From: Riptortus pedestris
Taxonomy: Eukaryota; Arthropoda; Insecta; Hemiptera; Alydidae
Direction: 5' to 3'
Assembly (NCBI GenBank): GCA_019009955.1
Contig: CM032231.1
Coordinates: forward strand, 44,124,501-44,188,500
DNA length: 64,000 nt
Below, piece after piece: positions 1 through 64,000 of this stretch (position 1 is the first letter of the stretch; each line of letters starts with the position of its first letter). Under the pieces are notes generated by a model that saw nothing but the letters and a program-made list of their open reading frames with translations, did not search any database and was not told the DNA's origin. The position numbers and the translations under genes were made by a program.

Positions 1-220
1 AATGGAGCCCCATTAGTTGTTAATGACTTACAGAAAGTTATTTTAGTTTTGTTGGCACCATTTCTGTGATTGAGGGGCACTGGAAAACTTCTGACTCAAG
101 CTTCCGCCCAATATAATACCCAATCCCCTTACTTCCTCCAGTCTTTCAACAGTATCTCGAATTAATCGTTCACCAGTTTTTAGCATATTTCCAACGAGAT
201 TTTTGAATGACCAAAAAAAA

Positions 221-297
221 ATTAGGACCACTAGAGCGTTAACAGGCAATTATACTTATTATGTATACTTGTCTGTTAACGCTCTAGCGGTCCTAAT
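221..297. repeat. 29-bp inverted repeat
   Basis: Two 29-bp arms, 221-249 and 269-297, are reverse complements at 27 of 29 positions and are separated by 19 bases. Each arm is the conserved block GCTAGAGCGGTAACAGAC-like sequence that precedes the AT array in the Helentron-like family described elsewhere in this window. The structure is therefore two oppositely oriented fragments of that family meeting at the AT array, rather than an independent hairpin gene. Confidence 0.75.
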
Positions 298-1112
298 AAT
301 TGTTTGATCGTTACCAAACTCGATTTCCAAGTGTTTCATGTAAAACTAAAACTACAGTTCCTTAACGGTTGATATCGGACCTGCGGAAGGGGGTGGTCAT
401 CGGAAAATCAAATTATCTCCTTCGTTAATCAAGATTTTATGTTCTTGACTTGAAACTGTTTATTTGTCTCATTCATATTTCATTCATTTCTAAAGATCAA
501 ATTCGTTGCTATCAGATTTCTCTTAAATTTCCTCAAATCTTACCTAGATGACGAAAATTCGAAATATCTTCGTCATAATGAGTCGGATTGTAAAATGTTA
601 TAGATCCAATCTTGATAAACTATTGGTGCTCTACAATTTTTCTTCTATGCATTTTTTCGTAACTCAAAAATTAAGGGAGTAATTGGTATTTTTTTTATTT
701 CCGCCAGAATATGTGGTGAGATGAGATCATTATTGTACTCATACCAGCACCTACGAGATCTGCTTAATTTGCGCAGCCCCTACTTGTTCAGCTTTACTTT
801 AAATTAGACCTGGAATAGAAAGATTTAGGGGAAGATGGAAGACGAAACTTCAAAATATCTCCGTTATTTTGAGTCGGATCGAATTGTTATAGGATCAATC
901 CTATTAAACTACTGCTGCTCTACAATTGCTGTTCCTTACACATTTTCTTAACTCAAATACTAAGCGAGTTATTCTTACTTTCATGTTTTCAGCTTTCAGT
1001 AAACCCTCGGTTCAACCCATCGGATTTTTACTTAGAAATAGAAGTGTGTCAAACAGCGCGTGGGAAATCCGCTTAGTTTACATATCTCCTGAGTGACGGA
1101 CTTTTTTTTACT
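250..1112 (-). mobile_element. Degenerate Helentron-like (HINE-type) copy
   Basis: Read on the minus strand, the right end (about 1055-1112) carries the family 5' terminus: a GTCCGTCA-like start, then a GGGAAATC/GATTTCCC box near the ACGTG motif. The body has the family blocks (pyrimidine-rich run, CCGTTATTATGAGTCGGATCG-like blocks at about 560 and 860). A second 5'-terminus-like block lies at about 765-800, so this looks like two overlapping or tandemly duplicated copies. No coding capacity is seen. Confidence 0.6.
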
Positions 1113-1792
1113 AATCCACGCCTCACCCATTTAGTCTTTAATGTATTTATTATCATGTTAGTCGAGTATTGCAATTTAATTTATTTATCTCTTGTTAGTT
1201 CATTGAAAAACGCTCGATTAACACTTTTTTATTTTGATAATATTTTACAAGGATCTATGGGATAATACAGTATTACATATTTTTGTAGATTTAGTTTACA
1301 ACATTACAGTAATTATAATTTAAATTTTATAAGAGCTGTTTCTCATTAATGTAACAAATTATGAATTCCGTCCTAATAATAAAGGGTAATATTAATATCC
1401 GGTCGCATCAAGTCCTGAGGCGTCCAGACTATAACACTGTCAGGAAGTGATGTGGAAAAATCATAGAGAATATGTTGAAAATCTTTCCTAGTATTTTTTT
1501 TAAACCCCTTGGAATATTCCCATACGGCAACGCCTCGTTTATGAAGTCTTATACGGGTATTCTACCAAACGAGGCAGTAAATTTGGTATCTGAAAATTTC
1601 GAAAGATGCACATTATTTCATCAAAATCATCATACCAATATTATAAGACAGGTTATTCAATTGGTAGTTTTACCCTAATTTAGTAAAAAATAAATAAAAA
1701 TAAAGTATTTTCTGTACTAAATAATGTTTCTCGGCCTACAAATCAGAATTTTGAACGGATTTTTAGTCCTCAATATCAGCACAAAATAAAAA
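1113..1792. other. No gene seen
   Basis: AT-rich sequence. A 68-codon open frame at 1472-1678 has no recognisable domain and no supporting splice context; I do not call it a gene. Confidence 0.5.
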
Positions 1793-2252
1793 GTCCGTCA
1801 CACAGGGGCTGCGTTAACTAAGCAGATTTCCCACGCGTGTGCCACGCATTTGCATTTATCTCAAAAAGAAAAAGTTTTATGAGACAATACTTGGTGTCAA
1901 CTAACGTGCTTCATAATATAACGGCTTATTGTTAATATGGCATGAGTAGGAGGGGAGGGGGTTACAGAAGGCCGAAAACTATAAAATAGAAATATTGTTT
2001 AATAATCAAGATGGTGAAAATACGCACATGACAACATTTATAGAACATTAAATTTGCAATAAGAATGGTTCTATGGAATGTTTTGATCCGACGCATAATA
2101 ACAGAGATATTAAGATTTTTGAAATTCCTCCCCTCCCAATGGTCGAATTTCAGCTATTAACGAACTTGATCTTTCTTTTTACATATATGGGTTAAATATC
2201 ACGTCATGAGTACAACCTCAATAGCTGATTTCCCTTAAGGGAAAACTGCTAA
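1793..2252 (+). mobile_element. Helentron-like non-autonomous copy, subfamily A
   Basis: Starts GTCCGTCACACAGGGGCTGC, followed by AAGCAGATTTCCC about 20 bases in. Ends with the palindrome TTTCCCTTAAGGGAAA then ACTGCTAA. The inner 5' box AGCAGATTTCCC is the reverse complement of the 3' end GGGAAATCTGCT. Such asymmetric terminal inverted repeats plus a 3' hairpin are typical of Helentron-associated elements. No open frame is present. This copy lacks the internal AT array. Confidence 0.8.
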
Positions 2253-2692
2253 AAAACCCAAGATAATAATAATAAACTTACACGAGATACACCTTCATGA
2301 TGTCCTTGCACTGACTAAAACGGAACTGCTGGATAAGCGGCGTGATAACGCACATTATAAAAGCTATTCAAGTGGATACAAAGTCTCTCATTATAAAAAA
2401 TATAAGAAGTCAGATAGTGATAATCGAGAGGCTCAATGACCTTGCATTACTACTTTACATCATTTTGAGGATTATTATCAGCTATTACTTGTGTAGTTTT
2501 GATTATTTTTAATTGAATGGCGATTTCCACTAGTTAATGAGTACTTAATTACAGCTTCTAATGAGTGCTTAATTATGTTTCAAAGCTTTTAATAACAACT
2601 CGAATCAGTTTGTACAAATTGTACCTCAAAGTAAATCCCATACATAAACAGCGCAAGTGATTGCTATTTGTGTGTAAGGGTTTGGTATTGTA

Positions 2693-2696
<4 letters not shown>

Positions 2697-2745
<49 letters not shown>
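2697..2745. repeat. (AT)n microsatellite
   Basis: About 24 uninterrupted AT units followed by a short CA run. Open frames across it encode runs of Tyr-Ile and are artefacts. Confidence 0.95.
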
Positions 2746-2751
<6 letters not shown>

Positions 2752-4049
2752 ATTACTATTACAGGGATGAAAATGAAATAGTTTCCTATTGGAAGCTCGT
2801 GTGCTTGAGAAGATGAAGCAACAGTGACCTTCTTCCACAGATGATTGGACACGAGAGTCCCAAAAACTCATATTCCAAAGGTGGAAGTCAGACCGGTCGA
2901 AAAAAAATGACAACAAACTGCGACAAATTGAACTCTTAGAAAATACCGCAATACCTTGATAATCATATGGGCCGTCAGAACGTAGAAGCAAAATGTTCCC
3001 TTAGACTTTTATGCTAAGTCTACTAGAACATTCTCAATTTTTTTTAATCCCTTCCATATTAACCTATGTCACTTTTCATGATTAAATGGATCTAATTATA
3101 GGCACTTAATTGATACAATTTTAGGGTACTTAGATACATTTTGGAGAACTTTTGCCATGCAGTATATTTTCTTTAGGAACTTTGCGTTTTGATCATGAAT
3201 AGCTTATCTTTCACTTCCATTAAGACAAACATATAATATAATATCATTTCAAGCTCTACTAAAATAATGTTGGATCTATTTATTTTTTATATAGGTATAC
3301 CGTATGATCTGAATTATAATCACTACTTTAGAATGTATTGTTTGAATGTAGAATATGAAGCCAATCAATTCTACAAATACATTGTCCTCATGGCTTGCGT
3401 GACATTTGCATTTTATAAATGCATCATTTCGGAATATTCGTTCAATATATTCTTTTTCAGACCTCACTTCCATTATCCTGTTGTATTATAAAGAGAGAGC
3501 TTCATAACTCTCTTGACTACGACAGTATATTTATTCAGATCGAATTATATTTGGTATAACTTCAGCTTTGAATAAATACCAAGGCCGGTCAACAAACTCA
3601 ATTTCCATTCCGGTCTCGACTATATTACTTTAAATTTTGATCTGGATTTTTCAGGTCACAAGGATCTGTCATCTACTAAATCAACAATATCAAATTGCAA
3701 GCTATATTCAGATTATATATTATGATGTATGGTGTGCGTATCATAATTGAAATATATCCGTGTCCGTTGTACTAGAATTGAAATATATCAAATAATAGAA
3801 GTGGGCTACTTTTTGTCATCTACTAGTTAGATGCCATTAAAATAACATAGGCTTTATGCGATTACAATTAGTTATGGAATCGATAAATCGTTCCTTCTTA
3901 ATTTTTCAGTCAATCCAAGTTAAAGAAGTCGTGCTAAACACAAGGCTATTGCATAGGTGGAATATTTTGCCTCCTAAAATAGGTCAAGCATGACCAATTT
4001 ATGGAAAAAATATAAATATTAAGTAAAACTGTTATATATTATATAATAG
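2746..4049. other. No gene seen
   Basis: AT-rich sequence. Overlapping short open frames on both strands at 3267-3491 show no domain. There are no strong repeats and no splice-bounded coding block that I can support. Confidence 0.45.
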
Positions 4050-4335
4050 CAGAAATTGCCCGGGGAGAGGGAGGGGAGTTTAGAGGGAGATTTAAAATTC
4101 GAAATATTTATCTTATTATTATCAAGATTATTTGGAGCCAGTCTTTAGTAGACTCCTAATTTCTACTAATCCGATTTTCACTTTAAGAACCTTAATTAAT
4201 AATTTTCCCATGCCCTGCTTATATTTTAATCCAGTTTACATTGATTTCTTACTACCGGTGAAATAGAGAATAAATGTTGAAATCAACAGCGTATCATACT
4301 CCAGCACGTGGGAATTCTGCTTGCCGAGATTTTTT
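4050..4335 (-). mobile_element. Helentron-like fragment, highly decayed
   Basis: On the minus strand the 5' terminal block is recognisable (CACGTGGGAATTCTGCTTG-like at about 4305-4325), along with the purine-rich block GGGGAGAGGGAGGGGAGTTT at 4060-4080. The hairpin end is not identifiable, so boundaries are approximate. Confidence 0.45.
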
Positions 4336-4789
4336 TTTATTTTACTTATTCTTTAAACCCCATACTCTTTTTGTCCAATAACGGCCAGTGTTGATCATTA
4401 TCTTTGGATAAAGCTAATGATATTTATTTTAATATAATTATTTGATAAATATGTGTATAATATATTGGCTCTCTTTAGCAATCAGGTCAGTCATGCCATT
4501 GGATATTTCAAGGCTTCCCTCCACCCTTTATTGCAGTTCACTAATATAGTTTTTTAGTTAGGACTTTGTTGAGCTAGTTACAGATGGAATCTCGTCATTG
4601 CCATTAAGTAGGTCTGTTGCCGACCCTGAGTCTTTTTTACATAACATTTTTTAAGAAACGTTTTACCATTATATCATAAAACGATTAATAATCTATTTTA
4701 TTTCAGAGCACACACACATATATATGTATAGTTAAGTATTTGTTATCTTTACAGATGGGGAGTATGTCCTTGTCATTAATATGTTATTG

Positions 4790-4794
4790 TGTAG
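4790..4794. repeat. Target-site duplication, left copy
   Basis: TGTAG directly outside the low-coordinate LTR. The same five bases lie directly outside the other LTR at 8787-8791. Five bases is usual for gypsy integrases. Confidence 0.9.
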
Positions 4795-4946
4795 TGAAAT
4801 AATTTAACTATAGATAACCTGTGGACTAGGTTTTATTAGACAAAATGTGTCACATGTTGACTGAACAAAATCACTCTCTACACTAAATGAGGTTTGGTTA
4901 AATAACATGTGTTAATTAAAACAATTGAATAATAAACAATATATCA
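4795..4946 (-). repeat. 3' LTR of the gypsy element
   Basis: 152 bp, TG...CA in either orientation, and identical to 8635-8786. The first three LTR bases on the minus strand (TGA, 4944-4946) are also the stop codon of Pol. The block TTTTGTCTAATAAA (minus strand, 4832-4845) is complementary to the primer-binding region at 8620-8633. If that block marks the RNA start, U3 is about 101 bp and R+U5 about 51 bp. Confidence 0.95.
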
Positions 4947-7628
4947 TTTTCCCCCACCAACATAAAAGTCCTGGAGATAAGCTGGAGGGCGACGATTTCT
5001 AGAGCTGCGCCTGAGAGCTGGGGGAGGGGGTGACGGCAGAGCCACCGGGCTTGGTTCATCTACTTGATTTCTGGGTGAAGTAGGTTCACCTCCTGATTCT
5101 TCATTTTCTAGCAAGCCCTGGTCCTGGTTCAAATTGGAGTCCATATGTTGTAGCTGGGTATCCTCTTGTCTAGCTCCTTCACTGCTATATGTAGGGGTTG
5201 GGGCCAAGTGCCTCGTAGATACAGTAGTCTCTCGTCCGTCTGGCAGTCTGACATGGGCGTACTCCGGGTTCGCCTCTAGAAGAGTCACTTCATCCACCAG
5301 CGGTTCGTACTTGGACTGTCTGACGTTTCTACGAAGAAGGACTGGGCCAGGTGTGAGAAGCCAGGAGGGAGTGGAACTACCATTACCCGATTTCCTGGGG
5401 TGTTTGAACATCCGTTCGTGAGGAGTCTCGTTCGTAGCGGTGCACAGAAGAGAACGGATAGCATGAAGAGCATCGTCGACGACAAGCTCCCACTGATGAG
5501 TCCTTAATTGCTTTGTTCTGAGAGCTAATTCAATGGTCTTCCAGACTGTGCCCACGAATTTTTCTGCTTGCCCATTCCCTTGTGGGTTGTATGGCGTGGT
5601 CCGACTTGTAGCTATCCCATTGGTGGTTAAAAATGTTTTTAGTTCGTGAGACATGAAGGAAGATCCCCTATCAGTATGTATATAACATGGTAGTCCAAAT
5701 ATAGCAAATAAAAATTGTAATTTATTTTTAACAGTCGATGCTGAAAGGTCATGACAAGGAAATGCGAAGGGGTATCTGGAGAACTCGTCAACTATAATCA
5801 GGAGGTAACGGTTTCTTGTATTGGTTGGTAGTGGTCCTTTAAAGTCTATGTTAAGTCGCTCCAATGGTCGTGTCGCCTTTATAAGATGCCCTTCTTGCTT
5901 ATTGAACCTCGGTTTCAGCTCAGCACAGATCTTGCATGACGTCGTTACTTTCCTAATGTCTTCCAGCGAGTAAGGCAAATTCTTTATTTTTACCCAATGA
6001 TTCAATCGAGTGACTCCGGGATGACATAGTTCTTGGTGAAGTTCTTTGAGCTTGTTAAAATTACATCCGATCGCCGAACATATTCTTGACAACGCGTCTG
6101 CTGCTTCATTCTGACGTCCCGGTCTGTATACAATTTCATAATCGAAGCAGGATAGTTCAAGACGCCAACGCAAGATTTTCTCGTTCTTGACTTTGCCAGG
6201 TTGTTTGCCATCGAACATAAAAGACACGGACTTTTGATCTGTAATAAGCCTAAAGTGCCTCCCTAGTAGATAGTGACGCCACTTTCTTGCTGCCTCTACT
6301 ATCGCGTAGGCTTCTTTCTCCACCGATGAATGTCGTCGTTCGGAAGTGTTGAGAGTTCTAGAGAAAAATGCTACAGGTCGACCGTTCTGCGAAAGTGTAG
6401 CTCCTATTGCATGTTCAGAAGCATCTGTTTCAACTGTAAAGACGGCTTCTTCATCAATAGCACTGACTAAAGCGTTTTCTATGTCTGATTTTAGTATTTC
6501 AAAAGTTTGAGCTGCTCGATTATTCATGGGAAACGGACTTGATGTCAAAATGTTAATTTTCTGAGAAAACTGAGGAATGAAATTAGAAAAGTGTGAAAAC
6601 ATTCCCATTGCTCTCTTCAAGGTGGCTGCATTCGTAGGTAGGGGTAGCTCACGTAAGGATTGGAGACGGTCCGGATCAGGGCGTATTCTTTTATTGCTTA
6701 CGACAAACCCGAGTAATTTTATCGAACGGACGGAGAAAATACTTTTTTGTTCATTGATTGTCAGACCATATTTTTCTACAGCTTTTAAAAATTTCCTCAG
6801 GTTTGCGTCATGTTCCGCTTGATCCTTCCCACATACCGTTATGTCGTCCAAATATGCATAGACTCCCGTAAGTCCTTCTCGAGTAATTATGTTATGGATC
6901 GTCCGTTGAAAGCAAGCAACTGCATTTCGTGGGCCAAATGGAATGCTCCGGAACTGCCACAATTTGCCAGCGGCTTCGAACGCTGTAAATGGCTTATCTT
7001 CGTCCGTTATCTGTATTTGGTGATACGCACTTTTGAGGTCGATAGAGCTGAAGACTTCGTAGCCCGCTACGGTGTTCACGATATCGTCAATTCTCGGCAA
7101 GGAATACGCATCAAGTTGTGTATATCTGTTAATTGTCTGTGAATAATCGATCACCATGCGCCGTTTGTGGTTCTCTGTCTGCGTAACGAGGACCTGAGCT
7201 CTCCAAGGGGAATAACTTTCCTCAATTATGCCGTCTTTCAATAGTTTTTGCACTTCTAGTTCGATAAACTTGGCATCGGAGGTTGAGTGACGTCGAGACT
7301 TAATCGCAATAGGCTTCACATCGCGCGGGACGTTTCTAAATAGTCTTACTGGCTCAACACTCGCCATGGTAAGCCCACAGATATTGAGAGGGTCCCGGGA
7401 TCCCCCAAATTTAATTTTGATAGACGAATGACTACTTAGAACATCGTGTCCTAGGATGGCGTCTGCACAAAGATCAGAGAGAATATTGAGTGTTACTCCG
7501 GGGTAGAAATGATTTTCTATCTTCAAATCTACTCTGCAAGCCTTGTTAATTGTGGAATTCAGGGTAGTAGACGCCATGGATACCGTTAAATGAGTTGGTA
7601 AGATTGTGGCTCTCAACTGCCTAGCTTT
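4944..7628 (-). CDS. pol: Pol: protease C-part, RT, RNase H, integrase (gypsy element)
   Basis: An open frame of about 894 codons directly after the UAG that ends Gag, in the same frame. Any apparent start at 7616 is TTG, so this is a Gag-Pol continuation, not a separate gene. Counting residues from 7616: protease C-part ILGHDVL (about 54-60); reverse transcriptase with SIDLKSAYH (Asp 193) and YLDD (255-258); RNase H with TDAS (Asp 398) and a second Asp at 460; integrase zinc domain H527/H532...C561/C564; integrase core Asp 590, Asp 649, Glu 685, giving the canonical D,D-35-E spacing. The C-terminal tail is Pro-rich with no chromodomain seen. It ends in VGGGK encoded by the polypurine tract, then TGA from the LTR. 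All catalytic residues are present, so only the UAG argues against activity. Confidence 0.95.
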   Translation of the reverse strand, partial: KARQLRATILPTHLTVSMASTTLNSTINKACRVDLKIENHFYPGVTLNILSDLCADAILGHDVLSSHSSIKIKFGGSRDPLNICGLTMASVEPVRLFRNVPRDVKPIAIKSRRHSTSDAKFIELEVQKLLKDGIIEESYSPWRAQVLVTQTENHKRRMVIDYSQTINRYTQLDAYSLPRIDDIVNTVAGYEVFSSIDLKSAYHQIQITDEDKPFTAFEAAGKLWQFRSIPFGPRNAVACFQRTIHNIITREGLTGVYAYLDDITVCGKDQAEHDANLRKFLKAVEKYGLTINEQKSIFSVRSIKLLGFVVSNKRIRPDPDRLQSLRELPLPTNAATLKRAMGMFSHFSNFIPQFSQKINILTSSPFPMNNRAAQTFEILKSDIENALVSAIDEEAVFTVETDASEHAIGATLSQNGRPVAFFSRTLNTSERRHSSVEKEAYAIVEAARKWRHYLLGRHFRLITDQKSVSFMFDGKQPGKVKNEKILRWRLELSCFDYEIVYRPGRQNEAADALSRICSAIGCNFNKLKELHQELCHPGVTRLNHWVKIKNLPYSLEDIRKVTTSCKICAELKPRFNKQEGHLIKATRPLERLNIDFKGPLPTNTRNRYLLIIVDEFSRYPFAFPCHDLSASTVKNKLQFLFAIFGLPCYIHTDRGSSFMSHELKTFLTTNGIATSRTTPYNPQGNGQAEKFVGTVWKTIELALRTKQLRTHQWELVVDDALHAIRSLLCTATNETPHERMFKHPRKSGNGSSTPSWLLTPGPVLLRRNVRQSKYEPLVDEVTLLEANPEYAHVRLPDGRETTVSTRHLAPTPTYSSEGARQEDTQLQHMDSNLNQDQGLLENEESGGEPTSPRNQVDEPSPVALPSPPPPALRRSSRNRRPPAYLQDFYVGGGK
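4947..4958 (-). other. Polypurine tract
   Basis: The minus strand reads GGTGGGGGAAAA immediately before the 3' LTR TGATAT. This is the usual plus-strand DNA primer. It is also coding sequence: it supplies the last codons of Pol (GGGK) just before the LTR-encoded stop. Confidence 0.85.
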
Positions 7629-8603
7629 CTATTCTGAAATGAAGCTAAGTGAACTCCCTGTATCTATAAGAGCCCGGGCTTTTATTCCGTTTATTTTAAC
7701 TGGAATGATAGCTTTCCTGAGACAAGAATGGGTCGATGCGGACACGGCAGCACTTGTGGGCTTTTGGCACCGACAGCCCTTGACAAAATTCCTTCGAGAG
7801 TTACGACAAACTTTGGCGAAGTGGCCAATCTTGTTACAGGCCTTACAGATCTGTTCACGGGCAGGGCAAGATGTCCTCAGGTGGTAGTCGTACCCGCAGA
7901 AGTGGCACTTCTTTTTAGCAGCAGCTGCAACCTTCCCGGAGTTGCCCCCTGAGGACTGAGAAGAGGACCTAGACGAGTGTAGGGAAGGCTTGGATGAACG
8001 GACTAAGGAATTAGACGAGCGTATGGAGTCCCTGGGGCCCACCCTCTGGGACCGGACTGCGTTGACCGACTGTTCTTGGTACTGAAGGGACTGTTCTATT
8101 GCCGACTCTAGGGCCTTTGATTGTCTCGAGGCTTCATCAAGGGTAAGGTTAGGACTCTCTAATAATCTTTGGCGTATGTTGGACTCACGGAGACCGGCAA
8201 TGAAAGCGTCTCTTATGCAATCATTACGGTTAGTCTCGGCCGTTACGGCTTTGAAATTGCAGTCTTTGCTAAGTAGCTTTAACGCTTCTAAATATTTTGT
8301 AACTGATTCGCCAGATTGTTGCCGCCTAGTCGCTAACTTGTGACGTGCAAAAACTTCGTTCACCGACTTTGTAAATGTGCTCTTTAGGACGGCAATGGCA
8401 TCATTGTAAGTACCGCATTCGTTAATTAACTCGTAAACGACCGGAGATACGTGATTTACCAGTATGCGTAATTTCTCGTTGTCACTTACTTGGTAAGTTA
8501 GCAGGAAGTTTTGAAACGTCTTGTACCAGTGGTTCCATTCAAGTGATGCAGTTTGTGAATCCGCTTCGATTGCAAGCCGCTCCGGTCGAAGTAATTTATC
8601 CAT
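7629..8603 (-). CDS. gag: Gag with start of protease (gypsy element)
   Basis: A 324-residue frame beginning MDKLLRPERL just after the primer site. The first ~180 residues are a retrotransposon Gag capsid-type region (around WNHWYKTFQNFL and ARHKLATRRQQSGESVTKYL). A Ser/Arg-rich linker follows. Two CX2CX4HX4C zinc knuckles lie at about residues 233-246 and 253-266 and would bind genomic RNA. The aspartic protease active site ALIDTGSS (Asp about 314) follows. The frame then ends at UAG (7629-7631), only about ten codons after the DTG motif, so the protease is cut before its flap and the ILGHDVL motif. Pol continues in the same frame directly after the stop. Either the UAG is a disabling mutation or expression of Pol needs readthrough. 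Confidence 0.93.
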   Translation of the reverse strand: MDKLLRPERLAIEADSQTASLEWNHWYKTFQNFLLTYQVSDNEKLRILVNHVSPVVYELINECGTYNDAIAVLKSTFTKSVNEVFARHKLATRRQQSGESVTKYLEALKLLSKDCNFKAVTAETNRNDCIRDAFIAGLRESNIRQRLLESPNLTLDEASRQSKALESAIEQSLQYQEQSVNAVRSQRVGPRDSIRSSNSLVRSSKPSLHSSRSSSQSSGGNSGKVAAAAKKKCHFCGYDYHLRTSCPAREQICKACNKIGHFAKVCRNSRRNFVKGCRCQKPTSAAVSASTHSCLRKAIIPVKINGIKARALIDTGSSLSFISE

Positions 8604-8619
8604 AGTCTTAACAATTTTT

Positions 8620-8633
8620 TTTTGTCTAATAAA
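8620..8633 (-). other. Candidate self-priming primer-binding site
   Basis: Directly after the 5' LTR (one base between), the minus strand reads TTTATTAGACAAAA. It lacks the TGG that pairs with a tRNA 3' CCA. It is a perfect 14-nt reverse complement of TTTTGTCTAATAAA inside the LTR (8672-8685 minus). In Tf1/sushi retrotransposons the 5' end of the RNA folds back on the PBS and primes reverse transcription; the match suggests the same mode here. That is inference from complementarity. Confidence 0.6.
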
Positions 8634-8634
8634 T

Positions 8635-8786
8635 TGAAATAATTTAACTATAGATAACCTGTGGACTAGGTTTTATTAGACAAAATGTGTCACATGTTGA
8701 CTGAACAAAATCACTCTCTACACTAAATGAGGTTTGGTTAAATAACATGTGTTAATTAAAACAATTGAATAATAAACAATATATCA
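8635..8786 (-). repeat. 5' LTR of the gypsy element
   Basis: Identical to 4795-4946. In element orientation it starts TGATATATTG and ends TTATTTCA. The transcript would start inside it and run toward lower coordinates. Confidence 0.95.
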
Positions 8787-8791
8787 TGTAG
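8787..8791. repeat. Target-site duplication, right copy
   Basis: TGTAG, matching 4790-4794. Confidence 0.9.
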
Positions 8792-8799
8792 TCGACCCC

Positions 8800-10096
8800 G
8801 AATCTTTTTTGTACAGACTTTTTAACTGCACAAGATCAAAATAAACACATTTCCCAATGTGTAATAATCACAATCACTTTATTACCCACAGGGAAATCAG
8901 CTCCCATGACCCATATTACTTTTAGTTAGTCGATGTCTGAATTAGGTATTAAAAAATTAAACTACAGAATGTAGTTGGGTTTGTACCACGTATTGGATCT
9001 TCTATCACATAAGGCCAAACTACTCGGCCAATAAAATTATTGTTTGTTACATTTTAATTTTCATGGTCGAGATAAATATTGACAACATATAATCATTGAT
9101 TTGAGTTTATTAAAATCATTATTTCAGTATTTGTTTAAAAGAGAGAGTATTTTAGAGAACAACACCTAACCTATCCTTAGCTGGTTCAACACTATGCTCA
9201 CAATTCTTTGCACAGTTGCTCTGCTCTTCATATGTACTTCATGTGTTGACTGCCACTTCCGACCATTTTTTGAATTACTGCAATATACTGCTACCTAACA
9301 TTAAACGCTCAACCTTCTAGTTTTATTCGCATTTGGCAATAAGTGGGTCGAATAAATGAACTTCTTTTTCTTTCTTTTTTTGCGTTGATCTTAGCACTCA
9401 ACCTTTTATCTTAACAAGTGTGTGCCTGAATAAAGATGATTTGATTCTAAACGATTTTCACGTGATTAGGTGTTTCATGCGTAATGTACGCATGAGTTAT
9501 GACTTTTATATTATATCTATCCCTTATAGGAGGCGTCTTGTTTTTGATGTTATACTCATAACATAATTATCCAAAACATTCATCAAATGCCCACCAAACC
9601 TGAGAACTAGATTAAGAAAATGAGGTCAGCCTAAATGTATGTATATATTAGTCTGTTACCTCTCTGGCGTTAATTAAATTAAAATACAACTCCAGACTGC
9701 TTGAAGATGATGGTGCCTTCGCGATCGAAAGCGCTTGCCAATTGTACTCGACCACCAGCCAGTGACGACGGTCTTCAGTTATGATAACTGTATCATCAAT
9801 ACTGGTGGTTCCAACCCTTTATTTGATTTACCAGTTAATTTAATTCTTTATAATTGTTGTACACATTTTGCACAACCTGGGATAGTCAGTTTAAAAAAAA
9901 AACAAAAAACAGATTTTGGTTGTTATGATGAAAGAATAGAATCTAAGGCGATGTTTTGTACACAAGGAAGATGGCTTTTAATGAAGAAGAACTTGCGCTG
10001 GTTTCGGTGCCCGTTCCTGGAGAACCCTAGTTGGGGACTAGGGGGGGGGGAGCTGCATGGTGATGGGAGATGCATTGATTTATATGCATACACTAG
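8800..10096. other. No gene supported
   Basis: AT-rich. A 121-codon plus-strand frame at 9735-10100 crosses a poly-A run and has no recognisable domain. I see no repeat unit that I can define. Confidence 0.4.
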
Positions 10097-11418
10097 CTAA
10101 GGCACCCGGCTTCGCTCGGGAATTCATTTGATTTTTAATGAAGATGGTATTTTTTTGACAAGCCTTTACTTCTACAAAACAATATTTTAACATTTCCCGA
10201 TGTATACCCGTCGTTGCTGTGGATTTGTTAATAATAAAATTATTTGTTATTTAAGGTTTCACTGTCCACAATATTTTTATATTTCCCGTCTCCTGTGCAT
10301 GTAGTTTTTTTTATATATAATTCATAATCATAGAAAATATTCTGTCCCCCAAACTACTTTTGAATAAAACTTCCTTTACCATGATACGGTACAAAGACTA
10401 ACGGTGACTGAAAACCAACAGGAAATGAAATATCGCGAATTTTTATTTCAGGCTTTTCTTATAACTCCCACTCCCGTTTGAACCTAAAAAAATTAATATA
10501 GCTTATAATCGTGGAAAAATGAATGCTAACTCCGAGTTTTGTTAAATTCCGTTAAATTGTTAGAACGCAATAAAACTGTCGGCTAAAAAGTGAATATAAC
10601 AAACGAAATATTGCTATTTTTAATTTCAGACCTCCCTTACTCCCCCACTCCTGCTCTTCCCTAGAAATGATGTTACAGCTTATTATCATGAAGAAGTTAA
10701 TGCTAATTCACATACGGAGTTTTGTTCATTTCGGTTGAGTCTTTGGTACCAAATAAAATTGTTGATTCCCGCAATATTGTTTAGCGTATAACGCCTTTAT
10801 TGTTCGGTATACGACAAAAGTGTACATGACAAAAGTTACTCCAAATAACAAAATAAACAACTTTTGTTATGTGCAAATGTAATAGGAAACAAAATATCAC
10901 CATATTTAATTTCAGGCCTCCCTTATAACCCCCACTCCTGCCCGTCTCTAGAAATGTTAGTATGGCTTATTATAAGGAAGGCGTTAGTGTTAATTCACAT
11001 ACCGAGTTTGGTTTAATTCGGTTGAGTTTTTGTGCCATATAAAATTGTTGACTTCCGCAGTAGTTTTTAACGTATAACTCATTTATACTTAGGTGCACGA
11101 CAAAAGTGTATGTAACAAAACTTGTTATGTGCATAATTGTTGAAAATGCATTAGGAAATGAAATATTGCTATATTTAATTTCAGACCTCCCTTATAACCC
11201 CCACTCCTGTTCGTCTCAGAGAATATTAACATAGCCTAAAGTCTAAGTTGGGTTAGTAGTAATGTACATACCAAGTTTCATAAAATTCGGTTCAGCCGTT
11301 TATGCGTGAAAAGGTAACACAAACAAACAAACAAAATGCAGTTATGTTGTCTATGACATGTGAAACGAAAAGTTATCGTAAAATTTCGCAAAAAAAAATC
11401 AATGTACAGATAGAGGTT

Positions 11419-11493
<75 letters not shown>
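10097..11493 (+). mobile_element. Family 2 interspersed repeat with internal tandem units and AT tail
   Basis: Begins near ACCCGGCTTCGCTCGGG, then contains 3-4 imperfect units of roughly 270 bp. Each unit has CTCCCTTATAACCCCCACTC, an 'ATACCGAGTTT...TTCGGTTGAGT' block and a 'TATAACAAAAGTTACTC' block. It ends with AAGTTTCATAAAATTCGGTT, CAGCCGTTTATGCGTGAAAA, repeated AAAC units, then a long (AT)n tail (11424-11493). This resembles the untranslated 3' parts of RTE- or SINE-type insect elements that end in simple repeats. No coding domain is seen, so the class is uncertain. Related copies are at 11695-12155 and 33767-34641. Confidence 0.7.
11424..11493. repeat. (AT)n microsatellite
   Basis: Tail of the family 2 element, about 33 AT units with one GT interruption near 11483. 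Confidence 0.95.
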
Positions 11494-11694
11494 ATGTTGT
11501 TTATTCTTCTTTAGAGCATGCTGTTTGCATATTTTTAGAGCAACAATCTCAGCATCATTTGCCCATATAACTAGTGTATGAGTCAACAATTTTGTGGTGT
11601 GTAAAAGACTGATCCGAATGCAATGCAACACATAGATTATAGAGCGAACTAAAATTCTTAAAGAAGAACTGCCATAGGAGTTATACATGATGGG

Positions 11695-12116
11695 AAAATT
11701 AAAAATAACAATATTCCTTTTCAGGTTAGACTTATGGCGTTGATGTTACCAACATTGTTTATTTTCGGCAAAAGTGTATATAACAAAAGTTACTCTAAAT
11801 AACAATATAACCAACTGTTGTTATGTGCAAATGTGAAGAAAAACCAATAGGAAACGAAATATGGCTATTTTTAATTTCTGGGCTCCCTTATAACCCTCGC
11901 TCCTGTTCGTCACAGAGAATATTAATATAGCCTAAAGTGTAAGTTGGGTAAGTAGTGATATAGATACCAAGTTTCACAAAATTCGGTTTATGCGTGAAAA
12001 GGTAACAAACAAACAAACAAACATACACGAAAGAAACAAAATGCAGTCTAAGACATGTGAAACGAAAAAGTATCGTGAAATTTCGAGAAAGAAATCAGTG
12101 TACAGACAGAGGTTAC

Positions 12117-12155
<39 letters not shown>
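11695..12155 (+). mobile_element. Family 2 repeat, partial copy
   Basis: Repeats the unit found upstream: TATAACAAAAGTTACTCTAA, CCTTATAACCCTCGCTCCTG, the CAAGTTTCACAAAATTCGGT block, (AAAC)n, CAGACAGAGGTTACAATT and a terminal (AT)n at 12122-12155. The 5' part present in the neighbouring copy is missing, so it is a truncated insertion or an extra tandem unit. Confidence 0.7.
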
Positions 12156-12159
<4 letters not shown>

Positions 12160-12766
12160 AACACAATAAGTTCACGACTTATCTAAGTATATCTCAGAAT
12201 TGAGGAAGAACTGGGGTTTTAGACAAATAAAACACAAGTGGAAATGATAATATTCCTACAATATTATTTGGAAATTCTAATGGATTAAGTTAACGACACT
12301 AGTTATTTTTAAGTTGAACTTCGGACTATGATTCAGTTTTAATTACCAATTAATTATCTCGAAAAGCATATTAAAGGAGCGAACTGCAAAATCAATTTTC
12401 AGGTCACAGTATCTAAAAGGGATTTCCATTACGTGATTAGCGGAGAAGGAGTTCTTCAAGTGCATCACGTCACAGGAAGTCACTGACCTGTAATGCAAAT
12501 AGAAACTAATTTACACCTAAGACATTTAAATTTTCCCCAAGAATCGAAAAAGTACATCACCAAATTTAAAATTATTCTCCTAAGTCAATAAAAATACCTT
12601 GCAATGAAAAACTTATAACTAGCAGCCATAACTAATGTATTCATTTTTCACCTGAAAACAATCTAAAACCACGTAGATCCCGTAATACTAATTGGACCTA
12701 AGCTTCTCATAGACTGTATTCATACTAATATGAAATATCTTAGAGGTATTTAAAAAAAAAAAAAAA
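12156..12766. other. No gene seen
   Basis: AT-rich unique-looking sequence ending in a 17-base poly-A at about 12751-12768. No coding block recognised. Confidence 0.45.
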
Positions 12767-13556
12767 AACCGTCATGCAGAGGCTCAATTAACTAAGCAGA
12801 TTTCCACACACGCGTCACGTATTTGCATTTATTTCATAACGTAAAATTCAACGAGAACAATATTTTGTTTCATAATTGGTTTACCGAAGGCCGAAAACTA
12901 AGAAATGCAAATATTTTGGTTAATAGTCAAGACAGTGAAAAAACGAACAAAACAACATTTATAGAACATTACATTTGCAATAATATTGGTTATATTAACT
13001 TTTTCAATCCTACGTATAATAACGGAAGTATTAAGAATTTTCACCCCCCCCCCTACTGCATATATATATATATATATATATATTGTGAGAACCTCGACTG
13101 TCTTTGTTTTCACCAAATTAAATTCGATGAGACCAAAGTATTACACAGAGAGGATCATTTCGGTAAAAGATTGGTCCTAGAAGCTATAGAAATTAACAAG
13201 AGAACGAAGACGATAAACGGCGTGTTGCCACTCTCTTTGAGACATGGAAAACCATATTAAAATAAAATCCAAACCATATGATTGAAGTAGCTATTTAAAT
13301 GAAATTAAATTAATTGCCTGACAAAGATGGACGTATTTCCATTGAAAATTTGCAGAACAACAAAAATTCCAACCGCTGGAGCAGACAGGCCAGGTTTTCA
13401 CAATGATAATACTCCCCAGCGATGCAGCCCCAAAAATAAAATATATGTATATATATATATATACATATACAATTTTGAAGGAACGTATTTTCGTCGTGTA
13501 CTGGATACAATAATCGCGTCATTAGTTCGACCTCATGGCTGATTTCATTTAGGGGA
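12767..13556 (+). mobile_element. Helentron-like copy, diverged, with internal insert
   Basis: The 5' end CCGTCATGCAGAGGCTCAAT with AAGCAGATTTCC matches the family start. The body carries GGCCGAAAACTAAGAAATGC and the CTACGTATAATAACGGAAGT block. The 3' end is a decayed hairpin (GATTTCATTTAGGGGAAAA). An AT array at 13060-13083 is followed by about 350 bases not shared with other copies before a second AT array at 13441-13465 and the normal 3' blocks. It therefore contains an extra insertion or duplication. A 145-codon frame across it is not a gene. Confidence 0.65.
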
Positions 13557-13574
13557 AAAAATAAGATTTTAACT

Positions 13575-13782
13575 TATTGTCATTATATTTTAACGTCCAT
13601 TTTTATGGCACAGGTTTCTACCCTTCACTAGCCCAGGGTGGGGCTAAGGGTTTTGTTTAATGAGTCCGTCAATAAATAAATTTCTTTGGTCCAGCTGTGA
13701 ATCGAACTATCGACTCTAGGTTTCCCAAATAATATTAAGACCGATGTCTTAACTCAGATAGCTTACCTTAGCCCCTTCCAAA
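13575..13782 (-). mobile_element. tRNA-derived SINE, copy 1
   Basis: On the minus strand the head (about 13782-13690) reads as a tRNA-like Pol III promoter: an A-box-like AGCTATCTGAGTTAAGACAT and a B-box-like TAGTTCGATTCACAGC. The body contains ATTTATTGACGGACTCATTA, and the tail runs into TTAAAATATAATGACAATAA. It shares body sequence with 46673-46896, 15600-15751, 13881-14050 and 20526-20608. Confidence 0.75.
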
Positions 13783-13880
13783 GGCTACTAATTATTTCAC
13801 AGTTAATTATTAAAATTAATGATAAGATTTATATTCAAACTTAAACGTAGCATATAAATTGATTTTCAAACCTAAAGTGG

Positions 13881-14050
13881 TGAGCTCGAGACCAGCCTGG
13901 ACAACAGGTATTTACTTAGTGACAAACTCACTAAGGGTTTTATTAATCCCACCCTGGCTATAAAAGGGTGATAATTTGTAGGTAACCCTCCCTAATTAGC
14001 CATAGTAGCAAAATTGGACTCTATTAAATAATAATAATAATTAATTAATT
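13881..14050 (+). mobile_element. tRNA-derived SINE, copy 2 (head partly lost)
   Basis: Plus-strand copy of the same SINE: TTACTTAGTGACAAACTCAC, then the CACCCTGGCTATAAAAGGGT and TAATTAGCCATAGTAGC blocks, ending in (AAT)n at 14028-14046. It lies head-to-head with the minus copy about 100 bases to the left. Confidence 0.7.
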
Positions 14051-14443
14051 TCCTATTAAAATTCCCCAAAATATATTTACCTTTATTTTACAGCTTTACT
14101 ACAACTTATTTTCAATATAAGCTATTATTCTAACTTTTCGGGTTTATTTTAAAATAAAGTGTGGTCTCTGCGCTCTCGCGAAGGAAACATGTGTTGTATA
14201 ATGTTTGTTTTAATATCAGCTAAATCACTTCAGGAACTTTAAATGTTTACATCACACATTGAGTCAATGATTCCAACGACTGATTTCATTGAAGGAGTTC
14301 ACGTGGGTGCTTCAATCTCATCAGACATGTGACAAGATTAAAGGTTATACGGATAATCAAGGACACCATCACGCATGAACTGCGTATATTAGACAAATTT
14401 CAAACCTGTAATTCTACAATAGACGTCTTTGATAAAAACAAAA
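14051..14443. other. No gene seen
   Basis: AT-rich sequence between a SINE and a Helentron-like copy; no feature recognised. Confidence 0.4.
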
Positions 14444-14896
14444 GTCCGTCACGCAGGGGCTGCGTAAACTAAGCAGATTTCCCACGTGAAGTTATACAGT
14501 AGAGAAATCTCCATAGGAGAGCCAAACGGCGACGGCAAAGGGCCGAACTAGCTTTTCGCGGGAAATTCAAAAATCCTTTATCGGCCCAAATTTCATAAAA
14601 ATGCAAATATCTCGGTTAATAATCAAGATAGGGAATAAATGTATATAACAATATTTATAGTTAATTTGCAATAAGATTGATTCTGTACACTTTTTCGATC
14701 CGGCGTATAGTAACGGAGATATTTCGAATTTTCGAAAATCCTCCCCTCTAAACCCCCCCCCCTCCCACTGGTCCGATTTCAGCCGTTAACGAACTTGATC
14801 TTTCTTTTTACATAAAACGACTAAATATCGAGTTTGGTAACGATCAAACAAAAATTGCGACCGCTAGAGCGGTAACAGACAAATATATAGATAGAT

Positions 14897-14943
<47 letters not shown>

Positions 14944-15080
14944 TATATATATACAGTTTTGAACGGACCTCATTTTCGTCGTCTCCAGGGTAGGATCGAT
15001 AGACATTTGAAGAAAAATTTCGAAAATCGCATCATGAGTACAACCTCAATAGCTGATTTCCCTTAAGGGAAATCTGCTAA
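14444..15080 (+). mobile_element. Helentron-like copy, subfamily B
   Basis: Starts GTCCGTCACGCAGGGGCTGC and has AAGCAGATTTCCCACGTG. It then diverges into the subfamily B block GAAGTTATACAGTAGAGAAA and GGCCGAACTAGCTTTTCGCG, before rejoining the common body. The CGACCGCTAGAGCGGTAACA block is followed by (AT)n at 14884-14953. The 3' end is the perfect palindrome GATTTCCCTTAAGGGAAATC plus TGCTAA. One of the best-preserved copies in the window. Confidence 0.85.
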
Positions 15081-15164
15081 AAAAAGGGTCAGAGGATACC
15101 AGAAAGCAGTCATGACAGAGGAATGACGCCAGAAAACTATCTTATCTTTCAATTATATGTTTCT

Positions 15165-15459
15165 CCCTGGCTGCGTTAACCAAGCAGATTTTCCACGCGT
15201 GCGTCACGTATTTGCATTTATCTCAAAACGTAAAAGTTTAATGAGAGCAATATTTGGTATTTAGGATTAAAATAATGTGCTCTATCATATAACAGCTTAT
15301 TGTTCATATGAAATGAGTAGGAGTGGGCGTTTACTGAAGGCCGAAAACTAAAAAATGCAAATATCTCGGTTAATAATCAAGATAATGAAAAAACGTAGAT
15401 AATAACATTTACAGAACATTTACGTTTGCAATAAGACACACATTTTCGATCCGACGATC

Positions 15460-15533
<74 letters not shown>

Positions 15534-15578
15534 TTGAGTGGACATCATTTTCGTCATCCCCTAAGGGAAATCTGTTAA
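15165..15578 (+). mobile_element. Helentron-like copy, subfamily A, internally deleted
   Basis: The 5' end is truncated (starts GGCTGCGTTAACCAAGCAGA). The subfamily A body follows, then a 33-unit (AT)n array (15462-15528) and a short 3' end CCCTAAGGGAAATCTGTTAA. The block between the CGACGATCCGATA motif and the array is missing relative to full copies. Confidence 0.8.
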
Positions 15579-15599
15579 AATAGACTTAAAAAATACTTG

Positions 15600-15751
15600 T
15601 TAATTATTATTATTTATTAACGTCCACTTTTTGCTGCTATGGCTAATTGGGACGGGCTATCTACAGGTTACCACCCATTTCTAGCCAGAGTGGAACGAAG
15701 AATTTTATTTAATGAGTTCGTCACTAAATAAATTCCTTGTTGCCCAGGAAA
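15600..15751 (-). mobile_element. tRNA-derived SINE, 3' portion
   Basis: Matches the SINE body: ATTATTATTTATTAACGTCC, GGCTAATTGGGACGGGCTAT, then GAGTTCGTCACTAAATAAAT. The tRNA-like head is absent. Confidence 0.75.
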
Positions 15752-17734
15752 AAAAAAACTTGTTAATTATAAGGTGGAAATATAGTCTTCTCTTGATATG
15801 TAAGTTCCTTGTGAGCGCATGTATCATTCTGCAGTAAGAAAAGAAAGTATATACACTAATGCATTTTTATTTATACTACTCTCGTGGTAGTATTCTCGTG
15901 ATGCCTCTTCAGGATCACACAACTAAAGTCAATTGTAAGCACATTTTGTGATTCTGAAATTTTCCTCTAAGTTGAAAAGAAACGGAAATGGTGTTAGATG
16001 AGCTGAATATTGACGAGCTGTCAAACTTGAGAAACTAAGAATAACGTATTATATACTATTGTTATTCTTTGATCAACTTTATTCAATCAGTCATTACAAA
16101 AATATGAATCGTGTTTGTTTCTGAAAGCATTGCTTTCCTCTGCGATTTTTCATATACATCAGTGGAACCTTTCTTCGGGATAGAACGTTTCAAGCTTATG
16201 TTCCAAGGATCCGTTTATCCTTCCAGATCTTTATTATGAGCTGATATTTTTGAGGCGTGGGTTGCATGCTTTCGTCCTAGCACCCCAATGGCCTCCACTG
16301 GAGGGCTTCCTCTATTCAGCAGCTCTCCGAATGGCTCTTACGAAATCCAAATACTTCCGACAGTAACTTATGTTAGCTTGTCATCTTTTCTTCTCCCTAT
16401 TCAGCTCATTACCACATTCCTTATAGAACCCACTCATCTCCATTATAATAATTCCCCTATGTCTTGGAGTCCTCCCCCACATCACACTGGGTGGTTCTCC
16501 TAAGACACTGGAATACTCTTTTGGCTAATCTAAAAGCTTAGTAAACCCTTGATGTACCCTCAATCTGGTATATTTATTAATTGTCCCTATTACTAGACGG
16601 AGGATTTTAAGTTTTCTTTTTTTTTTAACCAAAGCTTTTCAGCATTTTTCGGTGAATCATTTCTTGAGCTGACGTTTTTCCTACGTACTAATCACGTGAA
16701 AGCCTAAATCTTTCATTGAGTTCTTGAACAATGTTCACCAACTAGAGGCTTGAGTAAGTCAAACAAGTGGGTAATTTTTCGTAGTAGTAGAATTTCAGGT
16801 ACTTTTAACCGTTGGACTTCAAACCTTATTTTGTACTCATGTACTTGTACTCCTCTTCAAACGTTGGTTTCATTTAATTAAAACTAATGAATGTCAGGGA
16901 CAAATTGGCTCCCTGATGCTCCCTCCGTCATTCAAGGTTCAGCGGTTTTATTAATCATCACATGACCAAATTGGCACTTCCATTTATTTTGCTGTACTCC
17001 ATGTATAATGTATGGATGCCTTTGACCGGGTATATGATACAAATAATAGCAAGATTTCGTGTAGTTATTTTTCCAAAGAAAGTTGCTAGACGGTTGAAGG
17101 CTGATATCAAGAAAAGAAAACACAGGCCTTCCTCTCACAAACAGTATATTTAAATGCGACACAGTACGTTCAGAGCCAACTTTAATTAGCACTGATGATG
17201 GAGTGTACGGCTCTCAAAGCGATTTGTCGCTTTTGACTGCATTGTTTGTGGGAGGAAGATAAGTTTTGTTTTTCCTTAAGACTTCCAGACGATTTTTCAC
17301 CCTTTTCTTTTCCTGCATATGTTCCATGTAGACTATGTACTCCTATTGTTGGTCAGAACAAGTCCTTCATCGATCTTAGTGTTGAGTACAATTTAGCAAT
17401 TTCAACATCATATCGTTGATAGCCATCATAACCCATCTTGTCCCCATTAGGTCATTATAAAAAAACTCATCACACTTGCAATTCAACAATCCACAATCGA
17501 CTACATAACTTCAAAAAGGAATCCACCATGTTTAGAAAACATTCTTAATCATGGAGACGGCTTCATCGGGTGCCAGAGACAAGAGGAAAGCATAGCGCGT
17601 GTGGCCTCTCTCATACGCAGCCACCATGTGCTGACTGCTTAAGATTGCTTAAGATCCAAAATCAACCTAAGGGACTGGGCAGAATGACTCATCTCTTAAA
17701 CAGTCACCACTGTCTACTGTGAGATGGATAGTAT
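15752..17734. other. Nearly 2 kb without a supported gene
   Basis: A somewhat less AT-rich stretch at 16265-16500 has a 71-codon plus frame (16288-16503) and an unrelated open reading on the minus strand; neither matches a family I know. 16932-17192 has overlapping short frames on both strands without domains. It could hold decayed transposon coding sequence, but I cannot name it. Confidence 0.35.
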
Positions 17735-18335
17735 ATGGTAGACATTACATTGAAATCCCACAAATTTTTCTCTAGTGTAATAGTGTCTGGAATATATTAC
17801 ATTGAACCCCACGCTAGATTGTCTACTATGATATGGTCAATGCTAGGTCGATATTACTTTCGATCCTCACACAATTTTCTCTACTGTAATATGATTAGTG
17901 TTTGGAAGATATTACTTTGAATCCCACGATAGATTGTCTACTGTAATATAATTAGTGTCTGGAAGATATTACTTTGAACCCCACACGAATTTCTGTACTG
18001 TAATATGATTAGTGCCTGGAATATATTACCTTGAATCCCACGCTAGATTGGCTACTGTGATATGATTAGTGTCTGGAAGATACTACTTTGAACCCCACAC
18101 GAATTTCTATACTGTAATATGATTAGTGCCTGGAATATATTACTTTGGATCCCACGCTAGATTGTCTACTGTAATATGATTAGTGTCTGGAAGATATTAC
18201 TTTGAATCCCACACAAGTCTATCTAATGGAATATGTTTATTGCCTTGTGAATGTTACTTTGGACCCCCACACGATTTTCTCTACTGTCTGGAAGATATTA
18301 CCTTGAAACTCACAGTGCTTTTTATGATGTAATGA
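17720..18335. repeat. 57-bp minisatellite, about 11 units
   Basis: The unit contains CTACTGTAATATGATTAGTG, then TCTGGAAGATATTACTTTGA and ATCCCACGCTAGATTGT. Adjacent units start 57 bases apart, for example at 17881 and 17938. Units alternate between a CGCTAGATTGT ending and a CACGAATTTCT ending, so there is a two-unit higher-order pattern in part of the array. Confidence 0.85.
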
Positions 18336-19688
18336 TTAGTGTCTACAGGATTCTGTTCTACTGAAAAAAACCTCATTCCTGTTTCAAAAGGCAATGTATG
18401 TTGCAGTTGAGGATATGATGAATAAATAAAAATTTACTTAAATAAATACAGGCATAGAATTTGTTTTATAAATTTATTTCAAAAGCGAAATGATTACAAA
18501 ATATGTTACTAATAAATTAATAAAAACAATAAATTATATCTATTCTATTTCATATCATAATAAGTTAATTGCACAATACATATAACAATATCACAGTCAT
18601 TCATATGCACCACTTAATACATTAAATTAAACTATACAACAATACTTACAAGAAGTTGAAAATAAACATTTATCACAATAAACACATTGAAAAATTCAAA
18701 GTTCAGATTCATTCATTTACACACAATTACATAAATCTCTGAAGCTTGTATTAATTTCCTAATTTGAGATTCAGAGATAATATTTAGACTATTTTTACCA
18801 AAGAATCGTTGAAATAAAAAAAAATTAAAATCAAAATGCCTAGTAATAATTGAACATGACCTTATTGACCATTCTACACTAATATTTTATATTAATAATA
18901 CATTATTTGAGTTTTAAATATCCTATTAATTAACAATATTTGATAATATGATAAAAATGACAACGCGTTCCTCATTTTAACTTTAAATGAAGCTCGAATT
19001 CAATATTCAAAAAAAAGGAAAATTTCGTTACATACTTTTGGCCTGCTATATGATTTGTAATTGAAATACAAATTGAATGAATACAAAATTTAAAAGAGGT
19101 TGATTATGTTTAGTTTGAAATAACATTGTTAATTATCAAAACATGTGTCAACCCTGCTCTTGGAGAAACAATTATTGTTAACAAACAGAACGATCAATGA
19201 GGCAAGCATTTATTTATTAAAGCTGTACAGAATAGCTTAATTTGTTTAAGGTTGTCGCACAACAAACAATGTTAAGATTTATGTCATTCAGTGAATTTTG
19301 ATTGCTTCAAAGTAAACTATACACTAAATCAAAGTAGAGACAGAAATAAACAAATAAAATAGTTTTCCTAGTACTTGTAATTATAAAAAATATACTCGAG
19401 AAAGATTATCAGAAAGAGCACAATAAATTATTCCACTTAATGCAGCAGGCAATTGCTACATATATTTAAAAATTAGTAAAATGTATTTTCTTTTTTGGGG
19501 GAATATAGAAAATGAAAATTCCTAATTTTATGTTTCACAACCATATTGATAATAGCTTAAAGAACGATACCATATTTGGTTCGATTTTTACCGGTCATTA
19601 CAGGTAAAAAATATTAGAAGAGTAACTTTCTTTTGGCAAAAATAGTTACAAATCATTATATAGTAAACATTTTTTAAAACTCCTCATT
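18336..19688 (-). other. Candidate 3' UTR of the lipocalin gene
   Basis: Directly downstream of the lipocalin stop codon on the minus strand. The 1.2 kb is very AT-rich and holds no repeat that I recognise. Several minus-strand AATAAA signals are present, the last cluster at about 18420-18475. The true polyadenylation site cannot be fixed from sequence alone. Confidence 0.4.
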
Positions 19689-19843
19689 TTAGAGGCGAGG
19701 TTCTCCTTGTCCACAGCCAGAGTTGTCTTCAAACCTTAGGTCCTCCAGATCAATATCTATGGTCTCCAATGCACTTCTGATTGCAGAAAGAGTTTCACTG
19801 GTGAAATTTGGAGATAAGGTTCTGGCCAAGATCCAAGTTCTTT
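19689..19843 (-). CDS. Lipocalin exon 6 (motif 3, C-terminus)
   Basis: 155 coding nt after acceptor TATATTTGCAG. Begins ERTWILARTLSPNFTSET (motif 3 Arg, then the C-terminal helix) and ends at TAA 19689-19691 after the last cysteine. Confidence 0.92.
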
Positions 19844-20078
19844 CTGCAAATATAGTTTTTAATTCAATTTTTTTTTTTACAAAATATTTTTTTTTTTAAG
19901 TTTAAATTTAAGTCCACCTAGGCTAATCAGTCTTGTAATAAAAGTGTACTTCTTTTAGCCCCCTTAAGGGAAAGCAGCTATTGAAGTCGTGCTCATGACG
20001 AGATTTTCGAAATATTTCTTAAAATGTCCATCCATCCTACCCCCAGGAGATGAAGAAAATGAGGTCCGTTCAAAACTC

Positions 20079-20128
<50 letters not shown>

Positions 20129-21702
20129 CGTTATTTAATCGTTTTATGTAAAAAGGAAGAATCGAGTTCGTTAACGGCTGAAATCGGATCAGTGGGAGGG
20201 AGGTTTAGAGGGGGAATTTCGAAAATTCGTAATATCTCTGTTACTATACGTCGGATCGAAAACTTGTGTAGAACCAATCTTATTGCAAATTAAATTTACT
20301 ATAAATATTGTATACATGTATTCTCTATCTTGGATATTAACCGAGATATTTGCATTTTTTTAAGTGTAACGGACGAGCAATGGTCGCTTCTATTCGTTCC
20401 CGCCGAAAGCTAGTTCGACCGTTTCCGTCACTGTTCGGCACTCGTATGGAGATTTCTCTATTGTATAACTTTACGTGGGAAATCTGCTTAGTTTACGCAG
20501 CACCTGCGTGACGGACTTTTTATTGCCAGGGTGGGATTAAGGATTTTATTTAGAGGTTCAGTCACCAAATAAATTCCCTTGCCAACGAAGAAATTGGACA
20601 TGGAGTATTAGGACTTATCCCAGCCCAATAACATACCTCTCTTGCGTTCCTAATAGTCTTGCCAAAGGGAAAAGCAGGGTTCGAGTAGCACAAAATATTT
20701 TAATTGGGCAAATTATGGGATAATATATTGGGATTCCTGTCTAAATGTTGCCTACTCTTCATCGTGAAGCAATTGAGAACTAATTGAATATACAAGTTGT
20801 GAACATAGGCCTCCAATGCACAAAAAACCTCAGGAGAGTGCGTCGTGGGACCACTTGTTCCTCCACTTAATACAGTTTGCCAGGCATTGCCCTTTAATGA
20901 CGCCTCAGCCAAAATTATATTAGTAGTTAAACAAATAACATATTAATATTGGGAAGAGAAATTTTTCTTTTCATCTACTTATTGGAGATTGCATTTGGTC
21001 AGATCCCGGTTTGCTTGGCATAGTCTACAATAATTCCTAGAGCCATTTTTCTTAAATATTAATATTTGTGTTAATAAAGTGTGATATCTTTCAAGAATAT
21101 ATTTACTATTACGTTTTATTGAAATTTGATTTCTCTGTGCATCACATAATCAAAATGAGTTAACTTATTACAAAGGATTAAGTAGGCATAAACATATGAT
21201 ATTAGTTACCTATTTTAAAACCCAGAAGCTGATGACAGGAGTAAACAACCGCCCAATTCGAGTAGTCTGTAGCCAGGACAGTATACGGAACAGGCAGATG
21301 GAACACTGAAACACAAGAGACACATGAATAACTGATCAACACAAAACAAGAACAATAAACAAAATATATCTATATATACATTCTAAGTGTGAGTCTTATT
21401 ACTGTTTGTTGGAAGCTATCAGAGTTTTTACTTAGCGAGTTATCAACTTCGTACAACCTCCTTTATCCAAAGTAGACAAGGAATGAGCTGTCTCTAGTAG
21501 ACTGACAGGGCTCATTGTGACCTATGGGTCTGTGGACGGGATCTAAAAGAGTCACAATCGGTAGTCATTCGAGTGTATATACTCTTTAGACTCCCGCTGG
21601 ATTATGGATTATGGTGGTCCGCGACACTAGCGGACTCTTTTATAGAATTCGTAAACAAATGTTTACGAATTCTATAAAAGGGCACGCTCACCGGCCTATA
21701 TA

Positions 21703-21761
<59 letters not shown>

Positions 21762-24700
21762 CATTCAACATGTATTTCTTAATAGAAATAGAGATTATAT
21801 TGTGAGATGACAGTGTGTGACATAGCACGTGGGAACCCTTCTTAATTTACGCTACCTCGCGTGACGAACTTTAATAACAACAGAAACCTTGACATTGAAA
21901 AAAGTCCGTCAAGCAGGGGCTGCGTTAACTAAGCAGATTTCCCAATTGCGCAACGTATTTGTATTTATATCAAAACTTAAAAGTACAATGAGAACAATAT
22001 TTGGTATTTAAGCTTCGTATAAAGTGCTTCATAACTTAATAGAATATTGTTAATGTGAGATGAGTAGGAATTGGGGGGGCTTTACTGAAGACCGAAAACT
22101 AAAAACTGCAAATAGCTCAGTTAATAATCAATATATTGGTAAAATGTGCATCACAAAATTTATAGAACGTTACATTATCAATAAGATTGGTTCTATACAA
22201 TTTTTCAATCCGACGCATAATAACGGAGATATTAAGGATTCTAGTAATTCTCCCTCTCTAAACCCCCCTCTCCCTGGCCAGATTTCAGCCGATAACGAGA
22301 TTGATCTTTCTTTTTGTATAAAACGATTATATGTCAATTTTGGTAACGATAAGACAAAAATTGCGACCGCTAGAGCGGTAACAGACAGATATATATAAAT
22401 ATATATACACAGTTTTGAACAGACCTCGTTTTCGTCAACTCCTAGGTAGGATCGATGGACATTTGAAGAAAAATGTCGAAAATCGTGTCATGAGTACGAC
22501 CTCAATAGCTGATTTCCCTTAAAGGAAATCTGCTAAAACGTGTAATATTATTTACCCATTCTTAATTGCTTCAGTGAATTATGAAATAGTTTTTGTTGCC
22601 AATAGTATGTGTAGAAATAATAAAACTTTCCCAATTCTTTTTAGTCCTCCACCAAAACATCAGAGAAATTGGGACTGATTGAAAATTTGAAAATTTCAAA
22701 TTAAATACATCATAACCGCTTTTTATTTGAGTTATTATTCTAAACATAACGTACTATTTACAGTCACGTGTTCTATTACTGCCTAATTTAATCCATGGAG
22801 TGAATACCTCGTTTAGAGCAAACAGGGTCCCTGCAAAATTATGGGCTTTAATCTATCGATACATCTACTTAAACCAGCTGTTTTGGCAAAACTTTGGAAA
22901 CCTCTAACACCCAGAATAAGAACTCCTCATTTTGGTTTTGTGTACCTTGCAACGAAAACCCGATCCCGACCAAGGAGGTATTGGAATAAGATGTTCCAAC
23001 TGCCTGACAGATTACACCTCCTTCGCGATCTTACATACAGCTCAGCCCTGTGAGATGTTCCATGACTAAGGTTGCGAAGGTACTCCACTAAGTCGATTGG
23101 ATATGTTAGATTCACCCTTGTTTGAAATCGAACATACTCATAATTCCCTTCATCTATATAATTAAACTCAAGTCTAATCCAGCATGGCTATCGGATCTCC
23201 ACCTAGTTTTAAATCTTGTCAACTCATAAGTAACTTATGATATACTTACATCCCATTATATGGTAGTCAATTGTAAACCAGAGCCCTTGATGCCTTGGAA
23301 TTCTGTTGTCCGCTTCACCTTCTATCGTCACGTAACCGGAAAATCTGTATCGAAAATAAATGTATTACTTAAAACAGTTATTTACTATTTTCGAATAATA
23401 ATACTATTTATGGTGTTATACTCACAAAGGCTCGTAATGGAACGTCATGACTTTGATTGTCGAGCCTTCAATCTTGGTATCAATCCCAGAGCAACCACCT
23501 GGTCTTTTGAATATCATATTCCCTAGGCCTTTCCATGGATACCACTGCTTGTTGAAGAACTGTGAGAAATAGAAAAAGAATAATATTGAGAACAAATTAC
23601 TTGATGTACTTTGTGCTGAAATAGATTGAGTTATTAAATCGAAAATAAAAACGTTTAACGATTTACAAGATGCAATGATTTGCATTGCATCGCTTTCAAT
23701 TAAGTATGTGTTATGTTTGGATAGTAAAAAATACGCGCACCTACGCATTATGTGAATTGAGGTATTAACTCAGTAATTAAGATTGAAATTTGGCGATTGC
23801 TAGTTACCACCTACAACTTATGTCAACGAAAGCTTACAAGCTTAATTTCCTTAGGAAGGAAGTCTTTCCAAGATTATGAAACGTTCTACATTGTCCTATT
23901 TTTTGTGATTAACACAAATGCTCTTATCAGTTAAGCCTTTACCCTTGAACCAAAAAGGGGGCAATTTACAATTTTTTATAATTTCAATTAGTGAACAAGT
24001 GAATGAATACAAATATAAAAAAAAATTGAACGTTGAAAAGATACATTATTGAAAATACAGAGGGACGAAAAAGGCAAACGTTGAACAACTATGCTTAATT
24101 TCGCAATTAAAAAACTCCGGTGCTGTTATTTCTTAAAGAACTTCCTAGTGGATTAATTTTGAAAAATTTTAAATTAGTAATGCATCCCAAAAGAAGTAAA
24201 TATAAATACCAAATTTTGTGGATTTACGTCTTCACTTTATAAATATTTTAAAGTGTTGTAATTGTGTTACTGGAGAAAACGAATCCTGAAAGTGAATATA
24301 TGGAAATATAATGGAACACTAAGACGTTCTTAAATACCTTGTAACATTTGTTATTTAGCTTTTAGTAAGTTAAAAAGGGAAAACAAAATTAATAACCTAA
24401 ATAGTGAAATGATACTGACCTCGTTTGTAATAAATTTTGGGCCAATCGGAGGGTTCTTGCAGAATCCAAGTGCCAGTGGTATGTTGGTGGTCGCTGGGCC
24501 TGCATAAACTGCAATGCCAACAGCCAAAAGCCTGGAATGAAAAAGGGGTATGAATGAAATCAGCTGAGCGAAGCAACAAGTATTATTATACTTAAAGATG
24601 ATATAGTCATCCTGTCACATAGTGAATGCATTAATATGGCAACTGATTTTGTCTATAAAATGATGTTATTTGATAACCCGTGTGTTAAAGTACAATAGTT

Positions 24701-24860
24701 TTTTTTTCTTTTTTAACCATATTTTTTCCAACAAAAACTGCTATCAAGGTTGTAGTAATGACGGGTTTTTGAAAAATTTCTCTGAGTATCCCCTACCCAT
24801 CCTTGCAGATAATCAAAATGAAATCCATTCAAATTGATGTTTGTAAATAAATAAAAATAT

Positions 24861-24959
<99 letters not shown>

Positions 24960-26903
24960 TGGCAAGGAAAACTGTTACAAGGAAATACAGTTCCCCTTGG
25001 CTTCTGTTTTGATAATATCAACAGTAACGAAGAGGCAAGAACAAAATTTGTGGAAAAGCTAATACCGGGAAAAGGAAGTCTAATCTCGCAGAAGTATCTA
25101 TAAAAAATAAAGGTATCAAAAGATAACATAATCAAATTAGTCATCTGCCTTGACAAAGAAAATAAAGGATGCCGATTCCTATATGGCGTGGTAAGACATG
25201 TTTTCAATTTTTTTCCAAAGTAATTGACGGAATACTAATCAAAAGTAACAAAACGAAATTGTTTAATGAACTAATTATACAACATCTTCACCCAATGGGT
25301 CTTATTGATCTCGATGAATGATGAATCTATGCGTCAATTCCTTATTATAGGATTGGGCTATAAAAACGTTTTATTGCCGGACTTACTAGATTATATTCAT
25401 TCAGAAATGAGTGAAAATCTGTAGATTACCTTCCCATAAAGCCATAGTAGCATTGAATAGAGGCAAATAATAAAAAAAAAAAAAAAATACACAAACATTT
25501 TTCTTTTAATATGTAGTACTCATTTTGTAGATAAATAATTTTCTCTAGAGAAATAAATAGAAATATAGCTGAATTAAACATAATTCTTGATAATTATAAA
25601 ATAAATTATGGCCAAGCTTTTAAATATTCAGGAATAATAGTTGGTAATAAAACTAGATGGAATCGCCATATAGCCTATGCAATACCAATATGGAAATCAG
25701 GCTTAAATAAGATATATAATATTAAAATCTCGAGAATTCTAAGGTTCATTGGAGTTAAAATAATAAAAGGATATCGCACTAATTCATAGGAAGCTTCACG
25801 TGTCTTGTCCAATTTTGTCACTACCAGAATAATAGCGGATCCTGGCAAATATAACATACTGAAATCAAACTTCTAACGAAATAGCAGCAAAATACATAAA
25901 ATAAAAATAGTTCATACCAATTCACAATTTACACAGGCTGTAGTAACGATGGACATGACGCAAGTGTGTGCCTTTATTATTTTTGGAAGAAATAAAACCG
26001 ACGATGTTAAAAAAAGGAAATATATAAATTAGGTAATCATTGTTCTTTCTGCTAACCAGGCAGACATTATTGCAGTAATACAGTTGGCCCTGAAGTATGT
26101 AAATAAAATGGACTTGCTACCAGTCGCTTACAATCTTCTACATAATCCAGAAGTCAAATGCTTTTACACAAACTAGATAACATAAAAAAGTCCGTCACGC
26201 AGCGGCTGCCCTAAAGGGAAATCTGCTAAAACCACGACAGGCATACAGAACCAATACGCAATAATATAACACAATTAAAATACAGACTGGCAATTGGCAT
26301 ATGCAGGTATTAAGAAGCAATGGTTGATATTCACGCCAAGAGTGCCTCTAAAAGTAATGAAGAAGTAATTTACAATACATTTACTCATACGTTGTTAAAA
26401 TCTTTACTAAGAGTAAAACATTATTAATTTGAAGCAACAGCGGTGGAAACATACAGAAAAAGGATGAAATCTAAAATTACATATCCCTATTTTAAAGGCC
26501 AATATATCACTATCCGAACATTCATTTTACCACACAACACAATTACTAACCGAACAGGGAAACACAAACCCTTACTAATACAGAGTCCGACTTGCGAACT
26601 CAAATATTTGTAAATGCAACGGTTACACTGAACAGACATTCACTCACTTAATTTATGACTGCAGACTGACGTTTGTTATACAAAGACAGTTAAAGACTCA
26701 CACTCCCACATGGCCTATCAGTCCCGAGATTTCATTCTCAAAACACTTAAGTTTACTAGAAACAATTCCTATCCTTAATCAGAGAAAGGAGACGAAAATT
26801 TAAAATTAATATTATGTTTTATTATTTTTGTTTTTGTTGGTACTTCTTTAATTATTCATATTTAATGACTTATTTTGTCAAGTTTCATTTTCATGTTTTT
26901 ATT

Positions 26904-26960
<57 letters not shown>

Positions 26961-27769
26961 ATGCATTGGGGGAACAAAAAATAAAACTCATTTTGTAGAT
27001 TCAGTAACCAGGTATAAGACACTGAAATCACAATTATTGCAAACGAACATTCTCAAATGGGAATATAGGAAGATCTCAATAGTTAGAAGGTAAAACATAA
27101 TAGTTTCCGTGTGTACAAAAACTACCTTACCATGAACAATCATTATCAAGAGACCTAGGTAAGAAACAGATCATGGAAATTTGTGTAGTATTAGATTAAA
27201 AAAAATTGTAAGAAACTTTGAATAACTATGTAGTAAAATGGGCATACAATAATTTTTCTGATGGAAAATCACTACCACTAAATACTGTAAATAACTAATA
27301 CTGACGAAATTTCAGTAAAAAGAATTTGGGGAGTAGGAGCGGATGTCTTAACCCGTTTTAGTGAAAATATTTTTTGTGTCGCTGTGTAGGAGATGTATTT
27401 TTTTTTCTTTCCTTAATCCAAGAGCCCGGAAAATTATTTGTGTTCATTCTCTTTCCAAGTATTATTTTAAAAGTGTTTTAGTTTTCCAAATATGTTGAAT
27501 GACATACCGGAAGGATCGGAACCCAGTTGGTTTTGTGTTTCACTTTTGGAAGCGGGGAATAGCAGTGGACAGTGATAAAGTAGAAACGGCATTGTGATAT
27601 AAGATCATTTATGAATATATACATAAAGGATGAATAAAAATCTTTTGCCAACTTAATAGAAATACAGTAAATGTAATAATAGGATACTAAAGGATAAAGA
27701 GTTTCATAAATATTATTTATATGTAAAAACTTACATTAACGTCAGCTTGATGTTTGCCTGGTAGCGCAT
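19689..27769 (-). CDS. Apolipoprotein-D-like lipocalin, six coding exons
   Basis: Spliced coding exons on the minus strand: 27735-27769, 24420-24531, 23426-23559, 23250-23344, 21210-21305, 19689-19843. They total 627 nt, exactly 208 codons plus TAA; every junction has GT/AG and phases match. Residues 1-22 are a signal peptide (MRYQANIKLTLMLLAVGIAV, then YA). Lipocalin motif 1 is reduced to KQWYP (Trp 55; the usual Gly is missing), motif 2 is ATDY (138-140) and motif 3 is ERTW (Arg 159). Four cysteines (36, 72, 149, 201) fit the two disulfides of ApoD/Lazarillo proteins. One N-glycosylation site is NFT (170-172). A secreted eight-stranded barrel binding a small hydrophobic ligand is expected; the ligand is unknown. 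Length is normal for the family. Introns contain Helentron-like copies and a LINE relic. Confidence 0.92.
19955..20516 (-). mobile_element. Helentron-like copy, subfamily B, in lipocalin intron 5
   Basis: Read on the minus strand: GTCCGTCACGCAGGTGCTGC start (20516), AAGCAGATTTCCCACGT, the subfamily B block, the family body, an AT array at 20083-20124, and a decayed hairpin end CTTTCCCTTAAGGGGGCTAA at about 19955-19974. It lies between exons 6 and 5. Confidence 0.8.
20526..20608 (-). mobile_element. tRNA-derived SINE fragment
   Basis: Short match to the SINE body (CAGGGTGGGATTAAGGATTT, GTCACCAAATAAATTCCCTT) directly beside the Helentron-like copy. Confidence 0.6.
21210..21305 (-). CDS. Lipocalin exon 5 (motif 2)
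   Basis: 96 nt, acceptor TTGTGTTTCAG and donor GTAACTAAT. Encodes PYTVLATDYSNWAVVYSCHQ, the most diagnostic ApoD-type block, with the third cysteine. Confidence 0.93.
   Translation of the reverse strand, partial: CSICLFRILSWLQTTRIGRLFTPVISFWVLK
21455..21636 (+). repeat. Family 4 repeat fragment (unclassified)
   Basis: The segment with AGTAGACTGACAGGGC, GGGTCTGTGGACGGGATCTA, AGACTCCCGCTGGAT and GCGACACTAGCGGACTC is a diverged reverse complement of 33390-33620. Both copies sit next to long AT arrays. No coding potential; class unknown. Confidence 0.55.
21637..21680. repeat. Perfect 21-bp inverted repeat, 2-nt loop
   Basis: The arms CTTTTATAGAATTCGTAAAC(A) at 21637-21657 and 21660-21680 are exact reverse complements around AA. 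It could extrude as a cruciform. It lies between the family 4 fragment and an AT array, in the lipocalin intron. Confidence 0.9.
21697..21759. repeat. (AT)n microsatellite
   Basis: About 30 AT units with one early interruption. Confidence 0.95.
21770..21868 (-). mobile_element. Helentron-like 5' end fragment
   Basis: On the minus strand the terminus (GTTCGTCACGCGAGGTAGCG, then AAGAAGGGTTCCCACGTG) and the first ~100 bases of the family are recognisable. It lies head-to-head with the next copy, which starts 36 bases away. Confidence 0.6.
21904..22536 (+). mobile_element. Helentron-like copy, subfamily A, in lipocalin intron 4
   Basis: GTCCGTCAAGCAGGGGCTGC start, AAGCAGATTTCCC, full subfamily A body, GACCGCTAGAGCGGTAACAG, a short AT array, and the 3' hairpin GATTTCCCTTAAAGGAAATC plus TGCTAA. 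A 112-codon frame inside it is incidental. Confidence 0.85.
23250..23344 (-). CDS. Lipocalin exon 4
   Basis: 95 nt, acceptor TTCGATACAG and donor GTAAGTATA. Encodes SGYVTIEGEADNRIPRHQG and the following barrel strand. Confidence 0.9.
23426..23559 (-). CDS. Lipocalin exon 3 (motif 1, strands A-C)
   Basis: 134 nt, acceptor TTTCTCACAG and donor GTGAGTATA. Begins FFNKQWYPWKG, which carries the motif 1 Trp-Tyr, and includes the second cysteine in GGCSGID. Confidence 0.9.
24420..24531 (-). CDS. Lipocalin exon 2 (signal peptide end, mature N-terminus)
   Basis: 112 nt, acceptor TTCATTCCAG and donor GTCAGTATC. Encodes the rest of the signal peptide, the Gly-Pro cleavage region and GFCKNPPIGPKF with the first cysteine. 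Enters in phase 2 and leaves in phase 0. Confidence 0.9.
24735..24862 (-). mobile_element. Helentron-like 3' fragment
   Basis: Reads CTGCTATCAAGGTTGTAGTA, then TGACGGGTTTTTGAAAAATTT and the CCCTACCCATCC...GAAATCCATTCAAA blocks, which match the 3' part of minus-oriented copies. It runs into the AT/GA array. Confidence 0.5.
24864..24957. repeat. Compound (AT)n(GA)n microsatellite
   Basis: About 21 AT units switch to about 25 GA units at 24906. Open frames across it on both strands are artefacts. Confidence 0.95.
25560..26800 (+). pseudogene. Jockey/R1-like LINE reverse transcriptase C-terminal relic
   Basis: Broken plus-strand coding traces: a GIIVGNKTRWNRHI-like block (25640-25680) typical of the region after the RT palm; an RNase-H-like NQADIIAVIQLALKYV block (about 26060-26110); and a C-terminal zinc-type CKCNGYTEQTFTHLIYDC block (about 26610-26665) followed by HTPTWPISP. 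Frameshifts and stops lie between them. It is a dead LINE in lipocalin intron 1, itself hit by a 39-bp Helentron-like remnant at 26190. The clade (jockey or R1) is not resolved. Confidence 0.6.
26190..26228 (+). mobile_element. Minimal 39-bp Helentron-like end-to-end remnant
   Basis: The 5' terminal GTCCGTCACGCAGCGGCTGC is joined directly to the 3' terminal CCTAAAGGGAAATCTGCTAA. All of the 500-600 bp body is gone. Both termini and the A-rich left flank match full copies. Confidence 0.8.
26906..26955. repeat. (AT)n microsatellite
   Basis: About 25 AT units in lipocalin intron 1. Confidence 0.95.
26956..27734 (-). other. Lipocalin intron 1, unremarkable part
   Basis: AT-rich intron sequence with no recognisable element. 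Confidence 0.4.
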
Positions 27770-27832
27770 GTTGTCCAACTGATCTCAACAAGGCATCAAC
27801 AGCTATTTGTATTGATGGCCAAGTGACAAAGT
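27735..27832 (-). CDS. Lipocalin exon 1 (5' UTR plus start codon)
   Basis: Acceptor TTTGTTTCAG lies just outside 27832 and donor GTAAGTTT just below 27735. The first 63 bases are untranslated. ATG is at 27767-27769 and 35 coding bases follow (MRYQANIKLTL plus two bases). The acceptor implies at least one more untranslated exon further up, not identified. The short Helix-like hydrophobic run continues into exon 2. Confidence 0.85.
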
Positions 27833-28265
27833 CTGAAACAAAAAAAAACGTCGAGAGCTCTGATTCAATGTGGCCTTGCAAACGTCATGAGGATGAAACC
27901 CGTGTCGTCGGGAAGATTAAGGTTTATTTTTAAAACAAGTAAACATGTACTCGATGAGGAACACTCTATGGATCAATATTCAGTCATTAAGTAAACTCAG
28001 CTGAGATGGTTCACGTTCACATTGAAATCATACGTTGCCCTAATGTAGGTCAATTATTGAGCCCAAAGTCTAGATTCCGTCTGCTCCGTGAGTTTGTTAC
28101 TCATTATCTATAGCCGTCATATAGAGTTAATCCACCGATAACAATAAATAAACAATACTACTCCTTTATTACCTTACTTGAGAACAGACACGTTCCTAAC
28201 GATCAGACGTTTCATTAATTAGAATTTACATTACTTCATTGTAAGTTACATTTATATATTCACCA

Positions 28266-29010
28266 TCTCAGCACTTTCGCTGTATCACTGCACATGAAGG
28301 GAGCACTGAAGGTCTCTCACCTCTTTCACTGTAACAGTGCACATGAAGTGCAGAGTGAAGGCTTCTCACATCTCTACCTGCATTAGTGCGCATGAAAGGT
28401 AGAGTGAAGGCTTCTCACATCTCTACCTGCATTAGTGCACATGCAAGGTAGAGTGAAGGCTTCTCACATCTCTACCTGCATTAGTGCACACGAAAGGTAG
28501 AGTGAAGGCCGCTCACATATTTCCCTGCATTAGTGCACACGAAAGGTAGAGTGAACGCCGCTCACATATTTCCCGGCATTAGTGCACACGAAAGGTAGAG
28601 TGAAGGCCTCTCGCATCTTTCCCTGCATTAGTGCACATGCAAGGTAGAGTGAAGGCCTCTCACATCTTTCCCTGCATTAGTGCACATGCAAGGTAGAGTG
28701 AAGGCCTCTCACATCTTTCCCTGCATTAGTGCACACGAAAATTAGAGTGAAGGCCACTTACATCTTTCCCTGCATTAGTGCACATGCAAGGTAGAGTGAA
28801 GGCCTCTCACTTCTTTCCCTGCATTAGTGCACATGCAAGGTAGAGTGAAGGCCTCTCACATCTTTCCCTGCATTAGTGCACATGCAAGGTAGAGTGAAAG
28901 CCTCTCACTTCTTTCCCAGTATTAGTACATATGAAAGGTAGAGTGAAAGCCTCTCACTTTTTTCCCTGCATTAGTGCACATGAAGGCCTCTCAGCTCTTT
29001 ACCTGTTTCA
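28266..29010. repeat. 49-bp minisatellite, about 15 units
   Basis: The unit contains CTGCATTAGTGCACATGCAA, GGTAGAGTGAAGGCCTCTCA and CATCTTTCC. Starts are 49 bases apart (28381, 28430 and so on). Units differ by a few substitutions (CATGCAAGG versus CACGAAAGG), giving subtypes clustered along the array. It lies just upstream of the first known lipocalin exon. Confidence 0.9.
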
Positions 29011-30471
29011 GTGCACATAAAATCTACATTACATTTCATATCATTGCGAGGGTTTTATTCTTCATTGCATATCAAAATAAATCACAAAATATCATTCGGA
29101 TGAAATATAATTAAGCAATTTTACCAGCTATTTAAAAATTGGGTTGTAATGCCCCATTTTGAAGTCAATACAGCAGTGTTGCAGTAGTCCTGATGCAATT
29201 ATTATATAGAGAATTTATTAAAGGAAGTTTTAATGTAAACAAATTAGAAGAATTATATAGAAGACCTTCTATTTCTCACTTGAGTGACAGTAGCAAGGTT
29301 TGGGAAAGAGATTCCGCTAAGCAAGTTTGTTTTCAGTCAAATAGATCTTTGCAAGTTGTATGTAATTTTCAAGATTTTAGATCAAATAATAGAAAATGAG
29401 TACTTTTTTGACTACATCAATTTGTTTTCTTAAAACAAGAATTGTTACTGAATTAATTACACTTGTTTTTCTAGGTTCTTTGCTGAACGAACACCGCCTT
29501 TAACTATCTTCGTTTAACTGGCACAAATTCTGAATTTTTCAGTGAGCCTAAACACCAAAATATAACTTCTGGTTTAGTGATGAGACGACAACTGAAATGG
29601 GGGTTGGCTCAGAAGCTGCTGAGTCTCTCCACTATGTCCACGAAGCAAAAATTATCTGAAAAAAAAAACTGTTTCCTTATCACCAAGGAAGCTAGGGCAT
29701 TTGAATCCCACTACCATCTACTACCTACTCGACATCCAAATGCACTGAAGTAACAGGAGATATTCAAAACTTATAACACAAAATTAAGAGCAATACAGAA
29801 CAATGCATTGACTGTCAGAACATAAAGGCTTAGAACATGAACATGAAATGGGGGCATTTATTGATTTACTCTTTGAAGTAATCCTCTTCAAAGAGGGATT
29901 ATTTGCTACATGTCCCGTACAGTTTATTTCATCACAATTATTGGATTTATATACAATACAATATTAATTAAATTTTAAAACAATTCACTTATTTAAATTC
30001 AACATAGAAACTAAATTAAAAGGAAAAGGATGTATAAGGTAACAATAACAAATACTTTTGAAGTATTCATAGGAAAATAATCAATGAAAATATAAGAAAT
30101 AAATAACACAATATGTTAATCAAATTCATTTTTCAATAATTATCTATAATAATAGCTCCAGCTTATTTTAATAATAGACAAGTCTTTCCGCGAGTTTGCT
30201 AAGTACGTTGTACGTTATGACATTTGACAAATAGGTTTATTCCTCAACAGGCCACTGTTTAATCATATATAGCAGCTTTAGTTCATGTCGTTAGCATGTA
30301 AACACTCTACACCCATATGTTAAGGGGCTATGGTCTGTCTGTCAGATTAAATTTGTAAAACTATGACTTGACTGCATCATGTCTTGTACAAACGTGAGTT
30401 ATGCAAACGTCAGCCACTGTAATAAGTGTGTCAATGTGTATTTTGAAATCAGGTATGTACCTTAAAGCAAA
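29011..30471. other. No gene supported
   Basis: A 68-codon plus frame at 29193-29399 is unrecognised. A perfect 10-bp stem with a 7-nt loop (CTCTTTGAAG/CTTCAAAGAG, 29869-29895) is present. Otherwise AT-rich sequence. Confidence 0.4.
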
Positions 30472-31066
30472 TTTACCCTAAGAGAAATCACCTATTGACG
30501 ATGCACGCGATTTTTGACAATTTTCTTCAAATGTCCAACCACCTATCAAGGAAATGACAAAAACGAGGCCCATTCAAAATTTTATATATGTGTTTGTCTG
30601 TTAACGCTCTAGCAGTCGCAATAACAGTTTTATCGTTACCAAACTCTATATATAAGCGTTTCATGTAAAACTCAAGTTCGTTAACGGCTGAAATCGGGCC
30701 AGGGAAAGTAGGGTTTTAGAGGGGAGAATTTTGAAAATTCGAAATATCTCCGTTATTATGAGTTAGATCGAAAAATTGTATACAATCTTATTGCAAATGT
30801 AATGTTCAATAAATGTTGTTATACACATTTATTCTCTAATTAATATTGGAGTTAACTGAGATATTTGCATTTTTTAGTTTTCAGTCTTCAATAAACCCCC
30901 ACTCCTACTCATGCCACATAAACAATACTCCTTTGTATAGTGAAACACATTAATTCAAACTTATATACCAAATATTGTTCTCACTGAACTTTTACTTATT
31001 TTATGATAAATGTAAAGCGGCGTACGTGGGAAATCGGCTTAGTTAACACAGCACCTGCGTGACTGG
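30472..31066 (-). mobile_element. Helentron-like copy, subfamily A
   Basis: On the minus strand: start at about 31066 with CAGTCACGCAGGTGCTGTGT and AAGCCGATTTCCCACGTA, normal subfamily A body, CTGCTAGAGCGTTAACAGAC block and a decayed hairpin end at about 30472-30495 (GTGATTTCTCTTAGGGTAAA). Confidence 0.75.
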
Positions 31067-32370
31067 CTTTTTAGATATTGTAACTTTCTTTTAGTGTCTC
31101 TGCACAGTATTGTTGCTATTTGTTTAAGGTCTCAGATTTTATTAAGTTCTTTAAGTTAGTTTTTGGGACTTTCGAATAACATTCTGGAATTCCTAAATTC
31201 CAGATTTTGCTACATTATTGCTACCTCATTTCCTTAAATTACAGAATGTCCTCTAATCCATTAGTATTAGTGAATATTAAATTTGGTTTGTAGTAACAGT
31301 ATTATCCATTCAGTACCGTGATTGGATATATTGATTAATTTTCAAGAGGTTTCAATGTTGTTTTCTGTGAAAATTGTAATATGATCGTGATTAGAGTGGT
31401 ATTAATGATAAAAGCTTAACAGTTTTTTTCTTTTTTTTTTTTTTAACATTTTTTCAGCATCTGTTCTGAAGTCTTCAAAAGCACAACCAACAATTTGTCT
31501 TTCAGGACTGACATCTTTGTAGATAAATACGTGAACTTTTTATAATGTATTTTAGGATATTTTTGGAAAGATGGATCCACAGGCCAAATAGAACCTGGCG
31601 TTCAATATCTTCTAAACTAAAACTGATGTTCATAATTTCAGCTTCAATTGAGTGAATTTCTGTACATATATACTGCTCAAAAATGAATAAGGATATTGGT
31701 TACTTTTTCTTATCCTATTAATTTTAATTAAATCGACATTAATTAAATTACTTTTTTATGGGAGAAAAAGACAATAATTTCTAATAAATATTAATGATAT
31801 TTATAATTTAAAAAAAAAAATGCTAGGCCCCATAAATACCACAAAACAGCCAATATCCCTATTCATTTTTGAGCAGTATAGATTGGTTATGAGATCAATA
31901 GGTATTATTTTTTGAAATACACACGCTGTATCATAATATTACGTAATTAATCTTAACCAATTATTAATTTAAGATCTATAAACCTTTGTTATTCCATATA
32001 ATTTTTAAAGATTATTTGGTTTTTCTGTCATGTACGGGATAGGTGAGTCGGGGAGAATTTTACCTTTATATTTAAGTGTTTGTAAGCTTCATTTTATTGT
32101 CCGCTGATCCACGGATGTAGTCACTGAAAAATGAAAATTCAATGCCGTGAGTATGAAAATTGAAATGATGAAATAGCCGTTTAACAGAGCAAGACATTTT
32201 TTGTCAGTTGGCACTAAATAAATAAAAGTTATTTTGAACCAATACAAAGACCTTAATCAAACACTGATTGACATATAATACCTTTATGTAGATACTCTCA
32301 CATTCGCCAAAAGGTTGTTATTATAAATATGTTTATTTATTAATTCCCTTTACAATTCTATAATATTATG
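31067..32370. other. No gene seen
   Basis: AT-rich sequence. Two short blocks, TATACTGCTCAAAAATGAAT at 31667 and the inverse ATTCATTTTTGAGCAGTATA at 31860-31879, form the two ends of a ~213-bp inverted structure (next entry). Confidence 0.5.
31667..31879. mobile_element. Small MITE-like element with terminal inverted repeats
   Basis: The left end TATACTGCTCAAAAATGAAT is matched by the right end ATTCATTTTTGAGCAGTATA as an exact 20-base inverted repeat. It is extended inward by the pairing of AAGGATATTGG with CCAATATCCCT. The interior is AT-rich and noncoding. The inverted-repeat sequence resembles short mariner/Tc1-type ends flanked by TA, but no transposase is present to confirm it. Confidence 0.7.
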
Positions 32371-32376
32371 TTCACG

Positions 32377-33080
32377 CTATAAACAAATAACAGCAGTAGG
32401 TAAGATTTTCCTTACATAATTTCCAAAATCATCTACATTAAAGTTATAACTATGCATGCGAGTCTCAAACTCTTTATTCTGTGGAAAAATACGTCTGTTT
32501 GTTGCTATAATAGTCGGTGTTTTAGTCACCGGTCTGTGTGTTTTATATTTTATGTTTGCAGAGATATTGGCCCCAGAAAAAGGAGTTTGAAGCTTTCGCT
32601 TCCGGTTCAACGGATGGTTCGTCCAACCGGTAGTCTATACAATCTTCGAATGGAAATTGAATACTTATTATAATTTCCAACTATTCCATAATTAATCATT
32701 AGTTCTGACAGCACAGACGAAAACCACGTTTTACCACAATCGGGAGGGCCATAGAATTCCATGAACATCCTTTTGCTAGATTTCTTCGAAAGTAATAAAT
32801 ATATCCTTGTTAGAAAACTGACTGAGGTAATATAATAACATAATAATGTTGTGCTTGAAATTCTAAAAATTCTTCCAAAAGTGAGATAGACGTAGTCGTA
32901 ATAATCTTCTAACACATTGCCATCTATTGAACTATATAATTTTAGAACGTTAGTGCCCAAATGTATATTACAAAGTTCAATAAACACATACGTCCTAACT
33001 TCTGTATGTATATATCCATTAATTGTATTAACACTGGATTCGAATTGGTTTATAGACCATAATCTGACTCTGACCATACC
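32377..33080 (-). pseudogene. Endogenous parvovirus-like NS1 (SF3 helicase) fragment
   Basis: Two overlapping minus-strand frames carry the halves of a superfamily 3 helicase as found in the NS1 replication protein of parvoviruses, densoviruses in insects. The upper frame (33077 to 32607) holds a Walker A loop, GPPDCGKT, in its C-terminal third. The lower frame (32610 to 32377) holds the motif C region with TPTIIATN and a following FETRM block. The two halves are in different frames, and the Walker B region between them is not recognisable, so there is at least one frameshift and probably a deletion. No start codon region, nickase domain or capsid gene is seen. This is a decayed endogenous viral element and not a functional gene. 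A bidnavirus or another SF3-encoding virus is an alternative source. Confidence 0.7.
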
Positions 33081-33247
33081 CTTGAACGGTATGCGAGAGA
33101 AATGGGAGTGATACCAATTAACTATCTAACGCAATGTACGCTCTTAGGGCCTTTTCTATCATTTTATCCATTTCAGTACTTGCTGTTTTGTTTTCTAACC
33201 AACGGATTAATACGGTACTTAAACATTAAAAACCCAAAGATAGGAAC

Positions 33248-33248
<1 letters not shown>

Positions 33249-33302
<54 letters not shown>
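33249..33302. repeat. (AT)n microsatellite
   Basis: About 27 AT units directly before the family 4 repeat copy. Confidence 0.95.
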
Positions 33303-33304
<2 letters not shown>

Positions 33305-33389
33305 GCTGATGTGGGTATAACTTCAACTACCGCTAGTAAACCGGAGGTAAAAAAACTGTAAAGGTTTGATCCCCGCCAAGTTCAGAACT

Positions 33390-33620
33390 ACTTCACGAGT
33401 TGGCAACCAGAGTGCGCTAGTGTCGCAGTGCTTGTGGATCAGCGGGAATCTATTGAGTCTGGTATGGTCGCACTTCCGATTATAACTCTCGTAGATCTCG
33501 ACCACAGGCTGACAGGGTGAACTTGACACAGACTCTCAGGGCACAACGGGGCCCATCAGTCTACTTGACATAACTCATTTTGGCTCCTCCTTAGTAAAGA
33601 GGGCTGTTCGTCGAATTAGA
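33390..33620 (-). repeat. Family 4 repeat copy (unclassified)
   Basis: GAGTGCGCTAGTGTCGCAGTGC, ATCAGCGGGAATCTATTGAG, CTGACAGGGTGAACTTGACA and CCCATCAGTCTACTTGACAT match 21455-21636 in inverse orientation and order at roughly two thirds identity by eye. It is GC-richer than its surroundings and has no coding domain. Confidence 0.55.
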
Positions 33621-33687
33621 CACTGACTTGGTAGAAAATCTGATCACTAATCCGGGGCGCCTAAATATAGCAAAGGAATACAATGCC

Positions 33688-33690
<3 letters not shown>

Positions 33691-33743
<53 letters not shown>
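33691..33743. repeat. (AT)n microsatellite
   Basis: About 26 AT units just before the start of a family 2 copy. Confidence 0.95.
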
Positions 33744-33751
<8 letters not shown>

Positions 33752-33766
33752 ATACAATCTCAGATA

Positions 33767-34600
33767 CCCGGCTTCGCCCGGGGAATTGATTTGAGACTGA
33801 ATGGTGACCTGTCGTTTCTGTGGATTTGTTAATAATAAAATTAATTTTTTCCTGTCCTCCATATTGTCATATTTCCCGTTTCCTGTGCATTATGCATAAA
33901 TTTAAATAATTTAAATAATAATGCACTCCTATCCGTCCCTAGAAATGTTAATATGGCTTGTTATAATGAAAGCGTTTGTGCTAATACATATACCGAGTTT
34001 TATTTATTTCGGTTGGGTCTTTTGTGCCAAATAAAATTTTTCACTTCCACTATAAGTTTTAGCGTATATCTCGTTTATAATTTGGTATACAAAAAAAGTG
34101 TATATAACAAAAGTTACTCTAAATAACAAACTAAACAACTTTTGTTATGTGCATTTTTGCCGAAAAACCAATAGGAAACGAAATATCGCTATTTTTAATT
34201 TCTGGCTTCCCTTATAACCCCCACTCCTGCCCGTCCCTAGAAATGTTAGTATAGCTTATTATAAGGAAGGAGTTAGTGCTAATACACATACCGAGTTTTA
34301 TTTAGTTCGGTTGAGTATTTTGTGCCAAATAAAATTGTTGACTTCCGCAGTAATTTTTAACGTATAACTCATTTATACTTAGGTATACGACAAAAGTGTA
34401 TATTACAAAAGTTACGCATACCAAGTATATACATACCAAGTTTCATAAAATTCAGTTCAGCCGTTTATGCGTGAAAAAGTAACAAACAAACAAACACACA
34501 TGAAAGAAACAAAATGCAGTTATGGTGTCTATGACATGTGAAACGAAAAGTTATTGTAAAAATTCGCAAAAAAAAAAATCAATGTACAGACAGAGGTTAC

Positions 34601-34641
<41 letters not shown>
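33767..34641 (+). mobile_element. Family 2 interspersed repeat, third copy
   Basis: Begins ATACCCGGCTTCGCCCGGGG, continues with two ~270-bp units (ACTCCTATCCGTCCCTAGAA; CCTTATAACCCCCACTCCTG), the ACCAAGTTTCATAAAATTCA and CAGCCGTTTATGCGTGAAAA blocks, (AAAC)n, CAGACAGAGGTTACAATT and an (AT)n tail at 34604-34641. It has the same order as the copy at 10097, so these are copies of one mobile family. Confidence 0.75.
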
Positions 34642-34644
<3 letters not shown>

Positions 34645-34837
34645 CTTCCATAAATGAATACGTTTAACAAATAATACTGTTAATAGGTGAAAAATTGTTA
34701 AAAACAGAAGTATGAATCATTTGTTTAAAAAATATACACTTAGCTCGTTGGAAATAAAAAGCTTAGTAAATTAAAAACAGTAATAGCTGTTTTATGGCCT
34801 CCGGAATGGCCCTTAGTAGGTGGTAGGGATAAAGGGA

Positions 34838-34990
34838 GGAGCTGGTGGAAGAGAGAGGGAAAGAGAGAGAACGGGAGAGAGAGTGAGAGAGGGGGAGAGA
34901 CGGAGCAGGAGGTGCGAGAGAGAGAGATTGGTGAGAGAGTGTGAGAAAGAGAGAGAGAGGTAGAGAGAGAGAGAGGAGAGGAGTGAGGGG
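34838..34990. repeat. GA-rich imperfect microsatellite
   Basis: About 150 bases of mostly GAGA with single-base interruptions. Open frames through it (Ser/Leu-rich on the minus strand) are artefacts. Confidence 0.9.
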
Positions 34991-35029
34991 GGAGGGCTGG
35001 AGTAGGAGCCTTCGTTTAGTATCCATAAA

Positions 35030-35440
35030 ATGGGCAGGAGTGCATGCGCAGTTTGTGTTCAGATGCAGTCCTCGGCCAGTGAAGATTCTAGTGCCCGATC
35101 ACTACAGGATTGACACTCTTCCAGTTAAGGTCTCCAGCTCTCCAGGTCCATTGCCCAGCTCCAGACCAGTCAGTCTCTGGCCAGCCACTATCTCAACAAC
35201 ACTGGGCTCACTACTCAAGCAGCCCTTTTATTTCAATTCCTTCCGGAAATCTCAAAACTGAATCTGCTTTAGACAGACAGTAATCTGAAACTCAGATTTA
35301 CTTTCCCACTCCTGCAGTTCTTCTGCCTCCCACCAAAAAAAAATAGTTAAGCTTTGCCTTCAACCTCTTGTAGCTGCTCCCGTTCCAGCTAACTACCAGG
35401 AGAGAATGATCCTGCAGGAGCTCTAACTCAATTTTAAGGT
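35030..35440 (+). promoter_or_regulatory. GC-richer candidate promoter and 5' noncoding exon
   Basis: About 400 bases clearly richer in G+C than the neighbourhood. It contains GTGCATGCGCAGT, close to an NRF1 site, at 35040-35052. It ends in a good donor, CAATTTTAAGGTAGGT (35441). No long frame is open. A transcription start with a first untranslated exon on the plus strand would fit, but a decayed mobile element is also possible. Confidence 0.35.
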
Positions 35441-35449
35441 AGGTGACCT

Positions 35450-36552
35450 CATATGCACTCCGGCTCTTTTATTTTTTATATATGTATATATATTGTCATG
35501 CATTTGTATTATTAAATTGAATATCACATCAAAAACTCAATCCCTGGCAGTTATATTCCATAATCCTGATAATCACTTGAGTAAACCAACGTACTTCAAT
35601 AAATTATTAATCGGCAAGAACAAAACTTAACACAGCATACCTAATTTTGATAAATAAAACATTTTGAGATAATTTTTACTTTTCTTTGCAGATATATAAG
35701 AATATTTATGAAACGAATTTAAGAATTCTCTTAAACCCAGGAGGTCAATTTGAAGTTTTTTTAATTATATTGAAGAGAAACATTCATATATGTTTTTTAA
35801 AATGCATTTAAACTTGATTTGAATGTAATACCCGTATCTATTAACAATTGAACTGTACCTCTTATATGTGTGTGTGAGTGTCTATGTTTACTAACTCTTT
35901 CAGTCAAAATATTAATGTGTTTGATGATGGTACATAAATTATTAAAAATTAGAAAAAATTATCTGTTGATAGAAAAATATAATTTTTAGAATCTCTGCAC
36001 AAATCAGAAATATGCCACAGATGTAGAAAGAGGAGACAGCCTACGGCACTAATTTCTTCCGAAAAAAAAAGAAAAATCATTGTCAAATTGCTGATAGCAC
36101 TTTCAGTAAGTTACAAACCACTTTTCTTCGTTCATATTAACTACTTTTTGTGACGTAAAATTCCAAATTACATTAAGAAATAGGAGCAACCTTTGGATAA
36201 GTAGCTGTCTTTGAGTCTTGGTAAGAGACGTGGCGTTGATAGTTCTACCACTATACATTTTATTTCTTATGTTTCACAGCATAAAATACTATTGTTTTTA
36301 AATGAAAAATAAATAAACTCCTAATATCCTATACATTATTAATTAATTGATGTTTGAAAGCATATGATTACTTTGTTTACAGTATTAAATATTACATTCT
36401 TGGGGCTACTTATTTTTTGACAATATCAAATAAACTATTATGCCAACATAATTCCTGTATAAAATGTTAAACTTCTTTTCTATCTATTTTATTGAAACTT
36501 TTATATATATATGTCTAATTTTTCTTGGATATTCACAAAATGTTAATTACAG
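35450..36552. other. No gene seen
   Basis: AT-rich sequence, possibly intronic if the flanking exon candidates are real. Confidence 0.35.
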
Positions 36553-36652
36553 TTATATTGGTGGCTTTATGGAGTGAGAATTTAGACTGGAGTAAGAAGG
36601 AAGACCATTTTAAAGGGCATACCGATCTAACAAACAATCAAGATGGAATAAG
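36553..36652 (+). other. Candidate noncoding exon A
   Basis: Acceptor GTTAATTACAG before it and donor AAGGTAAGATTT after it. It contains TTTAGACTGGAGTAAGAAGG. The same layout, with CAGACTGGAGTAGAAGAAAG and AAGGTAAGATTTT, recurs at 43379-43463, so the two are duplicates. No conserved reading frame links them. Confidence 0.35.
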
Positions 36653-37615
36653 GTAAGATTTCTTAATTTATAACTTCACGGAATATTTTTTTTTATTTAG
36701 TAAGATATAGCCTTTTTTCTTAATAGTGGCCCGTGTTCTCCAAATTTAAAGCATAAATCTGTTATTGTTCTGTTCTAATTAATTTTGAGGAAAGAACCAT
36801 TTGTTGTTTGTGGATATCATTCAACCGAAAACGAATGTTACTCAGGGTAATGTACCAATAACGACTTTTCATTTCTGGAATTGATACGCACCAATATTTT
36901 AGTTCCTTCAATGCCGCTGATAGGGTGAAAATCTTCGAATATGATTCCTACTTAGAAATAAAAGGTTCTTTGTGGATAAATCAATTTAAAACTTCAACAA
37001 ATGTAAGAAAAGATTGCCTTCATTTAGAATATATTAATGGTAGCCAGGAAATTAATGCTAACTTTTTATAGACTCCTTGATACACCGGAGATTACTAACT
37101 ATATTATGTTGGTTATTATAACTAATTATATTGGTTTGCCAAATCTAACACTTTGCACAACGGCTAAAAGAACACCGGCCACTTATTAGCTATAAGTTTT
37201 TTTTTTTTTTTCAGGTCCAGGATATGTAGCATGGTAAATTAATCATCAGGGTCATTACGTTATGAAATAATTTTGCATTACCTTAGACTGAAATTTTCTC
37301 ATGTATTTAAGGCTTTCATCAGAGTCTAAATATGAACAAAGTATGCAAGTCCCTATGCATATAGGTGTATTGAGAAAACTGATGTTATTAAATTACAAAA
37401 ACCTTCATAGTATTAAAATCTAGAGTTATTTAAAGAAACTACTGACATGCCAATAAAGGGGTTCAGAATATCTGATACAATATCACAATAGAACTCAGGT
37501 AAAAAGTATGAAATTTAAAAAATTTTTACGTCGAAAACTACATATGGTTCACACCACATGGTTCACGGGTGAACTGAAATAAAAATGTTAAAAACTTAAA
37601 AGATTAGGCAAAAAA
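36653..37615. other. No gene seen
   Basis: AT-rich, with a 12-base T run before a possible acceptor at 37215. Nothing else recognised. Confidence 0.35.
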
Positions 37616-37616
37616 A

Positions 37617-40448
37617 TGACCATTCCTTCATATTGCAAACTGACTATGACCATTCTTTCATATTGAAAACGGACTATGACCATTCTTTCATATTATAAAA
37701 GGACTATGACCATTCATTCATATTGCAAACGGACTGTGAACATTCTTTCATATTATAAACGTGCTATGACCGTTCATTCATATTGCAAACGGACTATGAC
37801 CATTCTTTCATATTATAAACGGACTATGACCATTCATTCATATTGCAAACGGACTATGACCATTCTTTCATATTATAAACGGACTATGACCATTCATTCA
37901 TATTGCAAACGGACTATGACCATTCTTTCACATTGAAAACGGACTATGACCATTCTTTCATATTATAAACGGACTATGACCATTCATTCATATTGCAAAC
38001 GGACTATGACCATTCTTTCATATTATAAACGGACTATGACCATTCATTCATATTGCAAACGGACTATGACCATTCATTCATATTATAAACGGACTATGAC
38101 CATTCATTCATATTGCAAACGGAGTATGAACATTCTTTCATAATGAAAATGGACTATGAAAACTCTTTCATATTCAAACGGACTATGACCATTCATTCAT
38201 ATTGCAAACGGACAATGACCATTCTATCATACTGCAAACTGATTATGACCATTCTCTAATATTACAAACCGACCATGACCACTCGTTGATATTCAAAAGG
38301 ATTATGAACATTCTACCATATTGCAAATGGACTATGACCATTCATTCATATTGCAAACATAATTCAATCGTTCATTCATATATCGAACAGAATATGATCA
38401 TTCTTTCATATTGCAAACGGGCTATGACCATTCTTCCATAATGCAAAAAGACTATGCCTATTCTTTCATATTACAAACCGACTATGACAATTCTTTCATA
38501 TTGCAAACGGACTATTGCCATTCTATAATATTGGCAATGCACAATGACAACTCTTTCATAATGCAAACGGACTATGACCATTCCTACAAATTGCAAACGG
38601 ACTATGACCATTCTTTCATATTGCAAAAGAACTATGACCATTCTTGTATATTGCAAACGGGCTATGACCATTTATTCATATTATAAACGGACTATGACCA
38701 TTCATTCATATTGCAAACGGACTGTGAACATTCTTTCATAATGAAAATGGACTATGAAAACTCTTTCATATTCAAACGGACTATGACCATTCTTTCATAT
38801 TGCAAACGGACTATGACCATTCATTCATATTATAAACGGACTATGACCATTCATTCATATTGCAAACGGACTATGACCATTCTTTCATATTACAAACCGA
38901 CTATTACAATTCTTTCATATTGCAAACGGACTATGACCATTCTTTAATATTTCAAACGGACAATGATTAATTTTTCATATTACAAACCGACTATGACAAT
39001 TCTTTCATATTGCAAACGGACTATGACAATTCTTTCATATTGCAAACGGACTATGATCATTCTTACATATTGCAAACGGACTATGACAATTATTTCATAT
39101 TGCAAACGGACTATGACCATTCTTTTATATTTCAAACGGACAATGATCATTCTTTCATATTACAAACCGACTATGACCATGCTTTTATATTAAAAACGGA
39201 CTATGACCATTCATTCATATTGCAAACGGACTATGACCATTCTTTCATGTTGGAAATGGACTATGACCATTCATTCATATTGCAAACGGACAATGACCAT
39301 TCTATCATACTGCAAACTGACTATGACCATTCATTCATATTGCAAACGGACAATGACCATTCTTTCATATTATAAATGGACTATGACCATTCTTTCATTT
39401 ACCAAACGTACCGTGACTATTCTCTTATATTGCCAAAGAACTATGACCATTCTTTCATATTGCTAACGGATAATGACCATTATTTAATATTTCAAACGGA
39501 CTATGACCATTCTACAATATTGGAAATTGACAATGACCACCCTTTCATATTACAAACCGACTATGACAATTCTTTCATAATGCAAATGGACTATGGCCAC
39601 TCTTTCATATACAAACGGACTATGACCATTATTTTATATTGCAAAGGGATTATAACCATTCTTTCATATTGCAAACGGGCTATGACCATTCTTTTATATT
39701 GAAAATGCACTATGACCATTCCTACAAATTGCAAACGGACTATGACCATTCTTTCAAATTACAAACCCACTATAACCATTCTTTCATATTGCAAAAGGGC
39801 TACGACCATTCTTCCATATTGCAAACAGACTATGACCATTCTTTCATATTATAAACGGGCTATAACCATTCTCTCATATTGCAAACGGACAATGACCATT
39901 CTATCATACTGCAAACTGATTATGACCATTCTCTAATATTACAAACCGACCATGACCACTCGTTGATATTCAAAAGGATTATGAACATTCTTCCATATTG
40001 CAAATGGACTTCGACCATCCATTCGCAATGCAAACATAATTCAATCGTTCATTCATATATCGAACAGAATATGATCATTCTTTCATATTGCAAACGGGCT
40101 ATGACCATTCTTCCATAATGCAAAAAGACTATGCCTATTCTTTCATATTACAAACTGACTATGACAATTCTTTCATAATGAAAATGGACTATGAAAACTC
40201 TTTCATATTGCAACGGACTATTACCATTCTTTCATATTGCAAACGGACTATGGCCATTCTTTCATATTGCAAACTAACTATGACCACTCTTTCTAATTGC
40301 AAACGGACTATAACCATTCTTTCATATTGCAAGTGGATTATGACCATTCTTTCATTTTGCAAAGGAACTATGACCATACTTTCATATTTTAATCGGACTA
40401 TGGCCATTCTTTCATATTGCATACGGATTATGACCATTATTTCATATT
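37617..40448. repeat. 30-bp satellite array, about 94 units
   Basis: The unit is 30 bp; its first 20 bases are close to GGACTATGACCATTCTTTCA. About 2.83 kb long. Because 30 is divisible by three and stop codons are rare in the unit, several plus frames and some minus frames stay open for 60-140 codons and encode decapeptide repeats such as MTIHSYCKRT. These are not genes. Higher-order structure is visible: at 37680-38110 units alternate strictly (60-bp pair), and a diagnostic ~287-bp run of variants at 38211-38497 recurs at 39888-40174. Confidence 0.95.
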
Positions 40449-41702
40449 CCTTTCCCTGTACACATTTATTTTTGCTGAATTTTCCTCGTTGCAGTGAATT
40501 AGCTATCTTTTAGAGTCTTACTCATTTCCAATGGATCCATGTATGGATAGTATCAATATCCAATGGTTGGAGCACACAACATGAAAATATATTCCCACGT
40601 TAGAGGGATACTCTGCGTGGAAACAGGAAAAAAAAAAAATAAGGAATAATTATAATAAATTAGGAATCAATCAGGTATGAACGTTTTCGGTGATGTAGAC
40701 CTCTATCTTCAAAGCTATTGCACTGCTTTCAGGACGCAACATTTGACGAGAATTGTCTCAATAAATTTAGTGCAATATCTTTGATGATAAAAGCTTGAAA
40801 CTTTTATTATTATTATTTATAGATAGGTGAATGATATATAACCTTCTACACTAAAATTTTCAATTTTAGACAGCAATCCACCTATCAGTGTTCGGCAAAA
40901 ATAAGAAGAATGGTTTAAATCTGAATAGTGAATAATATTTTCCTTTATTCAATGGATAACCTAATTTTTTATTTATATTCATTGTTCAATAAGACTGATT
41001 TATTTTTACCTATTTACATAGGTTTGTTCTTCTAAATATCATCTTTCTCGCAGACATTACGTAAAAAAAAAAGTTTGTTCTTATACACGATAATATTCTT
41101 TGAGTTTTGGAATCGCTTCATGACTTCTTCATCAGACGAAAGCTGAAAATGTTATTTTACAATAACATTTTCAGCTTTTAATTTGAAATAGTTTTATTGT
41201 TGCCCAATACCTCTTTCATATTTCGAATTTGATGATTATGAAATAATTTATTTTTTTTGGTTTATGGTAATAATAACTGGATCACTACTGTGTCCATGAT
41301 TTTTTTCCCTAGCATCATTACTAGAAAAATGCAAATCATGAATTATTTTATTTTTTATTGGAGCTTCAGCTAGCGATGACGCTGCTCAAAACCAAAGCTT
41401 CATAAATTTAAACAACAACCAAAATTAATTTAAACGAAATGAAATCTAACAGAAAAACACAAACAAAGCAGAAATGCAATACAAAAACACATATGAAATA
41501 CAAATACAAAAATGGAACATAGCAAAGACAAAAACTGTCTTTTTGATACTGAAGTGTAATGGGTATGTATAGGCTACTTCACTGAGTAATTGATGTAGGT
41601 CGTGAGGTATCTGTGAATGATCTCCTCTCTTGCAGTCTGTCAGTATGTGTTTTATTGTAAGAGTCAACTTCCATACAATGCATTTGGTCTGCTCCCTGTT
41701 TT
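40449..41702. other. No gene seen
   Basis: AT-rich. It contains a perfect 18-bp inverted repeat at 41139-41178 (separate entry). Confidence 0.4.
41139..41178. repeat. Perfect 18-bp inverted repeat, 4-nt loop
   Basis: AAAGCTGAAAATGTTATT at 41139-41156 is the exact reverse complement of 41161-41178 around TTAC. No adjoining T-run or gene suggests a terminator. It may be a collapsed pair of transposon ends. Confidence 0.9.
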
Positions 41703-41748
41703 TAGTTGATTCCCCTTAAGGGAAATCCGCTTTCGAGGTTGTATTCCT
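41703..41748 (-). mobile_element. Helentron-like 3' end fragment
   Basis: CCCCTTAAGGGAAATCCGCT followed by TCGAGGTTGTATTCC matches the hairpin end and the next ~20 bases of minus-oriented copies. Confidence 0.65.
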
Positions 41749-42757
41749 TAAATAGCAATGAGTAAGGAAAGAGTGGCCTATGCGGGCCTTCATTATATCA
41801 CTTCTTTCTCCTTGTATATGTTACAACTTTATTAGTCCGTGTGAATACAGTCGATTTAATTTGTCGTAGTTTGTTGTCTGCTTGTAGCCATTTATGTTTC
41901 CAAACTTGTAGTCAGTTAGTTGTTGAAGATTTTAAGAATACATGCAATGCTCCATTGAATGGTAGGTAACAGTTAACACACAAAACATTCAAATAATCCT
42001 TTATCTTGAATCATATAAGGAAAATTGGTAGTAATAAGTTCTGGCTGAGACAAATAAAATAATTTAGCTGGTTATGGATAATTTTAAAATATCCTTAATT
42101 TTTTACGAATATTTATGAACCGGAATTGCGATTTTTAAGAGAGAAATGTGGGGTTGTTTTCTGGTAGTAAAAATGAACAAAAAACGGATTGTCCTTTGCT
42201 ACCACTATAACTGTATTTACATTTGGCATACATCTTACAAAATGAGTATGAATTGACGGCATCTTAACAAAAATAATTAATAACAGAATAAACGGATTAG
42301 TCTTTGAGCTTAGATTCGACCTATTATAATGTTCTCCTAGTATATTTAAGATAAAAGAAAAGTAAATAGGGAACTGAAATATAATTGTATTACTTTGTCA
42401 AGTAAAAAGTAATTTCAAAAGTTCGTTATTCATTGCGAATGAATAAGAACAATGATGGATGGTTAATGAATTGTACCATGAATAAAAACAAAGCTACTGC
42501 CTGAATAACTGAATAAATGGGTAAATTACTATACAATAAAAATGGAGATCCAATTCATTAGTGAACAAGTTATTGATTGAATAATGCACTATTCCGCCTA
42601 CCTGTTCTATTCATTCCCTCCATCCGATCTAACGCATATTTCTGGTCTGCCTGACTCCCGAGACACGTTTCTTCCTACTGAGATCTTATTACAGTAGAAG
42701 GCCCAAAATTAGTAAGATCCTTATGACGTAACAGCTGTAACAGGTGACCTGCATCTG
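41749..42757. other. No gene seen
   Basis: AT-rich sequence with no recognisable feature. Confidence 0.4.
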
Positions 42758-42759
42758 AA

Positions 42760-43222
42760 GTTATAGCTAGGTAAAAACCTAGGCCTGTAGCTAGGTAAAA
42801 CCTAGGCCTGTAGCTAGGTGAAAACCTAGGCCTGTAGCTAGGAGAAAACCTAGGCCTGTAGCCAGGTGAAAACCTTACCCTTGTAGCTAGGTAAAACCTA
42901 GGCCTGTAGCTAGGTGAAAACCTAGACCTTGTAGCTAGGTAAAACCCCAGGCCTTGTAGCTAGGTAAAAACCTTACCCTTGTAGCTTGGTAAAACCTTGG
43001 CCTGTAGCTAGGTGAAAACCTAGGCCTGGAGCTAGGTAAAAACCTTACCCTTGTAGCTAGGTAAAACCTAGGCCTGTAGCTAGGTGAAAACCTAGGCCTG
43101 TAGCTAGGTGAAAACCTTACCCTTGTAGCTAGGTAAAACCTAGGCCTGTAGCTAGGTGAAAACCTAGGCCTGTAGCTAGGTGAAAACCTTACCCTTGTAG
43201 CTAGGTAAAACCTAGGCCTGTA
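42760..43222. repeat. 24-bp minisatellite with hairpin units, about 19 copies
   Basis: The unit is close to GTAGCTAGGTGAAAACCTAG plus GCCT, with 23- and 25-base variants. AGCTAGGT and ACCTAG within a unit are inverted repeats, so each unit can form a small stem. A variant unit with CCTTACCCTT recurs about every three units. A 111-codon minus frame with RPRFYLATRVRF repeats is an artefact of the array. Confidence 0.9.
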
Positions 43223-43378
43223 GTTTTCAGAGCCGCGTAATATTCTACGCAATGAGCAACAGGCTCCCAACCTCTACATCACATTTGATTTAAAGTTTTG
43301 GTAATTTTGTTAACACTCTTATTATAACTTATAATTTATATTTATTTGTTTGAATTTTGTAATTAAACCAAATTTTAG

Positions 43379-43463
43379 ATTTATTTGGCCCGAAAGCGGT
43401 ATTCAGACTGGAGTAGAAGAAAGAAACTCTCTCTAATTTTTCTGCAAAACCTGCTGTAGTAAG
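43379..43463 (+). other. Candidate noncoding exon B
   Basis: Acceptor CCAAATTTTAG before it and donor AAGGTAAGATTTT after it. It shares the CAGACTGGAGTAGAAGAAAG block and the exon-end context with candidate exon A at 36553-36652. Tandem duplicate exons of a 5' UTR, or two copies of an unrecognised repeat, would both explain it. Confidence 0.35.
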
Positions 43464-44169
43464 GTAAGATTTTCAATCTTATTGCACCTTTTTATATATT
43501 TATCAATATATTTTAGAATTTTGTAACAGGTATTTTTTGTGCTAAAGGATGGAAGCCAAAGGACCTGAGTCTCATGATAAAGATTGGTTCTCATCATGAG
43601 AGGCTTCTGTTGTTCAGTTTAGTGTCACTTGAAAAATATTAGCAAATCTAATTTAATTTATTTACTCTAAAATGCATATACTAAATGTAGCAACCACTCG
43701 AGTACACATTTTAAACAGGTTTCTGTTACAGTTATAAAGTATTTGTCCTTAAGGAGCAGAATCAATACTCTAGCTTTAGCAAGTGTGATCAAAGTACGGA
43801 TCGTGTTCGTCAATGCAACAATTATATCAAAGAGAGGATGAGGATTTAGGCTTTAGGAGAGCAAAATGCTGGTTTAGAATCACAAATATCTTCGTTATTA
43901 CACGTTGTTTTGAAAATTGGCACTATAACCAATCTCATTCATCGAGTAATTTCACGAAATTGATATTCTGTACTTTGTTTTCCCGAGAACATTAACGAAT
44001 TTAATTTCTTTCAATTGTCAGTGTATCCTCTTTCTTTCTCATGAGATATTCAAATTACTCCACTATATCACATAATCCCTGGCTATTGCTAATAGGGAAA
44101 GAGGACAGTCAAAAGAATATAATACAGCGTCATAGAATCGCTACAGGAGCTCCTGGACCAAGTTCTTTT
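43464..44169. other. No gene seen
   Basis: AT-rich; a 60-codon frame at 43813-43995 has no domain. Part of it (ATCACAAATATCTTCGTTATT onward) faintly resembles Helentron-like body sequence. Confidence 0.35.
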
Positions 44170-44212
44170 TGCAGATTTCCCTTAAGGAAATTAGCTACTG
44201 AGGTTGTATCCA
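44170..44212 (-). mobile_element. Helentron-like 3' end fragment
   Basis: GCAGATTTCCCTTAAGGAAA followed by TTAGCTACTGAGGTTGTATCC matches the hairpin terminus and the adjacent conserved block of minus-oriented copies. Confidence 0.65.
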
Positions 44213-46672
44213 TATTTTTGAGACTACGTAATGACATTAATTTATCATAAACAACTTGTACTCTACAACAATACTTGCTTAGACACCATATATAATCAAC
44301 CATTTGAATGTTGTTTTTTTTTTATAAAATCCTAACACAGGCCGATTTCATGTTAATATGCAGCAGTTTCATTAATGAACAAATTTTTAGTCTTTGGATG
44401 GAAACGCCATGGTTCAGAATAGTGAAATGAAATAAACTTAAATATTTGTTGAAAAAATATAACCAACAAAATTCTATTGACCAATCAATGGCGGAAGGTA
44501 AATAACGAAGAAAAACCTCAAATAATTATTAAAACCATTTATATTTCTCTACTAGTTTCGTGTTTGCATGACGCCTCATCAGGAGAAAATATAGAGGCCA
44601 TACATAGAGGTAACAACGACTACATCGTAACAAAGGACCTTCCACTAGCCGTGCCAGTCAGACAACATTTTGCAAAGTATGACGTGTCGTCAGCTGATTT
44701 ATATCGATATATCACGAAATGAAATATGGATAATCTCTAAAGAAATGCAATCTAAATAATAAAGGAGATACTTATAATTGAACAAACATTACTTCAGAGC
44801 TTCTAATAAATTAAAGTATAATTTCATTTATAATTCACACGTTTAATATTTGTTTTCTTATTGACCACCGTTTTTCTACTCTTTATATATATTCTTATTA
44901 CATCCACATTACTTTCCTCTTGCACATATTATTTATTCTAGTATACTTAAGTTTTTAAAAACTATATATGAGTTAATTTAAACACATGGTAGGGCTAGGG
45001 TAATTTTATTTTCCTTATTATCAAGGAGTATCCCGTTTTTCTTTATTCTTCTTTTGAGTACTTGTACACACAGTTGATTTTCTACATATTCGTTTGATTT
45101 CAATTTATACTCCCTCTCTTTGACATTACGACCAGACGCCTATATACAATTACAGACTTGAGTCACTCAGAGAGCTTGAAATAAACTTTATTGGTAATAT
45201 TCACAAATATAGATGTTACATGAACAACAGCCGGGATACAACTGAGGAATGTTTTTTTTATTAATTTATTTTTTTTTTATTTAACAGACTGAGGAATAGG
45301 AGGGGATGGGGTTTATACAGCAGGAATGGTAAGGATTGCTAAGTCTGCATCTTCGAGTAGATCCTGCAACTAAACTTACGCATCTCAACTCATGTATACG
45401 CAACATAACTTAAAAACTAATAAATGTTGAATTATTTTATTCACATCTATTGAAACAATTATTATTAATTCTTTTTTGATGGAAATCTAAGAGGTTGGGG
45501 TTTATTGGGGAGAGGGAATACAACAATTCAAATTTTCTTTTCTAGATTCAGAAGATTTGAATAGTACTTTTTTTTAAAGATAATTTATAGGTCGATAAAT
45601 GATGTTTTATGGCATTTTTTGGACCAATTCATTGGAACAGAGATAACGTACATTAGTTTCCAATGAAATCTATTATTATAAGAGCAGCAAACGATTCTTA
45701 TTATTTTAATAGTCGAAAGAAGAAATACGGTTTCCCCATCACATTATTCGTATATCTGATCTAGTTTAAAATTTGTTATCTTCTTCTCTTACGTTATCAA
45801 TTCAAATTTATATTATATCTAATCTATCTATCTAAGGTACTCGGTATTACTAGGGATATCTTAATATTAGAGGCATTTGCTACGTAAGGCAGGTTTTCAG
45901 AACCATCTGAGACCACATAGTTCATAATAATGAAGAGAATTCTGTATTCCGAACCTAGTAAAAATAAAAGATTCTTTCTCCAAAAGCCACCAAAAGCAAG
46001 ACGATATTACCTACATAACAAACATTATTAGAAATTTTCATTTGTATGTCGGAAATATAAATTTTATATTCGTGGTACATAGTATGTTTAGTAAAGTGTA
46101 GCATTTTAATGGAGGAATGTAAAAAGTAACTGGGTATTCCTAATCAGCACTCACTCCTTCAGCGTCCATCTTTTTAAATTCTTTTTTTATCAGAATTAAA
46201 TTAATTCATATATCTGAGAACGAAACTGCATTAATAAATATATGATCATTGAATGACATGTAATTATAAACCAATTGGAGGAAATATAAACCAATGAAAG
46301 GAGTGGGGCAGAAATGATTAGAACATTATTTGTGCATTCATTCCCGCCATAATGCTGCTGAGACAAACCTGTTTATAAACTGGGGTTGTATAATTTCTCC
46401 TATGGATTTTCCAATAATATTCGTGTTTTAATTAAATTCATTTAGGGGACACCGAAATTCCGATTAATTAATGATTAAGAGGAGGGGATGGGGTGGCAAT
46501 ATACAATGCTCTTCGGGGAACCTGTTACTGGCATCAAAACATTGACATGTGTTTCAAAATTTCACATCATGTATCCTAACATATCTACGTGAGAAAATTG
46601 GTGTGCTCCAGAGTTTCGCTACAGATAAATGACCATGGGCCAACTCTTCTCTATTAGCTAAAAAGTTCACAA
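44213..46672. other. 2.4 kb without a supported gene
   Basis: An 81-codon plus frame at 44477-44722 is unrecognised. AT-rich with scattered G-runs (AGGAGGGGATGGGGT at 45299 and 46480). No domain, splice-bounded exon or repeat family assigned. Confidence 0.35.
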
Positions 46673-46896
46673 GATTATTATTATTTATTAACGTCCACTT
46701 TTTGCAACTCAGGCTAATTGGGACGGCTTATCTACAGGTTACGGCCTTTAGCTAGGATGGGACTGAGGATGTTATTTAATGAATTTCGTCACTAAATAAT
46801 TTCCTTTGCCAAGGCAAGAATCGACCTCGGCACTCTAGGGTTACCATGTGAGATTAAGGTCAACGCTTTAACTCAGATGGCTAACCTGAGCCTCTC
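46673..46896 (-). mobile_element. tRNA-derived SINE, near full length
   Basis: On the minus strand the 5' head (46896 downward) has the A-box region TTAGCCATCTGAGTTAAAGC followed by GTTGACCT, and the B-box GGTCGATTCTTGCC, spaced as in a tRNA gene. The body has AATTATTTAGTGACGAAATT, then CAGTCCCATCCTAGC and CGTCCCAATTAGCC. The tail is (TAA)n at 46673-46685. It is about 224 bp and would be transcribed by RNA polymerase III and copied by a partner LINE. Confidence 0.85.
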
Positions 46897-47103
46897 AAAA
46901 GATTATGACATTCACTGATTTCTTGCGGACATATGATTATGAGACGTCGACGCCGTCGGTCAGTGGGGAAATATCTAGTTCGCAATTCAGTTTACATGAG
47001 GATGACTTTGGAAAGAACTATACTAAGGTCATCGACGCAGGTGGTATGTCTTATAGCTTTCGGTTTACGATTGGCTTAAGGCACATTATATCCTTTACTG
47101 TCC

Positions 47104-47113
47104 ACACACACAT

Positions 47114-47151
<38 letters not shown>
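47104..47151. repeat. Compound (CA)n(TA)n microsatellite
   Basis: About 16 CA units then about 9 TA units. Confidence 0.95.
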
Positions 47152-47152
<1 letters not shown>

Positions 47153-47266
47153 AATACACACATTTATTATTTTACGTGACTTGACTTTTAAAGATATAGT
47201 AGATCTTTAGTCACCACTCTCCACGCCCCTCCCTCTCTATCTATAATGAAACTCCGTAGCTTAATT

Positions 47267-47960
47267 TTTAGCTGATTTCCGTTAGAGGAAAATTTAGGTC
47301 GTACTCATGACGCATTTTGTTTTAGCGATTTTCGAAAATTTCCTTCAAATGTCCAAAGAACCTACCTAGAAGATGACGAAAACTATGCCAGTTCAAAATT
47401 TGATATATATGTCTGTTAGCGCTCTAGCGGTCGCAATGTTTCATCGATCGGGGCCAAACTCGATATTTTAACGTTTTATGAAAATCTAAGTTCTTCAATT
47501 TCGTAACGGCTGAAATCGGATAACTGAGAGGGAGGGTTTACTGGTGGAAATTTCGAAAATGCAAACTATCTCCGCTTTTATATGTCGTATCGAAAACTTG
47601 CGTAGAACCAATATTATTGAAAATTTAATGTTCTCCAAATGTTGTTAGATACATGTTTTCTCTTTCTTTAATATTAACCGAGCATTTTTGTTTTTAGTCA
47701 TCGCACTTTAAAAATAAGAGAATATATCACGAAAAGTATTATTCGAAGCATAAATACCAAATATTGTTTCCAAAGGACCTTTATTATGTGAGATACGTGA
47801 GGGACGACATCACCAATTTAAATTTTGTTGACCATCCACTTATACTCATCGGTTTTTTTTTTTTTTTGGAAATAGAGAATATATGCTGAGATGAGATCAG
47901 TAATGTATAATTCCAACTTGTGTGAAATCTGCTAAGTTCACGTAGCCTCTTCATGACGGT
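47267..47960 (-). mobile_element. Helentron-like copy, diverged
   Basis: The minus-strand end at 47267-47300 has a decayed hairpin (TTTTCCTCTAACGGAAATCA). CTCTAGCGGTCGCAA and the family body follow. The other end (47930-47960) has GTCATGAAGAGGCTACGTGA and TTAGCAGATTTCACAC. Substitutions and small insertions are frequent, so this is an old copy. Confidence 0.65.
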
Positions 47961-48643
47961 TTCTTTGCTATTTTAAGCCCATCTTGTTTTCGTTCTCAGA
48001 GACGGTCTCGTCCAACGCATTTATTGTCTGGAACAAAAAGCCCTACGGATTACTTTTTGTTAAATATCCTGCCCGTCGTAACCGCACAGCTTTCATATTA
48101 TGTGAAGTCGACTGGCTCATTGCTTATATTATCTATACTCATGTTTTCGTCCCCCAGGGCCATGAGGTCATCACCCTATCTAGGCCCTATCTTAAAATGA
48201 GTCCTTCCTACTTTACTTAAATACTCGAACCATATTAATTTAGTCCCTTTCAATGTTATTTGTGAGAGACAAAATTTCGCACATACACTTTACAGTGGGT
48301 GAGTTAATAACATTATAGAATCTTTCCTCCCGCAAGATTCTTATTCCTAAGGTTTATGGGATTAATATAAGCTACTGGTGATCCAACGTATTTTTATTTT
48401 TTTGGGGGGAAGAAAATGGCGCATACAATCAACTTCTTTTCCAAATTAGGTTTGGGTTACAACTATATTTCTCACCTTTTCTCGTCTTACCAACTCACCA
48501 ACACATCTGATATCAGCTTACCTGAGATCGATTTCATATTGTCTTTGCGACTTCGGAAGACAGTTACGGAGTTTTTCAAAATGTTACTTCAGACATCCAT
48601 CAATACAACATAGGGGAAGAAATAAATGAGTTCCATGCAAATG

Positions 48644-48645
<2 letters not shown>
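47961..48645. other. No gene supported
   Basis: Short plus frames at 47984-48220 and 48416-48613 contain no domain that I recognise. A relic of a transposon coding region is possible. Confidence 0.35.

Positions 48646-48704
<59 letters not shown>
48646..48704. repeat. Compound (TA)n(TG)n microsatellite
   Basis: About 17 TA units followed by about 12 TG units. Confidence 0.95.
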
Positions 48705-48705
<1 letters not shown>

Positions 48706-49046
48706 AATCTGTAATGTAACAAATTGAATGTACCAATGATTAGAGTTTCACCCTTAATTATGCTAATTATCGACGGTTCTCTGGACATCTTCTTTAGGCG
48801 ATCTCGTAGACTTTTTAGAATGCATTGGTACAGGAGCAAACGGAAATATGTTTGAAGAACAGAATCGACGTTTACAGAGTATTTGTCTGATAACGCTGTT
48901 ACAATTTTTTTTCGATGACTCAATATTAACTAGTCATTCAAAAAAAAAAAAAAAAATTAGCCCAGACTAGAGGTAAACTACTAGTAGTCAACCATAAGAT
49001 TTATAAAATTAACAGTTTAAAAGCAACTACCTAGTAGATAACTAAA

Positions 49047-49190
49047 AAGTCAACAAGACCTACGTAAACTAAGCAGTTTTCCCACGTGCGGGTACGACTC
49101 TCTGTTGATCTCATCTCACCATATACTTTATATTTCTAAGTTGAAATCTGATGACTTGTAGTGGGGGTTTACTGAAAGCAGAAAACAACG
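49047..49190 (+). mobile_element. Helentron-like 5' fragment
   Basis: CTACGTAAACTAAGCAGTTT and CCCACGTGCGGG, then GATCTCATCTCACCATAT and GGGGGTTTACTGAAAGCAGAA, match the 5' region of the family. The rest is missing. Confidence 0.55.
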
Positions 49191-49329
49191 AAATTAAATT
49201 AAACGAAACCTTTAGTTGATATACCTAACATAATTTTTACAATTTGTATTATTATTCTTTTTTTTTTTCTTCAATAGCATAATTTACCGAAGCGAAGTGT
49301 TTTTGAGTTCATCTAAGTGTATTATTTGC

Positions 49330-50425
49330 TAATTTGATTCTGTGTCATCCAAACAAGGGAATGTCTCAGGCGCTTCCATTCTGGTTTTTCAAATGCTACT
49401 CACATCCAACTAGTTCCTACACAAGCTGTCCTCATTTCTTCATCACAGCTGTATTTTGACCTTCCTCTGCCACTTTTCTCTGTCTTTGGCTACACTTCCA
49501 ACTGATGTTTTGACCAGCTGTCACTACCCCTTACGATGCATAATATCGGGTAGGCATGTTTGTTTTCTAATACATGTATTAGACTTCCTATCCTTTCTTG
49601 TCATTCCTAACATGAACCTCTTCGTGGACCTTACAACTGTTCTGAACTTTTCTACTACTATTTTCGCCCATACCCACATCACAGAGCCGTAATTCAGCAC
49701 CGGAAGGACTGTTGTTAGCCATAATTTTCTTTTCCGAAACATTTCTACTTGACTTCTATACAATACTTTATTTTTAAGCATGGGTTTACAGCCCAAATTG
49801 CATCTTCATTGAATTTCATTCCATTGACCTTCTTTACTCACCCATATGTTCCCAAGAAATGGACAAAGTTTTGTGCATTTCTTATGATTTTTTCCTCTAC
49901 ATGTAAGTCTTCGCTACTCTGGGTTTCTAGAATTCTACATTTCTCGAAGTTTCCTTTTAGTCCAATATTTGCTCCCTTGTCTATTGTTTGGTATAGCAAG
50001 TAGAGCACTTCTTCTGGAGATTTCCCTATGAAGACAATGTCATCTACAATAATTAAATAAATAGTTTAGCCATTTCCCATCTATTCTTAGCCCTTAGACT
50101 TCTCAAGCTTCATGAACTCTTGCAGGGTGGCTATGAATAACTTGGCGAAATAGCCTTTTAATTTGATTTAATTTCAACCTTTGCATTAAGGTATATTTTT
50201 TTAATTATGTCTCTTATTACCCATTCTTATTCTGATTAATTTCAACAAATTCATTATGGCTTGATATTTCAAGTTGTTGAAGGCTCTCACCAAGTCTAAG
50301 AATAGAAGGCCCAGTCTAAATCCATTTGCTTAGGATTTCATTATTAATTCATTTCTTGCAAGGATGTGTTGTATTATACATCTCTTTTCCTATTCTTTGA
50401 GTTAACATTTTTTATAAAACAATAT
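49330..50425 (-). pseudogene. RTE-type LINE, reverse transcriptase C-terminal half
   Basis: Minus-strand coding traces in N-to-C order: MLTQRIGKEMYN at about 50405 (early RT); GLLFLDLVRAFNNL-like motif A region near 50300; VDDIVFIGKSPEE at about 50030, the F/YxDD palm motif as VDD; then the C-terminal RKLWLTTVLPVLNYGSVMW at 49740-49680 and MLGMTRKDRKSNTCIRKQ at about 49610. It ends with a VAKDRxKWxxK-like tail near 49470. Several stops and frameshifts. It resembles insect RTE endonuclease-reverse transcriptases. The matching N-terminal half is at 56415-57650 and together they look like one LINE split by later insertions. Confidence 0.8.
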
Positions 50426-50922
50426 TGTTACGTTTTTATTACAAAACCAGTAATAAACGATGTTAATAAGAGTTCTTTTGGATTGCAAAATTAAACACAC
50501 ACACAAGTTTCACAGTTTAACACTGCACGATTTATTTCACAATGTACAATACTCTTGGTTAATTATTACTACTCACAGTATTACACTGATAGTGTCACTG
50601 TTCTTCAGATTACACAGTCCAATAATTCACTCACGGTCACTGAAATTCACATAAAACGACGGCACTGCACTGTCCTTTACTTCGCGGCACTGCACTGTCT
50701 TAAACACGCACTAAACTGTTACTTACAGTCACGGCACAACACTGTTCTTCTAATAAAAACACTTTACCGCACTGCACTAAGTCGCACTGTAGCACTGATG
50801 TGACCATCAAGACATCTGACCATAAAACTGAGGCGCGAGATACTGGCAGGGTCTCTTATAAATGCCTGTAGAAGGGGCTAGCCAAGGAACGGTCTAGAAG
50901 TTCCAGGAAGATAGGCACGGCG
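50426..50922 (-). repeat. LTR of gypsy element 2, part 1 (outer part)
   Basis: Starts at the LINE junction with TGTTACGTTTTTATTAC, a typical LTR terminus. It contains repeated GCACTGCACTGTC blocks and a minus-strand TATA context CATTTATAAGAG at about 50860. It stops exactly where the Transib begins; its continuation is 54172 to about 54310. Total LTR length is about 636 bp. The inner LTR boundary is uncertain. Confidence 0.6.
50918..50922. repeat. Transib target-site duplication, left
   Basis: CGGCG directly before the heptamer CACAGTG. The same five bases follow the right end at 54167-54171. GC-rich 5-bp duplications are characteristic of Transib. Confidence 0.9.
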
Positions 50923-50951
50923 CACAGTGCATCGACCATTGGACAAAAATC
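50923..50951 (+). other. Transib left end, 12-RSS-like
   Basis: Heptamer CACAGTG (50923-50929) identical to the V(D)J heptamer, 13-nt spacer, nonamer-like ACAAAAATC (50943-50951), 8 of 9 identical to ACAAAAACC. Confidence 0.85.
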
Positions 50952-51409
50952 AAAAATTGTACTATTTTCTAACAGGAATATTATTATTTAAAATCTATTA
51001 ATAAACCTTCGTACACAATCTGATAGGATTATATCATTGTTTACTTTTTTTTTTAAAGTCAATAAAAGGGGCGAAGTGCAGCTATTATTCCTTTTGCAAT
51101 AAACACCTTGTTAGTATCAATTTATGTTTCTTATTGGAAGTACCTAACTTTTTCTTAAAATTACACCTCCAAGCATGGAATTCACAGGCCCGGGTATGTA
51201 TATAAAAATGCCATATTGCAATTGCGAAAATTAAATCGTTAGATAAATTTGCACACCTGCCTTTAATTTGACTGAATTTTGTTAACATTAAAACTTTAAA
51301 TACGTTTTTAAAAAAATCATTAAATATCATTTCGTACTTTTTGCATATTCTTGAAGCATTGAGTGTGCACTTTTATTTTCATTATAGTTTATGTGCTTCT
51401 GAGTGCCCC

Positions 51410-53398
51410 TTTACTTGTAGTATTATTTTTTTCAATAGATCGAGTCATCAGAACTCACGCCCAGCTGGTAGAAATATGTTTTAAGCACAAAAAAGCTGTC
51501 CGTATAACTAAGGTCAAGGAAGAACTATGTTCATTAATGAATTTTGAAGACCCGAGTGACGAGTTTAAAAAGAAATAGCAAAGATAAGTAGGTTTTTTTG
51601 TCTTAATTTTCAAAATAAACTAAAAGAATCCCGAAGGGATCGCAATAAAATTTTATTTGGAAAATGCTTCTTGGCTTCAACAAGAGGTTCAAAAATTATC
51701 CTTGCTAAGACCAAGACATAGTTTGTTTAGGCAGCATGGACCAAGTACTTCACGGGGAAGGCCAAGGACACCCTTCGAAGAATCATCATTAAAAATAAAA
51801 AAGAGCTCATAAGACATCTGCTGAGCTAGCATTTGCCGCCGATATTGCTAAAAAATCGTGTAATCGTAATCCGAAGTCTTCGTTAAGCTGTCATCAAACA
51901 TTAGCTCTATATTTAGATTTAGATTTATCTGAAAGAAAATATAAATTATTAAGATCTGTTGTAAATAGTGTGCAAAAAGATTGCTTTCCCTCCTTGTACG
52001 CATTAAATTTATATAAAAATACTCTGTTTCCAACGCAGATTACAGCCAATGAAATTTCTGCTTCCGTAAACTTGTAGGAACTTCTACAACTAACATCGCA
52101 GAGTATAATAAAAATCGTGTGCCAAGAAAATTTTTCTAAAGAACTGAAGTTAATATGTAAATTTGGGATTTGACGGCAGTTCCGGCCACAGCCAGTATAA
52201 ACAAATGTTCGAAAATGCATCAAACAGCTTTAGTGCCATTAAAATTGGTGGAAGTGTGTAATGGAAAAGATGTGTGGGTCAATCCGCGTCCATCTTCCAC
52301 CCATTATTGCAGGCCCATAAAATTTATTTAAAAAAAGAAAAACCTGAACTAGTGCTTGATGTGGAAGAGACGACTAAAAATTCAATTAGCCAGCTTCGGA
52401 CTTACGATTTTACATTAGAAAGCGGTCAAAGGTGTAGCATTAATTTCGAGATGTTGTTCACAATGATAGACGGTAGTATTTGTAACATATTGTCTGACAC
52501 AAATGCCACATCTAGGTGTTTTATTTGTAAGGCTACGCCAAAAGATATGAACTCTGAAAATGTACTAAATCGTCCACCTGATGAGAAGCAATACCGCTTC
52601 GGGCTGTCAACACTGCACATCTGGATTAGATTCTTCGAATGCATCCTGCACGTAGGCTACAGACTACCTATAAAGAAATGGCAAATTCGAGGGACCGAAC
52701 ATAAGGAAATTGTAGAGGCTAACAAAAAACGAATTCAAACTGAATTTAAAACAAAAATGGGCTTATTGGTTGACAAACCGAAACCAGGATATGGCTCAAC
52801 GAATGATGGAAATACGGCAAGGCGCTTTTTTTCAAACCCTGATCTTGGTTCTGAGATTACCGGTGTAAACAAAGAGTTAATTGTACAGTTCTCCATTATT
52901 CTAAGGGTGTTGGCCGCTGGTTATCCCATAAATTTAGATAGTTTTCAGTTGTTATTGGACGAAACTAGGGACCGATATCTATCTTTATACGACTGGTTTT
53001 ATATGCCTAGCAGTGTCCACAAAATTTTAATTCATGGACGTGAAATAATCGCTTCCTTTTCCTTGCCAATTGGACAGTTGTCTGAAGATGCAATTGAGGC
53101 AAGACACAAAGAAGTGAGGAAAAACCGATTAAATCACACTCGCAAATGTTCAAGAGTAAGCTCTAATATTGATTTAATGAGAATATTATTATTGACTTCT
53201 GAACCTCTCATATCGTCTAAGCGAAAAATTCTCACAAGTAAAAAATTTAGATATGATGATGTGGAGATTCAGAAGTATATTAAACTACCAGTCGAACTTT
53301 CAACATCTACCGATGAATTTGACAAAATGGACATCGGCATTGGTGACATAAATATAGATTCAGAAAGCAGTAGCCAAGAAGATGATGAATCAGATTAA
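51410..53398 (+). pseudogene. RAG1-like Transib transposase, N-terminal half broken
   Basis: C-terminal part 52320-53398 is one long open frame (nominal start at 52274 is GTG in the wrong frame). Numbering from 52274: CX2C in CFICKAT (82-85), GLSTLHIW (110-117), NTARRFF (180-186), HKILIHG (249-255), LSEDAIEARHKE (269-280) with the likely catalytic Glu 271 or 276, and an acidic tail. Upstream, FDGSSGHSQYK (Asp codon at 52172) and WVNPRPSSTHYCRPIKF parallel the CDG and CCKPLC regions of RAG1. In-frame stops lie at 52075 (TAG) and 52259 (TAA), and frameshifts near 51800, 52165 and 52320. The family cuts DNA at RSS-like ends through hairpin intermediates. I could not assign the second catalytic Asp. 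The N-terminus is uncertain; a Lys-rich frame at 51423-51578 may belong. Confidence 0.82.
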
Positions 53399-54127
53399 AT
53401 AATGTTATTTACTAAATATCAATATTGAATTATTATGTGTAGTTAAATATTTTATATTGTATATTGTATGTAGATAAATATACTATGTATTAATCTGTAA
53501 TGGAGTGTTTTATGTTACATTATGTAAAATGATCTTTTTATTGGCTTACTAACTTGTTTTTCCGATAACTTTCATATTTTTATATTTTCCTGATAACTCT
53601 AACACTGATAAATTGAAGGTTCAATAAATTCAAAATTATAATATTGTTACCTACAACTATACCCTTAGGCGAAATTTATTTTGATAGAATCTGTTGTTTG
53701 GTTCAGAAACCTAGATTTTTTTTAAACACATTATCCGACTATTTTGGAAGGAATATATATATGTACTTGTAATAAGCATAAAATTTTCTATAAGGATCAA
53801 TAGAAATTATCATTTTGTCCACTTCGATCAGTTACTCGAAGCACTGTGCGATCCCCTCCCCGCCTCCCCCCCAAAAAAAATCTCCTTTGCTAAACAGTAA
53901 ATTCGGGTATGTAGGGAATTTAATGTAGTTTTCAATACCGTGATAAAAAAAAAAAAAACCCTTAATTTTGTAGAGATGTCGACAAAGAAAATAGTGTCAG
54001 TGTCTCGCACCAGATTTTTTTTTCTCAACCAATCATATTGCTTGTAGGCTTATTCGATTCAGCTAATCATTCTCTTCAATTTGTGCTCTATTCATTTTTT
54101 CGATTGGAGGCTTCCTTTTTGAGTTAT
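53399..54127 (+). other. Transib 3' noncoding region
   Basis: AT-rich sequence between the transposase stop and the right end, with plus-strand AATAAA near 53620 (TTCAATAAATTC). The 318 bases between the internal and true right ends contain a C-rich run and no coding sequence. Confidence 0.5.
53810..53848 (-). other. Internal second 23-RSS-like Transib end
   Basis: Minus strand: CACAGTG (53848-53842), exactly 23 nt, ACAAAATGA (53818-53810). The spacer resembles that of the true right end (C-T-GAGTA). The flank CGATC does not match the left CGGCG, so it is not the end used for this insertion. It may be a duplicated or captured end. Confidence 0.7.
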
Positions 54128-54166
54128 TAATTTTGTTCGCTTTGCCCATATACTCAATGCACTGTG
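54128..54166 (-). other. Transib right end, 23-RSS-like
   Basis: Minus strand: heptamer CACAGTG (54166-54160), spacer of exactly 23 nt, nonamer-like ACAAAATTA (54136-54128), 6 of 9 to consensus. The flanking CGGCG pairs with the left flank. Confidence 0.85.
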
Positions 54167-54171
54167 CGGCG
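54167..54171. repeat. Transib target-site duplication, right
   Basis: CGGCG directly after the terminal CACTGTG at 54160-54166. Confidence 0.9.
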
Positions 54172-54310
54172 GGCCCTAATTAGATTCTGCCGGCTCCACT
54201 AGGTCGAGCTGTACAGGCTTAAATAGAGAAGCAGGATGAGACCGACGCTTTTCCAAGAAGGTCTGGAAGGGACTAGTGCCTTCCACCAATTAGTGACAAA
54301 TTAGCGGCAC
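54172..54310 (-). repeat. LTR of gypsy element 2, part 2 (inner part)
   Basis: Resumes after the Transib and runs to about 54310. There, on the minus strand, a purine-rich tract (GGAGGGGTTCAAAGAAG) precedes TGCCGCTAAT, a plausible polypurine tract and LTR start. Boundary inferred. Confidence 0.5.
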
Positions 54311-54361
54311 TTCTTTGAACCCCTCCGCACTCCCCAATCAAGCCTTGAATAGTAGAGCCAT

Positions 54362-56415
54362 TTAATTTTCGCAACACTGCCACCCACTTAAGCCTTTTTC
54401 GTCCCGAATAGGCTCAATATCGCCGTTACCATACTTGGCCAGTCGCTCTAGGTGTACCACTTTCATTTTAGACCTCGGATTGTGGTATCTCTGAATCCTG
54501 TAGACCACGTCGTTCAATCTATTGATCACCTTGTAAGGTCCCTCCCAGTGCGTCTGCAATTTAGGCGATAGTCCTTTCTTGCGTTGTGGGTTAAATAGTA
54601 GAACCATTTCTCCTTCAGTGAATCCCTCCGTATTTACGGCTCGATCATACCTGGCTTTCATCTTGTCACTTGTCATTTTAATACGGTTGCGTACAAACTC
54701 TTGAAGCTCATCCAGGTCTTTCTGTACCTGGGAAGTATTTCCATTGGCTTCGCAGGACCGTCCGGGTTTGGCCCCAAATTCCAAATCCGCTGGCAGTCTT
54801 AGTTCTGCTCCAAATATGATTTTCGCTGGAGTACGGGAGGTGGAATCATGGACGGCTGACCGGTATGCCAGAAGAAATTTTGGTATGTGCACATCCCAAT
54901 CTCTTTGGTGTGTACTAACCACTTTCCTGAGATCCTTTCAACCATGCCATCAGATTGTGGATGAAGCGGTGTCGTTCTTGTATTTTTGATGCCGTACAAT
55001 TCACATATTTCCTTGAATATGGCCGATTCGAAATTTCGCCCCTGGTCTGAATGGAGTTCTATTGGAACCCCCTATCGGCACACCCAATTATTCACAAACG
55101 CATCCACAACTCCTGGTTTGGAATGGCATACACTTAGGGCCATTTGCTGAAATAGTCCATTACAACTAGGACATACCGGTTTCCAGCTTCGCTGACAGGG
55201 AATGGACCAGCAACATCAATAGCTATCCGCTCGAAAGGAGCACCTGCGTTGTACTCCTGGAGCTTGCCACTACTTCTTCTCGTTGGTCCCTTAGCTGCAA
55301 TGCACTGTTCGCAATTGGCTATCCAATCGGTTACAGATTTCTGACATCCCACCCAGTAAAATCGTTGTTTTATATTTTCCAGGGTTTTTGTAATGCCCAG
55401 ATGACCTCCGCTGGGACCGTTTTGGAACTGCTTCAATACCTCATTTATCTTGGAAGTGGGCACGGCAATTAGGTCGGTTGTGGTTTTGCCATCTGTGCTC
55501 TCCCAAGATCGATATAAGCAGCCCTCTACCAGTTTTAGGCTATTCCATTGGACCCAGTATGATTTCGCAAGTGGGTTTCAGCTGATGTCTCATTACGGGG
55601 CGGTCTTCTGTTGCCGTCCTTAGCCGATATAATCTTCGCCAGAATCGGGTCATCTTTCTGAGCCTTCGACCAGACCTCGCCTGAGCCAATTCGGGTAAGT
55701 CGCACATCAATCACGCTTTCCTCCTTCTCGGCTTTAGTACAGTGTTTGCATTCTACGTTGCATGGGCGTCTTGAAAGAGTATCTGCGTTATTGTGATTCC
55801 CCCCTTTTCGATGCTTAATGCTGAAGTCATAGCTCTGCAGACGTTCAATCCATCGTGCCAGCTGCCCTTCTGGGTTCTTGAATTGCAGCAGCCAACGTAG
55901 TGCGGAGTTGTCTATTCTTAAGGTGAAGTGTTGACGATACAAGTATTTGTGGTAACGCACTCCAACGCTGCCAGAAGCTCCCGTCGGGTCACACAATAGT
56001 TTCTTTCTGGCTTGGAGAGTACCCTCCTGTAGTAGCCAATGTCTTTTTCTGCCCCATGAGATGTCTTTTTCCCATCCCTGAGAAAGCACTCCTCCTATTC
56101 CATAGCCGCTCGCATCCTTGTCAACTATGAATTTCTGGCCTGCTATGGGATTGGCAAGGACTGGTGCTGTGCACAAGAGCTCCTTGAGCCTTTGGAAAGC
56201 ATCTTCCGCTGCCTCACTGCAGTGGTATGGTCGGGACTTTTTGGTTAGGTCATGCAAGTTGGCAGCTACCTGAGCGAAGTTTGGCACGAATCTCCTGTAG
56301 TATGTGCAAAGCCCCAGGAAGCTACGCAGCTCATGAAGATTACGTGGTCGAGGCCAGTCCTTTACTGACCATAATTTGTCCTCGTACGGACGAATATGTA
56401 ATATTCGAGGAGGCT
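54362..56415 (-). pseudogene. pol: Gypsy element 2 pol relic, 5' truncated
   Basis: The minus strand begins abruptly within the RT thumb (VKDWPRPRNLHELRSFLG at about 56360). RNase H follows (VDKDASGYGIGG; IDNSALRWLLQF; HNNADTLSRRP), with a stretch in between read in the wrong frame, implying paired frameshifts. Next come the integrase zinc domain (GGHLGI...C-X2-C, 55463-55330), the core start AIDVAGPFP and MDYFSKWP (to 55134), a broken segment, TTPLHPQSDGMVER (about 54960), and a C-terminal GPY-type domain (HWEGPYKVINRL) to 54362. At least three frames are used. It resembles the 412/mdg lineage rather than element 1. Fused upstream to LINE sequence at about 56415. Confidence 0.88.
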
Positions 56416-57650
56416 GAGGTCTATAATTCTTCAGTTCTTTTTTATTTCCTTTCTTAAAGAGTAATATTATATTCACTTGTTCCCGTTCTTCTAGTATTTT
56501 TCCTATCATCTGCATGTAGTTGTAAAGGTTTGTTATGATGTTAACTAGAATATCTGCACCAACTTCATTGGCTCATTGTGATTTGGTCTGGGTTTGGTGT
56601 TTTTCCTTCTTCGGATCTTCCTATTGTATATTATTTAGAACAGATATTTCTTCAAAAAATTTTCAATTTCTTCTGGTTTTTCATCCCCTTTCTTCAGATC
56701 TCCAGGTCCATTTCCGCCATAAAGTTCTTCATAGTATTCCCTGATTGAGCTCATTTCCTCTAACTTATGCGCTGTCTTTGTTGATAAGTGCTGTTATTTG
56801 GGATTTTCTCGGGCTGGTAGTTTTTAATGTAGTTCTTGCTATCAGTGCTTCTTCTATCCCATTGATCTTTCTTTCCTTTAGCCATTCTTCAATCGTAGTT
56901 CTAATTGTTTGGCTTAGCTTTGAAAAGTTTGTTGATGTTGGTTTTCATCCTTAAATTTCCTTCTTTTCTTTAACATGTTCTTTATAGAACTTGGTAATTT
57001 CCTGTAGGCATCCACTTTTTTTATCATTATTGTGCTGCTTATTTGCTCAGTAATGCCTATAATGGTCTTAACTAAGCTTCTCTTCGTTTCTTAAGCATTT
57101 ATTTCCGGGAGAATTTTTTCAATAGTTGGTAATAGCTTTTCTTCAAAATTTCCTTTAGATGGCTGCTTAGCTGTAATTTCTTTGATAGGGTTTTTAATTT
57201 TCCTTTTAGTACCATTTGGCCTTGTATCTTTAGCTTGGCAATGAGGGGTTTATGGTCACTGCCTTAATCAATTTTGAATAAAGCATCTTCATTTTCACCT
57301 AGGGCTTTTCTGTTGGTTATGACGTAGTCTATTTCATTTTTTTTTCCATCAACATTCACCCACGTCCATTCCATCTTTTTAAATAAAGTATTCATTATCG
57401 AGAAGTTGTTCCCTTCAGAAAATGTTGCTAGCCCTTCTCGTCTCTCATTTCTTTTCCCAAGGCCGTTTATTCCCATACAACCTTCACTCGAGTTGCCAAC
57501 TATTCCATTTAAATCCCTAATAATTAATGTATACAAGGTTGCTCGTCAGATCCCTGCTGCATCTTTATATAGACAGTGATCATTGTGTTATCATCTCCTT
57601 GGCTTGTTGGAGCCTAGACTTGGATTTATTCAATACTACTTGTTGGTGTA
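56415..57650 (-). pseudogene. RTE-type LINE, endonuclease and RT start
   Basis: Minus strand: an apurinic-type endonuclease block with LIIRDLNGIVGN, GLGKRNERREGL, FSIMNTLFKK and EIDYVITNRK (57536-57264), a linker with broken frames, then the RT entry motif IILLFKKGNKKELKNYRP ending at about 56417. The frame runs straight into gypsy element 2. The missing continuation is found at 49330-50425, so only about ten codons seem to be lost between the two LINE parts. Confidence 0.82.
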
Positions 57651-57653
57651 GAG

Positions 57654-58198
57654 CAGGTATGGGCAACCTGTGACATGTTGCGGGCCAAACTTTAGTGTGC
57701 AAATACGTTCGCGGGGCGCTTTTAAAAAAGTACTGCATTTTAAAGTAGTGCTCATAATTTTTAACGATATATAACAGACATGAAGTTATACTACCATGTA
57801 ATTATAATAAAAATTATTAAAATAACAAAATGAAATGAAAGAAACAGGTATAGCATTATAATTAAATCATAAAATTTGGAATTATTACAAACAACGAACG
57901 TTAAATACCGATACCGAAATCAATGAGACACTTGAGCTTGAATTTGGGAAACTAATCCATAGATGATCGGATAATTCCGCTGATACAAAGAAGAAAAGAA
58001 TTTTCCAAACTATCGTCAGTCAGCCTTGTACGATGTTTTGATTTATTAACTTCCATCATTAAAAAGCACTGTTCGCATTTATAAGTACTGCCAAACGCAC
58101 AAATCTCGCCCCACATTCCTCATTTGGAGTAAGTTGTGTAACATTTGTGTTTAATTCGGTTTTTCAAAATGTCTCACTGGCGGAGGGTTGCCCAAATA
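57654..58198 (-). mobile_element. hAT transposon relic with transposase C-terminus
   Basis: The low end CAGGTATGGGCAACCTG (57654) followed by a GCGGGCCA-like block is a typical hAT terminal repeat. A near-inverse block GGGTTGCCCA lies at about 58187. On the minus strand at about 58080-57950 the traces CEQCFLMMEVNKSKHRTR and LTDDSLENSFLL match the hAT dimerisation domain near the transposase C-terminus, followed by decay. The rest of the transposase is missing. The right boundary is uncertain. Confidence 0.65.
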
Positions 58199-58439
58199 TG
58201 TTGTAGTGAAATGGATATTTTCTTCAAATACCGCAATTCTGTGTGAGCAACATTTTACTCCTATCACTGTGACATGGTTTCTTGTATTTCTTAAGAAGCC
58301 GGTTTCTCCCTGGCCTAAGATATCTCCATTATAACAGGAAATTATTTCCCCTTCAAGATGTAACCATCCTTCGTCCAATCTTCTATGCTCTGCTAACCTT
58401 GCAATTCTCCAACCATTCACTTTATTTAACTCCTGAATA

Positions 58440-58830
58440 AGTTCTTGTGATCTAATCTAGACATTTAACAACATTACGGAAATACACATATAAAAACATT
58501 TATAGCCAATTAAATTTGCATTAATAATGGTTTTATGAAGTTTTAGAGAGTAAAAGAGATATTTTGAATTTTTGAAATTTTCCCTAAAACTTTCTCCCCC
58601 CCCGATTGCGTACTTGATCTTTAGTTTTACATAAAATGCTTATATATCAAGTCGGATCAAAACATTTATTGCGGGCTCTACTGAGCTGTTAGAAAATAGT
58701 TTGTATGTATTTAGTTATATATATATAAAATATATAATATATAATTTTCGTCGTCTCCAAGGATCCATGAACATTTGAGGACATTTTTCGAAAATCGCGT
58801 CATGAGTGACAACCTCAGCTGAAATTATGC
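58440..58830 (+). mobile_element. Helentron-like copy, ends lost
   Basis: The family body is recognisable: ACATTTATAGCCAATTAAAT, TACTTGATCTTTAGTTTTAC, GCGGGCTCTACTGAGCTGTT, a short AT array near 58715, CGTCGTCTCCAAGGATCCAT and CGAAAATCGCGTCATGAGTG. The 5' terminus and the hairpin are missing. Confidence 0.6.
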
Positions 58831-59269
58831 TCTGTCGAAGCGTTACTGGGAGGACAGCGATTGCTCTGTAATATTCACAATAATTAGAGGAACCAGGAAT
58901 GTCAATATGATAGCTGTGTTGGTTCTCTACGAGTTCCGTTCCACAATTCAAATCTGGATAAAACTATTTCCCTCCATATTCTATATTAATTTAAGCACAT
59001 CCATTTTCCATTAATAATTTCCTTATAAAGAAAACCTCCTTGTGTAATTACTTCTTCAATGAATTAATATTCTCATATTAATCTATACAGAGAATGTCTA
59101 CTTTTATACTATAATAATCATCATTTCCATTCATATAGCAAACAATGCATGACGCATCCCATGTTTACTGTACTGGCTGTTTTACAAATACTTTTTTTGG
59201 CATAACTCGTCCAAGATGCCTTATACCATTTTTAGCACGTATTTGAGTTTTTCATTAGTATTTTCGTGT
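58831..59269. other. No gene seen
   Basis: AT-rich sequence without recognised features. Confidence 0.4.
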
Positions 59270-59800
59270 GTTTCTTTAATGGAAATCAGCTATTTGCGGC
59301 TATGCTAAGAAAAATGTATTCAAATGTCCACCCATCAAACTTAGGAAATGACGAAAATGATCTCCGTTCAAAACTATAAATATGTGTTTGTGTCACCACT
59401 CAAGCGGTTGCAAATTTATTGTGGTCGTTACCAAACTCGATATACGAGTAATTCATGTAAAATTTAAAGATCAAGTTCGTTATCAAACCTGGTGGGGGAG
59501 GGGAATTAGAGGGAAAATTTCGAATATTCAAAATATTTCCGTTATTGTTTGTCGGATCGAAATTTTGTAGAACCAATCATATTGCAAATTTAATATTGTG
59601 TAAATGTTATTATATACATGTTTTCTTTATCGTGAATAATAACAGAGATATTTGCATTTTTTTTTAGTTTTCAGCCTTCAGTGAAATCCCTCCTCTTACC
59701 CATACAAAATTAAAAATAAGCTGCTACATCTAATTTATTCGAAGGTTAAATACCAAATATTTTTTCATTGAACATTTACTGAGTAGAAAAATACAAATAA
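59270..59800 (-). mobile_element. Helentron-like copy, diverged
   Basis: Starts at the hairpin side (AATGGAAATCAGCTATTTGC), then CCACCCATCAAACTTAGGAA, CACTCAAGCGGTTGCAAATT, GGTGGGGGAGGGGAATTAGA and the TTTGTCGGATCGAAATTTTG block. The 5' terminus is not recognisable beyond about 59800. Confidence 0.65.
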
Positions 59801-59906
59801 GTGGTGTGATGACGTTATCCATTAAGATTCTATGTTATTTACTGTAAAATGTTTATTTGATACATGCTATATCCGATATTTGACCTTTCAAGTCAACACT
59901 AAAAAA

Positions 59907-60378
59907 GTTCGTCACGCAGGGGCTGCGTTAGCTAAGCAGATTTCCCACGTGCACCACGTATTTGGATTTATCTCAAAACTTAAAAGTTCAATGAGAACAA
60001 TATTTGGTTGCTTCAAATAAAGTGCTTCATAACATAATAGAATATTGAAAATATGAGGTGAGTAGGAGTGGGACTTTACTGAAGACCGAAAACTAAAAAA
60101 TGCAAATATCTCAGAAATAATCAGGATAGTGAAAAAATGTACATAACAACATGTATAGAACATTATATTTGCAATAATATTGGTTTTATATAATTTTTCG
60201 ATCCGACGCATAATAACGGAGATATTAAGAATTTTCGAAATTTTCCCCCTCTAAACCTTCCCTCTAACTGGTCTGATTTCAGCCGTTAACGAACTTGATC
60301 TTTCTTCTTATATAAAACGATTATATATCAAGCTTGGTAACGATAAGACAAAAATTGCGACCACTAGAGCGGTAACAG

Positions 60379-60429
<51 letters not shown>

Positions 60430-60554
60430 GTTTTGAACGGACCTCATTTTCGTCATCTCCTGGGTAGGATCGATGGACATTTGAAGAAAAATATCGAAAA
60501 TCGCGTCATGAGTACAACCTCAATAGCTGATTTCCCTTAAGGGAAATCTGCTAA
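59907..60554 (+). mobile_element. Helentron-like copy, subfamily A, well preserved
   Basis: GTTCGTCACGCAGGGGCTGC start, AAGCAGATTTCCCACGTG, complete body, GACCACTAGAGCGGTAACAG, (AT)n at 60384-60423, and the exact 20-base palindrome GATTTCCCTTAAGGGAAATC followed by TGCTAA. A good reference copy for the family. Confidence 0.88.
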
Positions 60555-60557
60555 TAT

Positions 60558-60803
60558 ATAGTCGTTAATGACTGAAATCGGCCGATGTAAGAGGAGGAGC
60601 AGGGGTTCGAAAATTTAGATTTTCTGATCTATACTTTTTGTAGCTGCATTATTAAGCGAGGTATTCGTACTTTCTGGTTTCCACCCTTCAGTAACCCACT
60701 TGTACTCATCCGAATTATATTTCAAAATAGAGATTATATGTTGAGAAGAGATCAATAATGTCATGCCAGAATTCTGCTTACTTAACGCAGCCCCCGCGTC
60801 ACA
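60558..60803 (-). mobile_element. Helentron-like 5' half
   Basis: The minus-strand 5' terminus at 60775-60803 (GTGACGCGGGGGCTGCGTTA, AAGCAGAATTC) and the first half of the body are present. It abuts the previous copy in opposite orientation within 4 bases. Confidence 0.65.
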
Positions 60804-61489
60804 AAAAGTTTAGCTTTGGATTAGTTCTCCCTCTTGGTTCTCTTTTTTCACACATAGAGCAAAAATTGAGATCAAAGAAACATTTCAAAATAACCGCGAA
60901 CATTTCAGAGCTACATCTAGCGTATGTCTCCAAGATTCGTTTAACTTATTGTCTCTCTTTTCATTTATAACAGTTCCACAAATATCGTTTACCAGCACAG
61001 AATCCAGTGTTCTCTTCGCAAAACGTATGGAATATACAAAAGTCCATGTAACACATATTTGGCAAATTATTTTGTGTTTTCCTCTTACTATGTGAGTTAG
61101 TATTAACACCTGGGAGTCGTTAGGACCTCAGGTATCCGAATGGTTTCCTGTTTGGTTCCAACGTTTCTCATCTTCACCATTTCATCAAAGAACACAAAAT
61201 TCTCGCTTATTGACAATGGAGAGGATATCTGTGTTAATTTTTTAACAGGCAATTAAAGAGTAGAGACATTCTCCCTGACGCATCACTAAATGTTATTATT
61301 GATGGACCAATTAATGTCTATAATTCATCTAAAATAATACACTGTCATACGGTCTCGCCGTGAAACTCAGTGAGCTCAGACAACAAATCTTTACACAACT
61401 TTTAAAACTGCCGGTTTTATTTTCTTTGGCTTGTTATTGGAAAACATAATAAAGATGTTTGCGTCGCTTGCTGCTCCCTCGAAGTAAAA
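60804..61489. other. No gene supported
   Basis: Short open frames at 60758-60970 and 60885-61109 overlap in opposite orientations and have no domains. Confidence 0.4.
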
Positions 61490-62021
61490 GTCCGTCAAGC
61501 AGGGAATGCGATATCTAAGTAAATTTCCCACGATCGTCACGCATTTGCATTTATCTCAAAATTTAAAATTTCAAGGAGAGTAATATTCGGTGTTTAGTCT
61601 TCAAATAAAGTGCTTCATAATATAACAGCTTATTGTTAATATGACATGAGTAGGAATGGAGGGGGGGGGTTAGAGCACTGAAAGTCAACTACTGAAAAAA
61701 AAAAAATGCAAATATCTCAGTTAATAATCAAGATAGTGAAATGAAATAATGCACATAATAAAATTGATAGAACATTACATTTGCAATAATATTGGCATAA
61801 TAACGGAGATATTAAAACTTTTTGAAAATCTTTCTCTCTAAACCCTGACCCCCCCCCCCCCCATCTACCACTTGGTATGGTTTTAGCCGTTCAGGAATTT
61901 GATCTTTATTTTTACAAAAAAAGTACGGACCTCATTTTCGTCATGTTCTGGGTAGGATTGATGGAAGTCGCGTCATGAGTACGACCTAAATAGCTGACTT
62001 CCCTTAAGGGAAATCTGCTAA
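61490..62021 (+). mobile_element. Helentron-like copy, subfamily A, AT array deleted
   Basis: GTCCGTCAAGCAGGGAATGC start, TAAGTAAATTTCCCACG, body, then a jump from the TTTTACAAAAAAAGTACG block straight to GGACCTCATTTTCGTCATGT. This removes the CGCTAGAGCGGT block and the AT array. The 3' end TTCCCTTAAGGGAAATCTGC plus TAA is intact. Confidence 0.82.
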
Positions 62022-62366
62022 TAAAAGGGCGGCCACACCCGAAATTTCAAAGACATCAATTGCAAAACTGATTTAATTTCGCGGCCTATTTATGGCAGTG
62101 TGGATGCCTATATCGCTGTAATTATAAATCCCTAGTTGAAGTCGAGCCTAATTTTCTGTTTCGGACAAAAAGGTTTTGTTTTTGCAATTATTTATTTGAA
62201 ACGGTCTGAACGTAACATGATCTGTAGAAAAATTGATCTTTGCTATCTGTTATCACTAACGGTAGATTTAGGTATTAGTTACTCATATATATATATATAT
62301 ACATATATATAAACAATGATTAGAATGGATTGCCTACAACCTATTCGATTGGAAAAGGACGATAAA
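62022..62366. other. No gene seen
   Basis: Short spacer with a (AT)n run at 62286-62311; no feature otherwise. Confidence 0.45.
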
Positions 62367-62779
62367 GTCCGTCACACAGGGCTGCGTAAACTAAGCAAAT
62401 TTCCAACGTGAAGTTATACAATAGAGAAATCTCCATACGAGAGCCGAACCGTTACGGAAACGGCCGAACTAGCTTTTGGCGGGAACAATTTGAAGTGAAC
62501 GTAGCTCGTCCGTTACACATAATAAAAACGCAAGTATTTCAGCTAATCTTCAAGATAGAGAATAAATGCATATAACAATAGTTATAGTTAATTTAATTTG
62601 TAATAAGATTGGTTCTATACAATTTTTCGATCCGACGTTTAGTAACGGAGATATTTCGATTTTTCAATATTCCCCCCTCTAAACCCCCCCCTCCCGTAGG
62701 ATCGATGGACATTTGAAGAATATTTTTGAAAATCGCGTCTTGAGTACGACCTCAACAGCCGATTGGAAAATCAGCTAAT
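62367..62779 (+). mobile_element. Helentron-like copy, subfamily B, internally deleted
   Basis: GTCCGTCACACAGGGCTGCG start, AAGCAAATTTCC, the subfamily B block (GAAGTTATACAATAGAGAAA, ACGGCCGAACTAGCTTTTGG), body to CCCCCCTCCCGTAGGATCGA. The AT array and its neighbours are deleted, and the hairpin has decayed (CCGATTGGAAAATCAGCTAA). Confidence 0.78.
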
Positions 62780-63729
62780 ATTCCTTTACTTGGTGCCGTC
62801 TCGAAAAAAATGTAGATGCGGATACCAGAGACATTGCTCAGTCTAACGAATTAACTCGTCGGCCTCGTCATTTCCGGCTCAATAAACCATGAAGAGCAAT
62901 AGAATTAATTTAAGATCCTAATAACGCACACTTAGTCATCCCTCCACAACTTACTCTACAGCCTTTGAATTTTTAATAATAATCCACTCATCTGAAATGT
63001 TTTAGCATAGTGGTTTAAGAATGAATATTGTCCTATTAAATAAGAAATTCATTAAAAACAGTGAGAAGGACACTCCAGTTTATTAAATGCCTTCTAGTTT
63101 TAATAACTTTAAATTACGTCTTTCCCGGATCCCACTAATTTTTAATAAATGCTAACTTTAATTAATTTAACTGTTTTAGCAATTCTTTTAATTGGAACCC
63201 CTTTCATACTTTCCTCAATTTAAAATAAAAACCTGACGTACAATCAACTTAAAAGGCCAGCTACCTTAAAAGCCAGATTTTTAACGCAGTTTTTCGTTAT
63301 CAGATTTCTGTGAACCCCTAACTATAAGCTTTGACCTTCCCCGAACGTATTTTGATTACTTTCCTATCAATTTTGATTAGTTTTCCATTTTGATTAGTTT
63401 CCAATTCCGATTTTGATTAATGTAACATTCGTTGGACGTTAGTCCATACCTCGCATAACTCAAAAAAAGACTTGCCTTAAAGTGGGAAAGGGTATATTAG
63501 TACCTTGAAGGTCTTTTCTTTTTTTATATCATGAACTAAGAAGGGGAGGAGGGTGAACATAAAAAAAATGTATACTTTTCTGTACCTGCCAGACATACAG
63601 AAGACTTGTACTAAAAATATTTATAAATTAAGTTTTAGAACATTGTTGAATCCAAACCATTGGATCCGAGATTTCAAAACGTTCAAATCAAATAGTTTAA
63701 ATGAAGGGCAGCAAAATCAGATCATTGTT
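62780..63729. other. No gene seen
   Basis: AT-rich sequence. Near 63350-63425, three to four short repeats of TTTTGATTAG/C occur in tandem. No gene recognised; a 64-codon frame at 63553-63747 has no domain. Confidence 0.4.
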
Positions 63730-64000
63730 TTAGCAGATTTCCCTTAAGGGAAATCAGCTATTGAGGTTGTACTCACGACGCGATTTTCGAAATTTTTCTT
63801 CAAAAGTCCATCGATCCTACCCAGGAGATGACGAAAATGTGGTCCGTTCAAAATTATATATATATATAGTTATGGAAACGGCCACCAGAGCTCTCGGCGG
63901 AACGTCCGAACATAGCCTGGTGACCACACGCCGAATACAAATGCAAATATCTCAGTTAATATTCAAGATACAGAATGTATAGAACAATATTTATAGTAAA
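63730..64000 (-). mobile_element. Helentron-like copy, subfamily B, cut by window end
   Basis: The hairpin end TTAGCAGATTTCCCTTAAGG starts at 63730, followed by GCTATTGAGGTTGTACTCAC, CTACCCAGGAGATGACGAAA, a very short AT run, then a direct jump to the subfamily B block (ATGGAAACGGCCACCAGAGC). The middle is therefore deleted. It continues past the window. Confidence 0.8.

Follow-up and report, generated by a model that had tools for sequence, protein, structure and literature searches.

Transib ends and transposases described so far

HzTransib of Helicoverpa zea, an element of 3518 bp (PMC1852546), is reported to move by a cut-and-paste chemistry of nicking and hairpin formation (PMC6941560); its ends are heptamer-like, and the account that calls most Transib families symmetric (PMC8289069) says the same of its TIRs, in which it sees hardly any or no likeness to the nonamer. 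The origin of the 12/23 rule is an open question, and asymmetric Transib ends have been reported for few families. These few are the basis of a hypothesis in PMC8355894, where the legend of Figure 2, drawing on Kapitonov and Jurka 2005, gives 12/23 asymmetry for Transib5 of D. melanogaster and for Transib2, N1, N2 and N3 of A. gambiae. According to PMC9435367, all TIRs of Subgroup I Transibs are asymmetric while Subgroup II holds both asymmetric and symmetric ones, and an N-terminal nonamer-binding-type domain with GRP is already described there for both subgroups. ProtoRAG of amphioxus likewise has asymmetric bipartite ends and a 5-bp target-site duplication (TSD), as described in PMC8289069, but differs from the element studied here in its 27/31 spacing, its other end elements and the presence of a RAG2-like gene. 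Among the papers listed in searches of the open-licence literature, none deals, to judge by title and start of the abstract, with a beetle Transib that has asymmetric ends, which does not imply absence from print.

Both 12/23-type Transib ends and the Transib nonamer-binding domain are thus in print, and the copy described below is a degenerate addition to a known kind; what is new here is a third end-like site within the element. With HzTransib the copy shares the transposase core, the 5-bp TSD and a similar length, and it differs in carrying nonamer-like boxes at 13 and 23 nt where the HzTransib TIRs are symmetric with little or no nonamer. Transib5, Transib2 and TransibN1-N3 are likewise reported to have 12/23-type heptamer-nonamer ends, in other hosts, a likeness by description only.

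The element, its ends and its broken transposase gene

The window, that is, the whole stretch of 64,000 nucleotides that was analysed, contains the following features of the element.

50923..54166: Transib element, 3244 bp
50918..50922, no strand assigned: left TSD, CGGCG, from the sequence
54167..54171, no strand assigned: right TSD, CGGCG, from the sequence
50923..50951, plus strand: left (5') end, with heptamer CACAGTG at 50923-50929, a 13-nt spacer and the nonamer-like ACAAAAATC at 50943-50951
54128..54166, minus strand: right (3') end, with heptamer CACAGTG at 54160-54166, a 23-nt spacer and the nonamer-like ACAAAATTA at 54128-54136
53810..53848, minus strand: internal right-end-like site, with CACAGTG at 53842-53848, a 23-nt spacer and ACAAAATGA at 53810-53818
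51465..53398, plus strand: broken Transib transposase gene, remnants in three frames with stops, located by tblastn with five relatives
52262..53398, plus strand: longest open stretch of the transposase, 378 aa, matching HzTransib 6pqn at E=1.2e-78
51756-51767, plus strand: remnant of a GRPR motif, in a broken frame

An earlier note on this DNA had described the left end as CACAGTG, 13 nt and ACAAAAATC, the right end as CACAGTG, 23 nt and ACAAAATTA, and a perfect 5-bp duplication, CGGCG, around them; all three descriptions are exact to the base, the left end starting at 50923, the right end being read as the reverse complement from 54166, and the duplication lying at 50918-50922 and 54167-54171. 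Both ends start with CAC, within the RSS heptamer, and the duplication is 5 bp long, GC-rich and perfect on both sides, as is characteristic of Transib. By comparison with vertebrate RAG1 and its RSSs, the heptamer is identical, the left box differs from the vertebrate nonamer ACAAAAACC by one mismatch and the right box by three, the best boxes in the copy stand at spacers of 13 (left) and 23 (right), each within 1 nt of 12/23, and the transposase is homologous to RAG1 at the level of profiles. The element is nevertheless a transposon and not a recombinase locus, it leaves no room for a RAG2 gene, and the left spacer is 13 rather than 12.

The heptamer alone is not rare: CACAGTG occurs five times in the window against a shuffle mean of 3.40, and 25 of 100 shuffles held at least five. 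The combined motifs are another matter, CACAGTG followed after 12-14 nt by ACAAAA being found once (shuffle mean 0.00) and CACAGTG followed after 22-24 nt by ACAAAA twice (shuffle mean 0.01). When random pairs of 60-mers were drawn from the element and the box was taken as the best nonamer match with at most three mismatches, 103 of 200000 pairs had their best boxes at 13/23 and 837 of 200000 at 11-13/22-24; pairs from the whole window gave 100 and 809 of 200000, and all four counts are post hoc, motif and spacers having been picked after the ends had been viewed. A best box (at most three mismatches) at 23 is found for a share of 0.017 of window positions, and a box with at most one mismatch for a share of 0.00077 of element positions.

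Transposase remnants extend from about 51465 to 53398 through all three frames, with several frame changes (tblastn, five relatives). At least two stops fall in well-aligned stretches, one in the span 51811-52170 and one in the span 52224-52340; additional stops in the other two transposase spans lie at places where another frame fits better. The codons aligned to the DDE residues are still encoded (D at 52172, D at 52469, E at 53096), these positions being HzTransib residues given in PMC6941560 and transferred through the HzTransib alignments. To judge by its reading frames, the copy is a fossil that would not be expected to mobilise itself. Inside the element there is a single ORF of at least 150 aa, and what the transposase remnant does not take up amounts to no more than about 540 and 770 bp; judged by this room, and not by a RAG2 search, the element is without a RAG2-like gene. 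A tblastn search with 120 proteins gave 215 matches, all within the element, and no further Transib coding remnants in the window.

To the right of the element, at 54362-56572 on the minus strand, lie remnants of a Gypsy-type retrotransposon with RNase H, integrase zinc-binding and integrase C-terminal domains; the Transib would have inserted, with its 5-bp GC-rich duplication, about 190 bp past the integrase end of this retrotransposon. A second copy of the flanks was not found within the window at E 1e-3.

Kinship of the transposase and its N-terminal region

With the 378-aa open stretch as query, HzTransib (6pqn and five other entries) is reached at E=1.2e-78 and amphioxus RAG1L (6b40, BbRAGL) at an E of 0.08 only; a Pfam search gives no match. 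When a profile was built from 49 relatives, HzTransib came out at 3e-187, 15 RAG1 rows at E 2.4e-14 to 9.2e-10 and RAG1L 6b40 at E 3.7e-12. The RAG1-like transposase that had been claimed between the ends is thereby borne out, its broken state having gone unmentioned: HzTransib is reached directly, RAG1 through the profile of relatives. An AlphaFold model of the relative P0001, which has an open frame of 616 aa in its prediction, and not of the window's broken protein, has a pLDDT of 86.9 and superposes on HzTransib with a TMt of 0.92 for 6pqx and 0.61-0.77 for the other HzTransib chains; against RAG1 chains, TMq is 0.52-0.62 over up to 649 alignment columns. By these matches the transposase is of the Transib kind.

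The homology search returned 725 proteins, the best 120 of which were taken for analysis, 87 of them exceeding 450 aa. GRP occurs within the first 200 residues, followed by a basic stretch, in 51 of these 87; of the remaining 36, many start, by eye, downstream of that point, and some do not. The profile alignment A2 comprises 49 of the 51 GRP-bearing relatives (P0016 and P0044 were excluded) and was selected for the GRP motif, so that conservation of the motif in it proves nothing by itself. In the profile search, three stretches were aligned in 11 of the 15 RAG1 rows and two in 4 of the 15. The GRP stretch aligns to the RAG1 nonamer-binding region, weakly when taken alone (i-E 0.07, 0.13 and 0.16 in three RAG1 rows, with the motif-selected profile). 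In P0001, GRP stands at residue 50 while the alignment to the solved chain of HzTransib starts at residue 105; since this chain starts near P0001 residue 105, a counterpart of the GRP stretch of P0001 cannot be accommodated in it.

Among the best 120 of the 725 proteins, the species-named best matches to the transposase are beetle proteins. The Transib-like P0021, P0025, P0016, P0013 and P0035, from Sitophilus oryzae, Acanthoscelides obtectus and Anthonomus grandis, show 55-68% identity to the open stretch in the window across 68-90% of its length; they have a related transposase, and the likeness of these beetle elements is known from proteins alone. A midpoint-rooted FastTree of 69 sequences (the window, P0001-P0060 and eight more named ones, the gap filter having dropped none) groups the window with P0001 at a support of 0.998, within a nine-member clade that includes Sitophilus and Acanthoscelides (support 0.98); the next deeper node has a support of only 0.245. 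Judged from these relatives, the host would probably be a beetle. Scans of virus and prokaryote contig collections, which may lack records close to the window's genome, found no relative.

Unequal spacing, near-symmetry and the internal right-end-like site

Read inward from 53848, the internal site has the same arrangement as the right end, CACAGTG, 23 nt and ACAAAA, and it was absent from the earlier note. Its box ACAAAATGA has three mismatches to the vertebrate nonamer. The site and the right end form a 39-nt repeat of 77% identity, whose alignment score was reached by 0 of 2000 shuffles; identity per ten bases runs 9, 7, 5, 8, 4, 1, 3, 2, being high at the heptamer side, low in the middle of the spacer, high again at the A-rich box and lost after about 40 nt. 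Heptamer, 23 nt and box in both sites make the pattern that would be expected if one and the same selection had acted on two ends of the right type. Because the similarity fades after about 40 nt, the site would be a selected end and not a duplicated segment, and its origin by simple segmental duplication from the right end is disfavoured on the same ground. Also disfavoured is a nested insertion that would have its right end here and a duplication of its own: the site is followed by CGATC, the sole other CGATC of the element lies 24 bp upstream, and no matching left end was found in the element, where a decayed one could escape. As a hypothesis, the site may be a former right end, given up in a later jump for another end of the right type that lies 318 bp further out. 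Nothing else here speaks as strongly against an accidental 23 as this site, which supports that spacing at right-type ends independently.

The reading that we favour, with some reserve, is that of a dead cut-and-paste Transib copy whose ends, with boxes unequally spaced at 13 and 23, were read by a RAG1-like transposase when the element was active. A dimer of this transposase would make two contacts per end, with its catalytic core on the CAC heptamer and with its N-terminal GRP-type nonamer-binding domain on the A-rich box, 13 nt off at the left end and 23 nt off at the right, a difference in spacing of about one helical turn. By analogy with HzTransib, the flanks would then be nicked and hairpinned and the ends inserted 5 bp apart. 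We infer these contacts and this chemistry, and we extend the unequal spacing to the family of this copy less firmly than we ascribe it to the single copy, since 13 rests on one left end.

The most serious rival takes the ends for inverted repeats of the Transib type that are nearly symmetric, about 38-40 bp long and marked on both sides by A-rich blocks near +20 and near +31, so that 13/23 would amount to a choice among A-rich stretches. The left and right ends do align near-symmetrically, and nearly as well, with small gaps (26 nt, 80.8% identity, E 1.3), another box of the left end, at spacer 20, has three mismatches and so equals the right box at 23, the right end has a CAAA-containing sequence near 12-14, but with five mismatches, and one group of Transib TIRs is described with symmetric spacers of 20-22 bp (PMC8355894). 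The distal left-right score was reached by 32 of 2000 shuffles, and the score of the left end against the internal site by 6 of 2000; end-to-end scores vary with the scoring scheme chosen, and the asymmetric and the near-symmetric alignments are both given. Offsets hardly separate the two arrangements, a shift of 9-10 nt being only slightly better than one of 1 nt both from left to right (12/20 against 11/20) and from left end to internal site (12/20 against 10/20). What speaks against near-symmetry is that the best left box stands at 13 with a single mismatch, a quality as scarce in the element as given above, and that 23 is exactly common to the right end and the internal site, the latter having 6-7 mismatches at spacers of 12-14. 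We regard near-symmetric repeats as an unlikely account, though one to be taken seriously.

The left spacer of the family may originally have been of another length and have come to 13 in this decayed copy through a small insertion or deletion, as the frame changes and stops of the gene would allow. The box at 13, however, is the better nonamer match, and the left end is not visibly eroded, because any two of the three ends, compared over their first 13 nt, are alike at 11 or 12 positions; such a shift appears quite improbable. A CACTA or Chapaev identity, with the RSS resemblance due to chance, deserves almost no credence. CACTA elements make TSDs of 3 bp and Chapaev elements of 4 bp, against the 5 bp found here, the longest open stretch has no Pfam match, and the very strong match to HzTransib speaks indirectly against such an identity; nothing was found in its favour.

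For the dead copy with unequally spaced ends, the earlier inference that its family keeps a 12/23-like asymmetry stands in part: the RSS-like ends and the best boxes at 13 and 23 are present in the copy at 50923..54166, while the keeping of this asymmetry by the family is not established, given that the two ends also align near-symmetrically. A bolder version, which we put forward tentatively and think rather doubtful, is that of a beetle-type Transib lineage in which a RAG1-type nonamer-binding domain, without RAG2, reads a fixed and functional 13/23 asymmetry, and in which the left end would have abandoned the internal 23-type site, once its right-hand partner, on starting to pair with a second 23-type end 318 bp further out. 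If true, a 12/23-like pairing rule would be possible in a single-protein transposase. Given its apparently intact relatives, its GRP-type N-terminal stretch and its 13/23 pair, the lineage could be used to ask whether a RAG1-like protein alone enforces unequal spacing; the fossil copy itself adds one clear 13/23 example and an internal second right-type end.

Elsewhere in the window, a retrotransposon at 4944-8672 on the minus strand has long open frames, a gag-like one of 347 aa and a pol of 894 aa with reverse transcriptase, RNase H and integrase. A 157-aa frame at 40040-40513 on the plus strand, internally repetitive by eye and without a Pfam match, is probably no gene but a tandem repeat. 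At 32607-33125 on the minus strand, a 172-aa frame matches parvovirus NS1 at the borderline of significance (E=0.00029, 20.4 bits against a cut-off of 20) and is possibly an endogenous densovirus-like fragment.
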